Below are positions 1-64,000 of a DNA stretch of 64,000 nucleotides, piece after piece; positions within the stretch are counted from its first letter, which is position 1; the number at the start of each line of letters is the position of its first letter. A program made the translations under genes and the position numbers. This DNA comes from Candidatus Nitrospira neomarina (GTDB lineage Bacteria > Nitrospirota > Nitrospiria > Nitrospirales > UBA8639). The stretch lies in assembly GCF_032051675.1 (NCBI RefSeq), contig NZ_CP116968.1, forward strand, positions 3,837,001 to 3,901,000, in the 5' to 3' direction. The notes beneath the pieces were generated by a model. The model was not told the DNA's origin. It made no database searches and worked only from the letters and a program-made list of their open reading frames with translations.

Positions 1-597
1 ATTCATCATTGAAAACAGCTCGAGCCTGGAGCGCCACGGCTGCTCCTTACCTTCCTTGTATTGTTTGGCAATTTGATTGTAGTCCGTTGTCATGTTCACC
101 TTTGTCCGTTGATATCCGCAAAAACTGTCGTTGTCGCGGCAGTGATCGATTTCCCACATTTACAGCAGCGCTTAACTTCATGGCAATTTTACCGTCTCGT
201 TTTCGATATGTCATGGCATCACTTGAGGTCTTTACCAATGAACGGTGACAGCGACTTCATACGAAAATATCCACAAAAATTGTTATTCTGATTGAAACGA
301 GCAACACTCATTTCGGATACTGGTTGAGTGCGTTCACAACCTGTGAGAGTGGGAGGAGGTTTAATCTGGGAGCAGTCATCAAGGTCTCCGGATTTTTACA
401 GACCGGTCCGGCTTGAGGGCCAATAATCATAATTTCACATTCTTTTTTGGCTTTTCAAATATTGTTGGTTATTCCCATCTTTCCGAATTGAGCAATGAGT
501 GTGGCGGGTCTGTTGTCGAAGAGTGACTGCGTCGTCCGTCCTGAAAAAGTTTGGTGATATCGCTTCCTTTTTTTACTAAGAAAAATGCATCTGTCAT
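1..597. other. No supported gene
   Basis: Several short overlapping reading frames exist on both strands, but none has a convincing ribosome binding site, domain or signal peptide. This is probably flanking DNA of the decayed multicopper oxidase gene that ends at 598. Confidence 0.5.
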
Positions 598-988
598 TCA
601 TGAGGACAAAATTTCAACCAATTGCATCATGCCTCGATCCTCATGGACCAGATTGTGGCAATGAAAGACATACTTGCCGGTAAACACCTCGTATCGCGTA
701 CGCATAGTTTCTGTCGCAGGCGGATTGGTTCTAACAAGGATAGTGTCCCGCCAGAGCGGATCTACGGGTTTTCCCATTTATTGTGATCACTTGGAATGGA
801 TTGACATGTATGTGAAACGGATGGTTACCGTTCTTCGATGATAATGTCCACTCCTGGACCCCATGCAGTTTCATCGTCCAATCCACACGGGTGTGATCGA
901 ACTCTTTTCCATCAATCATGAGGTCGAGTTAATGGGGATTCTTTCGGGGGCTTTTTTTGTCAGGCAATCTTCCATGGTCTGAAGCCAT
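598..988 (-). pseudogene. Multicopper oxidase, C-terminal remnant
   Basis: Only the last cupredoxin domain of a multicopper oxidase can be read. One frame (731-919) holds the copper motif HPFHIHVNPFQ. A second frame, down to the stop at 598, holds DPLWRDTILV and the type 1/type 3 copper motif HCHNLVHEDRGMM. The two frames join if one base is removed from the G run near 773-775. Upstream in the first frame are an in-frame TAA and, at 988, an ATG preceded by AAAGGAG. About 130 codons remain of a family usually near 450-500, so the N-terminal cupredoxin domains are gone. The enzyme would have oxidised a metal or phenolic substrate with O2 in the periplasm. I infer a dead gene; sequencing error alone cannot explain the missing two thirds. 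Confidence 0.8.
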
Positions 989-1180
989 GGTGTTGCTCCT
1001 TTCCAATAAATGATCAAAACTTTCGACATTCATGCCATCTGGAATAAAAAACGGAATAATTTATTGGAGACTTCAAGATACATCTGATGGATCTGCGGGA
1101 TATGGCTTTGTATACTATCGTTTTATTGATTTCCAATAAAGGTACATTTGCAGATATCTGAGTATAAGTGGAGAGAAATT

Positions 1181-2780
1181 ATGTCAGCCCAATATGATGC
1201 CGTTGTGATTGGGAGTGGTCACAACGGACTGACATGTGCCTGTTATCTTGCGAAAGCCGGCCTCAAGGTCCTCGTACTAGAGCAGTATCATTCGATCGGT
1301 GGTATGACCAATACGGAAGAGCTGACCCTACCCGGCTTTATGTCTGACACGCATGCGATTTGTCTTCAGGTCGCGAACTTTTCGCCGGCCCTCCATGAGC
1401 TGCAGTTAGCCCGATACGGTTTCGAGCTGATCTATTCCGATCCTTGCCTTACTCACGTCTTTCCAGATGGCCGCTCGATCTCCGTGCGTCGGAACCTGGA
1501 TGAAACGTGTCACAGTATCGCTCAATTCTCAGAAAGGGATTCTATAACGTGGCGCAGGCTATACGAACGATTTCTTGACGTGAAGGAGCAGATTGTCCGT
1601 TCAATCAATAGTCCACCACCGACTTTTTCTGACCAAGCGGCGGTCTTGCAGCGTTTGCCTGGTGGTCTCGACGAATACCGCTTTCAACTGCAAACATTCC
1701 GATCATGGTGCGACGGGATGTTTGAAGCGGAAGAAACCAAAGTTCTCTTCGGTTCCTGGGATTTGCATGTGGGTGCTTCTCCGGATGACGTGGGGGGGGG
1801 CGAGCTTAGCCTGGCTTTTTTCTATGGTCATCCAGCACTTTGGGAATAATGTGGTAAAGGGGGGTATGCGCCATCTTCCTCTCGCACTGGCCGGATATCT
1901 CGAAGCTCATAACGGGGAGATCAGGACAGGTGCTCGAGTTAATAACATCGTGGTTGAGAATAGAAAGGCGATTGCGGTACGGCTTGTCGATGGTGAAGAG
2001 ATTCGGGTAGACCAATTGATTGCTTCAAACGTCGACCCCCAGCACCTCGTGCTGGACCTGCTTGGGGAAGATCAGGTAGGGATAAACCTTGCCAATAAGA
2101 TGCGTCAGTATGAATTAGGAGAATCCGTGATGGTTATGTATCTGGCGCTTGACAGCCCCGTCGAGTACAAGGCGGGACCGCTTGCCGGGAAGTCGGTTTA
2201 TGTGCATCCCACCCCAGCATCCCTGAACTATTTTTCCCGTCTTTTTTATGAAGTCCGTCGTGGTTGGTTGCCATCAGAACCATTTTTTCTCATGTGCAAC
2301 GACTCCGTCGGAGATCCGACTCGTGTGCCTTCCGGAAAAGGATTAATGAAACTCGTTGTGCAACCGGTTCCGTATATCATCAAGGGTGATGCCACAGGGA
2401 AGATTGCAAGTAGGATTTGGAATGAAGCCAAAGAACCCTTTGCCGATTTTATCATCGATTGCATTACTCAGGATTATATTCCTAATCTCCGAGGAAGGAT
2501 TTTGAAAAGAGTTGTCCATAGTCCCCAGGATCTCGAAGAATTAATGCCGAGTGCCCCTCGGGGGACGATTACCCATGGTGCCTTTGTCCCCTATCAGACG
2601 GGGTCCATGCGTCCGATACCGGAGTTGGGGAACTATCGATCTCCTATCTCGAACGTGTATCTTTGCGGATCGGGCAGCCATCCGGGCGCCGGAGTCACGA
2701 TGGCGCCTGGACGTAATGCAGCCCAAAGCATTTATCAAGATCTCAACCTGGATTTCGCCAACACTTTTTCCAGGTCATGA
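1181..2780 (+). pseudogene. FAD-dependent oxidoreductase (phytoene desaturase / PYROXD2 type), frameshifted
   Basis: Start chosen at 1181 (MSAQYDAVVIGSG) because GGAGAGAAATT lies directly upstream; a longer frame begins at 1148. The N-terminal half carries the dinucleotide-binding motif VVIGSGHNGLTCACYLAKAG followed by VLVLEQ. It runs to a stop at 1849. The rest continues in another frame to 2780 and ends with the FAD-binding signature LCGSGSHPGAGVTMAPGRN. Removing one T from the T6 run at about 1817-1822 restores a continuous protein of about 532 residues reading ELSLAFSMVIQHFGN across the join. The family includes carotenoid desaturases and the poorly understood PYROXD2 flavoproteins; the substrate here is unknown. 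A single homopolymer change may be a real mutation or a sequencing error. The gene diverges from the multicopper oxidase remnant. Confidence 0.85.
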
Positions 2781-2938
2781 ACCTATTATTTTATTCCTCA
2801 GAAACTCGAGTTAGGTATTTTTAAAAATCCTGGCTCTCCCCAAGATTTATGGGATGGTTGTAATTAGCCAATCTCTGGTGACAGACGGATCGTGACACGC
2901 AAGGATATATCGAGATCAGTTTCTCCGCATGACGTTCG

Positions 2939-3934
2939 TCATGGTTGGTTGGCCAAATCCCTGATGACATGTTGCAGCCCTGTGACCACACGTGCGAGGT
3001 GGTCGAAGTGAATGTGATCTGGTGTATCGTTCGAGGTGTGGTAATTCGGATCCCTAAACAGAGCGGTATCCGTGACCATGAGGGCGGGGAATCCTTCCTG
3101 CCAGAAGGCCCAATGATCCGACCAGCCCACTCCGGGCAACCACTCAAATAATGCGGCCCCTTCTGAGGGAAACTGAGTGTGCTGCCGAAAGGATCCTACC
3201 GCCTGCTGCACCCAATTCCTGTTCGCAAGGTTACTCACAAAACCGATAAAATTTCCCTTTGACGGGTAAATGAGACTGAGGGGCGGTGGGTATCGTTGGG
3301 TGTTCGGTGCCTCAGTATAGTAGCCAATGGTTTCAAGGCTGAGCATGAGAATTATGCGTTCATTCTGCTGGCGACTGCGCTGGGCATATACGCGGCTTCC
3401 CATGTTTGGGGTTTGAAAAAAAGGGGGTTCTTCGTTGGCGAAGGCCACAAATCTGAGGGTGCGAGAAACAGGTGATTGGGCGAACTGCCGGGCCAGGGCC
3501 AACATTGCCGCGATCCCGGTCCCGTTATCATTCGCGCCGGGACTTCCTTTAACGGAATCATAGTGTGCGCCAATGACCAGGATGTCTTCCCGGCGATCCG
3601 TCCCGCGTACCTCCGCTTCGATGTTTTCACAGACTTTTCCGGAAACGTCGAATGTTTGGCGAAGGACCTCATATCCCGCCGATTTAAATTCAGCGCGAAT
3701 GTATTCGGCCGCGAGCAGGAGTTCATCGTAGTGAAAGAGATTGCGTTCGCCGATTTGTCTGCTCAGCGTGTGGACATGGGTATGGAGTTTTTGCTCCAGG
3801 TCATGTATTTCGTCGGTCGCTAATGGCAAGGCTCCTTGATAACTGCTCCCCGGCATCCAAATCATTCCGTACCATCCTCCTGCACACACAACGACCAACG
3901 TTCCTGCCAAGAGGACCCACCGTGAAGTGTTCAC
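2939..3934 (-). CDS. M28-family zinc metallopeptidase, membrane-anchored or secreted
   Basis: This 331-residue protein has an N-terminal hydrophobic segment (about residues 6-26), so the catalytic domain should lie outside the cytoplasm. It follows the M28 aminopeptidase plan with two co-catalytic zinc sites: His124 and Asp126 in GAHYDS, bridging Asp136 in PGANDNGTG, the Glu168-Glu169 pair in FANEEPPFF, a further acidic residue, and His299 in NYHTSNDTPDHI. M28 enzymes remove N-terminal residues from peptides; the exact specificity cannot be read from the sequence. It stands alone, convergent with the FAD oxidoreductase. Glutaminyl cyclases share this fold, but the complete zinc ligands and EE pair favour a peptidase. 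Confidence 0.88.
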   Translation of the reverse strand: MNTSRWVLLAGTLVVVCAGGWYGMIWMPGSSYQGALPLATDEIHDLEQKLHTHVHTLSRQIGERNLFHYDELLLAAEYIRAEFKSAGYEVLRQTFDVSGKVCENIEAEVRGTDRREDILVIGAHYDSVKGSPGANDNGTGIAAMLALARQFAQSPVSRTLRFVAFANEEPPFFQTPNMGSRVYAQRSRQQNERIILMLSLETIGYYTEAPNTQRYPPPLSLIYPSKGNFIGFVSNLANRNWVQQAVGSFRQHTQFPSEGAALFEWLPGVGWSDHWAFWQEGFPALMVTDTALFRDPNYHTSNDTPDHIHFDHLARVVTGLQHVIRDLANQP

Positions 3935-4344
3935 CTTTCTCCTCCGACCTTGAGAATCAGGGTCGATTCATTCCTGTACGTGTATCCGCCCACAGAGGTG
4001 CGGTGTAATTCGGCATTCTGCAGGATTGTGGGATAGGCTTATGACATGAAACAGGGATCGGATCGTCATCGATTTCTAATACCCTTTGTATTTTTGGGTT
4101 TGTTTGTGCCACGGGGATGGCCGTATACGCTTGGGGTGAGCTCAAAGAAGATATGAGGTGATGCAGAAACATCAGATTCAGCAATGTTTTAAGATTCCGT
4201 CGCGGCATCCATCGGATTGCATCAGGCACCAAAACATATGATTCATATAAACGGGGACAATCGACTTCCTCACGTTTGCCATCTGGTGGGCCGTGAAGGT
4301 AATCCCTACATTCAATCGGGAGAGAATCAGCCCCAAAACCGGTC
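3935..4344. other. Intergenic; one weak small ORF
   Basis: The only candidate is a minus-strand frame (3957-4205) whose first 25 residues resemble a signal peptide. It has no good ribosome binding site and no recognisable mature domain, so it is not called as a gene. No terminator-like hairpin was found. Confidence 0.4.
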
Positions 4345-5355
4345 TCATTTGATGCCTACCACCATGGAATCCGCTCCGATTAAATGCTCCACGCGGGTTT
4401 CGCGAAATCCGGCTTCCCGCAGCCACCCGGTGCAATCCGCGCCGGTATAGTCAAACCCCCCTGGTAACTCGATCAACATATTCAAACTCATCATGAGACC
4501 GAAGGCGTTTGAGCGTCGCTCATCATCGATCAACGACTCGAAGATAATCAGGGCGCCGCTTGGGGGCAAGGCGTCATAAGCTTTAGCGATCAACATTTTC
4601 TTTTCTTCCAAATTCCAGTCGTGGAGAATATGGCCCATTGAGAGCACTTCGGCTTTTGGAAGGGGGTCCGAGAAGAAATTTCCCGGATAAAAATTCAATC
4701 GGGAGGACAGTCCGAAGGAGTGGACGTATTCCTTAAAAATCGGACCCGTGACGGGTAAATCAAACCCACCGCCGGTGATATGTTCATGCGCCAATCCCAC
4801 CTGCACCGCTAATCCCCCTTGAGCGGATCCGACATCAATAAAGGTGTGGTATTGTTTCCAGGGAAATTGAGAGGCGATTTTTCTGCTGGCTCCCATGCTC
4901 AACCCTGTCATGGAACTTAAAAACTCTTTCAGGCGCCGAGGATCGCTGTACAATTCTTCAAAGAAATTTTTGCCTTCTTTAACTTCATTCTGCGGTAGCC
5001 CGGTCCGTAATCCCTCGGTCAGGTTTCCCCAAAATCGGTAAAGACGGAAATTGACCATTTCCAGCCACCCTCCCAAGTAGGTGGGTTTGGCTTTATCTAA
5101 AAACAGATCGGTCTCGGATGTATTGGCATAGTGTCCATTCCGCCGATCCAACATGCCCAGTGCGACAAGCGCATCAAAAAAATCCCGCGCGCTGCGAGGA
5201 TGAAGCCCCAGACGTGCCTGCAGGGCCTGAGCGTCAAGCGGCTGTTTGGCCAACTCAGAGAAGACGCCGAGTTCTACGGCGCTCAATAGTGTCTTAGAGC
5301 CCCAGAAGGCCATTCCCAATTGCATGATTCGATCCGGCGTTACTTCCTCTGCCAT
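4345..5355 (-). CDS. Class I SAM-dependent O-methyltransferase, winged-helix dimerisation type
   Basis: The 336-residue product has the layout of the CrtF / acetylserotonin O-methyltransferase family. An N-terminal winged-helix dimerisation domain (about residues 10-85, [16 protein letters not shown]) precedes a Rossmann methyltransferase domain with the SAM-binding loop [15 protein letters not shown] (about 170-185). A later [12 protein letters not shown] segment matches the family's catalytic His-Asp region. Such enzymes methylate hydroxyl groups on small aromatic or isoprenoid molecules. The start has AAAAGGAAA upstream. It lies 80 bases downstream of another methyltransferase on the same strand, and a carotenoid-desaturase-like flavoprotein lies about 1.6 kb away, which faintly suggests isoprenoid or pigment modification (inference). 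Confidence 0.85.
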
Positions 5356-5435
5356 TTCCCAGTTTCCTTTTCTTCTATAAGAGCCGTGTTAAAAATTAAT
5401 CGTGCTAGTTGAATTCGGTTTGGGCCCCCGGATGC

Positions 5436-6263
5436 TTATGGTTTTGGCAACCAACCAGCCATGACACAGCGTTGTGCGAAAAGCGGCACGAAGCTTTGGG
5501 TGTCGAGGGAAATCGTATTCATGAATTGGTCTGCCAGTGTTTGATCGGCGAAGCATTCATAGACATCGTCTAAGAATCCCCCGCGGAGCAACGGATGAAA
5601 CAGAAACTCTTGGCCTGGACCGGTGTGCACTTCCAGGGGATATTCTGTCACGTCAATGTTGGTCAATCCGCATGCTCCCAGCCATGTTCGGGCATCCACC
5701 GCCGAAGGCCGTTCGGCGAGATAGTCCGCAAATGCTTCTCGTTCTTTCGTGAGCCCTCGTTGGGCCATTTCCCGATCCACGCGTTTCCATAAGGAATCAA
5801 ACGTTCCCAGGGAGGGGAATGTGAGAACCAATTGTCCTCCAGGCTTGAGAAGCCGAGTCAATTGCTGGAGGGCTTCAAGTCGGTGAGGCCGAAAAAACAT
5901 AAAGGACAGATTTCCCGTGATGCGATCAAATTGGCCGAGATCGGGTGGCAACATTCGGACATCCCCAAGCCGAAATTCCAGCCAGGGAAAATATGGTCCC
6001 TGAACGGCGCGGGCACGAATGAGTTGGGCGTGATTGACATCCATTCCAATGACATGGCCACCTGGTCCAACATGATGAGCGAGATAAAAGGCAGGAATCC
6101 CATCTCCACAGGCCACATCCAGTATCGTTGCGCCTTCAGAGAGATCCAAGTGGGTCAACAGGCTTTCGGCAAATGGTCTCGACCAGGGATCTTTTTTCGG
6201 CAGTTCACACAACCATGCCGGCGGGTTCTTCAACGAAGATGAATGGGAAGGAGTGGGCATCAT
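5436..6263 (-). CDS. Class I SAM-dependent methyltransferase
   Basis: A soluble 275-residue protein with a methyltransferase core. Motif I is ATILDVACGDGIPAFYLA (about residues 44-61), followed by the acidic loop VIGMDVN, the post-motif segment FRLGDVRMLP, and motif III LKPGGQLVLTFP. This is the Methyltransf_11/25 type. The substrate is unknown; nothing in the sequence separates quinone, lipid or small-molecule targets. It is transcribed ahead of the O-methyltransferase with 80 bases between them and probably forms a two-gene unit. The start codon is the first of two adjacent ATGs, behind AGGGATTC. Confidence 0.85.
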   Translation of the reverse strand: MMPTPSHSSSLKNPPAWLCELPKKDPWSRPFAESLLTHLDLSEGATILDVACGDGIPAFYLAHHVGPGGHVIGMDVNHAQLIRARAVQGPYFPWLEFRLGDVRMLPPDLGQFDRITGNLSFMFFRPHRLEALQQLTRLLKPGGQLVLTFPSLGTFDSLWKRVDREMAQRGLTKEREAFADYLAERPSAVDARTWLGACGLTNIDVTEYPLEVHTGPGQEFLFHPLLRGGFLDDVYECFADQTLADQFMNTISLDTQSFVPLFAQRCVMAGWLPKP

Positions 6264-6884
6264 GAATCCCTGCGGCTGAGCATCAGCGAAACCCTAGCAT
6301 GTCGGGGGCGTCTTACACGAGTGCCCTTGCATCCCCCCACTTTCTCAAAAGGACTGTTGCCCGGAAACTCATGCATGGAGAGCCATTACAACACTTTTCA
6401 ATCTGCCCGACAGGCCTATCAATCGGTCAGAAGAAAGTTTCCGATCATGCGCCCAGATTCGCTTTTGATATGGGCCGTTCTCAAATGAGCGGCGTTGACG
6501 GGAGAGAGTGATTCCGTCGATGTGGATTGAATTTTGCCCGCATCTACCCTAGCGGGCAATCCGGGTGAGTAATCTGTGTTGTGCACTCATATCCTCGGTC
6601 TGAGACAGAGAAGGGGGTGAGCATGAATTTCCAAGAAAACCTGGTACTTTTTCGTGTGAGGGCGTTGAGATCTACTGGTTCCGTGGCGTAAAGCATCCCC
6701 CACATATTTGGAATCTACTGGATTGACGGAATGGCTTCTGCCTGCACACGCAGATCTCGTTCTTTGGGCTCTGAGCTGGGACGATCCACATCTTCCAGGG
6801 ATTCAGGGGCTGAGAGGAGAAGTGATCGAGTTATTACAACGACTTCCAATTCATGCTCCCCTATTGAGAGAACGGGAGACCGGT
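6264..6884. other. Intergenic, possible decayed plus-strand gene fragment
   Basis: Two plus-strand frames look protein-like and meet at about 6718-6724. The first, about 6612-6722, contains FSCEGVEIYWFRGVKHPP. The second starts at a TTG at 6708 with LTEWLLPAHADLVLW and overruns the 3' end of the phosphatase gene. Together they could be a broken small gene. I recognise no family, so it is not called. Confidence 0.3.
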
Positions 6885-8189
6885 TTAATTTTCTTCAAGG
6901 ATGACTTGATGAAGCAAGGTCTTGTTGGCATCAAACCACTCTATGTGGACCGACGGCTTCAAGCCATTAGGATCAACGGTGATTTTCCCAAAATTTCGTG
7001 AGGCATCGTTAAAGTACTCAAATCGTGGCTCTCGATTGGAAATCTTGTAATTCATTTGGGCGGCCAGCGGACCGAAAATAAATTCTTTGCGATCCGTCAA
7101 CCCAGGCATCCGGCTGACCGCTCCAAGATGCACATCTCCGGCAAGAAACAGCACGCCTGTGATGCCCATTTTGTCTATAAAACCCAAGATCTCATCTCGC
7201 TCATCAGGATACTCTCCCCATTTGTCGACCCGAGGATCGGAAAAGGGGACGGAGGAGATAATAAATTTGAATCTTGCGGAAGAGGACTCGAGCTGGGTCA
7301 ACAGCCATTGTTTTTGATCAGCTCCCAACATTGTGTTGGTTCTTGGGTTTCGATATTGGCGGGTATCCAAGAGAAAGAGTTCCACAGCTTTTCCCCAGCG
7401 AAAGGTCCGGTAGAGACGGGTGGGATCCGGCGTGTATTGGCGAATGGGCCAGTAGGTAAAAAAGGCCTGGCGACCAATAGGCATCAGTGGATTCGTTGAG
7501 GTGAAGTCACTGTCCACCTCGTGATCGTCCCACATGGCATAAACACTTGTTTCGGCGATAAGCCGTCGGACAAATCCGTCACGGTTTTCTCGATACTTGT
7601 GCCAATAGCCTGATAATTCTCGGGCAGGCGTGTCTTTGTCAGCGTAAATGGTGTCTCCCAAAAAGACAAAAAAGTCTGGACTCATCATGCGCATGGTTTC
7701 CATAATTGAAAAGGGTTGAAAACTATGGCGCGTATCACCTCCAACCACAAAGGTCACGGTCGTCACGTCATCTTCAAGTGGAGCTGTGATGAATTGACAC
7801 GGTCGTCCGGGATCATTACCCGGCACCAGGCTCCGATACCAATACCGTGTTTTCGGGGTCAAACCTGCCAGGGGAATGTGGGCGGTGAAATCGGTTTTCG
7901 GAGATGTTGAGACCATTATGGTTTCGTAAAAGGTGGACCACTGTGGGTCGGTGGAGTATTGAATTTTCAGTGTTTGGGCGCCAGTGGTTTGCAACCACAC
8001 GATGGCTTCATGCGGCGTCACATCTCCCACGGCGCAATTAAACTCGCTGCCCCTCTGTTCTGCACTATCCGGCGATTCTATGGAGGCGCACCCTCCCAAC
8101 ACTCCACAAAAGCAGATGAGCAATACCCATTCTTTCATGTCGGCCGGAGCAAGCCTCCAATCCGTAACCGAGCGTGATGCCGTTTTCAT
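6885..8189 (-). CDS. PhoD-like alkaline phosphatase/phosphodiesterase, lipoprotein
   Basis: The chosen start at 8189 (MKTASRS) has AAAGGA ten bases upstream; 8201 is also in frame. A signal peptide ends in the lipobox VLGGC, so the protein is predicted to be lipid-anchored outside the inner membrane. An N-terminal fibronectin-like domain is followed by the metallophosphatase core. Metal-binding segments are VGGDTRH, FLGDTIYADKD, MWDDHEVDSDF and LAGDVHLGAV, which supply the Asp and His ligands for the Ca/Fe centre of PhoD enzymes. PhoD proteins hydrolyse phosphomono- and diesters and are usually induced by phosphate starvation; no Pho box was verified here. The gene is divergent from a small exported protein across a region carrying a long inverted repeat. 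Confidence 0.88.
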   Translation of the reverse strand: MKTASRSVTDWRLAPADMKEWVLLICFCGVLGGCASIESPDSAEQRGSEFNCAVGDVTPHEAIVWLQTTGAQTLKIQYSTDPQWSTFYETIMVSTSPKTDFTAHIPLAGLTPKTRYWYRSLVPGNDPGRPCQFITAPLEDDVTTVTFVVGGDTRHSFQPFSIMETMRMMSPDFFVFLGDTIYADKDTPARELSGYWHKYRENRDGFVRRLIAETSVYAMWDDHEVDSDFTSTNPLMPIGRQAFFTYWPIRQYTPDPTRLYRTFRWGKAVELFLLDTRQYRNPRTNTMLGADQKQWLLTQLESSSARFKFIISSVPFSDPRVDKWGEYPDERDEILGFIDKMGITGVLFLAGDVHLGAVSRMPGLTDRKEFIFGPLAAQMNYKISNREPRFEYFNDASRNFGKITVDPNGLKPSVHIEWFDANKTLLHQVILEEN

Positions 8190-8290
8190 CGTATGGTCCA
8201 TCCTTTTTAATACTTACAGCCGGGAGAAATCCTCTGGTGCTTAAAATAGATAAGGTTGGAAGAGGATGAAGCCCACTTGGCATAATTTCC

Positions 8291-8340
8291 TCGAACCCGG
8301 TAGCGCGCGGGTACTTCGAATAAGATTTAACCGGGTTCGA
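8291..8340. promoter_or_regulatory. 11-bp perfect inverted repeat between divergent genes
   Basis: TCGAACCCGGT at 8291-8301 is the exact reverse complement of ACCGGGTTCGA at 8330-8340, with 28 bases between. It sits between the divergent PhoD-like phosphatase gene and the small exported protein gene. It could be a paired operator or the stem of a structured leader. No T tract follows, so a terminator is unlikely. The second arm resembles a tRNA T-arm, but no tRNA can be folded around it. Confidence 0.5.
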
Positions 8341-8401
8341 TCCTTCACCAAAATTTGCACCTTTGCTCTTGCAAAGAATACAATTTTTCTAGTGTCCCTG
8401 A

Positions 8402-8992
8402 ATGACGAGGATAAGAGCAACATTTATGACGCCATTTCCCTTTCTCTGTATTGCATTGCTTGGGGTTTTTCATCTCACTTCCCGCGAGGAGGCTGTCTTC
8501 CCTTATCAAGCTGATCACCAACCTTCCTTCCGGATTCAGTCTGTGGCCATGAATACCAATCCGTTTTCGTCGATTCAACCTCGCCCAAAGCTTCCGGTCG
8601 AACCCGACGAATTCGATCCTCGGGAGATCAACGCCTACTATGATTGGCGCAACGATATGTTCTTCAGGGAATTTGACCTGACCGGCTCCGGGTCCGTTAA
8701 TTTTATGACGGCACGTCGAACTTATAAGGTTTGGCTCGACGAGTTCGGCACTCCGGTCGTCTTGACCGTTGGCGATCCGGTGTTTTTTTGGATTGATTTA
8801 AATGGAAACGGGAAGTTTGAGCAGGAGCTGGGTGAGATGTTCAAGGATTCCTATGAAGATGGGGTCACCGGCAATGAAGAGCCTTATGATAATAGCGATC
8901 TTCAAGAGCCGGCGGGCCCTGGCCCGGAATGGAACCCTCCCCCACAAGGAGGTTTTAAGCTCCCGCCCTGCGATTCACGGTTCGGGTGTTGA
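8402..8992 (+). CDS. Small exported protein with EF-hand-like calcium loops
   Basis: This 196-residue product has a basic N-terminus and a hydrophobic core (about residues 10-23), consistent with a signal peptide. An alternative start is 8426. Two acidic loops, DLTGSGSVNF and DLNGNGKFEQE, match the DxDxDG-type calcium-binding pattern, followed by an acidic stretch and a Pro-rich tail with two cysteines near the end. I do not recognise a named family; calcium binding is inferred from the loops only. The gene is divergent from the PhoD-like phosphatase, and PhoD enzymes use calcium, but a functional link is speculative. Confidence 0.7.
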   Translation: MTRIRATFMTPFPFLCIALLGVFHLTSREEAVFPYQADHQPSFRIQSVAMNTNPFSSIQPRPKLPVEPDEFDPREINAYYDWRNDMFFREFDLTGSGSVNFMTARRTYKVWLDEFGTPVVLTVGDPVFFWIDLNGNGKFEQELGEMFKDSYEDGVTGNEEPYDNSDLQEPAGPGPEWNPPPQGGFKLPPCDSRFGC

Positions 8993-9027
8993 TAATATCC
9001 CAGGAAAATTCATTCTTCAGTTGCCTT

Positions 9028-9837
9028 TCATTCATCCACGAACGCAAATTCCACCTGCAAATATCCTTGTGCATCAATGGTGACCTCCTGGCGCTGTTCA
9101 CCCAACACCGGATGCCGGACTAACAACGTATACGTTCCCGGCGGAATTTGGTCAATGGTGAACCGGCCCTTCTCATCAGAAATGGCATAATACGGGTTAT
9201 CTACCACGTACAACCAGTTCTGCATGAAGTCATGCCGATTACAAATGATCCGCACCACGACCCCGTCTTCCATTTTGTCTGAGGGAAATTCCCGGGCGAT
9301 TTCATCATGAGGTTGAAGATCCTGATTATGAACCGTGCGCAGAATTCTTCCTTTGCTATCCTTGGAAACAAAGGAGTGCAGGACATGCTTGATCGAATCC
9401 TGGTTCTGAAACCGCACGGCTTCATTAGCTGCGATCACACCCGTGAAAGGACCAAAATTGCAATCGTGGGTCTTGACCTGAAGTCCGAGGGAGTCCCCTC
9501 CCAGGTATCGAAATTCACCCGTTCCAGGTAAATTCCCCGTGAAGGTTTTTGAAGAAAATGGTTTTCCCGTATTGATGCCTTCAAGCACGACCACCGCACC
9601 AGCCAAGAATCCATCCCGAGCTTCAACTTTCATGAGGCTTCGTTCCTGACCACAAATCTCTGGATTTTTTTCTACTTTAAAGTGTAAGGGCTCTGGGGGG
9701 GAGCCTAGGAAAGAAACCCTTCCATGGATGGATCCACCAGTTTGAACATTCCCCACTTCATACGCATGGGACGCACCGGGGTCCATGACCAGGAATAGAC
9801 TAGCCAGTAATATCCACAAGGCATTGCTATTATTCAT
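9028..9837 (-). CDS. Exported protein with beta-sandwich / cupredoxin-like region and carboxypeptidase-regulatory-like domain
   Basis: Start at 9837 with AAGGAG upstream. A signal peptide (about residues 1-25, cleavage after SHA) is followed by IHGRVSF, a carboxypeptidase-regulatory-like beta-sandwich start. A central region contains ANEAVRFQNQDSIKHVLHSF and later IICNRHDFMQNW, giving His, Cys, His and Met residues arranged as in cupredoxin-like proteins. The last 60 residues form a second regulatory-like sandwich (GRFTIDQIPPGTYTLLVRHP). It is predicted to be periplasmic. It is probably co-transcribed downstream of an outer-membrane barrel gene (67-base gap). Copper binding is possible but unproven, since ligand spacing differs from classic plastocyanins. 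Confidence 0.75.
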   Translation of the reverse strand: MNNSNALWILLASLFLVMDPGASHAYEVGNVQTGGSIHGRVSFLGSPPEPLHFKVEKNPEICGQERSLMKVEARDGFLAGAVVVLEGINTGKPFSSKTFTGNLPGTGEFRYLGGDSLGLQVKTHDCNFGPFTGVIAANEAVRFQNQDSIKHVLHSFVSKDSKGRILRTVHNQDLQPHDEIAREFPSDKMEDGVVVRIICNRHDFMQNWLYVVDNPYYAISDEKGRFTIDQIPPGTYTLLVRHPVLGEQRQEVTIDAQGYLQVEFAFVDE

Positions 9838-9904
9838 GATCCATCTCCTTTTTTGCTTTTTCTAGACTCTCCGGAATTTGAGCCATCTCTACCCAATCTT
9901 TTTT

Positions 9905-11047
9905 CTACATGACCATTTGCCATCCAACCCAAAAAGACCAGGCTTGCTTCAATTGCGGACCGTCGAGATACTGATAAATAGGCGCGCCGGCTTCAACATT
10001 CAGACGATTCTCGAGGCCCATAAAATCCGGAAACAAAATATTCACACCTCCCATGAGGTCCAACCGCTGTCCCCCTTGTCGATCAGGGTCGGCAGTTGGG
10101 ACAAGAGGGATTTGCGCGGGTCCCACTGTCGTTTGGAGTTGGCCGTCTTCTCTCTTGATGTTGTACCATTGTTGCCAGTTCAATCGCGCAGATGTGCTGA
10201 TCCAATCAGCCCAACGGTAGGCCCCCCAGGAGTTCACCTTATATTGATTGCCTTCCTTATAACCCTGCTGATTGTGTCCGATACGAACCGTTCCAAGTGC
10301 CTGAAACCCCCACGACACATTGTTCCGGACCCCGGTATAGGTCAGTCCGGGTAACAGATCGACGGTGCCTGAACCCAACCGCATTGGGTAGGGCAGCAAT
10401 GAGTTGTTCCCTAACGGTGTGTTATCCGTAGGATTGATATCTCCGGTCGGCAGCGATACACCCGTATTCAAATGAAACCGATGGGAACCGATACTGGGAG
10501 TTTCAAACGCATACAGTCGCCAAAGGGCTGCCAACTTGGTATCCCCGAATCCGCTGGAGTTGGTCGTAAAATTAACCCCGGCTCTGTTCTGATGTTCCAT
10601 CTCTTTCATGACGTAGGGGAGCATGGCCATCAGGGTAACCGTATCATTCAAGCCATACATCGCACTGAACATGTGCATCTGCGTCGTCATGTTTTTAGGA
10701 GTCACCGCAAAATCTTTTAACACGTCATTGATGGATAGGTTGTCGGTACCATTCCGCATCTTGTCCATATACATGTACATATATCGGTAGGTAAACATGA
10801 ACTCACCCTTGTTATGGGTATGATCCTGCATGACCCCGATGGGAGCGTGGGAATCGGGGCGCTCCGCCTGATAAAAATTGCCGATGACGAGCCGTTCCCC
10901 TTTTTCTTCGGCCTTCTTTCCTAAGGATTCTTCCACTCCCCCCATGAGGCCATCCAATAATGCCCCTTCAGCAGGCGGGAGGGCAGAGACGATTCCAAAA
11001 ATTCCGACGATGAGCCCAAAACAGAGATATCGAATACTCTTAGTCAT
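9905..11047 (-). CDS. Outer-membrane beta-barrel protein, MetA-pathway (phenol degradation) transporter-like
   Basis: The 380-residue product has a signal peptide (about residues 1-28, ending PAEGA). It then has alternating aromatic/polar strands typical of a barrel and ends in ...FWVGWQMVM, with a near-terminal aromatic residue. Segments such as LPYVMKEMEH, GFGDTKLAALWRLY and LNTGVSLPTGDI are characteristic of the family annotated as MetA-pathway-of-phenol-degradation or outer-membrane transporter. The early part is rich in Met and His (YMYMYMDKM, MTTQMHMFSAMYG), which may reflect metal contact. Substrate unknown. It is preceded by a small His-rich exported protein and followed by the beta-sandwich protein on the same strand. 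Confidence 0.75.
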   Translation of the reverse strand: MTKSIRYLCFGLIVGIFGIVSALPPAEGALLDGLMGGVEESLGKKAEEKGERLVIGNFYQAERPDSHAPIGVMQDHTHNKGEFMFTYRYMYMYMDKMRNGTDNLSINDVLKDFAVTPKNMTTQMHMFSAMYGLNDTVTLMAMLPYVMKEMEHQNRAGVNFTTNSSGFGDTKLAALWRLYAFETPSIGSHRFHLNTGVSLPTGDINPTDNTPLGNNSLLPYPMRLGSGTVDLLPGLTYTGVRNNVSWGFQALGTVRIGHNQQGYKEGNQYKVNSWGAYRWADWISTSARLNWQQWYNIKREDGQLQTTVGPAQIPLVPTADPDRQGGQRLDLMGGVNILFPDFMGLENRLNVEAGAPIYQYLDGPQLKQAWSFWVGWQMVM

Positions 11048-11259
11048 ATCTTGGCGATCCTTTTTTGAATAAACTTTCAGTCAATCCAGCTCCAATAAAA
11101 TGAATGATGGCAAATTCTTTCCGAATAAAACCTGTTTGAAGAAAGGGTGTTTCCAAGGAGCAAAATTCCGCTCGGAAGCTTGTCTAGACAAGGCTTACGA
11201 ATGAAACACTCTCAACATCGAATGTTTTGTATAACGAATGAATTGCGTAATGATGAATG

Positions 11260-11559
11260 CTAAAGGCAGGAAGGCGGGGCACGGGAGGCTGGAGGGATAA
11301 CGACAATAACTTGATGAGTGATTGGACGCCAATCTTCAAATTGAAGAAAAGACTCAACCGGTCCATCCACCAGCACCCGGTGAGTTTCTAGTGTTTGGCC
11401 TGCAGCACAAAACCAGGTGCAGAGAAGTGTGGAATGAGTCCCTTGATGGTGTTGGGAATGGTGTTGGCTGTGTTCAACAGCCTGGGCGGTGAGTATGCCA
11501 CTCAGGATCAGTAAACAAAAAACCAGGCAAATAACAAATAGGTGAGAAATACGGTTCAT
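11260..11559 (-). CDS. Small exported His/Cys-rich protein, possibly metal-related
   Basis: Start taken at 11559 (MNRISHLFVI) because a signal peptide follows immediately (LVFCLLILSGILTAQA); an in-frame ATG exists at 11643. The mature part of about 75 residues opens with HSQHHSQHHQGTHS and then LLCTWFCAAGQ. This pairs a His cluster with a CxxxC motif, as in small copper-associated DUF2946-like proteins. Metal binding is inferred from composition. It lies about 210 bases upstream of the outer-membrane barrel gene on the same strand and may belong to the same exported-protein unit. Confidence 0.55.
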   Translation of the reverse strand: MNRISHLFVICLVFCLLILSGILTAQAVEHSQHHSQHHQGTHSTLLCTWFCAAGQTLETHRVLVDGPVESFLQFEDWRPITHQVIVVIPPASRAPPSCL

Positions 11560-11856
11560 TGTGTGAAAGCATAAAATTCTTAAGGCCTGTAATTTTACTA
11601 ACAGATAAGGAGACCCCACTTCAACCCTATGATGGTGGGGCATTTTTCTACAAAACCCGCTTAAAAAAGGGCTTAAGGATAATCAAGGGAGGGTTTTGGG
11701 GGAGTTCCGAACCTGCTTAAAAGAACAGACCCCCAGGATTTGCGAGTCCTGCCCCATACGGGCACTTATTCCTTTCGACTCTAGTGTACTTTCTTAATGT
11801 TTGAAAGATTCCCTCCAAAAATACAAAAAGGTATTTTTGCCAGCTTACTCGGTGGA
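11560..11856. other. Intergenic with several hairpins
   Basis: The stretch contains short self-complementary segments, including CAGGA/TCCTG arms around 11733-11750 and a G5/C5 pair. Read on the minus strand, the first resembles an anticodon stem-loop, but no complete tRNA folds. It could be a structured leader of the His-rich protein transcript. Confidence 0.35.
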
Positions 11857-12252
11857 TTAATCTACCCCGATTCTGGGTTCCGAAACACTTCCAAAATATA
11901 CCAGAAGATCCCGTGCAGAAATTAAACCGACAATTTTCGGTCCATCACATACAATGAGATGGCGAACGCCTAAGTCACCCATCAAATCCAACGCATCATG
12001 GGAAGTTTGGGCCAACTGAATCGTAGGGAGAGGGGAGGTCATGAGACTTTCTACCTTGGTCTCATCCAGGTTTTTCTTGAGGCCAACGGCCTTATGGACA
12101 ATAGCTGTATCAGTAATGATTCCGACTGGAATTCCTTTCCGTTCAACCAACAAGCTTCCAATTCCTTCTTTCTGCATCTTTTCGGCCGCTTGAGTGATTG
12201 AAAAACCTTCAGAAATGGTTTTCAGTTCTTTCTGCATAATTTGGACGATCAT
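11857..12252 (-). CDS. Tandem CBS-domain protein
   Basis: A 131-residue protein consisting of a single CBS pair. The first repeat (residues 5-58) contains GSLLVERKGIPVGIITD and the second (70-125) contains GVRHLIVCDGPKIVGLISARDLL. CBS pairs bind adenosine nucleotides and act as energy or redox-state sensors for partner proteins; no catalytic domain is fused here. AGAAGGGAACC precedes the ATG. It is encoded alone, about 1.4 kb upstream of and divergent from the Nuo operon. Two other CBS proteins occur in the window (46064 and 61562). Confidence 0.88.
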   Translation of the reverse strand: MIVQIMQKELKTISEGFSITQAAEKMQKEGIGSLLVERKGIPVGIITDTAIVHKAVGLKKNLDETKVESLMTSPLPTIQLAQTSHDALDLMGDLGVRHLIVCDGPKIVGLISARDLLVYFGSVSEPRIGVD

Positions 12253-13676
12253 GTATGGTTCCCTTCTGATGATGTTGTTGTTTGTAATCTATTTATATTA
12301 TACCAATTTTTCGAATACCGTCACCGTTCTTTTTTCTTCTAATCAAACGCCAATCGATTAGGCAGGACCGGTCATCCCCGAGCGATTTATCTTATATAGG
12401 CCAGACCAGCTCCGGGAAATCATAATGAAAGACGAAATTCCTTCGCGGATTATTGCCACTTCGAAAAACGGGTGTTGGAAATTTTTTCGAAAAACCAATA
12501 TCGGCCTTGAGCTACTTCGCGAGTCGTAACCCAATTTTTTAACAAGAGTTAATAAATGGATTTTTCCACAAGTGTTTTTAACTCACTCATTTAATCCTCC
12601 AAGCAATGACCACATTCCGTATTTTCTCCCAAAAGGCCCCTCCAATTCCCCAAGGAGCCGGGGTCTGATAAATACAGCTTTTTAGAGTCTAGAGGTGTTA
12701 CCCTATTGTTATGTATTCCGAACGTTCACAAAAACCCCAAAGTGATCCAGAAGGAGAACCCTCGCCTTCACCCCAAAAAAGGATCCAAACTCAAATTCAC
12801 CGTCGTCAGAAAGCAAAAGCGGTTTCTCCCCTGGAAGACGAGTGGAATGACCAATCAGATACCCCCCCTAATCTTCGGACTCCTTCCTCGGAGATGAAAA
12901 AATCCTAAGTTGTTCATTTGTTGGGGGGGTGATCCCCAAGCAGGGCAGGCTTCTAAGACCATGTGCGCGTTTGAATTCAAGACAGGAGTTTGAGGAAAAC
13001 CCCCCTCAATCTTCTCCCTCGTACGTCATTACTTTATCGTTTCAAATTGGGTGGTGTATTTTGGCTTCTTCAGGGACCTTTCTCCCCTTAAAAAGGGCAT
13101 CGGTCACACACAAAAATTTCAGATTTTGCTTAGGCTCTAATTTCTCTTTCCTCCATTTAGGGTGAAAATTGGAGGCGGATGTTGATTCAAAAGAAGTTTT
13201 ATAGCAAAAAATATGACATATTTCTAGAATATATTTAAGTTATTTTACCTATTTGTAAATATTCCCCACAACCATGAGATCCTAAAATATCAAATGAGTA
13301 AAAGGATAACCTTTGCCTTTCTGCCTTGAACAGAGGAACACCATACATGTGCCGAACCTTGACTGAAATGGAAGAAGTCCCAAGCCATCCGGTCTGATGG
13401 GTGGTGGAATGTATTCTTTTCCACTCTCGGATATTCATAAACGCAGGATGGTGGGAAAATTTTTTACAGGACTATTACCTGTCTATGTTTCATGGCACAG
13501 TATGCTATGAGATCTTATGAAAACTATACATTAATCTTCATTTTTAGCCGTGTTGGTCTGAATGGTCCTTACACTGTTAGGTCTTTCGTTCCATTGATTC
13601 ACAAAAAAATAGAGTGCTACGATGCCGGCCTCGGTAGAAGGCTTTGAATTGTAAACTATTTTAGGGGAGTCTCCGG
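12253..13676. other. Long intergenic region upstream of the Nuo operon
   Basis: About 1.4 kb, A+T-richer than the flanking genes. The best small frame is 12711-12908 on the plus strand (65 codons, hydrophilic, Pro/Ser/Gln-rich), which lacks a well-spaced ribosome binding site. A 67-codon minus-strand frame at 13235-13438 is equally unsupported. The region probably holds the promoter and regulatory DNA of the Nuo operon. Confidence 0.5.
13594..13623 (+). promoter_or_regulatory. Possible sigma-70-like promoter for the nuo operon
   Basis: TTGATT (13594-13599) and TACGAT (13618-13623) are separated by 18 bases and lie about 54 bases before the nuoA start. The match to consensus is partial and the region is A+T-rich, so this is only a candidate. 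Confidence 0.3.
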
Positions 13677-14060
13677 ATGTCTGGCTCAGACCTTCTCCTT
13701 GAGTATCTGACCAAATTCCTTCCTATCCTGATCTTCATCGGTCTTGCCATGGGGTTTGGGCTAGTCACTCTTGCTCTGTCCTATTTGGTTCAACCTAAAT
13801 ATCCCGAACCCGAAAAGCTTTCGACCTACGAATGTGGATCTGAACCCTTTTCGGATTCACGTATGCCGTTCCCCATTCGATATTATGTCATTGCGATGCT
13901 GTTTGTGATTTTTGATATCGAGGTGATCTTCCTTTATCCTTGGGCAATTACCTTTAATCAATTGGGCATGATCGGGTTTATTGAAATGATGATATTTATT
14001 GGATTATTTGTCGTGGCGTATGTGTACGCTTGGCGTAAAGGGGCCTTGGAATGGGATTAA
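13677..14060 (+). CDS. nuoA: Complex I subunit NuoA
   Basis: First gene of the complex I operon; AGGGGAG lies eight bases before the ATG. The 127-residue membrane protein has three transmembrane helices (about residues 13-36, 65-86 and 93-117) and the family signatures YECGSEPF and [19 protein letters not shown]. NuoA contributes to the quinone chamber at the membrane/peripheral-arm junction. Its 3' end overlaps nuoB by ten bases, indicating translational coupling. Confidence 0.95.
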
Positions 14061-14566
14061 TTCAAATCGGGAAGCCACAAAAAGACGGCGATCTGGGGAT
14101 TATGACCCTTTCCCTGGAGAAAGCCGTAAACTGGGCCCGAAAAGGCTCTCTGTGGCCCATGACGTTCGGTTTAGCCTGTTGCGCTATTGAAATGATCGCC
14201 GCCGTGTCGTCCCGTTATGATATTGACCGGTATGGCGCAGGAGTGTTCCGTGCCTCGCCCCGTCAATCTGATTTGATGATTGTAGCCGGAACCGTCTGTC
14301 GCCGAATGGCTCCGGTTATTCGCAAAATTTATGACCAGATGCCTGAACCAAAATATGTGATTTCCATGGGGTCATGTGCCACATCCGGCAATATTTATGA
14401 TAGTTATAGCGTTGTTCAGGGGGTCGATCGATTCGTTCCCGTTGATATTTATGTGCCGGGTTGTCCTCCGACCCCGGAAGCATTGTTTGATGGGATTTTG
14501 AAATTACAGGATCGGATCATGCAAAAACGGGTGTTCACCAAACAACCGGAACAGGTGAAAGTCTAA
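14051..14566 (+). CDS. nuoB: Complex I subunit NuoB (N2 cluster)
   Basis: The 171-residue peripheral subunit holds the terminal [4Fe-4S] cluster N2, which reduces quinone. All four ligands are present: the Cys43-Cys44 pair in GLACCAIEM, Cys109 in SMGSCA, and Cys138 in [11 protein letters not shown]. It starts inside the end of nuoA and is followed by nuoC after 19 bases. Length and motifs are standard, so electron delivery to quinone appears intact. Confidence 0.97.
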
Positions 14567-14585
14567 GGAAAGTCACGAATCATTC

Positions 14586-15080
14586 ATGCATCCGATCGCA
14601 GAAAAGATCCAAAACCGATTTCCTGAAGGGTTTGTGGGAGCCAATGAATGGCGGGGAGACTTGGCGATTACTGTCAAGCGGGAAGCCCTGCATGATGTCT
14701 GTTCATATATCCGGAAGGATCCTGACCTGGACTGCGATTACATGGTACATGTTAGTTCAGTGGATTGGCCTGATGATGAAGAACGATTTGAAGTGGTCTA
14801 TGAAGTCTACTCGATTCGGAAACGCCATCGCATCCGAATCAAAACCCGGGTTCCCGAACACGATTGTCTGGTTGATTCCATGACGGATCTTTGGATGGGA
14901 GCGGATTTCATGGAACGTGAAGTGTTTGACATGATGGGGATCCGGTTTAACCGCCATCCGGACCTTCGGCGCATTTTGATGCCAGATGATTACACCGAAG
15001 GATATCCGCTTCGCAAAGATTTCCCCGTTCAGGGGAAAGGCTGGCGTGATACTTTTGATTTTTTAAACGACCCGACGTGA
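14586..15080 (+). CDS. nuoC: Complex I subunit NuoC (30 kDa)
   Basis: A 164-residue peripheral subunit ending with the 30-kDa signature EREVFDMMGIRFNRHPDLRR and LMPDDYTEGYPLRKDFPV. NuoC binds NuoD and shapes the junction of the hydrophilic arm; it carries no cofactor. It is a separate gene rather than the NuoCD fusion found in enterobacteria. Confidence 0.96.
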   Translation: MHPIAEKIQNRFPEGFVGANEWRGDLAITVKREALHDVCSYIRKDPDLDCDYMVHVSSVDWPDDEERFEVVYEVYSIRKRHRIRIKTRVPEHDCLVDSMTDLWMGADFMEREVFDMMGIRFNRHPDLRRILMPDDYTEGYPLRKDFPVQGKGWRDTFDFLNDPT

Positions 15081-15132
15081 TTGCGGAGTCCCTTTGGGAG
15101 CAAGGTGAGCCGGCAGGCTCTAGGCTAATATC

Positions 15133-16377
15133 ATGAAACTGGAAGATCAACGTACGACCGTTTATAAAGTCGATCCGAACCACCCGGAAACGGAGTCATT
15201 GCCCACGCTCCGGACGGAAGAGCTGCTTTTAAACATGGGGCCACAACACCCGAGTACGCATGGGGTGTTGAAGGTGATTTTAGAGCTTGAGGGTGAGCGA
15301 ATTGTGAAATCCACGCCGGTACTTGGCTTTCTTCATCGAGGAGTCGAAAAACTGGCTGAGGGTGGAACGTATCACCAGTTTATACCCCATACCGATAGGC
15401 TGGATTATGTTTGCGCGATGTATAACAACTTCGCATACTGTCGGGCTGTGGAAAAACTCATGGACATCACTCTTCCCGACCGGGCGGAATATCTCCGGAC
15501 TCTTGTGGCTGAAGTGCAGCGTATTATCGGCCATTTGTTCTGGTTGGGCACCCAGGCCTTGGATATCGGGGCAATGACCGTGTTCTTTTATACGTTTCGT
15601 GACCGGGAGATATTGTTGGATTGGTTCGATGAACTGTGTGGGGCCAGACTGACAACCAGCTGGTATCGCATTGGCGGGGTCGAACGCGATTTCACCCCTT
15701 CGTTGACGGAAAAAGTCCAAAAGTTCCTGGACTACTTTCCTCCAAAAATTGAGGAATATGTGGTATTTTTGGAAAAAAACCGCATCTGGTTGGCTCGGAC
15801 ACGGGGTGTGGCAGTGATCTCTGCCGAAGATGCGCTGAGTTTTGGATTGAGCGGTCCGACCTTGAGAGGATCCGGAGTTGATTACGATCTGCGGAAATAT
15901 GAACCCTATAGCGCGTATCCTAAATGTGAATTTAGCGTGCCTGTGGGAAAAAATGGAGACACCTACGATCGGTACTGGATTCGGATTGAGGAAATGCGTG
16001 AAAGCCTCAAAATTATTCAACAATGCTTGCAGCAAATGGAGCCAGGGCCGATTTTGGCTGATGTGCCGAGTGTGACTTTACCTCCTAAGGATCGGGTGTT
16101 CACGAATCTGGAGTCGATGATTCAACAATTCAAACTTTTTTCGCAGGGATTTGATGCACCAGCCGGGGAGATCTACTGCGGAACGGAAGCGCATAAAGGC
16201 GAATTGGGATTCTATATTGTCAGTACGGGCGGAGGTCGGCCCTATCGTCTGAAAATTCGTGCGCCTTCTTTTATTCATATGGGCGCCTTCGATTATATGG
16301 CCAAAGGCTATATGATTGCCGATGCGGTCACGATTTTTGGAACATATGATATTGTTATGGGAGAGTGTGATCGGTAG
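15133..16377 (+). CDS. nuoD: Complex I subunit NuoD (49 kDa, quinone site)
   Basis: The 414-residue product contains the 49-kDa subunit landmarks: MGPQHPSTHGVL near residue 36, the helix with TPVLGFLHRGVEKLAE, and DRLDYVCAMYNN. The quinone-site His of PQHPSTHG is present. The C-terminus ends FGTYDIVMGECDR. It derives from a [NiFe]-hydrogenase large subunit but lacks metal-centre cysteines, as expected. Spacing to nuoC is 52 bases. Confidence 0.97.
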   Translation: MKLEDQRTTVYKVDPNHPETESLPTLRTEELLLNMGPQHPSTHGVLKVILELEGERIVKSTPVLGFLHRGVEKLAEGGTYHQFIPHTDRLDYVCAMYNNFAYCRAVEKLMDITLPDRAEYLRTLVAEVQRIIGHLFWLGTQALDIGAMTVFFYTFRDREILLDWFDELCGARLTTSWYRIGGVERDFTPSLTEKVQKFLDYFPPKIEEYVVFLEKNRIWLARTRGVAVISAEDALSFGLSGPTLRGSGVDYDLRKYEPYSAYPKCEFSVPVGKNGDTYDRYWIRIEEMRESLKIIQQCLQQMEPGPILADVPSVTLPPKDRVFTNLESMIQQFKLFSQGFDAPAGEIYCGTEAHKGELGFYIVSTGGGRPYRLKIRAPSFIHMGAFDYMAKGYMIADAVTIFGTYDIVMGECDR

Positions 16378-16440
16378 TGTTGCTCTGCCGCACTACGTTT
16401 TCAAAGATATGTGGTTGGTTATTTTTAGAAGAGGACTTCA

Positions 16441-19131
16441 ATGGGATTAAAGCCTGTCACTACGCCTGACGTCGAGGCGGCGACGATTGAACTCACCTTG
16501 GATGGCGAAGTTGTCCAGGCCAAGGAAGGAGTCTCCCTCTATGACGTCATATCCAGCACGGGAAAAATTGTGCCTGCGATGTGTTACCACTATACATTCG
16601 ACCCATTCGGATCCTGTGGAATGTGTCTGGTTTTTCAAGAGGGGAAAAAAGCCCCTGTCCGTTCCTGTACGGCAAAGGCCGCAGCTGGGATGGTCATCCA
16701 GACCGAAGGCGAAGAACTATTTCTGGCCAGGAAAAAAGCTGTAGAGAAGCATCTTTCCGTCCATCCACTGGATTGTCCGGTGTGCGATGCCGATGGTCAC
16801 TGTGAACTGCAGGACATGGCCTTTGAACACGGCGTGACCAATTTAGCCAACGCAAAACAAAAAAATATTCCGGAAGATACCCGCAGCCTGGTTCTTGATT
16901 TCAATATGAACCGCTGCATCGCTTGCGGAGAATGCATCAATATTTGCAAAGACGTGCTTCGCATCGATGCCCTGCAATTTATGAAAAAGGGCGGGTTTAC
17001 CCAGGTCGTGGCGAAAGGCGATCAAGCCCTGGATTGTGAATTCTGCGGGGATTGCCTGGCGGTGTGTCCGGTTGGAGCCATCACCAATAAATTTTCAAAA
17101 TATGCCTATAAACCCTGGCAGCTCAAAAAAACGACCACGACGTGCAATTATTGCGGCGACGGTTGCCAAATATATGTGGAAACCAAAGATACCGAAGTGG
17201 TTCGGGTGACCTCCCCCCTTTCCTGGAAAAACAAATGGGGAGATCGCACAGATACGGTAAATGGCCATGATGGTATCTGTGTGCGTGGCCGCTTTGGATT
17301 TCAGTTCATTGATAGTGACACCCGTCTGAAAACGCCATTGGTTCGTACCGAATCCGGATTGCAACCTTCCCCCTGGCTTGATGCGTTAGATTTGGCTGCA
17401 GGTCGTTTAGCCAATGTCAAAGCGCAATATGGGGCGCAAGCCATCGCCGGGCTTATTACAGCCCGGTGTACCAACGAAGATCTGTATGTGTTTCAAAAAT
17501 TTATGCGTTCTGTTATTGGTACGAATCATCTGGACAGCAGTGCCAGATATGGGCATCTGAATTTTGTCAGGGCCATGAAGCATGCCTTGGGCCTTCATCG
17601 CATGATGAATACCTCGGAAGAGATTAATAAAGCGAAGGCATTCCTTATCATTGGAGCCAACATTACAGAGACCAATCCGGTTGCAAGTTTGCGAGTAAAG
17701 TCGGCTATGGGGTTGTATAAGGCTCAAACCATTGTAGTGGATTCCATGCAAACCAATATCGCGAAGTTGGCCTCTCACCCCATGATGGTGAAGCCAGGGA
17801 CCGAGGGCCTCTTTGTTCAAGGTTTGGTGAAGTCGGTCCTGGATCAGGAGTTGATTGACGAAGAAGCCACGTCGGCATTTCCCGAAGCCTTGCATGCGTT
17901 AAGGCAGGCAGTCGGGTTACTTTCCCTTGAGGACATGGCCAGTCAGATTGGAGTGGGTCAGGAGCAAATTCATGAGGCAGCTCGAATATTTGCTGAAGCG
18001 TCCCGGTCAATCATCATTTGCGGGGAGGGCATTCTCCGCCATGCCGGGGGCTATCAGCATATGTTGAATCTTATCGATCTAGCCTGGGTAACAGGAAAGC
18101 TTGGTCGAAAGGGATGCGGCATTAACACCTATACCGAGGAAGCGAACGAACAAGGGGCGGTCGATATGGGTGTCGCACCGGAATATCTGCCGGGTCCGGT
18201 TTCCTTCCCTGATTCCCAAGCCCGGGAAACATTTGCTCGTGTCTGGGGCAACAACCTTCCGGACGTTGACCGCGGAGCCAATCTCACGGAAATCCTGGAT
18301 CGTTGTCAAAATGGGGAAATTAAGGCTCTTTATCTGGTTGGGGAAAATCCCTTAGAAACGCTACCCGTTTCCTATGATGTCACCAGTGCCTTGGCAAAGT
18401 TAGAAGTCCTCATTTGCCAGGACCCCTTCTTAACGGAAATCGCCAAAATGGCTCATGTGGTGTTTCCATCTTCCACCTTTGCGGAAAAAGACGGCACAGT
18501 GACCAATCAGGAAGGAAAGGTCCAATTTCTCCGTCCGGCTCTGGATTCTCTTGGCGAAAGCACCTTGGATTGGCACATCATGGTCGGAATGGCAAACGGG
18601 TTAGGCTCGCCCATGGAATACGAAACCACCCAGGATATTCAAAAAGAAATCCGAAAAATCCTTCCGGGTTATTACAATCTGGGGAAGGTCTCTCACCTGG
18701 CTCCTGACCTTTCGGAGTACTTTTCGAAAGCTTTTCCCGAGGAAGTGGCGTCGCGGTATCCCGTTGGGATGGACAGTCCTACTCCACGGCCTTTTGCCCT
18801 ACGCATGATTCAATTGCTTTATCATTCAGGGAAGCTTTCCACCCGGGCTTCCGGCCTGATGGAAATTTCACCCAATACATCTCGTCTTCGCATGAGCATC
18901 AAGGACTTCAACAGTCTTGGACTCGGTGCTCATGACCGCGTGCGGATCACATCAGATCAGGGCACAGTGGAGATGGGAGTGGAAGAGGATACGTCGTTAT
19001 TGCCAGGGACCTGTACGGTTCCTGAACATTTCAATGATCCACCTGTAAAAGACCTGATGTCGGTTCAGGTCGATCCGGTCACAGGGGTTCCTTATTTCAA
19101 GTTGACCTATGTGTCTATTGAAAAGGCCTGA
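16441..19131 (+). CDS. nuoG: Complex I subunit NuoG (iron-sulfur / molybdopterin-fold), probable electron entry subunit
   Basis: This 896-residue subunit has, in order, a [2Fe-2S] domain (Cys48, 59, 62, 76); a His-Cys cluster site (His109, Cys113, 116, 122); a two-cluster ferredoxin domain (Cys160/163/166/170 and Cys200/203/206/210); an N7-type [4Fe-4S] site (Cys236, 239, 243, 281); and a molybdopterin-oxidoreductase domain with C-terminal dinucleotide-binding module. In formate dehydrogenases the position of SSARYGH would hold the catalytic Cys or Sec; here it is Gly372, so it should not be a formate dehydrogenase. With nuoE and nuoF missing beside it, NuoG is the outermost electron-carrying subunit and probably accepts electrons from, or donates them to, ferredoxin (inference). 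Confidence 0.93.
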   Translation: MGLKPVTTPDVEAATIELTLDGEVVQAKEGVSLYDVISSTGKIVPAMCYHYTFDPFGSCGMCLVFQEGKKAPVRSCTAKAAAGMVIQTEGEELFLARKKAVEKHLSVHPLDCPVCDADGHCELQDMAFEHGVTNLANAKQKNIPEDTRSLVLDFNMNRCIACGECINICKDVLRIDALQFMKKGGFTQVVAKGDQALDCEFCGDCLAVCPVGAITNKFSKYAYKPWQLKKTTTTCNYCGDGCQIYVETKDTEVVRVTSPLSWKNKWGDRTDTVNGHDGICVRGRFGFQFIDSDTRLKTPLVRTESGLQPSPWLDALDLAAGRLANVKAQYGAQAIAGLITARCTNEDLYVFQKFMRSVIGTNHLDSSARYGHLNFVRAMKHALGLHRMMNTSEEINKAKAFLIIGANITETNPVASLRVKSAMGLYKAQTIVVDSMQTNIAKLASHPMMVKPGTEGLFVQGLVKSVLDQELIDEEATSAFPEALHALRQAVGLLSLEDMASQIGVGQEQIHEAARIFAEASRSIIICGEGILRHAGGYQHMLNLIDLAWVTGKLGRKGCGINTYTEEANEQGAVDMGVAPEYLPGPVSFPDSQARETFARVWGNNLPDVDRGANLTEILDRCQNGEIKALYLVGENPLETLPVSYDVTSALAKLEVLICQDPFLTEIAKMAHVVFPSSTFAEKDGTVTNQEGKVQFLRPALDSLGESTLDWHIMVGMANGLGSPMEYETTQDIQKEIRKILPGYYNLGKVSHLAPDLSEYFSKAFPEEVASRYPVGMDSPTPRPFALRMIQLLYHSGKLSTRASGLMEISPNTSRLRMSIKDFNSLGLGAHDRVRITSDQGTVEMGVEEDTSLLPGTCTVPEHFNDPPVKDLMSVQVDPVTGVPYFKLTYVSIEKA

Positions 19132-19154
19132 TCAGAAAGGCCAGTCATCAGACC

Positions 19155-19724
19155 ATGAGTAATTCTCCAACGACAAAAAAGTTTTTCGACGCCGTGCTCT
19201 TCCGAGAAATCTGGGATGCGATGAAGGTAACGCTCAAGCATTTGCTGCATCGCCCCATTACGTTTCAATATCCCCGGGAGAAACGAACGATTCCTGATGC
19301 CCATCGTGGCGCACTTTGCCTGTTACGGTATGAAGATGGGACAGAACGCTGTGTGGGCTGTGATTTATGTGAAGCAGCCTGCCCTTCACGCTGCATTAAG
19401 GTTATCAGCGAAGAAGACAAAACTCTCCCGCTCCAACGGTATGCTTCCGAATTTTACATCGACATTACGAAGTGCGTGTTTTGTGGGTACTGCGTCGAAG
19501 CCTGTCCGGTTAATGCCCTGGCGATGACGAAGGTTTATGAATTTTCGACCCATGATAAGCGGACCCTCCTCTTTGACAAGGCGCGGCTCTACCAGATTGG
19601 AGAGCGTCATATAGATGATGCCAAAAAGTATCTCTATGCTCATAACCAAGAGAAGGAAGGGGAGGAAGGCCGCGCCTACCGCTACCATTTCCCTGTTTCA
19701 ATAAAAAGTACCCAGGAACCGTAG
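19155..19724 (+). CDS. nuoI: Complex I subunit NuoI (two [4Fe-4S] clusters)
   Basis: A 189-residue ferredoxin-like subunit with CVGCDLCEAACPSRC and CVFCGYCVEACPVNA, the ligands of clusters N6a and N6b that wire NuoG to NuoB. The N-terminal amphipathic helix with LLHRPITFQYPREKR is typical. It follows nuoG directly (23 bases); in most operons nuoH stands between these two, and it is missing here. Confidence 0.96.
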   Translation: MSNSPTTKKFFDAVLFREIWDAMKVTLKHLLHRPITFQYPREKRTIPDAHRGALCLLRYEDGTERCVGCDLCEAACPSRCIKVISEEDKTLPLQRYASEFYIDITKCVFCGYCVEACPVNALAMTKVYEFSTHDKRTLLFDKARLYQIGERHIDDAKKYLYAHNQEKEGEEGRAYRYHFPVSIKSTQEP

Positions 19725-19731
19725 TTTCATC

Positions 19732-20274
19732 ATGATGTGGCTTCTTTTCGGATATTTTGCCACGGTGAGTGTCGTGGCAGGGGTTTTGACTGTGGCATTG
19801 CGAAATGCCGTGCACTGCGCGTTGGCCTTGCTGACGCTCCTCCTCCATGTCGCGGGTCTGTTTGTCCTGTTGAATGCGGAATTTCTTTTTGCGGTGCAAA
19901 TCATTGTGTATGCGGGAGCGATTCTTATTCTGTATCTTTTCGTGTTGATGTTGATGAATTTAAAAACGGAGGAACAGCATCTTCATAAAAGATTTGCCTT
20001 TTTAGTTTTTGCCGGAATCGCAATTTTTGGAGAACTTCTGATTCTTCTCTTTCAATCGCCTTATGGCGGTGTGATTGGAGCGGCCACGCCTGACCTCATC
20101 CTGCAAACGGGCCCCAGCCATGCCATTGGGATCACGATGTTTAGCGATTATTTATTGCTCTTTGAAGTGATTGGAATTTTCCTGTTAGGGGCTGTGATCG
20201 GTGCCATCGTTCTTGCTAAAACACCGGCGAAGACTGACCCACAAGAAGAACCAGGCCTTTCTTCCATGCCCTAA
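19732..20274 (+). CDS. nuoJ: Complex I subunit NuoJ
   Basis: The 180-residue membrane subunit has five predicted helices. It shows the NuoJ signature NAVHCALALLTLLLHVAG and VQIIVYAGAILILYLFVLML, including the pi-bulge helix region. Starts at the first of two adjacent ATGs, seven bases after nuoI. The C-terminal tail is short and charged. Confidence 0.95.
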   Translation: MMWLLFGYFATVSVVAGVLTVALRNAVHCALALLTLLLHVAGLFVLLNAEFLFAVQIIVYAGAILILYLFVLMLMNLKTEEQHLHKRFAFLVFAGIAIFGELLILLFQSPYGGVIGAATPDLILQTGPSHAIGITMFSDYLLLFEVIGIFLLGAVIGAIVLAKTPAKTDPQEEPGLSSMP

Positions 20275-20287
20275 AGCCCCATAATTC

Positions 20288-20590
20288 ATGATCCCTCTTT
20301 CAGCCTATGTGGCCCTCAGCGCTATTTTGTTTATGACCGGACTCGTCGGCGTCCTGATCCGGCGGAATTTTATTGTCGTCCTGATGTCCGTAGAGATTAT
20401 GTTGAATGCCGCCAATATCAATCTGGTGGCTTTTTCTCATTACCTGCATTCCATGTCCGGGCAAATGGCGGCCCTTTTTATCATTGCGGTGGCCGCAGCG
20501 GAAGCCGCTGTCGGATTAGCGATTATCATTGTGGTGTTTCGCGGGAAAATGGCCACGAACGTCGATCAAATTAATATTTTAAAGTGGTAA
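20288..20590 (+). CDS. nuoK: Complex I subunit NuoK
   Basis: A standard-length NuoK of 100 residues and three helices. It has the conserved membrane-buried Glu residues of the proton path in LMSVEIMLNAANINLVAF and AAAEAAVGLAIIIVVF. It is separated by one base from the GTG start of nuoL. Confidence 0.96.
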   Translation: MIPLSAYVALSAILFMTGLVGVLIRRNFIVVLMSVEIMLNAANINLVAFSHYLHSMSGQMAALFIIAVAAAEAAVGLAIIIVVFRGKMATNVDQINILKW

Positions 20591-20591
20591 C

Positions 20592-22589
20592 GTGTTCGAT
20601 CTGCTCGTTCTCCTGATTCCTCTTTTCCCTCTGCTGGCCGTGTTGGTCAACGGGCTGGTGGGCTCTCGCTATTCCCATGACATGGCAGGACGCCTGGCTT
20701 TTGGCTCCGTCGGATTGTCATTTCTCTGTGTGCTCGGTGTTTTCGTTTCGATTCTCGGAGATCCTACACCGCGAGAAGTCATTGCCTACTCCTGGATTTT
20801 CGGAGGCGATCTCTCCATAAATCTTGCCTTCCTCATCGACCCGCTGAGTGTCATCATGCTGTTAGTAGTGACCGGTGTGGGGTTCCTCATCCATGTCTAT
20901 TCCGTAGGCTATATGCATGGTGAAGAAGGGTTTACCCGCTTCTTCACCTATATGAACCTTTTTATGGTTTCCATGCTGCTGCTCGTCATGGGAAACAATT
21001 ATGTCGTGCTGTTCATTGGGTGGGAGGGCGTGGGGCTCTGTTCCTACCTATTGATCGGGTACTACTATGAGAAAATCTCGGCGGGGAAGGCCGCGACCAA
21101 AGCCTTTGTCGTGAACCGGATTGGCGACGCCGGATTTTTGTTGGCGATATTCCTGATCTTTTCGCATTTCGGCACACTCGATTACACGGCCGTGATGGCC
21201 CAAGCCTCGACCCTTTCAACTGAAATGGCCACCGCCATCTCGCTCTGTTTGTTAGTTGGAGCGATTGGCAAGTCGGCGCAATTACCTTTATACACCTGGT
21301 TGCCCGATGCGATGGAAGGCCCAACTCCGGTGAGTGCGCTTATCCATGCAGCCACCATGGTCACCGCCGGGGTCTATATGGTGGTGAGAAACCATGTGAT
21401 ATTTGATATGGCGCCGATGGCTTTGGCTACGGTGGGCATTGTTGGAGGCGTCACGGCACTGTTTGCCGCCACGATTGGACTTGTTCAAAACGATATTAAA
21501 CGTGTGTTGGCCTATTCAACCGTCAGCCAGTTGGGCTATATGTTCCTGGCCTGTGGGGTTGGCGCCTATACTGCCGCCATCTTTCACCTGATGACCCATG
21601 CATTTTTCAAAGCACTTCTATTCTTGTCGGCCGGTTCGGTAATTCATGCTTTGGGTGGGGAGCAGGACATCCGGAAGATGGGCGGACTGCATGACAAGAT
21701 TCCAACGACCTATCGTGTATTTCTGATCGGTACTCTCGCCATTGCGGGTATTCCTCCCTTGGCAGGCTTTTGGAGTAAAGATGAAATTATGGCTCATGCC
21801 TTCGTCCATGGCTATTATCTCTTGTATCTTCTGGCCGCTGTTGGAGCGTTTTTGACCAGTTTTTATATGTTCAGGCTCACGTATCTGACGTTCTATGGGT
21901 CATCTCGAGTTGATCCCCATGTGGCCCACCATATTCATGAATCACCTTCGGTGATGACCACTCCGCTCGTGATTTTGGCCGGGTTGGCCCTTTTCGGAGG
22001 ATTTCTTGGTGTACCCCCGGAGCATGGCTGGTTCCATGGATTTTTACATGATGTGGCGACTCCATTGGGTGCTGAGGTCCATGAAGTGGGGTGGGGTATG
22101 TTGTTGAGCCTCATGGGTGTGGCCATAGCGATCGCCTTGGGTGGATGGGGTTTAGCGCATTATATGTATGCTATGCGTCCTCAGATGGCCGGCGAATGGG
22201 CTGCAAAATCTCCGCGAGCCTACACCACAATTCTGAATAAATATTATGTCGATGAGATGTATGACGTCTTAATTGTGGAACCCTGTAAGAAATTGGGATT
22301 GCTATGGGATTGGTTTGATCGACAGATTCTTGACCGCTTCGTCGTGGGGATCGGGCGAGGCACGGATGTCAGCGCTGGTGCGATTACCTGGGTTGAAAAA
22401 TATGTGATCTACGCAGGATTGAATGTGGTGGGTTATTCCAATCATCTTCTCTCGTGGTCGTGGCGAAAAATACAAAGTGGCATGGTCCATCATTATGCCG
22501 CCATTATTGTCATCGGGCTGGCGCTGCTCATTCATCTGGCCCTGGTGTGGTTTATTGGATCTTCCGCCGCCGGTATGTCCATTCGGTAA
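20592..22589 (+). CDS. nuoL: Complex I subunit NuoL with lengthened lateral-helix region
   Basis: Antiporter-like proton-pumping subunit of 665 residues with a GTG start. Conserved features include the buried Glu helix (WEGVGLCSYLLIGYYYE), the Lys helix (GAIGKSAQLPLYTWLPDAMEGPTPVSAL) and the terminal long lateral helix anchor. The segment between the DEMY motif and QSGMVHHYA (residues 558-627) is 70 residues, versus about 42-46 in the E. coli-type NuoL I remember. That is an insertion of roughly 25-28 residues in the arm that braces the membrane subunits. Such a lengthened arm would be needed to span one additional NuoM, which the operon encodes. Confidence 0.95.
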   Translation: MFDLLVLLIPLFPLLAVLVNGLVGSRYSHDMAGRLAFGSVGLSFLCVLGVFVSILGDPTPREVIAYSWIFGGDLSINLAFLIDPLSVIMLLVVTGVGFLIHVYSVGYMHGEEGFTRFFTYMNLFMVSMLLLVMGNNYVVLFIGWEGVGLCSYLLIGYYYEKISAGKAATKAFVVNRIGDAGFLLAIFLIFSHFGTLDYTAVMAQASTLSTEMATAISLCLLVGAIGKSAQLPLYTWLPDAMEGPTPVSALIHAATMVTAGVYMVVRNHVIFDMAPMALATVGIVGGVTALFAATIGLVQNDIKRVLAYSTVSQLGYMFLACGVGAYTAAIFHLMTHAFFKALLFLSAGSVIHALGGEQDIRKMGGLHDKIPTTYRVFLIGTLAIAGIPPLAGFWSKDEIMAHAFVHGYYLLYLLAAVGAFLTSFYMFRLTYLTFYGSSRVDPHVAHHIHESPSVMTTPLVILAGLALFGGFLGVPPEHGWFHGFLHDVATPLGAEVHEVGWGMLLSLMGVAIAIALGGWGLAHYMYAMRPQMAGEWAAKSPRAYTTILNKYYVDEMYDVLIVEPCKKLGLLWDWFDRQILDRFVVGIGRGTDVSAGAITWVEKYVIYAGLNVVGYSNHLLSWSWRKIQSGMVHHYAAIIVIGLALLIHLALVWFIGSSAAGMSIR

Positions 22590-22598
22590 CCGACTATC

Positions 22599-24152
22599 AT
22601 GCAAGAAGAATTACAATTCGGGTTCCCTATTCTGACCTTTCTGACTTTCTTTCCGTTTCTCGGGGCGATGGTTATTTGGGCTTTGAAGGATCAAGACCTG
22701 ATCCGGAAGAGTGTGCTGGGGATTGCGAGCCTGGAAATGGTCGTGGCGTCGCTGATGTTATGGCGATTCGTCCCGGAGACAGCGGCCATGCAGTTCGCCG
22801 AACGTCATGAATGGATTCCTTTCCTGGGGATTAGTTATCACCTGGCGGTCGACGGAATCAGCGTTCTGTTCGTGGGCCTGAACGCTTTCCTCATCCTGCT
22901 TCTGGTTCTCTACGCCTGGGATACGGTTCATGCTCGTCCCAAAGCGTTTTATATGTGCCTGCTGGGCATGGAAGCGACGATGATGGGGATTTTCGTCTCC
23001 ATTGATTTGATCCTCTTTTTTGTATTTTGGGAACTCATGCTCATCCCCAGTTATTTCCTGATTAAACTCTGGGGCCCTGGAGAACAACGTCAATATGCGG
23101 CCTTAAAGTACGTCCTCTATACTCTCCTGGGGAGCGTGTTCATGCTTGTGGGCTTTTGCCTTCTGAGCTTGAACTATTTTGAAGCGAAACAGGTGTATAG
23201 CTTCGACTTACTCGACTTGCTTGCTGTTCAGATTCCTCTTAGTCAGCAACTGCTGATTTTTTGGTTGATATTTTTGGGGCTAGCCTTTAAGGCGCCCATA
23301 TTTCCATTTCATTCCTGGCTGCCCGATGCTTTGGTTCAAGGGCCGATCCCCATGTCTGTCATGCTGGCCGGGATTAAGTTAGGTACATATGGTTTCCTGC
23401 GTTTTTCGTTCCCTTTGCTCCCCGATGCCTCTCAGCACGCCACGGTGGTCGCTATTCTCATGACCCTGGGTCTGGCCGCAATTGTGTATGGGGCGATTGT
23501 CGCCATCATCCAGCCTGACTTCCGGCGTCTGCTCGTGTTTAGCAGTATTAGCCATTTGGGTTTTGTGGTCGTGGGTATGTTTGCGCTGAATTTCCAAGGA
23601 ATACAAGGCAGCCTGATAACCATGATTAATTTGGGATTCAGCACTGCGGGATTATTTTTCCTGGCCGGCTTCATTTATGAACGTCTAGGCCATAATGACG
23701 TACGACGATACAGTGGGTTGGCGAAAAAAATGCCGCTTCTTGCCACGTTTATGCTCATCATTGGAATGGCCTCCATTGGTTTACCGGGAACCAACGGTTT
23801 TATAGGGGAATTCCTCATTTTATTGGGCGTGTTCCAAGCCTGGTGGCTCTATGGAGCCATTGCGGTTACCGGGATCATTTTTGCCGCAGCATACTTTTTG
23901 TGGTTTTATGAGCGGTCCATCTTTGGACCATTGAAAGAGAGTGTGCCGGCAGCCATTAGGGATTTAAATAGCCGTGAATGGGCAATCGGTGTGGCATTGT
24001 CGGTCATGATTTTTTGGATCGGCATTTATCCTTCCCCGTTCTTGCGGATGGTCAATGGATCCGTGCAGGAGGTCGTCGATCGGTTGCATCCAGGAATGGC
24101 AACAGCTCACCAGCATGACTCCTTGCTTGCCACTGAGGTCACCAGGAATTAA
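22599..24152 (+). CDS. nuoM: Complex I subunit NuoM, first copy
   Basis: A 517-residue antiporter-like membrane subunit with about 14 helices. It carries the NuoM landmarks VFWELMLIPSYFLIKLWG (buried Glu of helix 5), GLAFKAPIFPFHSWLPDALV (Lys of helix 7) and IGMASIGLPGTNGFIGEFLI (helix 11-12 region). It pumps protons as part of the membrane arm. A second, divergent NuoM follows after five bases, so this is not a recent duplication. Confidence 0.94.
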   Translation: MQEELQFGFPILTFLTFFPFLGAMVIWALKDQDLIRKSVLGIASLEMVVASLMLWRFVPETAAMQFAERHEWIPFLGISYHLAVDGISVLFVGLNAFLILLLVLYAWDTVHARPKAFYMCLLGMEATMMGIFVSIDLILFFVFWELMLIPSYFLIKLWGPGEQRQYAALKYVLYTLLGSVFMLVGFCLLSLNYFEAKQVYSFDLLDLLAVQIPLSQQLLIFWLIFLGLAFKAPIFPFHSWLPDALVQGPIPMSVMLAGIKLGTYGFLRFSFPLLPDASQHATVVAILMTLGLAAIVYGAIVAIIQPDFRRLLVFSSISHLGFVVVGMFALNFQGIQGSLITMINLGFSTAGLFFLAGFIYERLGHNDVRRYSGLAKKMPLLATFMLIIGMASIGLPGTNGFIGEFLILLGVFQAWWLYGAIAVTGIIFAAAYFLWFYERSIFGPLKESVPAAIRDLNSREWAIGVALSVMIFWIGIYPSPFLRMVNGSVQEVVDRLHPGMATAHQHDSLLATEVTRN

Positions 24153-24157
24153 CCACT

Positions 24158-25753
24158 ATGGGTGAATATTCCCTACTCATTATTCTCTTTGCGCCATTTT
24201 TTGGCGCGATTGCTTTGATGTTCGTCCCCAGGGAGGAAGCGCTCCTGGTGCGAATGACGGCGGCTATTTCTGCGGGTATTTCCCTCCTGGCCTCTTTCTA
24301 TATTTTTCTTGCTTACGATACGGCGAAAGGCGGATTTCAATTTGTCCAGCGGTATGTCTGGTCTGAAGAATTAGGCATTGCCTTTTACCTCGGGGTGGAT
24401 GGCATCGGCGGCCCATTGGTCTTTGCCTCCGCAATCCTGTTATTTGCGGGCATTTTTGTTTCGTGGCACATCAAGGATCGGACCAAAGAGTTCTATATGT
24501 TCCTCCTGATCCTGGCTGCCGCGACCATTGGAGTCTTCATGTCGCTGGATCTCTTTTTCCTCTATTTCTTTTATGAAATGTCTGTGTTGCCCATGTACTT
24601 ATTACTGGGCGTGTGGGGAAGTCATACCAAAGGGTATCTCTCTATGACCGATCCCGAAGAGCGAAAGCTTCGGGATTCCATTGGGTTCATATTTAACTTC
24701 GGATCTAACAGTAAAGAATACGCAGCCATGAAGCTGACCCTGTTCCTGTCTGCGGGGGCGGTGGTGGCTTTGATGGGGATCCTCCTCATTTACCATCTTT
24801 CCGGTCTCCACACCTTTGACATTGTGGTGTTGCGTGAACAGGCTCATTTTTCGGATACGGTGGCTACGTTAATTTGGTTTCTGATCTTTTTTGGCTTCGC
24901 CTCTATCGCCCCGATATGGCCCTTGCATTCCTGGTCACCCGTCGGCCATGCCGCTGCCCCGGCAGCTACCAGCATGCTGCATGCCGGTGTGTTAATGAAG
25001 CTCGGGCATTTTTCCATTATACGCGTGGCCTTTGAAATTCTGCCTGATGCGACGCGGGAGTGGATGTGGGTGGCGGCTGTTCTCTGCGTTTTCTCTATCA
25101 TCTATGGGGGCCTGGTGTCTTATTTCGCCAAAGACACCAAATACGTCATTGGTTATTCCAGCTCCAGCCATATGGGCTATATCTTCCTGGGCATGGCCGC
25201 CTTGAGCTATATCAGTCTCTCGGGCGCCGTTATTTATATGTTTGCCCATGCTCTGGCAACCAGCATGTTGTTTGCCATGGCTGGCTGGGTGTATGACCAA
25301 ACCCATTCACGAGACATTCCCTCCTTGGGAGGACTCGTTCAAAAGATGCCATTTATTGCAGGGGCCTTTATCGTCGCCTGTATGGCCTCAATCGGCATGC
25401 CGGGGACGATCAATTTCATTGCTGAAGTGATGATTATTGTGGGGAGTTGGGATGCATATCCCTTTCAAGTCGTTGTGGCGGTGCTCGGCATCGTCCTGAC
25501 CCTTGCGTATATGTTCAAAATGATGCGGGGGCTGTTTTACGGGAGATTGGATCCGGAATACGCCCATGCCACCGATGCCAGACATTGGGTGGATCGCATG
25601 CCATTGCTCCTTTTAATAGTTTGTAGCATTACTCTTGGGATTTTCCCCGGGCATTTTTACGAAGTGGTACGGTCGACGGTGGAGCCTATGGTAGACCGGA
25701 TAAACCAGGTGGCCCCACTCATTACCCAAAACACTCAGGGCCTTTTACCGTGA
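24158..25753 (+). CDS. nuoM: Complex I subunit NuoM, second divergent copy
   Basis: The 531-residue product is again a NuoM (LYFFYEMSVLPMYLLLGVWG, FASIAPIWPLHSWSPVGHAAAP, ACMASIGMPGTINFIAEVMI) but differs throughout from the first copy. It has an extra cytoplasmic segment near residues 160-185 (DPEERKLRDSIGFIFNF). The usual helix-7 Lys region reads FASIAPIWPLHSW, where the Lys of the GLAFKAPIFP context in the first copy is replaced by Ile; proton-relay detail may therefore differ. Two NuoM genes in one operon define the 2M type of complex I, predicted to move more protons per electron pair. Confidence 0.92.
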   Translation: MGEYSLLIILFAPFFGAIALMFVPREEALLVRMTAAISAGISLLASFYIFLAYDTAKGGFQFVQRYVWSEELGIAFYLGVDGIGGPLVFASAILLFAGIFVSWHIKDRTKEFYMFLLILAAATIGVFMSLDLFFLYFFYEMSVLPMYLLLGVWGSHTKGYLSMTDPEERKLRDSIGFIFNFGSNSKEYAAMKLTLFLSAGAVVALMGILLIYHLSGLHTFDIVVLREQAHFSDTVATLIWFLIFFGFASIAPIWPLHSWSPVGHAAAPAATSMLHAGVLMKLGHFSIIRVAFEILPDATREWMWVAAVLCVFSIIYGGLVSYFAKDTKYVIGYSSSSHMGYIFLGMAALSYISLSGAVIYMFAHALATSMLFAMAGWVYDQTHSRDIPSLGGLVQKMPFIAGAFIVACMASIGMPGTINFIAEVMIIVGSWDAYPFQVVVAVLGIVLTLAYMFKMMRGLFYGRLDPEYAHATDARHWVDRMPLLLLIVCSITLGIFPGHFYEVVRSTVEPMVDRINQVAPLITQNTQGLLP

Positions 25754-25798
25754 ACGATTCAACATTGAACCTTCTGAGGACTGTCTGATTACGTTGTA

Positions 25799-27286
25799 AT
25801 GATCTTCCAACTTGACCTTTCCATCGCTGATCTGCTTCTGCTTCTGCCTGAGATTTTTCTCACACTCTGGCTGTGTCTCCTTCTGTCACTGGACTTTTCG
25901 CTGAAACGAATGACGCACCAGCAATTGGCCTACCTGAGTATTGCGGGGTTAGCGGTCACCGGTCTGATCCTATTGGGATTTGACCAAACCGGGATCACAG
26001 GGGCCCTGTTTAAAAACATGTTCGTGCTCGACCGGATGGGCATCTTCTTTAAGCTCGTTATTGTGGGCGCCACCGCTCTTATCCTGTTTATGTCGATTGA
26101 TTATGTGCAGGACTTCAGGTTCTTTCGTGGCGAGTATTATGTCATGGTCGTGATGTCGGCTCTCGGTATGATGTTCATGGCTTCGTCCAATGACCTTCTC
26201 TCGGTCTTTGTCACTCTGGAATTTTCTACATTTGGGTTTTATGTGCTGGTTGCCTATCTCAGAGATGACCAACGGTCATCGGAAGCCGGCCTCAAGTTTT
26301 TTATTTTAGGGGTATTTGCAGCCGGATTATTAGCCTATGGCATCAGTTTGGTCTATGGCGAAACCGGGACTCTGATTTTCTCTGAAATGACCGGCACCCC
26401 TGGAAGTTATGGATTGGCGATTGGCTACATTTTGATTTTTGCCGCCCTGGGATTCAAGATCGGGGCCGTCCCTTTTCATGCCTGGATTCCTGACACTTAC
26501 CAAGGCGCGCCGACACCTGTGACGGCCTTCCTCTCCATTGCCCCGAAGGCCGCAGCATTGGCTATCCTTATCCGGATGTTTTACGTGTCCTTGGCTTCAT
26601 TCAAGCCGATGTGGGTGTTGTTATTTGTCGTCGCATCCATATTCTCGATGACTTACGGCAATATCGTGGCCATTGCCCAAAAGAATATTAAACGACTTTT
26701 GGCCTATTCCGGCATTGCCCAAATTGGAAATATCATGATTGGATTAGCCGCAGGGACGAAACAAGGCAGCGATGCGATCATGTTTTTTCTCCTGACGTAT
26801 CTTTTTGCGAATTTGGGAGCTTTCGCAGTCATCATTGCCGTGAGTCGGGTCATGAAAAGCGACGAAATTGAAGATTATAATGGTCTGAATCGACGTTCCC
26901 CGTTTTTGGCGGCGTCCATGCTGCTCTTTCTGTTGTCGCTGGCTGGAGTACCTCCGCTTGCGGGCTTTATCGGGAAAATCTATTTATTTATTGCTGCCAT
27001 GAAAGAGGAGCTATACACCCTACTAATTGTCGGACTCATCAATATCGTCATCTCCATGTATTACTATCTCATTGTCGTTAAAAAGATGTACATCAACGAA
27101 CCCACTGATTCTTCACCAATTCTTGCATCCATGCCGATCAAAGTTGCGGTGTATGTCGGGATTGCCGGAACCGTGTTGTTGGGAGTGTACCCAGGACCGT
27201 TTATCGACTGGGCCGTTAGTGCCTCCCTTATGTTCTCCAATATCGCAGGACCCACCGCCGCCGCGTCCCTTCTTCCTGGCGGATAA
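25799..27286 (+). CDS. nuoN: Complex I subunit NuoN
   Basis: Last gene of the operon. The 495-residue antiporter-like subunit has TLEFSTFGFYVLVAYLRDD (helix 5 Glu), FKIGAVPFHAWIPDTYQGAP (helix 7 Lys) and SLAGVPPLAGFIGKIYLF. It couples to NuoK and the first NuoM. A GATTGA/TCAATC hairpin followed by a T tract lies 40 bases downstream and probably ends the operon. Confidence 0.95.
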   Translation: MIFQLDLSIADLLLLLPEIFLTLWLCLLLSLDFSLKRMTHQQLAYLSIAGLAVTGLILLGFDQTGITGALFKNMFVLDRMGIFFKLVIVGATALILFMSIDYVQDFRFFRGEYYVMVVMSALGMMFMASSNDLLSVFVTLEFSTFGFYVLVAYLRDDQRSSEAGLKFFILGVFAAGLLAYGISLVYGETGTLIFSEMTGTPGSYGLAIGYILIFAALGFKIGAVPFHAWIPDTYQGAPTPVTAFLSIAPKAAALAILIRMFYVSLASFKPMWVLLFVVASIFSMTYGNIVAIAQKNIKRLLAYSGIAQIGNIMIGLAAGTKQGSDAIMFFLLTYLFANLGAFAVIIAVSRVMKSDEIEDYNGLNRRSPFLAASMLLFLLSLAGVPPLAGFIGKIYLFIAAMKEELYTLLIVGLINIVISMYYYLIVVKKMYINEPTDSSPILASMPIKVAVYVGIAGTVLLGVYPGPFIDWAVSASLMFSNIAGPTAAASLLPGG

Positions 27287-27326
27287 TCGCCGGGCTTGAT
27301 ATTTGCGCGTTCCACACTCCTTCTCC

Positions 27327-27352
27327 GATTGACAGGCTCAATCGCTTTTTTC
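27327..27352 (+). terminator. Likely intrinsic terminator of the nuo operon
   Basis: GATTGA and TCAATC form a six-base-pair stem with a five-base loop, followed by GC and a run of T. It is placed 40 bases after the nuoN stop. The stem is short, so strength is uncertain. Confidence 0.5.
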
Positions 27353-27416
27353 CGTGTTTCAGATCACCTTTTTTGAAGCTTGATGGGTAGTAGAAAACAA
27401 TGGAAATTTCGTGGCC

Positions 27417-28043
27417 TTACATCCGCCAGGAGAGGATGGTTTCTAGAGGATTGAGCCCATTAAGTTGCCAAATTGCGCCGAATACCACGGATATGGTCAC
27501 AATCACTAGGAGAATCAGACCGATGAGAATCGAATTTTTTTTGCTACGTGGATAACGGGGAGGAGGAAATTTTTGGGACCCTGACGGGTCTTGCCACAAT
27601 GCAGAGGGTCGTCGTGGTCCCAGGAGTGCAGTGGTTTTCCGGAGAGGTTCCACTTGGCTGGCTCGTGAGCCTTTTGGGGCTACCCTTTTCACTGGGGCGA
27701 TTGAGGGTATCTTCCCTGGTGGCATGGTCTCTGGCTTCACAGGTTGAGGAACTTTCCTGGTATGGATATAGGATGCTCGACAATGCGGACACACCAGCGT
27801 TTCCTGGATTGATTCGCCATTATCCTCCTGCTGTGGGTGTCCACCGGCTAACGATACCCGGCAATATGGGCATGTGCGGGCATCCGGCGAGACCAGACCG
27901 TGACATTGTGGACAGGTGTGTATTCCGGATGCACGTTCCTCTTCTAATGCGTGCTTCCCAGGAGAAGGGAAGGCGCATTGAGGACAGGCTCGAGCTTCGG
28001 TCGAGACCTCTTTGTGACATTCAGGGCAGGGAACAAGGGCCAT
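27417..28043 (-). CDS. Zinc-ribbon protein with C-terminal membrane anchor
   Basis: A 208-residue protein with three CxxC pairs-of-pairs in the first 95 residues: CPECHKEV...CPQCAF, CPQCHGLV...CPYCRV and CPHCRASY. These are typical of small zinc ribbons. A Pro/Lys/Arg-rich linker leads to one transmembrane helix near the end (about residues 172-194). It is probably a cytoplasmic zinc-ribbon domain tethered to the inner membrane by its tail. No enzymatic domain is visible; function unknown. It is convergent with the nuo operon. Confidence 0.75.
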   Translation of the reverse strand: MALVPCPECHKEVSTEARACPQCAFPSPGKHALEEERASGIHTCPQCHGLVSPDARTCPYCRVSLAGGHPQQEDNGESIQETLVCPHCRASYIHTRKVPQPVKPETMPPGKIPSIAPVKRVAPKGSRASQVEPLRKTTALLGPRRPSALWQDPSGSQKFPPPRYPRSKKNSILIGLILLVIVTISVVFGAIWQLNGLNPLETILSWRM

Positions 28044-28434
28044 GGAATGGAATTCCGTTTTTGCTATTTCACAGATTTTTCGAGCATATTTCTTCCTGAT
28101 CTTTCAGGAAGGCAACGTCGATATCTGGAAAATTTGCGTGAATTATGTGTAAATGCAGGAGTGTCTTCCTCCTTCTTGAACCGAAACAGAGATGAAGGGG
28201 AGAGTCTAACCTTCCGCTATTCTCTCTCATCTGATTTGCTCTTCTCAAGGGAGGGCGGTTTTTTCCATAATTGGGTTTTTTGATTTCAGCTCTCTGTTCT
28301 CTTTTATGAGTAAAATGTGTAACATTTCCGGGCATGTCCAGACAGTGTTATCTTGGGGTGATACCTTGTCTTATGCCTGATATTGACAGGACGCAAGTCA
28401 CTAACAGGCTTTATCAAATTTCCATGAGGGTACT
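28044..28434. other. Intergenic upstream of arsM
   Basis: A 391-base gap between divergent genes. It contains the palindrome listed separately and a TTGACA at about 28383 without a convincing -10 partner at normal spacing. No small gene is supported. Confidence 0.4.
28313..28327. promoter_or_regulatory. Palindrome upstream of arsM
   Basis: AAATGT and ACATTT flank a three-base centre about 110 bases before the arsM start. The symmetry and A+T content would suit a dimeric repressor such as an ArsR/SmtB protein, but no such regulator is encoded nearby and the link is untested. Confidence 0.3.
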
Positions 28435-29640
28435 ATGGCCAATGAAACAAAAGAGGAAAATCATTCTATCACCCAGGCGGTCAGCCAGCGATACGCTAAA
28501 GCGGTGACCAACGGTGAACAGTTGTGTTGCCCGACCGGGTACAACCATGAAGATTTGGGACAATTTATCCCAGAGCCGGTCCTAAAGGTGTCCTATGGCT
28601 GCGGAACTCCGGTTGGCCTTTCAACTGTCCAACCTGGGGAAGTCGTCCTGGACATTGGTTCTGGAGGCGGGATCGATTGTTTTGAAGCGTCCCGGAAAGT
28701 CGGGCCCCGAGGGCGTGTCATTGGAATTGATATGACCGATGAAATGTTGGCCTTGGCGCGTACGCATGCACCAACAGTTGCCGGCAATCTGGGTTATCCG
28801 GAGCCGAATGTGGACTTTCGAAAGGGATTTGCCGACGCCATGCCTGTTGAAGACGATCAGGTGGATCTCATTATTTCGAATTGTGTCATAAATCTCGCTC
28901 CGGATAAGAAGAAGGTCTTCCAGGAAATGTTTCGCGTGCTCCGACCTGGTGGACGGTTCACCATTTCCGATATTGTTGCCGACCAACCAATTCCTAATTA
29001 CTTAATCTATGACAAGGCCAAATGGGGCGATTGTTTGTCTGGTGCCCTTACGATCAAAGACTATTGGGGCGGGCTTCGGGAAGCCGGGTTCAAAGGGCTT
29101 CATCAGGTTAATAGTATTCCATGGAGAGTGATTGACGGTATCCAGTTCTTTTCTGTGACTCTCACCGGGTATAAACTGGTCTCCACATCGACCACTCCGT
29201 CGTCGGTCTTTGCAACCCTCACCGGGCCATTCTCTCAAGTGCTGGATGAGCTGGGTACCACTTTTACTCGAGGCAATCCTCAGCAAATCGATGAACGAAC
29301 GGCCGAATTATTGGCCTTAGCTCCTTATCATGAACGGTTCATTGTTGACGAGAAACCGGTGGCTCTGGCGGTTCAAGATTCCCGAATGCTGGCCGTCTTT
29401 CCCGAAGAAGCGCCTTGTATTTGGGAAGGACAATTTGCCGTGTTGACAGGACCGTTTTTAGAGGTCTGTGACGATGACCACCACACCTTTCAATGCGGTG
29501 AGCCGGTAGAAATTTGTTCTAAAACGCACAAGGTCCTCCAGACCACTTCTTATCAACCCTATTTTGCGATTATCAATCGATCCAGAGAGGGCGTGGACTC
29601 CGAACCCGTCATTTGCGGTCCATCAACGGGGTGTTGTTAG
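28435..29640 (+). CDS. arsM: Arsenite S-adenosylmethionine methyltransferase
   Basis: The 401-residue product has the ArsM pattern: SYGCGTPVGL (Cys56), the SAM-binding loop VVLDIGSGGGIDCF, NCVINLAPDKKKVFQEMFRVL (Cys150) and GDCLSGALT (Cys200). The three cysteines are the arsenite-binding set of the family. ArsM methylates As(III) stepwise using SAM. About 150 residues follow the catalytic domain and end in GCC. The gene is 53 bases upstream of arsS and probably co-transcribed; together they encode the known route from arsenite to dimethylated arsenosugar. Confidence 0.9.
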   Translation: MANETKEENHSITQAVSQRYAKAVTNGEQLCCPTGYNHEDLGQFIPEPVLKVSYGCGTPVGLSTVQPGEVVLDIGSGGGIDCFEASRKVGPRGRVIGIDMTDEMLALARTHAPTVAGNLGYPEPNVDFRKGFADAMPVEDDQVDLIISNCVINLAPDKKKVFQEMFRVLRPGGRFTISDIVADQPIPNYLIYDKAKWGDCLSGALTIKDYWGGLREAGFKGLHQVNSIPWRVIDGIQFFSVTLTGYKLVSTSTTPSSVFATLTGPFSQVLDELGTTFTRGNPQQIDERTAELLALAPYHERFIVDEKPVALAVQDSRMLAVFPEEAPCIWEGQFAVLTGPFLEVCDDDHHTFQCGEPVEICSKTHKVLQTTSYQPYFAIINRSREGVDSEPVICGPSTGCC

Positions 29641-29693
29641 GAACCCCGAAAAATCACCCTGTCGGTGTGTGAGGAATTAAGGCCATCAAAACA

Positions 29694-30704
29694 ATGAAAA
29701 CTTCAGCTCTCCCCATGGTTGCCCCGGATCAATCTTCCGGGATAGTTCCGTCGTTCGAGAAAGCGTTGGCCCTCCATCATTCGCTTCCCCTCATGGCTCA
29801 ATCGATTTCCACACTTCAGGTCAATGTCGGGAAGGTTTGTAACCAAACCTGTCACCATTGCCATGTCGATGCCGGACCTCAACGGACGGAAAGCATGAGC
29901 AAAGCCACCATGGATCAGATCCTGGACGTTCTCGATCGCACTCCTCAGATTATGACGGTAGATATCACCGGTGGGGCGCCTGAGATGAACCCGCATTTTG
30001 AATATCTGGTTGAGCAATGTCGGGTACGAAATCGAAAGGTGATCGACCGCTGTAATTTGACGGTGTTCTATGTCAAGGGGAAATCGCATCTTCCTCAATT
30101 TCTTGCAGACCATCAGGTTGACATCGTCGCCTCCCTCCCCTGTTATGAAGCAAACAATGTCGATCAGCAAAGGGGAAAAGGCGTGTTTAATCGGAGCATT
30201 ACCGCGCTGCAGACTCTCAATGACTTGGGGTATGGTTTAGACGGAACCGGTCTCATGCTGGATCTGGTCTATAACCCGCTGGGCCCTGTCCTTCCACCGC
30301 CTCAAGTCGAACTAGAACAGGACTTTAAAGAAGAATTGGGGCAGCGATACGGCATTCAGTTTAACCGCCTATATACGATTACCAATATGCCGATCAGTCG
30401 TTTCTGGGATGAATTACGCGAGGTAGGACAACTTGAGCATTACTACACGCTCTTATTAAATAATTTCAATCCAATGGCTGTCGATGGGCTGATGTGTCGG
30501 TCTCTGCTGAGTGTGGGATGGGATGGGCGCCTCTATGACTGTGATTTCAATCAAATGTTGGATCTGCCGGTACAGCCGGAATCTCAAGCCTGGATAGACC
30601 GGTTCAATTCGACGGAACTGAAACACCGACGAATTGCGGTCGGACCCCATTGCCTGGGATGTACGGCAGGTTCCGGTTCATCGTGTGGTGGCGCCCTGAC
30701 CTAA
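29694..30704 (+). CDS. arsS: Arsenosugar biosynthesis radical SAM protein ArsS
   Basis: A radical SAM enzyme of 336 residues with the CxxxCxxC cluster site Cys49, Cys53 and Cys56 in KVCNQTCHHC. Two further Cys groups follow: CRSLLSVGWDGRLYDCDFNQM and the C-terminal CLGCTAGSGSSCGG. This matches ArsS (DUF3641 C-terminus), which transfers the 5'-deoxyadenosyl group of SAM to dimethylarsinous acid in arsenosugar formation. Its adjacency to arsM supports the call. The ATG lies beyond a weak ribosome binding site. Confidence 0.9.
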   Translation: MKTSALPMVAPDQSSGIVPSFEKALALHHSLPLMAQSISTLQVNVGKVCNQTCHHCHVDAGPQRTESMSKATMDQILDVLDRTPQIMTVDITGGAPEMNPHFEYLVEQCRVRNRKVIDRCNLTVFYVKGKSHLPQFLADHQVDIVASLPCYEANNVDQQRGKGVFNRSITALQTLNDLGYGLDGTGLMLDLVYNPLGPVLPPPQVELEQDFKEELGQRYGIQFNRLYTITNMPISRFWDELREVGQLEHYYTLLLNNFNPMAVDGLMCRSLLSVGWDGRLYDCDFNQMLDLPVQPESQAWIDRFNSTELKHRRIAVGPHCLGCTAGSGSSCGGALT

Positions 30705-30752
30705 CCCGCCTGCCTTCCATCATCAATCATCAGTTTCGAATCCGGTCTTTCT

Positions 30753-31001
30753 TCAGGTGACGTCCTCAGGCTTGAAATGCCTGGCGCAATCCTGGCTGCA
30801 GAAATAATAATTCTTTCCCTTTCGCTCCTGTACAATCGCGGTGCCCGCGGCTACATATACTTTACAGACGGGATCTTGAATCATCACATCTTTCCCTGGG
30901 GTGGCGGGGTCAAGTTTGGGCTGACTCCATTCACGGAAAGCTCGACGAACCATAAAGAACAAGATCACTAAAAGAATGAGAATGGTAATTATTTTATACA
31001 T
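30753..31001 (-). CDS. PP0621-family small membrane protein with YHS-like metal-binding end
   Basis: Start chosen at 31001 (MYKIITILILL) because a single transmembrane helix starts at once; the frame extends further upstream without a good start. The remaining 55 residues contain DPVCKVYVAAGTAIV and YYFCSQDCARHF, a YHS-like pattern found in PP0621-family proteins and heavy-metal proteins. Metal binding is inferred. It is convergent with arsS, 48 bases away. Confidence 0.75.
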   Translation of the reverse strand: MYKIITILILLVILFFMVRRAFREWSQPKLDPATPGKDVMIQDPVCKVYVAAGTAIVQERKGKNYYFCSQDCARHFKPEDVT

Positions 31002-31202
31002 GGTGTGTGATGAGCCTTTTGAGACTGATAGCAATTTGTACCATGTTTTCAGGTTTGATTCCACATATGCCGTAAGCGGCCCTTTCCCAAAATGATTGGC
31101 GATGCACATGGCTTTCTTCCATTGCTGTGCCCTTTCTCAACTTGTTAGGATTTTCTCTATGCTGCCGTTGATCGTTTTTCTGAACCTTGTGGGTCTCAGT
31201 CC

Positions 31203-31973
31203 ATGTTGATCCGGGTCATGCTCATGGTTCTCGCATTCGGGGGATGCACCATGAGCCAACCCTTTAGGGGAACAATCGTCGATCTGACCTATCCCTTTGA
31301 TGAGCATACGGTGTATTGGCCAACGAATGAGTCCTTTCACTGGAAGAAAACGAATTGGGGTCCCAGCAAGCAGGGGTATTGGTATGCCTCGGCGATCTTC
31401 TCAGCCTCAGAGCATGGTGGCACCCATCTGGATGCCCCTATTCATTTTGCAGAATCCGGATGGAGTGTGGATGAAATTCCCGTCGACCAGTTAACAGGTG
31501 AGGCGATCTTGCTGGATATTCGAGCACAGGTGGAGTCCAATCCGGATTATACTTTGCAGGTTGAGGATATTACCCAATGGGAAATCTCGTACGGTCCAAT
31601 CCCTCCCAAAGCCATTGTGTTACTCTTTACCGGGTTTGGACAGTATTGGCCGGACAAGGTCCGATATCTTGGTAGCTCCACTCCGGAGGATCCCACTACG
31701 CTCCATTTCCCCGGGTTTTCTGCCAAGGCCATAACATTTCTGCTTACGAAAAGAGATATTTTGGGAATTGGGATAGATACAGCCAGCATTGATGCCGGTC
31801 AGTCACAAGATTTTCCCGTTCATCAAATACTTGGCCGAGCGAATCGCTATGCATTGGAGAATGTGGCGCATCTCGAACTCTTACCACCCAGAGGAGCTCG
31901 AATGACGGCCCTCCCTATGAAGATTCAAGGAGGCACAGGAGGACCGGCTCGAATTATTGCAACCGTGCCATAG
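31203..31973 (+). CDS. Cyclase-family (kynurenine formamidase-like) lipoprotein
   Basis: The 256-residue product has a short signal peptide with lipobox LAFGGC. The cyclase-family metal motif HGGTHLDAPIHF follows at about residues 79-90, with other conserved segments DLTYPFDEHTVYWP and GIGIDTASIDAG. Family members are Zn/Mn hydrolases such as formamidases and isatin hydrolase. An exported, lipid-anchored form suggests a periplasmic substrate, which cannot be identified from sequence. No operon partner is evident other than the small ubiquitin-fold gene 78 bases downstream. Confidence 0.82.
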   Translation: MLIRVMLMVLAFGGCTMSQPFRGTIVDLTYPFDEHTVYWPTNESFHWKKTNWGPSKQGYWYASAIFSASEHGGTHLDAPIHFAESGWSVDEIPVDQLTGEAILLDIRAQVESNPDYTLQVEDITQWEISYGPIPPKAIVLLFTGFGQYWPDKVRYLGSSTPEDPTTLHFPGFSAKAITFLLTKRDILGIGIDTASIDAGQSQDFPVHQILGRANRYALENVAHLELLPPRGARMTALPMKIQGGTGGPARIIATVP

Positions 31974-32051
31974 GGGCTCATCAGATCCACCACTGAATGA
32001 AAGGCTCATGAAGATACTTGGAGAATTAGTGATGATGAACAAAAGGAAATT

Positions 32052-32327
32052 ATGGTTACGATTACGTTAATGGGTGATTTGCAAACTGTTGATGGGGAGC
32101 GATCCCTTGGATGCGAGATTGCTGACTCCGTCACCGTTAAGCAACTGATCAGGAAACAAGGCAAACCGCTTCGGGAAATTTTTCAGTTGTTAAAAGAAAA
32201 AAAAGTCATGGTGACCGTGAATAAACGAATTGCCAGTGAAGAAACTAAAGTCTACGATGGAGATGCCGTCTATATTGTCGCCCACGATGGAATGGGACAA
32301 AGCGGACTGACGCTCTCACATTATTAA
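32052..32327 (+). CDS. MoaD/ThiS-like ubiquitin-fold protein lacking terminal Gly-Gly
   Basis: A 91-residue beta-grasp protein with the ThiS/MoaD order of strands (MVTITLMGDLQTV, TVKQLIRKQGK, VMVTVNKRIASEETKVYDGDAVYIVAHDG). Sulfur-carrier members end in Gly-Gly for thiocarboxylation. This one continues after VAHDG into about a dozen residues ending LTLSHY, so it lacks the reactive tail. AAGGAAATT precedes the ATG. It may be a non-conjugating relative; no E1-like enzyme is encoded nearby. Confidence 0.75.
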   Translation: MVTITLMGDLQTVDGERSLGCEIADSVTVKQLIRKQGKPLREIFQLLKEKKVMVTVNKRIASEETKVYDGDAVYIVAHDGMGQSGLTLSHY

Positions 32328-32486
32328 TTCTAGATGACTATGCTGATGGGCCTGGGCCAACGAGGTTCTCGGTGGAGCATCCATGGGTTTCAGTCTTCCG
32401 GCAGAGACTTCCGTCCTGAAGCAGACTTCCTGTCAGCGTATTAAAAGGCTCAAAATCACCCATATCCGGGGAGCGATTATTCACGC

Positions 32487-32520
32487 AAAAAAAGGGAGCC
32501 GCCTTACTCGAACGGCTCCC
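32487..32520 (-). terminator. Intrinsic terminator of the hsp20 pair
   Basis: On the minus strand, GGGAGCCG and CGGCTCCC form a perfect eight-base-pair stem followed by seven T. It lies about 20 bases after the second hsp20 stop codon. A strong, standard Rho-independent terminator. Confidence 0.85.
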
Positions 32521-32540
32521 CCTCGAATGTTGAGATTTGA

Positions 32541-32948
32541 TTACCCTTCAGTGATTTGAATCTTGCGAGGTTTGGCAGGCCCCACCTTTGGCAACGTTAC
32601 TCGCAATACTCCATTATTCAGTTTGGCTTCGATATGTTCCTGATCAATCACTTCCGAAAGAGTAAATTGTCGGAAATATTTCCCGGTCTCGTACTCGCGT
32701 AAAACATGCTCCTCCTTCTCAGGAACAGAAACTGACGGCACACCGCTCAAAGAAAGCACATCGTTACGAAGATCAATTGAGACATTTTCGGATGGCACCC
32801 CGGGCATATCCGCCACAATGGTCAGGGCCTGATCGTCTTCAAAGATGTCAACATTGGGTGAAAACACCCGACCAGGGATTGTTTGTTCCGCATCCGATTT
32901 GACTTCCCGCTTATCCCGTACTTGTATGTCCTGCGTCTGTGTTGTCAT
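32541..32948 (-). CDS. Hsp20/alpha-crystallin small heat-shock protein
   Basis: Start at 32948 (MTTQTQDIQV) because AAAGGAGG lies eight bases upstream. The alpha-crystallin domain covers about residues 35-128 with FEDDQALTIVADMPGVPSEN near its start and the GVLRVTLPKVGPAKPRKI end motif. These chaperones hold unfolding proteins during stress. It is the second gene of a pair with another hsp20 60 bases upstream; both end at the shared terminator. Confidence 0.92.
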   Translation of the reverse strand: MTTQTQDIQVRDKREVKSDAEQTIPGRVFSPNVDIFEDDQALTIVADMPGVPSENVSIDLRNDVLSLSGVPSVSVPEKEEHVLREYETGKYFRQFTLSEVIDQEHIEAKLNNGVLRVTLPKVGPAKPRKIQITEG

Positions 32949-33008
32949 GTGTTCATCCTCCTTTGTACTGAATGAGGTTTTCCTCATCACTCGCCTCTGT
33001 TTCAATTC

Positions 33009-33470
33009 TTACCCTGAAATGGCGATTTTTTTCGGTTTAGCCTTTTCGGCTTTCGGCAAGACCACCATTAAAATACCGTGTTGATATTTTGCTTGCACTC
33101 GCTCACTGTCCACATCCGTGGGTAATGTTAACTGTCGTCGGATTTTTCCGGCCTCCCGTTCTCGACGATGATATCGCACATGAGATTGCTCATCCGGAAT
33201 CGCCCGCTCCCCTGTGACAGTAAGATTCCGGCCTGTGACCGACACCTCCAGTTGATCGAGCGTCATGCCTGGAACTTCTGAGCGAACATACACATTTTCG
33301 CTGTCCTGTGACACATTCATCAGCGGATAGACACCTGCTGGAGAATCCCACCCATTCACCCTGGATAGTCCATTGAACAAGTGACCAAGATCTCGTCGAA
33401 GCCGGTCCAGCTCTGAGACTCCGCCCGAAAAACCATCAAACGGCCAATTTTCCAATCTTCGAATGACCAT
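33009..33470 (-). CDS. Hsp20/alpha-crystallin small heat-shock protein
   Basis: A 153-residue protein with an N-terminal arm (LDRLRRDLGHLFNG) and alpha-crystallin domain from about residue 45 (PLMNVSQDSENVYVRSEVPG) to the GILMVVLPKAEKAKPKKI end. First gene of the two-gene hsp20 unit; GAGGAGG precedes the start after the usual spacing. The paralogue downstream is only moderately similar, suggesting hetero-oligomers or different clients. Confidence 0.93.
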   Translation of the reverse strand: MVIRRLENWPFDGFSGGVSELDRLRRDLGHLFNGLSRVNGWDSPAGVYPLMNVSQDSENVYVRSEVPGMTLDQLEVSVTGRNLTVTGERAIPDEQSHVRYHRREREAGKIRRQLTLPTDVDSERVQAKYQHGILMVVLPKAEKAKPKKIAISG

Positions 33471-34080
33471 AGCTTACCCTCCTCTTTGAACTTCTCGTAC
33501 TCCATTCTTCCAAATGCTTGCTAATTCCTCGTGATACCTTCGAAGGTCAAACATGCATCGATGTTACTTATAAAATAATTTCAAATTTCCGGGAGTCAAG
33601 TAGGACGATCATATTCGGGGGAAATGCGTAAAAGGAGTGAGAGATTGTTCGGTACCAACGATCGAGAAAGGGACGAGAATAAAAGCGGAGATAATGAGAA
33701 ACACAGGGAACTCATTCAGCGAAATTGACCTAAAGAAAGCCATGACCACATCCCTCTCGCTTCAGTCCGTCAGGCTTTTTTGATTATCCGGGAAGGACTT
33801 ACACGACCTTGTATGGGCGTGCCTGTTCGTTTGAAAAAGAAAAGACTTGTCCTGACCGGAGGGGGGAATTGTTCGCCGACATTGGGAGAATGTTTGGAAA
33901 ACATCTTTGCGTAAACCGTCTTTGTGTTGGTGCATGGGTATTCGGGCTATGACGACCATGATGGTGAACAATATGGCCGCTATTGACATTGCTCAATCCA
34001 AATCGTGAATGTATTACATTCTCAGCAGTGTTTCGCGGTCTGCGGTAGGGCTGCTCACCATTTCAAATAAGGAGGATACG
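33471..34080. other. Intergenic, divergent promoters
   Basis: A 610-base gap between the hsp20 unit (minus) and the TPR lipoprotein (plus). Two short minus-strand frames near 33762-33996 show no start signals or domains. No CIRCE or other heat-shock operator was recognised. Confidence 0.4.
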
Positions 34081-34530
34081 ATGAATCAGCGATCTTTCGG
34101 TCTCGGATTACTGTTCCTCATGATGTTGGTATGGAGTGGATGCGATTCCGGGGAATACGGAAAAGAAACGAAAACGGAACCCAAAGCGGAAAGTACGCCA
34201 ATGTCGCCGGCCGAAGCTCCGGGCATGGCGGAAACTCCACAGGTGGAAGGTGCCCTGATGGCAACTGCCGGAGTTGCCGGTGCAGCAGAAAATGAGGAAG
34301 GGGTCAATCATTTTCAACAGGGTCATTGGGATGTGGCCCAAGAACATTTTACGAAAGCCATAGCCGCGAATGCTGACCTTCCGGAAGCGCATTATAATCT
34401 TGCGCTCGCGTTGGATAAGTTGGGAAACCACGCCGACGCGACGAACCATTTCAAAAAAGCCTTGGAGCTGGCTCCTGCTGATCCGATGATTGCCGGATCT
34501 AAAATTCTTCAGGCCCATGTGGGCGGGTGA
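34081..34530 (+). CDS. TPR-repeat lipoprotein
   Basis: Start at 34081 with AAGGAGGAT upstream; an upstream in-frame start at 34009 is less likely. The signal peptide ends at lipobox LVWSGC. An acidic, Pro/Ala-rich linker is followed by two TPR units (about residues 70-137): NHFQQGHWDVAQEHFTKAI and EAHYNLALALDKLGNHADAT. A lipid-anchored TPR protein usually scaffolds envelope complexes. The partner is unknown. Confidence 0.8.
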   Translation: MNQRSFGLGLLFLMMLVWSGCDSGEYGKETKTEPKAESTPMSPAEAPGMAETPQVEGALMATAGVAGAAENEEGVNHFQQGHWDVAQEHFTKAIAANADLPEAHYNLALALDKLGNHADATNHFKKALELAPADPMIAGSKILQAHVGG

Positions 34531-35056
34531 AATGCCCACGTTGCTATTGGTCTGACAAGTCAGCAGGATTGTCATAGGTCTTTCACGGGCGTTCTTGGTG
34601 TTCCCGTAGTGAGGTCCAACGCTGCGCGGATTCCGGTAAGACCTTTTTCACCGGTGGAAGAAAGGTATGTCTTGAGTGCTGGCAGGATATTGAAAAAGTC
34701 CGCCAGCGACGTTCCCCTGCCTCGCCGGAGCGGCTTCGCGCAGGCAGGTCGTCCCTTGGCCATGCTCACGTATTTCTCTGCCAGCTCCGCCCGTCCACGT
34801 GGCTGTGGCCTTCCTTTCGAGAGGCCTCAGGGCGGGACTGGACGGGCCTTTTTGAGCATTGTGGTTTGTTCATGGAAGATCTAAGATTTTTCAGTACGAT
34901 AAGCCTCAGAAGAATTTTGAGTTTTTAAAAGGCCTGCTAGGAGCCTTTCTCAAAAATGAGGTTTCCCCGGGATTGATTTTCCCACGACCACACGAGTGAC
35001 GATAACCGGTTTTTTACTCCACACTCCCTGAAGCAAATTTGCCAGACACTCTCACC
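34531..35056. other. Intergenic containing a repeat element
   Basis: Besides the repeat at 34684-34860 the stretch holds a GTGGGC/GCCCAC hairpin directly at the end of the TPR gene, without a T tract. No further gene is supported. Confidence 0.5.
34684..34860. repeat. Dispersed MITE-like repeat, copy 1
   Basis: The left end reads AGGATATTGAAAAAGTCCG and the right end GGCCTTTTTGAGCATT, an imperfect terminal inverted repeat. The interior shares CGCCAGCG, CGTTCCC, GCGGCTTCGCG, GCAGGCAGGTCG and GGCCTTCC...GAGGCCTCAGG with the copy at 43421-43665. It has no coding capacity, so it behaves like a non-autonomous element or structured intergenic repeat. It is internally shorter than the second copy. 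Confidence 0.8.
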
Positions 35057-35719
35057 ATGGATGCGCTGTATTATCCCTTTCATTTGTGCCACGAACAGAC
35101 GCTTCATCAGATTTTGAAGGATTATTCCCCTGTCCACTTTCTGGATTTTATGGCCTTGCAATTCACCCCATTCATGGGGGCAACAGGGTTTCCAGACCGG
35201 ATGGGAGATTATTATCCGGAACTATTAGAGAGCGGGAGAATCATCCAAGGGCATGATGTCAGCGGGCCGCTGAGCCCGAGGATGGTTATGGCGGTCAATC
35301 AGGATCTCGCCGATCCTCTTTGGCGATCGATCGTTCATGCGGCCTTGAAGGATGATCGACGATTTCAGCGAGGATTAGTAGCGTTCTCTCAGGATAGCCA
35401 AGGTCGAAGTTCTGTCCCGACAGACGCAGCGCTATTGGCGGCTTTCCAACAGCCGGAAAGAGAGTTCGCGTTTTATACCGTCGAAACCCTTCAATCCATG
35501 AGCCGAAGGCGGTTGCCTGAACGGGAGAACCTGATATTTGAGTATGGATTTGGATTGATTAAAACATCTGCGGCTCTGGTCTATAGTATTCAGCTCTGCC
35601 AACACCTGGGCCTTGTTGCCGTCACCGATTCGCCTGCGCATCATCAGCTTCTGAGAAGGACATGTCTGCGGGACAATGTGGATTTAAGTTATGCCTGTGT
35701 GAAGCGGGAAGGGTACTAA
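35057..35719 (+). CDS. Hypothetical protein, unknown family
   Basis: About 220 residues, soluble, no signal peptide or membrane segment. The N-terminus reads DALYYPFHLCHEQTLHQILK, with the central landmark DFMALQFTPFMGATGFPDRMGDYYPELLE and a C-terminal SPAHHQLLRRTCLRD. The start is uncertain: the ATG at 35057 is chosen over a TTG at 35039. The composition and long frame are those of a real gene. I do not recognise the family. It stands between the repeat element and the DNA ligase gene, which converges on it. Confidence 0.65.
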   Translation: MDALYYPFHLCHEQTLHQILKDYSPVHFLDFMALQFTPFMGATGFPDRMGDYYPELLESGRIIQGHDVSGPLSPRMVMAVNQDLADPLWRSIVHAALKDDRRFQRGLVAFSQDSQGRSSVPTDAALLAAFQQPEREFAFYTVETLQSMSRRRLPERENLIFEYGFGLIKTSAALVYSIQLCQHLGLVAVTDSPAHHQLLRRTCLRDNVDLSYACVKREGY

Positions 35720-35742
35720 GGAAGAAAATAGAACAATTCCGG

Positions 35743-36717
35743 CTACCGGGGTTCCTCATCGCGGATTCGCAGAAAAACCGGAAAGCGAGGGATGCCGTTT
35801 TCAGTCAGTCCCTGGTGGCGAAACGAGACCCGGCTATGTAACGGTGGCGGGCGCCGCCGCTGCTCATGACTGAGCCCGCTTCCGATAAAGAAGATGATCC
35901 CGTTATCGGTGCGCACCTTGAGTGAACCAATCAGACCGGCAAACTGACCTTTGCCAGGTCTATACCCGATGACTGTGGCCTCGGCATCAGTGAATAATTT
36001 CAACTTCAGCAAATCCTGGCTACGGCCACTAGCGTACAACGCGGTGTCCCTGTGCAGCATCAACCCCTCACCGCCTTCATCGATCACCCTGTTCAACCAT
36101 TTCAACAAGTCTTCTTCGCTCTCGACCCGCTGTTGTTCAATGATCCCCAAATAGGGAGAGGCGCTTTCCGTCTTCAAGCCATTCATCGCGATCACCCGTT
36201 GGGCGAAAGTTCCGCCATGTGCCGGGAGATCAAAGGTCATGAAGCGCACATGCCTCCACCCATCATGGGGGTGTTGTGTCCGGACAATGGATGATACTTC
36301 TTCATATCGCCCTCGCCCCATCCATAACTCTCCATCCAAGGGCATTGCTGGAAACCCTGTGGTAAACCATTCTGGTGCCGCAAACACATGGCCTCCTCGC
36401 GAAATCAAATGCGTCCCATCCCAACGAGCGCGGACGCCGTCGAGTTTTTCGCTGACCCGGTAATGGGTGAGGTCAAGACCCTGCCGATAGATGTCCGCCA
36501 ACATCAGTTCGGGGATCGTGCCGGCTTGTGGGACAGAGAAAGGAACAAGAATGATGAGGAGAATGACCGCAACCAAGCAGTTTTGAAGCCTGCGGCCAGA
36601 CCCCGACAGGCCCAACCAATCGGGCGTCAAATTTGGTGGGGATAATCCAGGAAGGGATTGGTCTACATGATCTCCCCCTCGGGAAAGAGTGGTCTGGTCA
36701 TTCGGCAATGGTGGCAA
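35743..36717 (-). CDS. Exported ATP-dependent DNA ligase, minimal (LigE-like)
   Basis: The nucleotidyltransferase motif I KLDGVRAR gives the adenylated Lys91 (counting from the TTG at 36717). The other motifs follow: PLDGELWMGRG, EGLMLHR, and LLKLKLF. The OB-fold region is short, ending around residue 310. A hydrophobic helix (about 47-63) precedes the catalytic domain and resembles the signal peptide of periplasmic LigE ligases, which are tied to DNA uptake or extracellular DNA. The start is uncertain (36717 or a TTG further in), and the gene overlaps the aldo/keto reductase stop by 20 bases. Confidence 0.82.
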   Translation of the reverse strand: MPPLPNDQTTLSRGGDHVDQSLPGLSPPNLTPDWLGLSGSGRRLQNCLVAVILLIILVPFSVPQAGTIPELMLADIYRQGLDLTHYRVSEKLDGVRARWDGTHLISRGGHVFAAPEWFTTGFPAMPLDGELWMGRGRYEEVSSIVRTQHPHDGWRHVRFMTFDLPAHGGTFAQRVIAMNGLKTESASPYLGIIEQQRVESEEDLLKWLNRVIDEGGEGLMLHRDTALYASGRSQDLLKLKLFTDAEATVIGYRPGKGQFAGLIGSLKVRTDNGIIFFIGSGLSHEQRRRPPPLHSRVSFRHQGLTENGIPRFPVFLRIRDEEPR

Positions 36718-37537
36718 GAAGTTCGATTTCTTCAGGTAATAACGCCAATTGTCCGGACTGGAGATCGTCTTTCATATGTTGTTCGCTGGTCGTTCCGGTC
36801 AACGGGAGCATCCCGATCTGCATGGCAAAGCGAAAGACCACTTGCGCCGGACTCGTCCCTAACCGTTTGGCGATGGCCCGTATGTCGGGATCGCCCACCA
36901 CGTCCCTGTTGGCCGTAAGCAGTGAAAAACCCTGGTAAATGATGCCATGAGCCTGGCAAATCCCCCTCACTTCTCTATCCCATCCATGGGAGGCATAACA
37001 CCGGTTCTGCACGACCATGGGTTTAACCCTCGCTTCCGCACAGAGTTGGGTGAGTTGTCCGGCCGTGACATTGCTGATGCCAATCATTTTAGTCTTCCCG
37101 GATTGATAGAGCTCCTCCATGGCCGCCCACACTTCCCGGTCCGATTCTCCCAATCCGAATCGTGAATACGGTCCGTGCAAGACATACGAGTCCACATAGT
37201 CGGTGTGGAGGTGAGTCAACGAGCTGGCAAAGGATTGCTGCACCTGAGTGGTGAGACTGGCTGAGGCATCATAGGGCGTCCGATGGTCCTGCCCGTTCAC
37301 CGGCGTAAATTTCGTCTGCAAAAACAGGGCTTCCCGCTTTACTCCTTGCTTGTCGAGGGCCAGCAGAGCTTCACCTACCAGGTCCTCCCGGTAATGAATG
37401 AGCTGGTTGGCCGTGTCGATGGCCGTGAATCCCGAAGCCACCGCCAATTGCACCAGATGGGTCGTGGCACCTTCTTTCCATGCCGTGCCATACATCAACG
37501 AGGGAAGTGGGACATTATTGTGTGCTGTCAATGTCAT
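36698..37537 (-). CDS. Aldo/keto reductase
   Basis: A 279-residue TIM-barrel oxidoreductase. Catalytic residues of the family are visible: Asp41 (FTAIDTAN), Tyr49 (HYRED), Lys76 (LQTKFTP) and His121 (VLHGPYS). The Tyr is displaced relative to the usual DTAxxY, as in the subfamily with DTANQxxHY. NADPH-binding residues lie near the C-terminus (LPLTGTTSEQHM). GGAGGAA precedes the start. It reduces aldehydes or ketones; the physiological substrate is unknown. The following ligase gene overlaps its end, so the two are probably co-transcribed. Confidence 0.9.
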   Translation of the reverse strand: MTLTAHNNVPLPSLMYGTAWKEGATTHLVQLAVASGFTAIDTANQLIHYREDLVGEALLALDKQGVKREALFLQTKFTPVNGQDHRTPYDASASLTTQVQQSFASSLTHLHTDYVDSYVLHGPYSRFGLGESDREVWAAMEELYQSGKTKMIGISNVTAGQLTQLCAEARVKPMVVQNRCYASHGWDREVRGICQAHGIIYQGFSLLTANRDVVGDPDIRAIAKRLGTSPAQVVFRFAMQIGMLPLTGTTSEQHMKDDLQSGQLALLPEEIELLATIAE

Positions 37538-37786
37538 AATGATTCCTCCAGATTCAACGACCTACCCGGTTTGTCATCTTCCTGTCCAGTTTTCATTGCC
37601 GAACGATGGAAATATGGGACCCTATTCTAGCTACTTCACTTGTATTTTTCAGGTCTTCAGAAGGTATTTTGGGAGAAATGGAAAGGACTGTTGAATTTGC
37701 CCCCATTAGGAATGAGGTCATGGACTGCCTGGGCAGCAGATATCCCGGGAGAGACGCTATCAATGACCATAGTTCCGGCCGTCACT

Positions 37787-38728
37787 CTACAGATGTTCCC
37801 GTCCATGGGGAGAGCGAAGATCCTGGTCGGGGCCGAGGGGAACGATACCCGTGGGGTTAATGTCATCGTGGGTGATGTAATAATGGCGTTTAATGTGATC
37901 CATATTGACGGTGTCCGCCACGTCATCGTATTGAAAGAGATCTTTGAGGTAGCCAAACAAATTGGGATAATCAATGATTCGCCGGATATTACATTTGAAA
38001 TGTCCGTGATACACCGCGTCGAATCTGATAAGCGTCACGAACAGACGCCAATCTGTCTCTATCGGGTTCATGCCAAAGAGAAATCGTTGTATGTTTAATC
38101 GCGATTCTAATCCATCCAACGCCTCAAATAGACGCCGGACAGCATGTTCATAGGCTGATTGAGACGTCGCAAACCCTGCGCGGTAGACACCATCATTTAC
38201 CTGTTCATAAATATCGTGATTCAGGTGGTCAATCTCCTGCCGAAGATCAACCGGATCAAGGTCTAACGTACTCACTGTGAATTGATTAAAGGCCGAATTG
38301 AACATCCGCATAATGTCGTCATCAGAATTACTCACAATACGCCTGGTTTCACGATCCCACAACACGGGAACGGTCACGCGCCTGCGATAGGCCGGATCGG
38401 TCGCACGATAAGCCTCACTCAGAAACTGAAACCCGTTGACGGGGTCGGTTGAATGTCCAGGGCCGTCTCGAAAGGCCCAACCCCGCTCATCCCGGATAGG
38501 ATCAACCACCGTCATGCCAATCACGTCTTCCAATCGCTTAAGCTTTCGCACAATAATCGTGCGATGCGCCCACGGACATGCCCAGGAGACGTACAGATGA
38601 TACCGCCCCCGCGCCGCTGGAAATTCTGAACTACCATCATCAGTCACCCATTCCCGGAATGCATCACCTTGCCGGGCAAAAGCGCCTTCACTTGATTGTT
38701 CTTCAGGAAATTGCGGTTTTTTGTTCAT
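37787..38728 (-). CDS. Glutathionyl-hydroquinone reductase (GST omega/xi type)
   Basis: The 313-residue product has the active-site motif SWACPWAHR with Cys51, typical of glutathionyl-hydroquinone reductases (PcpF/YqjG). The C-terminal helical domain follows with IVSNSDDDIMRMFN and NIRRIIDYPNLFGYLKDLFQ. The family removes glutathione from glutathionyl-hydroquinones. It needs glutathione or a similar thiol in the cell. It is transcribed alone, behind TTGAGGATCCC. Confidence 0.93.
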   Translation of the reverse strand: MNKKPQFPEEQSSEGAFARQGDAFREWVTDDGSSEFPAARGRYHLYVSWACPWAHRTIIVRKLKRLEDVIGMTVVDPIRDERGWAFRDGPGHSTDPVNGFQFLSEAYRATDPAYRRRVTVPVLWDRETRRIVSNSDDDIMRMFNSAFNQFTVSTLDLDPVDLRQEIDHLNHDIYEQVNDGVYRAGFATSQSAYEHAVRRLFEALDGLESRLNIQRFLFGMNPIETDWRLFVTLIRFDAVYHGHFKCNIRRIIDYPNLFGYLKDLFQYDDVADTVNMDHIKRHYYITHDDINPTGIVPLGPDQDLRSPHGREHL

Positions 38729-39989
38729 GGGATCCTCAATGACTTCACCATGATTCTTAATATGCCTCAGCGGGCGTGGTTTTCTCTACTTGATGGCTTC
38801 CCGGGAGCAATAACTTCGATGCACAAAGTTTTTCCCCACTCTATCATGGGTGGCAATGGCGTTCATCTCATCGAGAGTGGATCTCGGAACTGGCCGAATC
38901 GATTCAACAGAAATTTGCCCAATTTAAAATTTGAAAAACCATGCAATTTGATGAGAAAAAGGCTGAAGTTTATGGAATCCAAAAATTGGTCAGGCGATTC
39001 CTTGCTAGAAAAACGGCATGAGAAGTGATTTGATTTTGCTATGGATTACTTCTGCTTATAGGTGGCGTGGCTCCTGTTGCGCCCGGGCATTTAAGTTTGG
39101 GGCCGCCTCTTTCCGGCACCAGATACCATCATCAATTTACTGGAGAATCGGTGTTTTCTGAGAATATGGGGCGTTGGCGGGAATGTCAGAGTAATTGAAA
39201 GGTGAATTTTGGGAACGGTTCCTTATTCGATCACCTCGGTTTCCATGCGGGACTGAAACGGGCTGGTGCCGGAAATCTCGGTGCATCTGCCGGTTCCCCA
39301 CCTCCAGGTGAACTCTCCATTGCATGTCTCCGCCAGGCTTGCAGGATCACCGAGAATGGATGATTTCGTGTGTGCCCTGGAGGGAAATCGTGCATGTTCC
39401 AAACGAATCACGGGCTTCAGTCTTTTGAGCAATACTCATCGACATGTGACTGCGAATTTGTGAGACCTAGGGATTCCTGCAAAGAAGTGCGCCGTTTAAT
39501 TCTTCATGGAAAAATTTGCGGTAGGTTTCCATTTCGAACATATTACCATTGCCCGAGCAATCACATGCCCTCCGACAATTGTCCACTCCAACCCTCAATG
39601 TATCCGGGGAACAGGAGCAGGCTGAAGATACACAATTTTACATTATCATGCTTATTCCTAATCCAATTTTCAGTCTTAAACCGGCAGACAGTTTTGGCAG
39701 CCCGGAGACCCTTTAACTGGAACCGAAGCAGATGATGGTGAATGTCCCAGGTTAAGAGACTTAAAATGTAAAACGGGTGTTTTTCTAAAGCACGCCAGGA
39801 GATTTTGGCCCCTCAAATTGACTAGATCTACAGCGCTGGCCTTAGGGTCTTACAAAAGTCGAGATAGCCTTGAGCAATTATATTGAAAAACCCAGGGTTT
39901 TATAGAGTACCCATTTCTGAGTTTTACCCTTATAAGTGTCAATAAGTGCCGAGTTTTTTTTCGAAAACGTTCGGAAAGGCAGATTACTC
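38729..39989. other. Long intergenic region, no supported gene
   Basis: About 1.26 kb with only short overlapping frames on both strands (for example 39223-39432 minus), none with a start signal, domain or membrane segment. It may hold decayed DNA and the promoter of the receiver gene at 39990. Confidence 0.5.
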
Positions 39990-40502
39990 ATGGAACAATT
40001 TTCCTCTTGTCCTTCACTGGCCTCCCATCTGAATAAATCGGAGATTACATCTTCCAGGAAGTCTAAAGCTCAATGGAATCCCCACGAAAATTGTCAATGT
40101 TTAATGATTGTGGGTAATGATTCTGCGACGGGAATGTTGAAGTATCCACTAGAACAATGGGGATACGATGTTGTTTCGGCAAGAAATGGATGGGAAGCCC
40201 TCGTTCTGGCGGGTCGCAGACCGGTGGATGGAATGCTTGTTGATATGGATATGCCCATTATGGACGGGCCGACCATGCTTCGTGAATTGCGATGGTTGGG
40301 ATATCAGATTCCTGTGCTGATGATGTCAAACGAGTTGGACGAAGACGTTCATCGTCAACTGTTGATGGAAGGAGCCCAAGCCTTCGTTTTGAAACCGCCT
40401 CATCTCCAATCTCTCCAGCAAACTTGCAGACAAGTATTTGCAAAGGATGCAGTTGAGGAATATGCCGCTTCTTATTTCCCTGCTAGTTCGAACAAGAAAT
40501 AA
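39990..40502 (+). CDS. Degenerate receiver-domain protein
   Basis: Start at the ATG at 39990 (MEQFSSCPSL); an upstream frame extends to 39936. About 36 unstructured residues precede a receiver domain with phospho-acceptor Asp85 (VDMDMPIMDG), Ser113 and Lys135 (FVLKPPH). The acidic pair that binds Mg2+ is replaced: the aligned position of VVDDDP in the CBS-receiver paralogue at 46064 reads IVGNDS, so Gly42-Asn43 stand for Asp-Asp. Phosphorylation is therefore doubtful. The two proteins share long near-identical stretches (WGY, ARNGWEA/G, MPIMDG, LRWLG), pointing to a duplication. No output domain. Confidence 0.8.
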   Translation: MEQFSSCPSLASHLNKSEITSSRKSKAQWNPHENCQCLMIVGNDSATGMLKYPLEQWGYDVVSARNGWEALVLAGRRPVDGMLVDMDMPIMDGPTMLRELRWLGYQIPVLMMSNELDEDVHRQLLMEGAQAFVLKPPHLQSLQQTCRQVFAKDAVEEYAASYFPASSNKK

Positions 40503-40749
40503 AAAATCTGGTTGGGAGGGATTTTTAAAATCTACCTTGCCCGGTGTCCACCATACCTGAGGTTGTCCCTCCCCGTTCGTGCCTGCCAAGTAGCTCCGGT
40601 TTATTTCTTTAATTCGATTTTTCGCATAGCAGGCAGCCTGTCTGCAGTCACCAATTGGCCTCCGTCTTGCTCTATTTTAGAATTGTCTGGTAGGTTCAAG
40701 ACTGGTGTTTTGCCATCAGGCTTAAACCCTTGCAGGGAGGAATACGACT

Positions 40750-41184
40750 ATGGGAGAGGTTGATACATCGCCAGCAGTTGCCTCCAAGGTCATGGAGGAT
40801 CTCACGGCGTTAGATGTGGATCCGGACAAATGTCAGCGTCTCTATAAGGCTGCGCTGATTCAGTCGAGTACAGGCGTGACCTATCGGATGTTGTCCAGGA
40901 TCCTTGAGACCGGAAAGGTGGATATCGTCCACTATGCCTGTGACTTGGATGCAGAAGGTAAGCCGACGACGAAGTGGAAGATCAGGCGTATCCTTGAGCA
41001 AGCCCCCGAACGGTTCGACAAGGAGGTTGAGGCCATCAAGAAGTCCATTGCCGACGAGAGTGAGACCGTGAAGGGCGCATGGGTGCATGATATGACTGAG
41101 CTCCCTGACGTGCCGGCACAGGGGAAGAGCCTGGATGAGTGGTCGCGCAGCATGACCACAGAGGTGAAGAAGAAACCAGGCTAG
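40750..41184 (+). CDS. Hypothetical protein, unknown family
   Basis: The 144-residue product starts behind a strong GGGAGGAA. It is soluble, charged and mostly helical by eye, with no signal peptide. The middle has VDIVHYACDLDAEGKPTTKW and the C-terminus is Lys-rich. I do not recognise it. Convergent with the ATP-grasp gene; a fragment of the dispersed repeat follows its stop codon directly. Confidence 0.65.
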   Translation: MGEVDTSPAVASKVMEDLTALDVDPDKCQRLYKAALIQSSTGVTYRMLSRILETGKVDIVHYACDLDAEGKPTTKWKIRRILEQAPERFDKEVEAIKKSIADESETVKGAWVHDMTELPDVPAQGKSLDEWSRSMTTEVKKKPG

Positions 41185-41222
41185 CAGGGTGTTGAAAAAG
41201 TTCGCCAGAGAATGCCAGGTTG
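41185..41222. repeat. Partial left end of the dispersed repeat
   Basis: CAGGGTGTTGAAAAAGTTCG followed by CCAGAGAATGCC matches the left terminal segment of the copies at 34684 and 43421. The interior and right end are absent, so this is a remnant lying between two convergent genes. Confidence 0.6.
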
Positions 41223-41241
41223 CGGATCCTGGTGGTTACAT

Positions 41242-42531
41242 TCAAAATCTCATGGCTTTTAAGTGAGGTGAGGATGGCGATATGTCGGCTGTCGGTGGTG
41301 AAGCGCTTATGACGACCGTCAATCGTTGGTGAGCCTCACGAAGCGAGCGCTCCACATCATCCGGTGTCTTGCCTCGTGCTAAGAGAAAGCCTAAGTAGCG
41401 TGTCCCTTCCGGAAGCGGAATGAGTGCTTCTCCAGGCTCTGCTGTTATCGTCAGCTCGACAATTCCTGGTACCGCCTTGGCTTCAGTTTGCCCCCTTACT
41501 TCATGTAACCTCCCGCTATACGGAATCGGAAGCATCATGACTCCCGCCGCCTGCTCTTGCCGGATGAGAGGAGGAATCGGCATCCGGAGTGCGTGGCGAA
41601 GGATCAGTTCTTCGAGCGATATGCCTGCCGAAAAGTCCAGCGTTCTGGAGCAGCGTCCGCCGATGGCTCGTGCCGCCATCTCAATGACCCACACGCCGCT
41701 CTCATTCAAGCGGAACTCCCCATGCACCGGCCCTTCCCGGAGTCCGAGTGCCGTTGCCGTTCGATCTGCGCAGTCCACAACTTGCTGTTGTCGGGTGGAG
41801 GAGAGACGGGAAGGCGTGATATAGAGGGTCTCCTCAAAGTAAGGGCCGTCGAGCGGATCAGGTTTATCAAACATCGCCAGCGGCTGGAAGACTCCCTTTG
41901 TGAGCAGACCCTCCAACGCCACTTCGATTCCCGGGACAAAATCTTCGGCGAGGATCCAGTTGGCCTGCTCGTCCACTGCTGCCAGATCTAAGTTGATGAG
42001 GAGGGTGCCCACCCGACGGAACGCATTTTCAAACTCCTGTTCGTCATTGGCACGAATCACCCCACAACTGGCGGAAAGAATGAGAGGTTTTACGACGCAG
42101 GGATAGACCACCTGCTTTGCGAAGGCTTTCGAATCGCCGTCGAGGGGGAATACCTTATGGGAAGGAACAGGAATGCCCTGTCGGGACAATAATTCTCGCA
42201 TCTGCCGCTTGTTTCTGGCGGCGGTGACGGACGCGACAGAGTTATGGGGTAATCCGACTGCTTCCGCGATGGCAGCAGCTGTGACAGCGGTCACGTCGTC
42301 GACTCCGATCACCGCATCGATCGGGTGATGTCGGATGAATGCGATTACAGTCCGGGCGGCGGCCTGTGGGTGTCGAACATCGAGTAGCAACACGTTGTCC
42401 GACGCGACGAGAAGGTCTTCCGGAGCCTGCTCTGTCCCAATGGTTACGGATACCTGCACCCGTTGGGCTGCTTCGAGAAACGCCTCTGCTCGATAGGTTG
42501 TGGTCGGCAAAAGCAGGAGGAGCCTTGGCAT
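41242..42531 (-). CDS. ATP-grasp enzyme (carbamoyl-phosphate-synthetase-like / amino-acid ligase type)
   Basis: A 429-residue enzyme with the ATP-grasp layout. The N-terminal Rossmann-like part (residues 1-100) is followed by ARNKRQMRELLSRQGIPVP and the ATP-binding lysine segment YPCVVKPLILSASCGV. Then come AEDFVPGIEVALEGLL and the metal-binding VHGEFRLNESGVWVIEMAARAIGG. The last 120 residues form the extra domain seen in L-amino-acid ligases. It would form an amide or similar bond with ATP. It probably acts with the DUF169 and radical SAM genes on the same strand. No clear Shine-Dalgarno was found. Confidence 0.88.
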   Translation of the reverse strand: MPRLLLLLPTTTYRAEAFLEAAQRVQVSVTIGTEQAPEDLLVASDNVLLLDVRHPQAAARTVIAFIRHHPIDAVIGVDDVTAVTAAAIAEAVGLPHNSVASVTAARNKRQMRELLSRQGIPVPSHKVFPLDGDSKAFAKQVVYPCVVKPLILSASCGVIRANDEQEFENAFRRVGTLLINLDLAAVDEQANWILAEDFVPGIEVALEGLLTKGVFQPLAMFDKPDPLDGPYFEETLYITPSRLSSTRQQQVVDCADRTATALGLREGPVHGEFRLNESGVWVIEMAARAIGGRCSRTLDFSAGISLEELILRHALRMPIPPLIRQEQAAGVMMLPIPYSGRLHEVRGQTEAKAVPGIVELTITAEPGEALIPLPEGTRYLGFLLARGKTPDDVERSLREAHQRLTVVISASPPTADISPSSPHLKAMRF

Positions 42532-42673
42532 CGTGATTTCTTAAAAGGAGGCTGGAAAATTCCGTGAGCTTCGTGCCTGCATGGTTCGGATTTTTAATAT
42601 ACAGGAGAGAGGGTACGATTAAGCGGTTCTATGGTTTTCCAACTTCCTGCCAGGAGGCAGTTGGAGCGAATAT

Positions 42674-43372
42674 TTACAAGCGGGATCGATGAAACACCTC
42701 CAATTGGCGATTGGCCTCGGTGATGACTGCCAACTTACCCACGACGTCGGCCACTCTGGCACCGGGAATGGCGTAGTAGCCCTCATCGTTCCCGAGTCCG
42801 GTGTAGACGCGGTTTCCGATACAGCCAAAACTGGTCGCCGCATGTCCCGATTGCAGTGATTCCGGCAACACAGCGCAGGTCGGCCGTCCCATGGTCGCAC
42901 TGCCGCCGGGTACGCCCGCTGCCTGTGTCGCTTCTGCCAGAAGCATCAGCTGTTTGACGGTCCCTCGAACCAGCACCACGTCCGGAGTGAAAGTGGCCTG
43001 GATGAGTGGCGCATAGACGGCCACGTGAAAGGTCTCTTCTCGATGCGGGATCATCGGAATTTCTTTCATCGTAAGGTACTGCATGTCCACCATCGTCTGT
43101 ACCAGACCGTTCAGCTCCGTCGCGACCTGGGGTGGGAGCTCCACACCGTGGGTATGGGCTCCGACCGGACAACCAAAGTGATCCGATCCTTCCGTATAGA
43201 AGGCCTGGCCCTCAGCCGCGAGCTTCCAATAGCCGCATCCTGCCGGTGCAGGAGTGGTGACCCGTGGAATACCCGGAGGTGCAGTATTCCGAAATGCGAT
43301 GGCCACTGCGGGGATTTTTAATCCTAAAAGTTCCTGTATCTTCGTGCCTTGAATTTTGAGTTCAGATTCCAC
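42674..43372 (-). CDS. DUF169-family protein
   Basis: GTG start behind AAGGGGATGAG. The 232-residue product has DUF169 features: KIPAVAIAF near the start, CGYWKLAAEGQAFYTEGSD, HFGCPVGAHTHG, and the SATMGRPTCAVLP and TSFGCIGNRVYTGL segments with conserved cysteines. The biochemical role of DUF169 is not established. Position between the ATP-grasp and radical SAM genes suggests a shared pathway. Convincing length and motifs for the family. Confidence 0.85.
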   Translation of the reverse strand: MESELKIQGTKIQELLGLKIPAVAIAFRNTAPPGIPRVTTPAPAGCGYWKLAAEGQAFYTEGSDHFGCPVGAHTHGVELPPQVATELNGLVQTMVDMQYLTMKEIPMIPHREETFHVAVYAPLIQATFTPDVVLVRGTVKQLMLLAEATQAAGVPGGSATMGRPTCAVLPESLQSGHAATSFGCIGNRVYTGLGNDEGYYAIPGARVADVVGKLAVITEANRQLEVFHRSRL

Positions 43373-43741
43373 GTCTCATCCCCTTCTCAACTCTATATGT
43401 GCCTCATCTATCCATTTTTGTAGGATGCTAAAAAATCCGCCAGCGTCGTTCCCTGCCTTCGCCGCGCTTCCTTCGCCGAAGTAGCTACCAAGGCTGAAAG
43501 CGGCTTCGCGTCTACGCGCTGGAGCACGCTTCGACGCGCAAGCGCGCAGGCAGGTCGCTTCGTTCAGACCCTCAACGTAGAGGGTCTGCCTCGGGCCTTC
43601 ACTTGCTGCGGCCTTCCCTTCGAGGGCCTCAGGACAGGACTTGACGGCTCTTTTGAGTATCCTGCGTGAGCATTTTTCTATTTTGCCACATTTGGGGTCT
43701 ATCGAGGCCTCAGCGAGCCAACATCGTTCTCTGACAGCCTA
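43373..43741. other. Intergenic, mostly repeat
   Basis: Almost all of this 369-base gap is the dispersed repeat listed at 43421-43665. The remaining bases hold no gene. The repeat separates the radical SAM gene from the DUF169 gene and may break their co-transcription. Confidence 0.6.
43421..43665. repeat. Dispersed MITE-like repeat, copy 2
   Basis: Left end TAGGATGCTAAAAAATCCGC and right end CTCTTTTGAGTATCCTGC form an imperfect inverted repeat. Interior blocks match copy 1, with about 70 extra bases [16 protein letters not shown] short palindromes such as GACCCTC...GAGGGTC and GCTTCGACGCGCAAGCGCGC. Non-coding; located within the radical SAM / DUF169 / ATP-grasp cluster. Confidence 0.8.
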
Positions 43742-45259
43742 CTAGATTTCCCCATGCCCCTTTGTCAGCAACGGCCTGAACTGCTGGGTTGTCGGCTCAG
43801 CGCAGCAGAACCATGATTCCGTTAACCGGGGGGGCTTCGGACGATCATGCCTGCTCACCCTTGTCCGAGTCGAGGTCTCAGCGGGCCGCCCGGCTATTTT
43901 ATCGGCACTCGCTCGAATACGATCAAAGGTTACCATCGCATCTTCCTCTTCCTTGGCACTCGCTTCCACGATCGCACTCACCGCCTGATGTAGTTGATCC
44001 ATCCGCTCATCCGGATGTGTCCATGGATACTGAAAGCTGGCTTGATCCAGTGGACCGAGAAACTTCTGAATGTCGGACTTGGCGAGAAGTGCCGAGCCGG
44101 GCGGCACCAAGAGACGAATGCTCAACTGTACGGGGTCGGTCGCGTCGATCAGATCGTGGTCTTCCACCATGTCCAACATATGAAGGTAATCGTCTAGGCT
44201 GGTCCAGGGCGTGAAGGCCACGAGCGACGGGCGAAGCGTGATGCCGGCTTCGCGCAGAATGGCGAGCGCCGTGATGATATCAGTTCCTGTATGCCCCTTG
44301 TCTAACAGTTTCAGAACATTGTTGCTGAACGACTCCACTGCGGAGATGATGAACAGACAACCCTGTGCTTCAAGGTCCGGCATCAGAGTACGGTGCTTCA
44401 AAAGGTGTTCGATCTTTGCGGTGAAATCAAAGGTCAGATGCGGAAACTCCTCATGCATCCTGCGAACAATGTTGAGGGAATGCCCAGGCCCGTTCAAAAA
44501 ATCAGGATCGCCGAAAGTGATATGCGTTGCGCCTGAATGTACTTGATGCCGAATGTCCTCGAGGACAACGGCCTCCGGGACAAGGAAGAATCGCCCTTCA
44601 TAGACCGGCACGATGGGGCAATGAAGGCAAAGATGAAGGCATCCACGACTGGTCTCGACGTACCCGACCAGTCGTTCTGTCCCGTTCTCTTCGAGCCGGG
44701 CATATTGTTCCAGCATCGGGAGTCCTGTCCGACTTGGGATTGGTTGGGACGTTGTTGAAGTGGTTGAGTAGGGCCGCTTCAAATAGGGGGCAACGACCAG
44801 GTTTGGAAAGCTCACTCCCTCGAGATGTTTGATCGTCTGACCTCCATCGAGTGTCTCAATGAGTGATCGTAGCGGAAGCTCATATTCTCCGCCCACCACA
44901 GTATCGGCCAACTCCTGAAGCAAATATTCCGCATTGATCGAGGCGTACAGGCCATAGAAACAGATGTGGCAGGCTGGATTTATTTCGCGAATCAGCTCGG
45001 CTACGCGCACCCCAAGCCTGAGGGCGGTGTGCATGGGTACCGAGATCCCGACAAATCTGGCGAGCCTGAGAGCCGGTTCATCAATGGTTTCAACGGCGAT
45101 GTCGAGGCCAACTGGCGAATACCCGGCTTGCTCGAGAAATCCCATCGGCTGGGCGATGCCAAGAGGTTGGTGGCCCAATTCATAACAGGAGACCAACATG
45201 ATCGCGCCCGGTTCCCTGAGCAACAATCGTTCTATTGTAGGTTCGGTAACGTGTTCCAT
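43742..45259 (-). CDS. B12-binding-type radical SAM protein with CCAEP tail
   Basis: Start chosen at 45259 (MEHVTEPTIE); a TTG further upstream (45400) is less likely. Residues 20-140 resemble the B12-binding/Rossmann domain (GLDIAVETIDEPALRLARFV). The radical SAM domain has Cys207, Cys211 and Cys214 in SRGCLHLCLHCP, then HITFGDPDFLNGP. Near the C-terminus, ESWFCCAEPTTQQ carries Cys485-Cys486-Ala-Glu-Pro, the tail of the CUAEP/CCAEP radical SAM (seleno)protein group; here both are Cys codons (TGC TGC), so no selenocysteine is needed. Substrate unknown; the DUF169 and ATP-grasp neighbours suggest a small-molecule or peptide-modifying pathway. Confidence 0.85.
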   Translation of the reverse strand: MEHVTEPTIERLLLREPGAIMLVSCYELGHQPLGIAQPMGFLEQAGYSPVGLDIAVETIDEPALRLARFVGISVPMHTALRLGVRVAELIREINPACHICFYGLYASINAEYLLQELADTVVGGEYELPLRSLIETLDGGQTIKHLEGVSFPNLVVAPYLKRPYSTTSTTSQPIPSRTGLPMLEQYARLEENGTERLVGYVETSRGCLHLCLHCPIVPVYEGRFFLVPEAVVLEDIRHQVHSGATHITFGDPDFLNGPGHSLNIVRRMHEEFPHLTFDFTAKIEHLLKHRTLMPDLEAQGCLFIISAVESFSNNVLKLLDKGHTGTDIITALAILREAGITLRPSLVAFTPWTSLDDYLHMLDMVEDHDLIDATDPVQLSIRLLVPPGSALLAKSDIQKFLGPLDQASFQYPWTHPDERMDQLHQAVSAIVEASAKEEEDAMVTFDRIRASADKIAGRPAETSTRTRVSRHDRPKPPRLTESWFCCAEPTTQQFRPLLTKGHGEI

Positions 45260-46063
45260 GGTCCATTGCTGCCTTCCATATGGGGAGATGTCACTGGTAG
45301 CACACCCCTGAGAGTCGGCGCAAATGAGGTCTATGTGGGCCCTGGGGACAATATTTAATGGCCAAAGCCGTGCTTTGGCTCGGTCATGTCCTGAGGCCAA
45401 ACTCTTGAGTATTGTGATCGAACAAAAAGGTATGGAGACTTTCTCTGCCAGTCCAGAAGAACCAAGGGGCTGCTCCCTCTATTGGGAGCCGCGTTTTTCG
45501 TTTTTGGAATAGAGGTGGACTCTGCCTTAAGGATTCTCTAACTGCCATGCTGAAGGGTTCACTGTCGTTCCCTCAGTTCCCAACACCGCAAGCAGGGGTT
45601 ACATGCTTGTTCTTGAGGTTCCCCCTAAGGGAGTTGCCCGTTAAAACCAGGGACAAGTTATGAATTGGCTTTAAAACTTTCTGCTTGCTTCTTAATGCCT
45701 ATAATCGATCATTCTGCATATATTTTTTTATGGTTGGATGTCTACCGGAAAATTTTTTCAGTCCGTCGGATAGTTCCAACCTTCACATTGTAGGATTTCC
45801 CCTAATGTCTTTGTGTTTTTTAAGGCATAAACCTTCGCTGAAATTGAGGAATAGAGATGCCAATTCCCATCTATTTTATGAAAACAATATGAAATATAAG
45901 ACATTTTTAATTTAAGCCTCGCCCTATATTTTTTGGTCTATATTTTGCTTTGAATTATGAATTAGTTCTTTTGCTCATCCAATCATTTTTGTACTTGTTC
46001 ATCCCCCTCCCCCTTCACCCAATGGTTTTCAGTTTGAAACCGGTTTGAAAGAGAGGCTCTCTC
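45260..46063. other. Intergenic, promoter side of radical SAM gene
   Basis: About 0.8 kb, A+T-rich near 45650-45950. GCTCCC/GGGAGC around 45474-45490 followed by CGCGTTTTT resembles a plus-strand terminator, although no plus-strand gene is close upstream. No other element or small gene is supported. Confidence 0.4.
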
Positions 46064-47092
46064 ATGAACCATCTGCCTTCATCTCCTCCATTGGCAAAAG
46101 ATTTAATGGACCCAAAAGCCTTACCACTAAGAAGTGGAAAATTCGAGAACGATCTGGCCTTGCAATTCCTCTCCGGTCAATATTGTGGATGGCCGGTGGT
46201 TGATTCCACCCGCAAAATTCTTGGAGTCGTGTCGGACCTCCGGCTGTTCGAGGCCGTTTCACGATTACATTCGCTGGATGAACTCAGGGTCGAAGATACC
46301 ATTACCCCGCCCGTTTATGTGCATGAGAGTGAATCGCTTGATTCCGTGTTGCATCTGATGACCCAAAAACACATCCAGAGAATGCCTGTGGTGGGTGATC
46401 AGAATCTTGTCGGAGTCATCTCCAAGGCCAATGTGTTACGGCATTGTCTCCCAACCTCGACTCCCTCCCAAGTCGTTTCTTCGTGCGCATGGTGTGAACG
46501 CGTGCCGGATCCCCTTGTACCGCCGGCTGGTGCGAAAGGAAGTCAGACATTAGCGTCCTTTTTGTCGATGGACCATCTCAAATTCTCTGGGGTCGATCTT
46601 GTGCATACCTATTGCCCTTCTTGTCTGCAAACCCTTCAGGCACTCACCACAGCATCCGGGAGTTTGTCCTCCGACGAGACCGAGGACCAGGAGGTCCGTC
46701 CATGTCTGTTGGTGGTTGATGATGACCCTTCTGTGGGCAGGCTGTTAAGTCAGACGCTCAAGGAATGGGGATATGAGGTCCTTGTTGCGAGAAATGGATG
46801 GGAAGGCTTGGCTGTGGCAAGCCGCCAAACGGTAGATGGTATTCTATTGGATATGGAGATGCCCATTATGGATGGGCGGACCATGCTGGATGAATTACGA
46901 TGGTTGGGACATCAAATGCCGGTGATGATGATGTCTGGCGCGTCGGACGAACGAGCCCTCCGGCAACTGCTACAGGAGGGGGCTCAGGGGTTTTTTGTCA
47001 AACCGTTTCATCTGAAATCTCTCAAGGAAGCCTGTCGCAGGATCATGCAAAAAAAAGAGGCACCGTACTTTTTTGCCCACCATGTGGTCTGA
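46064..47092 (+). CDS. CBS-pair / Cys-His motif / receiver-domain fusion protein
   Basis: The 342-residue protein has a CBS pair (about residues 10-130), a middle segment with CAWC (Cys141, Cys144) and HTYCPSC (His181, Cys184, Cys187), and a C-terminal receiver domain (about 213-335). The receiver has an intact acidic pair (Asp219-Asp220), Asp263 and Lys in FVKPFH. The middle CxxC...HxxCxxC spacing resembles the zinc-type motif in the membrane protein at 56043. The protein could integrate an adenylate signal with phosphorylation. No DNA-binding output. It is divergent from nothing nearby and convergent with the Rieske gene. Confidence 0.85.
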   Translation: MNHLPSSPPLAKDLMDPKALPLRSGKFENDLALQFLSGQYCGWPVVDSTRKILGVVSDLRLFEAVSRLHSLDELRVEDTITPPVYVHESESLDSVLHLMTQKHIQRMPVVGDQNLVGVISKANVLRHCLPTSTPSQVVSSCAWCERVPDPLVPPAGAKGSQTLASFLSMDHLKFSGVDLVHTYCPSCLQTLQALTTASGSLSSDETEDQEVRPCLLVVDDDPSVGRLLSQTLKEWGYEVLVARNGWEGLAVASRQTVDGILLDMEMPIMDGRTMLDELRWLGHQMPVMMMSGASDERALRQLLQEGAQGFFVKPFHLKSLKEACRRIMQKKEAPYFFAHHVV

Positions 47093-47152
47093 GCAAGGTA
47101 CCGAAACCGAGGGCACAAAGGTGGCATTCGGCTGCTGCCTGGAAAACCCTTT

Positions 47153-48277
47153 TCAGCTGGCAATGCCTTCCCGACCCAACAAGCTTCTTAAACTCTGAAT
47201 CACCGGAAAAACTTCCTGGTTCCAATCGGCGCCCTGGCGATCATAGGCTTTCTGTTCTTCCTCGACAATCCACCGGTCTTGTGCAAAAATTCCATTGGTA
47301 AACCACACAATAAACGGCCACAAGAGGTGGATGAGCCCGGGAATTGAAGGTTTCCTGACCATCATCAACCCAAAGGTGTGATTGATTCGTTGGGCAGGAT
47401 CAACGGGAACATACACATTCCAGAGATTTAATGCGGGGTGAATACTTCCGGCTGTCCAAAACTGGAGCGTTTGATAGGGATAGTTGGTACAGATGGTCAT
47501 CAGATCATGCTTTGGCCCACCTGCTGATTCTTTGGTTCTTCCTAGAATGAGTTTCTCTCCGAGTGGTTGGGCGCCTTTGATTCGAGAGAAGGTGTAATCG
47601 ACTTCCACGGCATGCGGCCGCTCTCGAAGTTCCAGAAAGACCGTTCGGATCCCGCCCATGAGTCGACGATGCAAAAACTGATGGTTCATATCCATTAGGT
47701 TCTCATGCATGAATGAGTAATGGCAGCCCACCTGACGGTCAAGGTATCGAGTTTTATATTGTGGATCATCTGCGAAGGATATATCAGGGAACTCGATCTC
47801 ATTCACCCGGCCCGCTGCCCCCGGAAACACAAATACCAGCCCATAGGCTTCACGACAGGGAAAACTCCTGACTCCTGCTGGTCGTGGTTGGTTTTTTTCT
47901 AAATAGGGTACACCCATGCATCGCCCTGTCCGGTCAAATGTCCAGGAATGATACCCACACTGGACATGCTCTCCATGCACCACCCCGCAATGGAGCGGTA
48001 CCTGCCGATGGGCGCATCGGTCTTCGAGCGCATAGACGATGCCGTTTTCGGTTCGGACTAACACGATGGGATTGCCGGCAAAGGACACTCCAAGCATTTT
48101 TCCCTTTTTCAGATCTCTGGAGCGTGCGAGCGGATACCAATTGTCCGGGTGAAGACCTGTTTTTCGTAAATCAGATGTGAGAGGCGATTTCCCGGGTCGG
48201 GAGGCAGAGCCTTCAAGAACAATGAGAGCGTCGCTTACTTTCTGTCTGTCTAAGTGCATTTGAGATTGTTTATTCAT
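47153..48277 (-). CDS. Rieske non-haem iron oxygenase, alpha-subunit type
   Basis: Start at 48277 (MNKQSQMHLD) with TTGGAG upstream; 48301 is in frame too. The Rieske [2Fe-2S] site has Cys88, His90, Cys107 and His110 (EDRCAHRQVPLHCG / QCGYHSW). The mononuclear iron site shows ENLMDMNHQFLH with His199 and His203. Enzymes of this type hydroxylate or demethylate aromatic or polycyclic substrates using O2 and electrons from a separate reductase, which is not encoded here. A hydrophobic stretch near 320-340 (LIHLLWPFIVWFTNG) could associate with the membrane. Substrate unknown. Confidence 0.9.
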   Translation of the reverse strand: MNKQSQMHLDRQKVSDALIVLEGSASRPGKSPLTSDLRKTGLHPDNWYPLARSRDLKKGKMLGVSFAGNPIVLVRTENGIVYALEDRCAHRQVPLHCGVVHGEHVQCGYHSWTFDRTGRCMGVPYLEKNQPRPAGVRSFPCREAYGLVFVFPGAAGRVNEIEFPDISFADDPQYKTRYLDRQVGCHYSFMHENLMDMNHQFLHRRLMGGIRTVFLELRERPHAVEVDYTFSRIKGAQPLGEKLILGRTKESAGGPKHDLMTICTNYPYQTLQFWTAGSIHPALNLWNVYVPVDPAQRINHTFGLMMVRKPSIPGLIHLLWPFIVWFTNGIFAQDRWIVEEEQKAYDRQGADWNQEVFPVIQSLRSLLGREGIAS

Positions 48278-48385
48278 GAATATCTCCAAGAAAGAAAACA
48301 CTCGTGAAGGGAAAGGCCTGTGAAATTTCAGCGATATAGAGCAATAACCGGAATCGTATGAGGTTTTGGACTGGCATTACGCGAG

Positions 48386-48634
48386 ATGAAGAGTGAAGAG
48401 GGTAGGGACTCGAATGATTCGTTAATGGAGCACAGTATAGATCCTGTGATCAAAAATATCGAGTCGGAAGGATACTTTTTCGAAAGCCTCCTTAGGTCAT
48501 TGGCCACTCACATACCCGCAACCCATGGGTTGGAAAAATATCGAAGAGTTTGGGGTATGATGAGAAAGTCAGGAAATTCCTTTATTGTATGGATTGAGCG
48601 ACCAGGGTCGACCTTAAAGGATGGAAAGTCGTGA
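48386..48634 (+). CDS. Small protein translationally coupled to the histidine kinase
   Basis: The 82-codon frame ends four bases into the kinase gene (GTGA overlap), a typical coupling arrangement. The product has no signal peptide or recognisable motif; the end is IVWIERPGSTLKDGKS. The start at 48386 is uncertain. It may be a real leader protein or simply allow coupled translation of the kinase. Confidence 0.45.
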   Translation: MKSEEGRDSNDSLMEHSIDPVIKNIESEGYFFESLLRSLATHIPATHGLEKYRRVWGMMRKSGNSFIVWIERPGSTLKDGKS

Positions 48635-50604
48635 AGCCACCAAAACGTGCATGGCTGGGAACAGGATCAATCGGGCGAGCGTTATTGATTCTCTCCACCA
48701 TGTTTATTTTAGCCTTGTTCGGCATCCTCCTCTATACGATCACCACCATTCAGAATCAAAAGCTCGACAGTGTGATGGTAGATCTGGCGGGACAACAGCG
48801 AATGTTGTCTCAACGACTCATGAATGAAATTTTATTGATTTCGCAAGGGATTCCTGCTGATTACCGGTTCACCCAAAAGATCCTGAACCAAAATCTGGAT
48901 GCCTTACTCGTGGGTGGACAGGCCATGATAAACCAGGAAAGTGGCGATACGGCGGTCCTTCCTCCCCCCCCATCCCAGGAAATACGACAGGCATTAGGTG
49001 AGCAACAATCACTCCTGGGCGAATTTATCCAGCGGGGCGATACCTTTTTGAAAACGCGTTCCGATCTTCCCGGATATTCTTTGGAGTTAGACGGACTCCT
49101 GGCTTTAAATGCCCGGTTGATTGACGTTGCCAACATGGCGGTCAAGTTATACAGCAGAAATTCCCAGGAAAAGATCTCGAACATGATCGTTTGGGAATCT
49201 TTGATCGGTACCTTAGTGATCATTTTCGGAATTCTTATCACGAGAAAGGTCAAACTGGCCAATCAGGAACTTGAGCATGAAATCCAGGAACGTTCCAGGA
49301 TAGAAACGGCTCTACGCTATCGAATCGAAATTGAAAATCTCATGACGAATCTTTCAACCCAATTCATCAGTCTTGAAGCAAAAGATTTGGATGCGGAGAT
49401 CAATCGGGCGCTGGAAGCTATCGGAACGTTTGGAGGGGTGGATCGAAGTTATGTGTTTATATTTGAGGATGATGGTACGACCATGAATAATACCCATGAA
49501 TGGTGTCAGGCGGGTATTGAGCCCCAACTATCAAGACTTCAGGGCCTTCGAATGCAGGAGATACCCTGGTTTGCAAAACGTCTGATCTCCGGTCCGTTTT
49601 TTCAAATCTCAAGCGTGGCAAATCTACCACTCGAGGCGAGTGCCGAAAAGCAGGAATTTCAGAAGCAGCAAATCCAATCGCTGGTGATTGTGCCCATGGT
49701 CTTGCGGGGAAAGTTGTTCGGGTTTCTTGGCTTTGATTCAGTCCAGCATGAAAAGACCTGGTCCGAAGAAGACATCAGGCTCCTCCAAATGGCCGGAGAA
49801 ATATTCGTGAATGGGTTTGAACGACAACAGGTAGAGGAAAATTTACGAAAAAGTGAGGCCGCAAAAGTTGAGGCCTTTCGTCAAAGCGATGCCCTGAAAA
49901 CCGCTCTTCTGTCTTTGGTTTCTCACGAATTACGGACTCCACTGACGGCCATCAAGGCCTCCATAGCCGGGTTGATTGAACTTTCGAAACAGGATGCATC
50001 CAAGGTGCAGCAGGAATTTCTCCAGAGTATCAATCAGGAAATCGATTTTTTAAATGGATTGGTTGATAATCTTCTGGACATGTCAAAGGTTGAAGCGGGA
50101 ACGCTGGTCCCTCATCGTGAATGGCATTTATTGGAAGATTTGGTCGAAGGCGCAATTAGACGATTGGAAATGTCTTTGAAAAGCCGATCTTTGCAAGTGA
50201 ACCTTGGGGAGAAAATTTCACCTATTTTTGTGGATGGGATGGAAATTCAGCAAGTCCTGATCAACCTGTTAGATAATGCCATTAAATATTCTTCCCCAGG
50301 GTCCTTGGTCAGCATTGTTGGCCGCATGACGCCTAACCAGGTGGAGGTAAGGGTCTCCAGCGAGGGAGAAGGAATCCCTCAGGAAGAATTGGTCAGTATT
50401 TTCAACCGATTCTATCGGTTAAAGGGTCCGCGGACCCGACTCATTCGTGGGACCGGTCTCGGATTGGCGATCTGTAAAGGTATGGTCGAAGCCCATGGTG
50501 GTCGAATTTGGGCCGAATCACGGAATCGAATCGTGACGATTAGCTTTACGTTGCCGATTCCTGATGCACCCCCCATGATAAATTTTGACCGGGAAGAGGA
50601 GTAA
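48631..50604 (+). CDS. Membrane histidine kinase with PilJ/NarX-like sensor and GAF domain
   Basis: GTG start. The 657-residue kinase has TM1 (about residues 17-38) and a periplasmic helical sensor with DLAGQQRMLSQRLMNE (51-66), a signature of PilJ/NarX-type sensors. TM2 (187-204) is followed by a GAF domain (about 235-400), HisKA with His432 in SHELRTPLTA, and an ATPase domain with N-box Asn545/Asn549 and G2 loop GTGLGLAI. In the G1 box the usual VxDxGxG reads VSSEGEGIP, so the conserved Asp is Ser577. That residue contacts adenine in typical kinases, so activity may be altered. The regulator gene follows after 11 bases. Confidence 0.92.
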   Translation: MKPPKRAWLGTGSIGRALLILSTMFILALFGILLYTITTIQNQKLDSVMVDLAGQQRMLSQRLMNEILLISQGIPADYRFTQKILNQNLDALLVGGQAMINQESGDTAVLPPPPSQEIRQALGEQQSLLGEFIQRGDTFLKTRSDLPGYSLELDGLLALNARLIDVANMAVKLYSRNSQEKISNMIVWESLIGTLVIIFGILITRKVKLANQELEHEIQERSRIETALRYRIEIENLMTNLSTQFISLEAKDLDAEINRALEAIGTFGGVDRSYVFIFEDDGTTMNNTHEWCQAGIEPQLSRLQGLRMQEIPWFAKRLISGPFFQISSVANLPLEASAEKQEFQKQQIQSLVIVPMVLRGKLFGFLGFDSVQHEKTWSEEDIRLLQMAGEIFVNGFERQQVEENLRKSEAAKVEAFRQSDALKTALLSLVSHELRTPLTAIKASIAGLIELSKQDASKVQQEFLQSINQEIDFLNGLVDNLLDMSKVEAGTLVPHREWHLLEDLVEGAIRRLEMSLKSRSLQVNLGEKISPIFVDGMEIQQVLINLLDNAIKYSSPGSLVSIVGRMTPNQVEVRVSSEGEGIPQEELVSIFNRFYRLKGPRTRLIRGTGLGLAICKGMVEAHGGRIWAESRNRIVTISFTLPIPDAPPMINFDREEE

Positions 50605-50615
50605 ACGGTTTAGCC

Positions 50616-51329
50616 ATGGCGCATGGATCTCGAATATTAGCTGTGGATGATGAGCGGCAAATTCGTCGTTCCTTACAGATCAATCTTGAGGCAAAAGGAT
50701 ATGAAGTCCTGATGGCCGACACCGGAGAAGAGGCCCTCCAAATTATGAGCCACCGCCTTCCGGACCTGGCCCTCGTGGATTTACTGCTTCCCGGAATGGA
50801 TGGCATCGACCTGACCCGCCAGATCCGTGAAACCTACCAGATTCCAATCATTATCCTTTCCGCAATTGGGGAAGAAGCAAAAAAAATTGAAGCTCTCGAA
50901 GTTGGGGCAGATGACTATGTCACCAAACCGTTTAGCATGGAAGAACTGACGGCGAGAATCCGTTCAGTCCTGCGGAGGACATCCTCAATTTACGGCACCG
51001 ATCCCGTGTTCACATTTGGAAATTTACAGATTGACTTCGAGAGTCGAAATGTCTGCATTCGAAACCAGGCGGTGAAATTAACCCCGACGGAATATGATCT
51101 GTTGAAGTACCTCATTCAGAATTCGGGAAAAGTTTTGACGCATGGAACCATTCTCCGGGCCATTTGGGGTGCGGGATATAGCGAGCAGGCTCAATATTTA
51201 CGTGTATTTATTGGAAATCTAAGGAAAAAATTGGAAAAAAACACGGCACGACCTCAGTATATTCTCACCGATCCCGGAGTCGGCTATCGATTTGCCACCG
51301 ATTTTAAGGACGATGAGAACACCCACTGA
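50616..51329 (+). CDS. OmpR/KdpE-type response regulator
   Basis: The 237-residue regulator has a complete receiver domain: Asp11-Asp12, phospho-acceptor Asp55 (LALVDLLLPGMDG), Ser82 and Lys104 (DYVTKPFSMEE). A winged-helix DNA-binding domain (about 132-228, KLTPTEYDLLKYLIQNSGKV, LRVFIGNLRKKLE) follows. The sequence is closest to KdpE-like regulators by eye. It is the cognate partner of the upstream kinase. No target operon can be read; the kdp genes are not in the window. Confidence 0.93.
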   Translation: MAHGSRILAVDDERQIRRSLQINLEAKGYEVLMADTGEEALQIMSHRLPDLALVDLLLPGMDGIDLTRQIRETYQIPIIILSAIGEEAKKIEALEVGADDYVTKPFSMEELTARIRSVLRRTSSIYGTDPVFTFGNLQIDFESRNVCIRNQAVKLTPTEYDLLKYLIQNSGKVLTHGTILRAIWGAGYSEQAQYLRVFIGNLRKKLEKNTARPQYILTDPGVGYRFATDFKDDENTH

Positions 51330-51760
51330 TTGTCCGGCATGTGAGGTGTTCTTTATCAATGATAGTCCCCTACCTTCCCAGTTGCTGTAACCATTCCCTC
51401 TCTTTGTGGTTTCTTTCCTAATTTCTTAGGCCGCCTTGGCTTGACCTTCTTCCAGCGCAACGTCCTTCCAAATACCTTTTGGCAGGTCCTGCCATGCTCA
51501 TCCGGATTGAATGTATGGCCTCTTTACTCGCTCCTGGGCTGGTGAGTGACTCAATCCGTTCTTCTGTATTTCATGAAATTTGTCACTGCCAACACCGTAA
51601 GGATCTATACAGGAATCAGGAATTGGGGCCATCAGGAATCTTTATAAAATCTTTATTTGAATGGGGCACAAATCAAATAGATCCTTTATGGGTTTGAAAA
51701 TTACCATATGGTTAAACACAACAACAGATTGGAAGAAGTAAGGAATCGGGAGGTGAACTG
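51330..51760. other. Intergenic, no supported gene
   Basis: 431 bases after the response regulator. One plus-strand frame (51479-51697) lacks a start signal and any domain. The region probably contains the promoter for the cupredoxin gene. Confidence 0.4.
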
Positions 51761-52213
51761 ATGAAAAATTTGAACTGGGCAAGAACCTCTCCCACCCTGA
51801 CTGTGTTAGGAATTTTCCTTTTATTCCTATCGATTTGTGGCCCTGCACGGGCCTCCACCCAGCATTCGGATGTGAGGGTCTCAATGGATTATTGGGCACC
51901 CTATTATAGACCGGCTTTGGCTATTGTCCCCGATGGAGTCTCGATTCATATTGTGAATCCGACTTCATCACCGCACAGCGTCACACACGATGGTTGTCGA
52001 ACAGGTGGGCCTTGCGCATTTGATACGGGTGGCGTTCAACCCGGGCAGGAATTCACGATCCCTTCCCTACCTCCCGGTCGGTATTCCTATTATTGCGTGC
52101 TTCATCCCATCATGAAGGGTGAAATTATTGTTCTTCCCCATCACACGGTCATTAGCCAAGGTACGGTACACGATCACCTCACGATCACTGATGTCAAGGA
52201 TTTTCAGGAGTGA
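51761..52213 (+). CDS. Exported cupredoxin (plastocyanin-like) protein
   Basis: The 150-residue product starts behind GGGAGGTGAACTG and has a signal peptide (about residues 1-32). The type 1 copper ligands are all present: His72 (SPHSVTHDG), Cys112, His115 and Met118 (YYCVLHPIMKG). It is likely a periplasmic electron carrier or copper-handling protein. A His-rich C-terminal segment (LPHHTVISQGTVHDH) may bind extra metal. First of a plus-strand run with a receiver and a globin-receiver protein, 69 bases from the next gene. Confidence 0.88.
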   Translation: MKNLNWARTSPTLTVLGIFLLFLSICGPARASTQHSDVRVSMDYWAPYYRPALAIVPDGVSIHIVNPTSSPHSVTHDGCRTGGPCAFDTGGVQPGQEFTIPSLPPGRYSYYCVLHPIMKGEIIVLPHHTVISQGTVHDHLTITDVKDFQE

Positions 52214-52282
52214 GATGGTGGTAGGTATGCATTACAACGTCATGGATGGGACGACCTCTCCATAAGATGACGGCTAATTACG

Positions 52283-52648
52283 ATGAAAAGTCAAAAGCGC
52301 ATTCTTATTGTCGACGATGATGCAGACGTCCTCCTGTTTCTAAAAGATCGTCTGAATGCCCTGGGCTTTGAGGTTCTTACTGCTGCCAATGGGAAGGAAG
52401 GAGTTGAGACTCTTCAACATCATACGGTCAATGGGGTCCTACTCGATTTATGCATGCCGGTCATGGGAGGCCTTCTTATGCTGGAACAATTAGCGCAGGC
52501 TTCAACGCTTCCGCCAGTGATCGTGATGTCACCCTCTGAACATCGACCGGAAATGCAGCTTGCCCTTATTAAGGGAGCGATGGACTATCTCATCAAGCCG
52601 ATCGCTCCAGACGTATTGACCGATAAATGTCTGCGACTCTTTTATTAG
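52283..52648 (+). CDS. Stand-alone receiver domain protein
   Basis: A 121-residue CheY-like protein with complete phosphorylation chemistry: Asp11-Asp12, Asp55 (VLLDLCMPVMGG), Ser83 and Lys105 (YLIKPIAP). No output domain, so it probably acts through protein contact, as in a phosphorelay. It lies between the cupredoxin gene and the globin-receiver gene on the same strand. Confidence 0.9.
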   Translation: MKSQKRILIVDDDADVLLFLKDRLNALGFEVLTAANGKEGVETLQHHTVNGVLLDLCMPVMGGLLMLEQLAQASTLPPVIVMSPSEHRPEMQLALIKGAMDYLIKPIAPDVLTDKCLRLFY

Positions 52649-52693
52649 AAACCTGTGAACGCAGGAAGGATTTTTATCCTCAGAAAGGCAGCC

Positions 52694-53593
52694 ATGAAGA
52701 ATGGTAAATTGAATATTACTCCGGGAATTCCCACTCCTGATATATCACGAATCCAGGAAAGTTTTGAGATCGTGGCCTCTCACGGAGAGCAGATCGTTTT
52801 TCGATTTTATCAGGTGTTGTTTGATAAATTTCCGGAGTTTCAGACCTTTTTCCCTCAGGCCCAGTTAGCCCAACAATATGCGGCGTTTCTAAGGGGATTC
52901 CGCACACTGGTCTTGCACATGGAAAACCCTGAGGAATTACGTTCTTTCCTCGTTCAATTAGGGGAACGGCACAAAAAATATGGCATTAAAAGCAAGCACT
53001 ATCCTCCTGTCGTATATGCGCTCTTGCATGTGCTGACGGAATTGGGTGGGGAAGGCATGGATGGAAAAACATATGATGCTTGGGAAAATTTTATTCACCT
53101 GATGAGAGCCATTATGCTTGAATGCTACTCTCTGGAGATGTTGGCTGGTGGAGATCGCCAGGAGAATTTTCTCAGCACTGGGGCAGGAGGCAACACAAAA
53201 AGAATTCTGCTTATTGATGATGACCGTCAACTTTTGGACCTGTATCAATCATACTTGGAACTCGAAGGGTATCTATGTAGCCAGGTTTCTGATGTGGCCT
53301 GGGCATTTACCCACATCCAGATGAGTCACTATGACCTCGTCCTGACGGATTTTCAAATGCCTGCGATGAATGGCATTCAGTTACGGAGAAATCTTGAATA
53401 TGTGGTTAATGGTTGTTGCCCCCCATTTGTCTTGGTGACAGGGAGTCCAAATCAGGAGATTCGAAGGCAGGCGTTAGAGTCCGGATTCGAGGCAGTGCTG
53501 AAAAAGCCGCATGATCTTCCTGAGCTGAGTTCTCTCGTAGGAAAAGTTTTAAAGAAATCCACCGGTTTTCAGGGAAATCTTCAGAAGATGTGA
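52694..53593 (+). CDS. Globin-receiver fusion protein
   Basis: Start chosen at 52694 (MKNGKLNITP) with AGAAAGG upstream; a GTG at 52655 is in frame. The 299-residue protein has an N-terminal haem globin (about residues 16-150): FRFYQVLFDKFPEFQTFFP, then LGERHKKYGIKSKHYPPVV, where His93 is the expected proximal haem ligand. A receiver domain (170-285) follows with Asp175/176/177, phospho-acceptor Asp219 (VLTDFQMPAMNG), Thr249 and Lys in VLKKPHDL. Globin coupled to a receiver is unusual; it could tune phosphosignalling to O2, NO or CO. There is no DNA-binding output. Confidence 0.9.
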   Translation: MKNGKLNITPGIPTPDISRIQESFEIVASHGEQIVFRFYQVLFDKFPEFQTFFPQAQLAQQYAAFLRGFRTLVLHMENPEELRSFLVQLGERHKKYGIKSKHYPPVVYALLHVLTELGGEGMDGKTYDAWENFIHLMRAIMLECYSLEMLAGGDRQENFLSTGAGGNTKRILLIDDDRQLLDLYQSYLELEGYLCSQVSDVAWAFTHIQMSHYDLVLTDFQMPAMNGIQLRRNLEYVVNGCCPPFVLVTGSPNQEIRRQALESGFEAVLKKPHDLPELSSLVGKVLKKSTGFQGNLQKM

Positions 53594-54216
53594 AGCGGGA
53601 TGGAGGAGATGGGGAAGTAATTTTCCCTCAAACTACCTGAATGTATTTGTTAGGGGGTTAAACTGCTGGGTTTGCCAGGAATTTTATCAGTCAAGTCTTT
53701 TTGGGCACCTGCCATCTCCGGGTTTGTTGTGGTGTTTTTTTTGTTCGTTCCCCATGAAACGTCCATTTCCACTCATAAGTCTACTGTGGGTCTTGACCGG
53801 CTAGACATGCAGATGTAATGAACAGTTTGGCAGGCATCCTGAAAAAGTTAACCCACGTCCATCACCATCTCTTCGCTGTCCATACCCTCACAAAATCGAA
53901 AACTACCTCCCCTACCTTGAGAAAAGAGTCAATCTTTCTCATCTTTTCGGCTGAATGGGAATATACAGGTCAAAAGGCACCGAATTATGAGATGGGATTT
54001 GATGGATCAAGGTGACAGGAATGGGTAGTAATTGTTTTTTCCATTCGTGAATTTGTCTTAGTGAGCATGGGTTACCATTGGAGTGGCCGATCTTTACCTC
54101 TCGTCTTCTCACAAAGAGGTGAGGGTGTGCATGGCATGTGGCCTTCTGGCTGATCCCTTGAAGGGGATGGTATGATGGGAGGCTACATCAATATTTTTGG
54201 GGAGGATGGTTATAGC
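53594..54216. other. Intergenic, no supported gene
   Basis: About 620 bases. The frame at 53818-54015 has no start signal or domain. No terminator hairpin with a T tract was found after the globin-receiver gene. Confidence 0.4.
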
Positions 54217-54534
54217 ATGGATATTGATATATTTCGCCAAATGGTGGCGAAAAAACCCGATGGGTTTTTAGGACGATATGGGCTTGGAGACAAGCTACTG
54301 AAGGAAGGGGAGCATCTTGAAGAAGCCGTGGAGCACCTGCGTGTTGCGGTCACATTAGATCCCATACATGTCGCCTCCCATTTGGCTTTAGGACGGGCAT
54401 TGGCTGGACTGAAGCGTCATGAGGAGGCCAAGACTGTGCTGGCGGCTGGTATCGATGCGGCTTTGTCAGGCCGTTCCAGCGGGGGTGGGGATCTCGTGCC
54501 CGAGATGCGTGCTCTGATTCAGGAATTGGGATAA
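54217..54534 (+). CDS. Small TPR-repeat protein
   Basis: Start at 54217 (MDIDIFRQMV) because GGGGAGG lies about eleven bases upstream; the frame extends to 54172. The 105-residue protein consists of about two TPR units: RYGLGDKLLKEGEHLEEAVEH and SHLALGRALAGLKRHEEAKT. It is cytoplasmic (no signal peptide). A likely adaptor; partners unknown. Confidence 0.75.
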   Translation: MDIDIFRQMVAKKPDGFLGRYGLGDKLLKEGEHLEEAVEHLRVAVTLDPIHVASHLALGRALAGLKRHEEAKTVLAAGIDAALSGRSSGGGDLVPEMRALIQELG

Positions 54535-55218
54535 GGGGCTCTTTCTATTAACGTGCCTGAAGATTGGTTGTCATATTTTGCCAAAAATGTTTTGTGCAAT
54601 GCCTCCGGTGAATTTTCCCGACGATGGTGAGATGGACCTGCTGATTTCCACGACCACGTTTTTGTCGGGACATAGCTTCTAATGGCCTCAATTATCTCGT
54701 CACAGTTATGAGGGCTTCCCCAGCGATTTTGGAGAGACTCGAAACGTTCGAATGTAACTTGGTCCTTCGATTCCAGGGGATTCTCGGAGAGGCCTGAATT
54801 CCAATCGCCACGGATCCATTGGAGAGTCCAAATTCACTTACATAGTCATCCTTACTAGACATACAACTTTCTATCGGCCTGGAAGCACTTATTTCAATCA
54901 GATTGGCCCCGTTATCCATGGTGGTCTGGATGCATGGAGCGACGAGCGTAATGCATTCGCTTGTGCCGAAGAAAAATTCGGCTGGGTAGGTATTTGAATC
55001 TGAGATAGTTCAACGGGGTGGAAAGCAAAAAAAAATTGTTGCGATAGAATTTTTTGAGTCTTCGGAGTTCTCTGAGCCTGCGAAATTGTTTCCAATGTGA
55101 GGTGTGATTGACGATGGGGTGGTCAAAGGAATCTAATAAGAAAAAAACCATCGATGAATTGGTCCATTGTTGCCCTGTCTGATGAGGGCAAAGGGACACT
55201 TTTCTAACACTCTAACTT
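54535..55218. other. Intergenic, no supported gene
   Basis: About 680 bases with short frames on the minus strand (54692-54919) that show no recognisable domain or start signal. Possibly decayed DNA. Confidence 0.4.
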
Positions 55219-55689
55219 GTGAGGTTTCTCATGTTGGTGAGGATTTCCTATCTATTTGGACCCCTTGTTTTTTTAGGTTTTGGCCTGATCGGGGTGACTG
55301 GTTCCTGGGGACAAGGAGTACCTGGTCAATCTGTGGAAGAGTCAGGTGGTTTTGTGATTCCGGAATCGATTAAGGGGTTTGATGAACAAAAGGTCAAAAA
55401 TGATCCCATCTGTGATTCCAGCGTCCGTCCTCAAATTGATCATGTAAAACCGGACGAAATGAAAACCGGTGATAGTGTTGTGGTAGAAGGAAAGTATTTC
55501 GGAAAGAAAAAAGAGTGTTTGCACGGTGTGACTTTTGGTTCAGTCCCGGCCAAAGCATTTTCGTTTGTGGATGATGAACGCGTGGAAGTCGTCGTGCCAG
55601 AAGGGTTACGATCCGGCGTCACATTTTTAAATGTTGAGACGGGTGGTGGAACCGCACGAAAGGGTATTTTGATTCAATCAAAAGACTGA
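55219..55689 (+). CDS. Exported IPT/TIG-domain protein
   Basis: The 156-residue product has a signal peptide (about residues 5-32, ending SWGQG). The start at a GTG (55219) or the ATG at 55231 is undecided. Residues 70-150 form an IPT/TIG immunoglobulin-like fold: PQIDHVKPDEMKTGDSVVVE, GVTFGSVPAKAFSFVDD, and the closing VVVPEGLRSGVTFLNVETGG. A single Cys pair (Cys65, Cys100) could form a disulfide. Probably a periplasmic or surface protein; binding partner unknown. Confidence 0.78.
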   Translation: MRFLMLVRISYLFGPLVFLGFGLIGVTGSWGQGVPGQSVEESGGFVIPESIKGFDEQKVKNDPICDSSVRPQIDHVKPDEMKTGDSVVVEGKYFGKKKECLHGVTFGSVPAKAFSFVDDERVEVVVPEGLRSGVTFLNVETGGGTARKGILIQSKD

Positions 55690-56042
55690 GTGCATTTCGC
55701 AAGTAAGGGAAACCATTTTTGAAGATCTCACTCCTTTCCTGGGTTTTCGTTTTTGAATCATTCATGGATTGTTCCCCTTTTTTTTCTGCCAATTATAAAG
55801 GTTGTGTCAATCAGCATCTCCTCTCATCAGCAATTGGCTTAATTGGATCGGAAAGGTTTCAAATTGCTGAGAACGTTTTCGCCCCTCTTCCTATCTCGGG
55901 TCTGTGTTCTTGTTCCTCCCACTTAGCGAATCCTTAAACGGCTTTGGCAGGGGTGAGTGTCGAAGGGTTCCTCGGACCGCCGCGCAGGACATTTCTTTGT
56001 CCTGTCCTGTTCCCATCTTCTTTCCCAACAAGATTTGAAACA
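55690..56042. other. Intergenic, no supported gene
   Basis: 353 bases between two convergent genes. Only a short Cys/Phe-rich frame (55719-55937) exists, without a start signal. No terminator was identified. Confidence 0.4.
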
Positions 56043-56606
56043 TTATTGAACGAATTGTTCGCGTTTAAACTTCGCCATGGCTTGTTTCTCACATTCCGGG
56101 CAAATGCCATGGGTAAAGGTCATATTGGAGTGAGCGGTAAAATAGGTTTCCAGTTGGTGCCAGGTCTCCCTCTCATCACGAATTTTTTTGCAATCCGCGC
56201 AGATAGGTAAAAGGCCTTCGAGCAATTGGATTCGTGCGAGGGATTCTTCTCTTCGGGCAATGAGCGCATTGCGATGATACAACAGTATGGCAATGATCCA
56301 CATTGAAAAAAGCGCTAATCCACGATTCGTGAAAACTTTCCAAATTGGGACAACCAAGGGTTCGGGTGAATAAAAAATCCCGACAATGGTCAAGATAGAA
56401 CAGATAAGGACTATTGCGGGCATAGCCCATGCGGGATGCAGAAAAGACCCGATCAAGACGGCTAAGATATACGGGATGGCACAGGCAACTCCCAAGGGTA
56501 TGTGAAGGTCTACATAGAATGTCGCGACAATTAGGAGAAGGGACAAGGCCCAAATCCTCGATTGTGGATGTTGGAGGCTGCGGTTTCTTTTCTTTCCGTT
56601 CTGCAA
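56043..56606 (-). CDS. Membrane protein with C-terminal CxxC...HxxCxxC motif
   Basis: A TTG start behind GGAGAATATCC. The 187-residue protein has about four transmembrane helices (18-35, 38-56, 60-80, 96-112) and then a coiled segment (LIARREESLARIQLLEG). The C-terminal motif is LLPICADCKKIRDERETW (Cys136, Cys139) and THGICPECE (His166, Cys169, Cys172). This tail, probably a zinc site, recurs at the end of many sensory proteins in other bacteria. No kinase or cyclase domain is attached, so it may be a membrane sensor or adaptor. The CBS-receiver protein at 46064 carries a similar pattern. Confidence 0.8.
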   Translation of the reverse strand: MQNGKKRNRSLQHPQSRIWALSLLLIVATFYVDLHIPLGVACAIPYILAVLIGSFLHPAWAMPAIVLICSILTIVGIFYSPEPLVVPIWKVFTNRGLALFSMWIIAILLYHRNALIARREESLARIQLLEGLLPICADCKKIRDERETWHQLETYFTAHSNMTFTHGICPECEKQAMAKFKREQFVQ

Positions 56607-56841
56607 GGATATTCTCCAAGTGGTCGAACGTGAGAATCGAAGTGCCCTTCCGAGATCCGGCCTTAAGCGCCAAACAAATTTGCGGCATTATAAATGAGTG
56701 GAGGACAGTATGATAGTTTCTGTTGGGAGTCTTAGCGGAGACTTGGCAATTTTGTCTTGAAGGGCAACAAGAGATTGAAAATCGCGAGATCGAGTCGGAA
56801 GTCGTTCCCTGTGACAAACAATCGCCAACCCGTCATTCCCA

Positions 56842-57666
56842 TTATCCATGCTGCCAGATGGTTAACACCGGGTCTGCTGTTCCTGGACGGAGGGGAGCTT
56901 GGTGAAGATAGTATCCGGCGCAGACGAGGCCGACGTCTTCCGCGATGCCTCGCGCCACCTCTGCCTCGGCGGCACTATGATTAATCATGACGAAGGTTCC
57001 ACCAATGACGAGATTATTGGCGACTTGGGCGAATACCGCGCTCGGATTGAATAAGCTAAGCGGTAATCGCCAGGCCAGTAAGGGTTTGGGAGTGACGAAT
57101 GGATACCAGGCCGTAATAATATCGGCCTGCCTGGTGAACCGGCGAAAGTCGGCAATTACATACTCGGTTTGCGACAAATCTTGAATGTGCCCGCGGGCAT
57201 AATCGATGCGGCTTCGCCCGTTACAATACAGACGATGCCCATCTACCTCGACGCCTGTCAGGCGCTTTGGCTGGAAGAATGTGTGTAGGGCCGCAGCATA
57301 AGCGAAATTGGCACTCCCGAGATCACAAACCCGTTGATTGAGAAGAACAGGCCAACCAAGAGCATGTCTGGCACGATCCAGTATGTCCAGATAGGAATAA
57401 TTCAGAAGAGCAGTTTCGGGAGTAAGCGATGTTTCGAAACGCGAGCGATATGACTTCGCCAGTTCTTCAATTCTGTGTTGTTGGATCGGTGTAAGATTGG
57501 TCAGTGGCCCCTTGGAGGGTTCGCGGAACGGTCCCCGAGACCATCGGAAAGCTTGCGAGGCTTCGTACCAAAATCGGTGATAGCCTGATCGGAGCCGGTC
57601 GGTCAGGGATATCCCTTTTGGTCGTTGGCTATTAAGCCAACCGGAGTTGTGTTCCGCATTTCTCAT
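56842..57666 (-). CDS. SAM-methyltransferase-fold protein
   Basis: The 274-residue protein has a Rossmann methyltransferase core: RVCDLGSANFAYAAALHTFF (motif I, about residues 112-131), GVEVDGHRLYCNGRSRIDYA, then YVIADFRRFTRQADIITAWYPF, and a late GGTFVMINHS strand. The N-terminal 100 residues are helical and basic. The class and substrate are unknown. It stands alone between the CxxC membrane protein gene and the macro-domain remnant. The ribosome binding site is weak. Confidence 0.72.
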   Translation of the reverse strand: MRNAEHNSGWLNSQRPKGISLTDRLRSGYHRFWYEASQAFRWSRGPFREPSKGPLTNLTPIQQHRIEELAKSYRSRFETSLTPETALLNYSYLDILDRARHALGWPVLLNQRVCDLGSANFAYAAALHTFFQPKRLTGVEVDGHRLYCNGRSRIDYARGHIQDLSQTEYVIADFRRFTRQADIITAWYPFVTPKPLLAWRLPLSLFNPSAVFAQVANNLVIGGTFVMINHSAAEAEVARGIAEDVGLVCAGYYLHQAPLRPGTADPVLTIWQHG

Positions 57667-57857
57667 CTCTGGAAGGACTTGTTGAAGAGGGGCTGATGTC
57701 TCGATTGCTCTTTATGTATTTCGGTAGGGATGGGAGTGGTCTTAAATGATCATGGGTGAATGGTCTTCAAAAATGGCCTGAGGGCCTTGTCAATGGTTAT
57801 TCTCCTTTTACCAGACAAAGGGATTATGATATGTGACAAGGAGGGAAGCGCATGTTT

Positions 57858-58338
57858 ATGAAGTGGAAGGTGACATTTTTTTTCAAGTGAGGCCGTGGCT
57901 GTCGCCCATGGGGTGTAGCTCCCAATGACAATTTCGCGAATGGATTGGCGCTCGCCTTACCGGAGCGGTGGCCCGCGATGTACAAAGACTTACGTCATTA
58001 TTGCCAGGTTTCCACCCCGAAGTCCGGCGAGTAATGGAGTTGGGCGGGGCCGGGAACGTGCGGATTACCATTCTCTTAACACAGGAAGCTCCACCGAGTC
58101 ATGGGGCCAATCCCGAAAAGCACCGGTTGAAAATATCAATCATTGTTTGAAAGCACTTCGGAAAACAATTGAATCTGAAAAGTTCAGTAGTGTGGTGTAC
58201 CCACGGCTTGCGACCGGAGTGGGGGGATTGGATTGGAAGGGTGTGAAATCATTAATTGAAAAGCATCTTGGAGATGTACCCATTCCCGTGTATGTCTATT
58301 CCACCTATCATCCAGGAGTAAAAGCCAAAGAACGCTAA
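57858..58338 (+). pseudogene. Macro-domain (ADP-ribose-binding) pseudogene
   Basis: Fragments of one macro domain appear in order but in different frames. These are SEAVAVAHGV, then VAPNDNFANGLALALPERWP up to a stop at KSGE, then ELGGAGNVRITILLTQE, then NINHCLKALRKTIESEK with YPRLATGVGGLDW and VPIPVYVYSTYHP to the stop at 58338. At least three shifts are needed, so sequencing error is unlikely. The pattern matches the macro domains that bind ADP-ribose or O-acetyl-ADP-ribose. Inactive as it stands. The gene converges on the universal stress protein gene with 22 bases between. Confidence 0.85.
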
Positions 58339-58360
58339 TGTCGAACGCAGCCCGTCCTGT

Positions 58361-59224
58361 TTACCGAATCACGAGAATGGATCGCGTGGCCTGGTGGAGC
58401 ACGGTATGGGACACGGTGCCCAACACAAATCGAGTGATCGTTGAAGGATGGTGCATTCCCATCACCAGGAGATCTGGTTCCGTGATTGAAGCCTGTTCCA
58501 ATATCGTATTCGCCGGGGCTCCTAATCCCACATATCCCTTGACTGAATCGTAGCAGCCCTTGAGTTGACTGACGGCCTGCTCAAGGAAGGCTTCGGTGCT
58601 CTCTAAAGCCTGTTCGATTTTGTCCTCCGGTGCAGAGACGCCGCCTCGAAAGAGGGAACGTGGAAGCGGTACCACCGACAAGAGCGTGATCGCTGTCTGT
58701 GGTTGAAAGGGGTGTTTTGTTAAAAACTGGTGCACCTTTTCAACATCAGCGGGGCTTTGGATGGCAATCAGAATTTTCTTGATGTCCGTTAATGGCCCGT
58801 TGATGATCAGGACTGGACATACTGCGTGGGTCAGAACCCGTTGCGAAACACTCCCCAAAAAAAGTTCCTCGACCTGTCCTCTTCCACGAGCGCCCATCAG
58901 AATAAGATCAGAATGTTCTTCCTGGGCCACCGCTAAAATGAGCTCGGCCGGTGAGCCTTCTTCCAATCGGGTTTCCAGCGATTTCACCCCGTCTGAGAGG
59001 AGAGCCTTGCTGCGTGTTAAAGCCTGCTCACCGTCTTTGCGGAGTGCTTCTTCTGCGACTTTGGACAGATCATAGGCAATTTCAGGTCCGAGCATAGAAA
59101 AGGTTAAACGAGGGAGATCAATAACGTGCAGAACGGTCAAGGTGCTGACTGAGGTTAAACTCATGACAGCCTTGGTGGCGTGGGAGGATTGTTCCGATCC
59201 ATCAGTGGCCAGGAGTACTCGCAT
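58361..59224 (-). CDS. Tandem universal stress protein
   Basis: The 287-residue protein contains two UspA domains. The first (residues 1-145) starts MRVLLATDGSEQSSHATKAV and ends with the ATP-binding GARGRGQVEELFLGSVSQRVL. The second (about 150-287) has IKKILIAIQSPADVEK and closes with GMHHPSTITRFVLGTVSHTV, where the GxxG-rich ATP loop is degenerate. So only the first domain is likely to bind ATP. AAGGAG precedes the start. It is usually induced by stress or growth arrest. Confidence 0.92.
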   Translation of the reverse strand: MRVLLATDGSEQSSHATKAVMSLTSVSTLTVLHVIDLPRLTFSMLGPEIAYDLSKVAEEALRKDGEQALTRSKALLSDGVKSLETRLEEGSPAELILAVAQEEHSDLILMGARGRGQVEELFLGSVSQRVLTHAVCPVLIINGPLTDIKKILIAIQSPADVEKVHQFLTKHPFQPQTAITLLSVVPLPRSLFRGGVSAPEDKIEQALESTEAFLEQAVSQLKGCYDSVKGYVGLGAPANTILEQASITEPDLLVMGMHHPSTITRFVLGTVSHTVLHQATRSILVIR

Positions 59225-59371
59225 TGTTCATTTCTCCTTTTTCATTTTTTTTAGTGATCCTGCATGGCCTTGCCTTCTTAGACGGTCTGTGTCTGGGGCT
59301 GGGGTCATTGGTCAGCGCTGCATGGTGTTTATTTTGAATCAGGTATTCAAGTCGAGATCTCACGAAAAGGC

Positions 59372-60385
59372 TCAAAGAGTTGTTGAGCTTCCATGTTTTG
59401 GGGAAGCCTGTTTCGGGCGGAGCATGGTCTTGAGGGCCCCCGTAATTCGTGATTGGGGATCCTGGCGAAAGATCTGTTTCAACATTGCATAGAGTGCGGG
59501 ATGTTTCTGTTCCATCTTCACCGGCGCTTCAAAAAAATATTCCGAGACCACTGCGAAAAATTCCGCCTCGTTCGTAAGCCCATAGGGATTGATGTCCGAA
59601 TGCCCCTTTCGGATTTTGTTCATTTCATTCTGAACCAGGTTGAGCCAGGGTCTAATGGCCGGGCCGGGCAAGGCAATCTCAGGAACCCCGTCTACGGTGC
59701 CATCCGATTTATCCAATAAATGGGTAAACTCATGGATACCCACATTATGTCCGTGTGAGGGTTGGAGAAATCCTTGTAATAAATCCGGTTTGGACAAAAT
59801 CATCATGCGGTTCATTGCCCCGGTTCCAACCATGCCTGAAATAGGGTGCTCTTGCGCTGATCCCATTTGATACCCCTCATCGAAGGAGGTCGGATAAATC
59901 AGGATTTCCCTGATATGTTCCCATTCCCAGCCTGGAAATCCAAATATGGGAATGATGGCACTTGCTGCAACCAATACCCGGACGGTGTCATCAACCGACG
60001 TATTAATGCCGGTGATTCGCTTTTCACGAAGAAAAATATGGATTTCTTCTCGAAAACGGTTTTGGTCGCGGAGAGAAAGCGCCTGATAGAATGGGACATG
60101 CTGTGCGAGAATTTTTTCCCATTGAGTAGGAAACGGGGCTTGACGAATCATCGCCCGGTGCCGAATATGACGAGTCAGGAAGCGGTACAACCAGGCCCCG
60201 CCCAGCGCGATGCCAAAAACCCGTATGACGATGTCGGATGAAGACGGTTGATTCGGCCAAAGGATGGCGAAAATGAGGAAACACACAATTCCGGTAAAGA
60301 TGATGGCGAGAACACGGGTGAGATGTTCCTGGGGGTGAGGTTTTTTCCTCTGATGGATTCCAGGCTTGTTTGTCAATCGTGCCAT
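59372..60385 (-). CDS. MtfA-like zinc metallopeptidase (M90), membrane-anchored
   Basis: A 337-residue protein with two N-terminal transmembrane helices (about residues 24-44 and 52-69). The catalytic domain has zinc motif His218-Glu-Phe-Thr-His222 (GIHEFTHLLDKSDG) and a later NEAEFFAVVSEYFFE segment supplying the third ligand. MtfA of E. coli binds the repressor Mlc and has aminopeptidase activity; it has no membrane helices, so this is a longer relative. Family-specific GFPGWEWEHIREILIYPTSF is present. It is transcribed alone. Confidence 0.9.
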   Translation of the reverse strand: MARLTNKPGIHQRKKPHPQEHLTRVLAIIFTGIVCFLIFAILWPNQPSSSDIVIRVFGIALGGAWLYRFLTRHIRHRAMIRQAPFPTQWEKILAQHVPFYQALSLRDQNRFREEIHIFLREKRITGINTSVDDTVRVLVAASAIIPIFGFPGWEWEHIREILIYPTSFDEGYQMGSAQEHPISGMVGTGAMNRMMILSKPDLLQGFLQPSHGHNVGIHEFTHLLDKSDGTVDGVPEIALPGPAIRPWLNLVQNEMNKIRKGHSDINPYGLTNEAEFFAVVSEYFFEAPVKMEQKHPALYAMLKQIFRQDPQSRITGALKTMLRPKQASPKHGSSTTL

Positions 60386-60593
60386 GTCGAGTAAGCCCTA
60401 AATTTTTCTTGACGTTACCAATTTTCGTGGCACTCTCGATGCCAACAAAAGGATCTGTGAGGGGCAATGAAATGACCTTGCAAGCCTGGCCCAGCATTTC
60501 ATTTTTTCCCTGGGCCCTACCCATTTTAGTACATTGATATGGCCAAGGATTCTTTCAGGAATCCGGAATGTGCCAGATAAGGGGGACTCTACC

Positions 60594-61055
60594 ATGAAGT
60601 CAAAAGGCAAAGGGCGTGGGGTTGTCTGGTGGGGGGCAGGGACCTGCCTAGCGATTGCCGTGTGGGTGGTCGGTGGCGGGATAGCGAGGTCTCAAGAGCC
60701 ATCTTTTTCCACACCTCGCCAGGTGGTGGAGCAGTGGGTTGAAGTCTACCCGGGTAATATGGAACGGGCCGCTGAGCTGACGACAACGGCCTTTAGAGAA
60801 GGTGTATCCAAAGAAGAATGGATTGCCATCCGAGGTCCGTATCTTCGGGACCTCCAGTTGAAATATGTGCGTGCCAAGATAGCCCATGAGAAGATTATGG
60901 GAAAAGAAGCCCACGTGATTGTCCATGCTCACATTATCACGCTGATGGGTGATCAGCCGCAGGATGAATTGTATGTCCTGCTGAAGAATCCTGAGGGCAG
61001 GTGGGTGATCGATCAAGTGGAGGTATATACGGAATCGTTTAATACGGGTCCCTGA
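60594..61055 (+). CDS. Small exported protein, NTF2-like by appearance
   Basis: Start at 60594 behind AAGGGGGA. The 153-residue product has a signal peptide (about residues 8-32, ending IARSQ). The mature part begins with TPRQVVEQWVEVYPGNMERAAE and alternates helix and strands to GRWVIDQVEVYTESF, the layout of NTF2-like or DUF4878-type proteins. I cannot assign a function. It is convergent with the CBS gene downstream. Confidence 0.7.
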   Translation: MKSKGKGRGVVWWGAGTCLAIAVWVVGGGIARSQEPSFSTPRQVVEQWVEVYPGNMERAAELTTTAFREGVSKEEWIAIRGPYLRDLQLKYVRAKIAHEKIMGKEAHVIVHAHIITLMGDQPQDELYVLLKNPEGRWVIDQVEVYTESFNTGP

Positions 61056-61112
61056 ACCGGAAGGAGTCAGGAGTTGAACAAAAGATGATGCAGCCATGTC
61101 CTGCCTTGTCTT

Positions 61113-61562
61113 CTACCCCGCGATTTCCTTAATGATGTCCCAGGCAGAAATAATTCCCACCAGTTGACGATCTCCTTCCACCACGGGCAGTAAATAAATC
61201 GTTTTCGGATTTTTCATGATCAAGGCTGCGCAGGCCAGTACGGAATCATTCGGTCGGGCACATGGAGGATGGGGGTTCATCACCTGCGTGACCGGGTTGG
61301 GTTTAAGTTCTCCAAGCCGTTCGTGGAACTGGGCAAGGTCCGGAGCAAAACGAACATCGGGAAGATCCCCTTGAGAAATGTAGGAAGGCATGGCCCGTTC
61401 AAGAATCTGCCAGAAATTCAGTGTTCCCAGTAACATCTTTTTCTCATCCACGACCGGTAAGTCTTGGTGGCGCAGATCCGCCATTTGGCGAAGGGCTTCC
61501 CCGATCGTACATTGTGGAAGGATGGTATGTGGCTGGCGGATCATGATGTCCTGAGCCTTCAT
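61113..61562 (-). CDS. CBS-pair protein coupled to a permease gene
   Basis: Start at 61562 (MKAQDIMIRQ), whose ATG overlaps the TGA of the permease gene (ATGA), indicating translational coupling. The 149-residue protein is a CBS pair: QDLPVVDEKKMLLGTLNFW and IYLLPVVEGDRQLVGIISAWD. A longer frame upstream lies inside the permease gene and is ignored. It may gate or sense for the ArsB/NhaD-family transporter by binding adenosine nucleotides (inference from coupling). Confidence 0.88.
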   Translation of the reverse strand: MKAQDIMIRQPHTILPQCTIGEALRQMADLRHQDLPVVDEKKMLLGTLNFWQILERAMPSYISQGDLPDVRFAPDLAQFHERLGELKPNPVTQVMNPHPPCARPNDSVLACAALIMKNPKTIYLLPVVEGDRQLVGIISAWDIIKEIAG

Positions 61563-62905
61563 AAATACCTCATCCAAATGTAAAGGGTGCTGATCAGTAT
61601 TTGTAAGATCATGAGTGGAAATGCCATTTTCAAAAATGGCAGAAATCGAAATGGCACGCCATTGCGTTCCGCGATCCCCGCCACAATCAAATTGGCGGAG
61701 GCTCCCACCAGTGTCCCATTTCCTCCTAAGCACGCACCCAACGATAATGCCCACCAGAGGGTTTCGGCCTGTTCAAGTGGAATCCCGGTCTGCTGAAAGA
61801 CCGGGAGCATGCTTTTGATCATGGGAATCATGGTGGCCACAAAGGGTATATTATCCACAATAGCGGAAAGAATAGCCGAAACCCAAAGAATGGTCAGGGT
61901 CGTAATCATGAAATTTCCTGCGGTGAGACTTAAGGTCCAATCGGCAATGGACTGTAAAAGGCCGGTATGTTCCACACCGGTGACGATAATGAACAAGCCG
62001 CAGAAAAAGAAAATGGTAATCCACTCCACCTGCCCGAATAATGCATGAACTTTATGCCCTGCCTGTTCGTTGTCTAAGGAAAATGTGACCAGTAACAGGA
62101 GCAGGGCGGCGCCACCCAGTGCAATGGTGGCGGGTTCCATGCCAATTGTATGGGCTAAGATAAATCCGAGAATAACCAGGCTAAAGACCAGGAGACAGTG
62201 TTTCAATAGACCAACATCCCGAATGGCCTCATATTCGTTAAAAGCCATAATGCGGGCTCGAGCTTCCGGTGATGCGAACATGGCTTTTCCAAACATAAAC
62301 CAAAGAGGGATGAGTGTGGCACAAAAGGCCACAATGGCGACGGGAGCCAGGTGAATCACAAAATCATTAAATGTCAAACTGGTGGCAGAGCCAATCATAA
62401 TGTTGGGGGGATCACCAATTAGCGTAGCGGTGCCCCCTGTATTCGAGGCATTAATCTCTGCGAAGAGCAGAGGATACGGATTGATTTTCAGCTCGTCAGC
62501 AATGAGCAGGGTAACCGGTGCGACCAACAGCACCGTAGTGACATTATCTAAAAATGCCGAGAGCACTGCGGTCACAATTGAAAGCATAACCAGGATGCCC
62601 CACGGACTGCCCTTGGCTGCCTTCGCGGCTTTGATCGCGAGAAATTGAAAGATGCCGCATTCTTTGGTAATTCCGACCAGGATCATCATGCCGGTGAGTA
62701 GGCCGATGGTATTGAAGTCAATGCCTTGAATCGCTTGGTCTTGTGTGAGGACTCCTGTTCCAATAACGGTAGCGGCTCCAAGAAGCGCTACAATTGCGCG
62801 ATTAAACCGTTCAGAGATAATGACCGCATAGGTCAATATTAAAATTGAGGTAGCCACCCAAAGTGGCGAGAGACCAAAGATGGTTTGAATAGGTGTTTCG
62901 TGCAT
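61559..62905 (-). CDS. ArsB/NhaD-family ion permease
   Basis: The 448-residue membrane protein has about 11-12 helices and the inverted-repeat plan of the ion transporter superfamily. Each half has a signature: FLDNVTTVLLVAPVTLL with GDPPNIMIGSATSLTFNDFV, and IVDNIPFVATMIPMIKSM with LGGNGTLVGASANLIVAG. Family members export Na+, arsenite or carry organic or inorganic anions. The substrate cannot be told from sequence. It is part of a minus-strand group with a SulP transporter upstream and a CBS protein downstream; the gap to the SulP gene is 33 bases. Confidence 0.88.
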   Translation of the reverse strand: MHETPIQTIFGLSPLWVATSILILTYAVIISERFNRAIVALLGAATVIGTGVLTQDQAIQGIDFNTIGLLTGMMILVGITKECGIFQFLAIKAAKAAKGSPWGILVMLSIVTAVLSAFLDNVTTVLLVAPVTLLIADELKINPYPLLFAEINASNTGGTATLIGDPPNIMIGSATSLTFNDFVIHLAPVAIVAFCATLIPLWFMFGKAMFASPEARARIMAFNEYEAIRDVGLLKHCLLVFSLVILGFILAHTIGMEPATIALGGAALLLLLVTFSLDNEQAGHKVHALFGQVEWITIFFFCGLFIIVTGVEHTGLLQSIADWTLSLTAGNFMITTLTILWVSAILSAIVDNIPFVATMIPMIKSMLPVFQQTGIPLEQAETLWWALSLGACLGGNGTLVGASANLIVAGIAERNGVPFRFLPFLKMAFPLMILQILISTLYIWMRYL

Positions 62906-62938
62906 CTTTCTAGTAACCTAATTTTTAAGGTCCAAAAA

Positions 62939-64000
62939 TCAGGCCTGTTCAGAGGGAGTCGCAGGAAGATTTTTGTTTGGTGCCGAAGGTCGTGATGGGT
63001 CCTGAGAGGAGGCTCCTTCTACCAAGGAGGCTTTCTGCAGGGCCTCCAAACGGCTGGCAAAGCGATGGCCGGGCCGAATCTGCACCAGCACTCCCAAGCC
63101 ATCCAATGCCTTGGTCACGTGAGGCTGCATGCCAACGAAGAAGAGATGTTGGTGGTGGGCCTTGACGATATTCAACATATCTTCCACCGCCAACGCCGCT
63201 GTCCCGTCAATGGCCGGGACTTTGGATAAATCCAAAACAACGCTAGAAAACGTATTAAAGCCCGGGACCGTTTCCAAGCGGCGGACCATGGTTTTGGCCG
63301 ATCCAAAGCTCATGGGGCCATCCACATGAATCAAGAGAATTTTCCCGTTGGCTTGTTCCAGAATGATGGCTTCTTCCGGTAAAAGAGGGGTGCTGGGAGT
63401 TGGATTCGTCACGATGTGGAGATTAGCCAGCTCTAAATCCGCCATGCGTTTGACAAAGAACAGACTGGCAAAGACCATTCCCACCGCCACGGCGGTAATG
63501 AGATCCACGAGAACGGTGGTCAGTAACACCACTGTCATGATGACGACATCGATACGGGGGGCTTGCAGGATGTGTCGTAAGAACCGCCAGTCAATAATAT
63601 CAATGCCAACTTTGAACAAAATCCCCCCGAGAACGGCTAAGGGAATTTTTTCGGCCAAAGGACCAAGTCCCAAAAGAACTGCCAATAAAATTATGGAGTG
63701 AAATACGCCGGAGATCGGTGTCCGTCCTCCGGTTCGGATATTGGCTACCGACCGCATGGTGGCTCCGGCACCTGGGAGACCTCCAAATAGCCCGGCGACC
63801 ATGTTCCCTATGCCCTGGCCGATAAGCTCACGGTCCGGGTCATGTTGGGTCCGGGTCATGTTATCGCAGACCAGGCTGGTTAACAGGCTATCGATCGCTC
63901 CCAATACAGCCAGGATGGCAGCTGATTCCAGTACGATTTGCAAGGTGTCCCAGGTGAAGGTTGGCATGAGAGGGGCGGGGAATCCCCGTGGAACCTCTCC
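62939..64000 (-). CDS. SulP-family anion transporter with STAS domain, partial
   Basis: The frame is open to the window edge, so the N-terminus is missing. The last membrane helices show GAIDSLLTSLVCDNMTRTQH, GLPGAGATMRSVANIRTGGR and GGILFKVGIDIIDWRFLRHI. A STAS domain (about the last 130 residues) follows with ILLIHVDGPMSFGSA and VVLDLSKVPAIDGTAALAV, then a Ser/Pro-rich tail. SulP proteins carry sulfate, bicarbonate or other anions. In an autotroph bicarbonate uptake is attractive but not shown. Confidence 0.9.
   Translation of the reverse strand, partial: GEVPRGFPAPLMPTFTWDTLQIVLESAAILAVLGAIDSLLTSLVCDNMTRTQHDPDRELIGQGIGNMVAGLFGGLPGAGATMRSVANIRTGGRTPISGVFHSIILLAVLLGLGPLAEKIPLAVLGGILFKVGIDIIDWRFLRHILQAPRIDVVIMTVVLLTTVLVDLITAVAVGMVFASLFFVKRMADLELANLHIVTNPTPSTPLLPEEAIILEQANGKILLIHVDGPMSFGSAKTMVRRLETVPGFNTFSSVVLDLSKVPAIDGTAALAVEDMLNIVKAHHQHLFFVGMQPHVTKALDGLGVLVQIRPGHRFASRLEALQKASLVEGASSQDPSRPSAPNKNLPATPSEQA

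What the first reader, a model, noticed from the sequence alone, without database searches (positions are those of the whole stretch)
41242..45259. CCAEP-tail radical SAM, DUF169 and ATP-grasp cluster
A B12-type radical SAM protein with a Cys-Cys-Ala-Glu-Pro tail, a DUF169 protein and an ATP-grasp ligase lie on one strand, interrupted by repeat elements. The tail belongs to a group in which selenocysteine sometimes replaces the cysteine. No product is known to me, so this is the best candidate in the window for an undescribed biosynthetic pathway.
Basis: partly seen in the sequence, partly recalled or inferred. Interest (0 to 1): 0.7.

Follow-up and report, generated by a model that had tools for sequence, protein, structure and literature searches.

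The report
ArsL-like radical enzyme plus dipeptide ligase
A set of four genes that travel together in nitrite-oxidising bacteria, with relatives in Acidobacteria and Thermomicrobia, joins a close cousin of the enzyme that builds the arsenic antibiotic arsinothricin to an enzyme that links amino acids in pairs, so it probably makes an unknown dipeptide around an unusual amino acid.

Summary
The three genes are real and correctly placed. They are a co-inherited unit. In 98 Nitrospirota genomes the radical SAM gene occurs in 26; DUF169 and the ligase each occur in 24 of those and in none of the other 72.

The radical SAM protein is a full NCBIfam CUAEP/CCAEP member whose nearest named relative is ArsL, the arsinothricin enzyme (34-38% identity over about 410 aa; the Cys-Cys tail aligns). 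The ATP-grasp protein is an L-amino acid ligase (dipeptide synthase). Radical SAM and ligase coevolve across phyla (r = 0.92). Acidobacterial tails mostly read UGA, with a covarying SECIS-like hairpin and SelB present. ArsL clusters on plasmids of four genera also carry ATP-grasp ligases.

Best explanation: the enzyme transfers SAM's 3-amino-3-carboxypropyl group to a soft atom held by the Cys-Cys or Cys-Sec tail; the ligase couples the resulting amino acid into a dipeptide. Arsenic is the leading atom but unproven: outside the window, no ars genes lie near these loci.

The parts
43742..45259 (-). CCAEP-tail radical SAM protein (505 aa), N-terminal B12-binding-like domain, CxxxCxxC cluster motif (C207, C211, C214)
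   Evidence: NF040546 676 bits vs cut-off 500, next best ArsL model NF040542 326 bits; PF02310 and PF04055; alignment to ArsL
43793..43807 (-). Cys-Cys-Ala-Glu-Pro tail motif; aligns with the RCC of the ArsL tail RCCLKC; second Cys is UGA in most acidobacterial homologues
   Evidence: sequence; alignments
42674..43372 (-). DUF169 protein (232 aa, GTG start), four cysteines (C46, C68, C166, C184) invariant even in distant DUF169 proteins
   Evidence: PF02596 89.3 bits; alignment of 19 proteins
41242..42531 (-). ATP-grasp L-amino acid ligase (429 aa)
   Evidence: PF13535 and PF18603 LAL_C2 above cut-off; PDB 3vot L-amino acid ligase BL00235 E 1.6e-38
40750..41184 (+). 144-aa protein without family, convergent with the ligase; fourth member of the unit
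   Evidence: 26 of 26 genomes with the radical SAM gene, 1 of 72 without; no Pfam or NCBIfam match
43400..43730 (.). Gap between DUF169 and radical SAM genes containing dispersed repeat pieces; a late insertion into the operon
   Evidence: 15 matches in own genome including itself; relatives lack the gap

Best explanation
A small biosynthetic operon that makes a dipeptide containing an unusual amino acid. [quoted passage not shown] As(III) is the leading candidate for X. (2) The L-amino acid ligase activates a carboxylate with ATP and joins this amino acid to a second one. (3) DUF169, with four invariant cysteines, probably supplies electrons or carries the soft atom; in other phyla an Nfu-type Fe-S carrier sits in its place. 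(4) The role of the 144-aa protein is unknown. Shown: families, co-inheritance, ArsL kinship, radical SAM-ligase coevolution, Sec/Cys exchange. Inferred: the reaction, the atom, the product.
For: Best named relative is ArsL by a wide margin (326 bits vs 47 for the next model), with 34-38% identity over about 410 aa and about 50 residues invariant in both groups, including RGCxHxCxxC and the first tail Cys. ArsL transfers ACP from SAM to As(III) (PMC8552651; Yao 2024 as cited in PMC12159101). The ligase is its constant partner: 24 of 26 Nitrospirota genomes (the two misses are contig ends), 28 of 40 acidobacterial loci within about 4 kb, mirror correlation 0.92, Mantel 0 of 2000. ArsL clusters of Priestia, Alicyclobacillus, Pantoea and Klebsiella also carry ATP-grasp ligases. 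POT-family oligopeptide transporters lie beside the gene in seven acidobacterial loci. A UGA codon with a covarying hairpin in the tail implies a chemically active tail.
Against: Fails the ArsL cut-off (326 vs 450 bits) and lacks the RCCLKC tail. None of 28 ars-cluster proteins (ArsR, ArsM, ArsN1, ArsB, ArsC, aquaporin and others) has a homologue in about 1.2 Mb around the other CCAEP loci; only the window has arsM and arsS nearby, and ArsM is near-universal in these Nitrospirota. The ArsL-cluster ATP-grasp proteins are only 21-24% identical to this ligase, so the pairing may be convergent. Nitrospirota loci have no adjacent transporter or resistance gene that recurs. No activity is shown for any member.
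Confidence: 0.42

Rival explanations
1. Same ArsL-like ACP transfer and ligation, but the acceptor is not arsenic: a sulfur, selenium, phosphorus or metal-bound acceptor held or presented by the tail and DUF169, giving a thiol-, seleno- or phospho-amino acid dipeptide used inside the cell.
For: No ars genes near any CCAEP locus outside the window, while ArsL loci are full of them; no obvious exporter in Nitrospirota; tail residues after the Cys pair differ completely (AEP vs LKC); DUF169 or Nfu partners replace the small CC-tail proteins of ArsL loci.
Against: The tail Cys pair and the catalytic core are shared with ArsL; 25 of 26 CCAEP-positive Nitrospirota also carry an ArsM homologue, although so do most negatives.
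Confidence: 0.3
2. The radical SAM protein is a B12-dependent methyltransferase or other 5'-deoxyadenosyl-type enzyme acting on a peptide or amino acid made or released by the ligase; the tail is a redox-active reductase-like thiol pair.
For: It has a B12-binding-like domain (PF02310) and weak matches to many B12 radical SAM methyltransferases.
Against: Those matches are about 280 bits weaker than ArsL; no precursor peptide gene was found in the unit.
Confidence: 0.2
3. The genes are neighbours by shared ancestry only and serve separate pathways.
For: Related genomes share gene order by descent; some acidobacterial loci lack the ligase nearby (12 of 40, several on short contigs).
Against: Patchy gain and loss as a unit within genera (Fisher p about 1e-20, not corrected for kinship); order differs (DUF169 before or after the radical SAM gene) while membership is kept; radical SAM-ligase pairing across phyla.
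Confidence: 0.05

Closest known systems
ArsL, arsinothricin biosynthesis radical SAM (NF040542, RCCLKC tail)
   Same: 34-38% identity over about 410 aa, conserved core RGCxHxCxxC, [FY]ExGxQP, a Cys pair at the C-terminus, and an ATP-grasp ligase in the cluster in several genera
   Different: Below the ArsL model cut-off; tail WFC[CU]AEP; no arsR, arsM, arsN1, arsQ or aquaporin alongside; partners are DUF169 or Nfu and a 144-aa protein; often a selenoprotein
CUAEP/CCAEP-tail radical SAM (seleno)protein, NF040546
   Same: The protein is a member (676 bits, cut-off 500)
   Different: The NCBI family carries a name but no function; partners and pathway are added here
L-amino acid ligases (BL00235/3vot, BacD, DdaF)
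   Same: ATP-grasp fold with the LAL_C2 domain; 3vot aligns over 389 residues
   Different: Own subfamily found only beside the CCAEP gene in the 98 genomes at E 1e-60; substrates unknown
Bialaphos / phosphinothricin tripeptide pathway
   Same: Analogy only: a glutamate-analogue warhead delivered as a peptide
   Different: NRPS and phosphonate chemistry there (own knowledge); ATP-grasp and ACP radical proposed here
Arsenosugar pathway ArsM-ArsS (in the same window, 28435-30704)
   Same: Organoarsenic radical SAM chemistry in the same genome
   Different: 5'-deoxyadenosyl transfer to arsenic, a different radical SAM family; its ArsM is near-universal in these Nitrospirota

Membership tests
NF040546 CUAEP/CCAEP-tail radical SAM | Score above curated cut-off (500 bits) | tested here: met
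   676 bits
NF040546 CUAEP/CCAEP-tail radical SAM | C-terminal C[CU]AEP tail and CxxxCxxC cluster motif | tested here: met
   WFCCAEPT, motif at 43793-43807; C207, C211, C214
ArsL (NF040542) | Score above curated cut-off (450 bits) | tested here: not met
   325.8 bits
ArsL (NF040542) | RCCLKC tail | tested here: not met
   Tail is WFCCAEPT; only the Cys pair aligns
ArsL (NF040542) | Located in an arsenic gene cluster | tested here: not met
   No hits of 28 ars-cluster proteins near other CCAEP loci; in the window only arsM/arsS 11 kb away
ArsL (NF040542) | Transfers ACP from SAM to As(III) | not testable with these tools
   needs biochemistry
L-amino acid ligase (ATP-grasp) | ATP-grasp_4 and LAL_C2 domains above cut-off | tested here: met
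   PF13535 102 bits, PF18603 65 bits; 3vot 1.6e-38
L-amino acid ligase (ATP-grasp) | Forms dipeptides from free amino acids | not testable with these tools
   needs biochemistry
DUF169 (PF02596, COG2043) | Score above gathering cut-off | tested here: met
   89.3 bits vs 27
Selenoprotein (for homologues, not the window) | In-frame UGA at the Cys position, downstream hairpin, SelB in the genome | tested here: met
   36 distinct UGA tails, stem pairs 85% vs 69% shuffled (max 75%); Cys forms 37% vs 36%; SelB above cut-off in 19 of 20 UGA genomes and 3 of 15 Cys genomes
Selenoprotein (the window protein) | UGA in the tail | tested here: not met
   Both codons TGC; no SelB above cut-off in the genome

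The most novel reading that the evidence does not exclude
A widespread, undescribed class of pathway, often a selenoprotein, in which ArsL-type radical ACP transfer makes a heteroatom amino acid that a dedicated L-amino acid ligase turns into a dipeptide; arsinothricin clusters with ATP-grasp ligases would be one branch of it, making arsinothricin peptides.
Probability: 0.33. Interest if true: 0.82.

Novelty: new variant of a known kind. Interest (0 to 1): 0.64.

Why it matters
If true, the ArsL reaction, so far a single rare antibiotic step, has a larger sister group in nitrite oxidisers, Acidobacteria, Thermomicrobia and others, with a Cys-Sec tail as a testable handle on how the acceptor atom is held. 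It would predict new peptide-borne amino acid analogues, give DUF169 its first pathway, and put organo-element biosynthesis in key nitrogen-cycle bacteria.

Tried and rejected
Fold search of the DUF169 model (pLDDT 65) and the 144-aa model (pLDDT 70): no significant PDB match; VIA-align Z at most 6.2, uninformative. DUF169 and the 144-aa protein have no relatives on plasmids. DUF169 literature gives no function. Linkage to arsM/arsS as a functional link: seen only in the window and two close relatives (about 15 kb), on other contigs or far away elsewhere, and ArsM is nearly universal in the order, so rejected as evidence. Aminotransferase, Nfu, MFS and POT neighbours are recurrent but not constant, so treated as hints. 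Some longest-ORF picks in the neighbourhood maps were antisense to the ligase or DUF169; counts were taken from tblastn instead. A first DUF169 alignment held two rows in the wrong frame and was redone.

Full report
OBSERVATION. The radical SAM protein scores 676 bits with NCBIfam NF040546 (CUAEP/CCAEP-tail radical SAM (seleno)protein, cut-off 500), the middle protein 89 bits with DUF169, and the third carries ATP-grasp_4 and the L-amino acid ligase domain LAL_C2. Its closest solved relative is the L-amino acid ligase BL00235 (3vot, E 1.6e-38). The tail is encoded by TGC TGC GCT GAG CCG at 43793-43807. Pieces of the 369-base gap between radical SAM and DUF169 recur elsewhere in the chromosome. 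In sister lineages the genes are 10-46 bases apart, so the gap is a late insertion.

A FOURTH GENE. Clustering of neighbouring proteins showed a 144-aa protein (40750-41184, +), tail-to-tail with the ligase, next to almost every Nitrospirota copy. It matches no family.

CO-INHERITANCE. In the same 98 related genomes the radical SAM gene is present in 26 (including two contig-end fragments and one split frame). DUF169 is in 24 of these and in none of the other 72; the ligase (E at most 1e-60) in 24 and none; the 144-aa protein in 26 and one (Fisher p about 1e-20 to 1e-22, not corrected for kinship). Presence is patchy inside genera (10 of 21 genomes of the window's own genus), so the association rests on several gains or losses. 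Two arrangements exist: radical SAM-DUF169-ligase (window type) and DUF169-radical SAM-ligase (DUF169 about 30% identical), both with the convergent 144-aa gene.

OTHER PHYLA. Named relatives come from Nitrospirota, Acidobacteriota, Rokubacteria and Ignavibacteriales and Thermomicrobium roseum. Of 297 acidobacterial genomes 50 have the gene. In 40 such loci the ligase lies within about 4 kb in 28, often 12-200 bases downstream. Nfu-type Fe-S carriers are frequent; one locus (L153) has radical SAM-Nfu-DUF169. POT-family peptide transporters are adjacent in seven. Radical SAM and ligase identities correlate at r = 0.92 over 52 loci, with 0 of 2000 permutations reaching it.

SELENOCYSTEINE. Most acidobacterial tails read WxC-UGA-AEP. 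Downstream of UGA a 7-pair stem with an AGUU- or AGGU-type loop pairs in 85% of cells against 69% when shuffled (maximum 75%), with several pair types at most positions; Cys versions pair at chance (37% vs 36%). SelB is above cut-off in 19 of 20 UGA genomes, 3 of 6 acidobacterial Cys genomes and 0 of 9 Nitrospirota. The window protein is a Cys form.

KINSHIP WITH ArsL. After its own family the best model is ArsL (326 bits, next 47). Plasmid ArsL proteins are 34-38% identical over about 410 aa, and the Cys pair of RCCLKC aligns with that of CCAEP. About 50 positions are invariant in both groups. On the tree ArsL is one clade on a long branch beside or inside the CCAEP group. ArsL makes the ACP-arsenic bond (PMC8552651; JACS 2024 as cited in PMC12159101). 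ArsL clusters of Priestia, Alicyclobacillus, Pantoea and Klebsiella also contain an ATP-grasp gene. These proteins have the ATP-grasp_4 domain, with sub-threshold LAL_C2 in two, but only 21-24% identity to the window ligase. So the pairing of an ArsL-type enzyme with an amino acid ligase recurs, perhaps by independent recruitment; the library holds no paper that joins arsinothricin and ATP-grasp.

MECHANISM. Shown: families, linkage, coevolution, Sec/Cys exchange, ArsL kinship. Inferred: noncanonical SAM cleavage, transfer of the ACP group to a soft atom on the tail, ligation to a dipeptide. The atom is open. For arsenic: the tail Cys pair, the ArsL core, and a host that probably makes arsenosugars (ArsM and ArsS at 28435-30704). 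Against: no ars genes beside CCAEP loci elsewhere, and ArsM is near-universal in the order (81 of 98). DUF169 has four cysteines invariant in all 19 aligned members including distant ones, fitting an Fe-S or soft-metal protein, a weak inference.

VERDICT. The radical SAM family already has an NCBI name, so the novelty lies in the pathway; it is a new variant of a known kind (ArsL-type chemistry plus a dipeptide ligase) until biochemistry names the product.

Noticed in passing
window 28435-30704 (+): ArsM homologue followed by ArsS (TIGR04167, 454 bits): an arsenosugar pathway about 11 kb from the CCAEP cluster; the ArsM protein is near-universal in the order (81 of 98).
   Followed up: partly
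L083, L084, L086, L197, L198 (plasmid ArsL clusters): ArsL clusters of Priestia, Alicyclobacillus, Pantoea and Klebsiella carry an ATP-grasp ligase, a small protein (Cys-Cys tail in those read) and a CobW-like GTPase, which the published arsQML pathway does not include; suggests arsinothricin peptides.
   Followed up: partly
L082 (Thermomicrobium roseum plasmid NC_011961.1) 9953-11389: Annotated CUAEP protein stops at the UGA of the tail; the reading continues C-U-AEP, so the annotated protein is truncated.
   Followed up: partly
window 61559-62905 (-): ArsB/MamN-like ion transporter (MamN 201 bits, ArsB models about 100, all below cut-off).
   Followed up: no
window 47153-48301 (-): Rieske oxygenase resembling 4beta-methylsterol monooxygenase SdmA (161 bits, below the 600 cut-off), conserved beside the cluster in close relatives only.
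   Followed up: no
G032:C2:419862-420257: The only genome of the 98 with the 144-aa protein but without the radical SAM gene; possible relic or other role.
   Followed up: no
L157 12368-13231 (-): Phosphonate-type periplasmic binding protein near an acidobacterial CUAEP gene.
   Followed up: no
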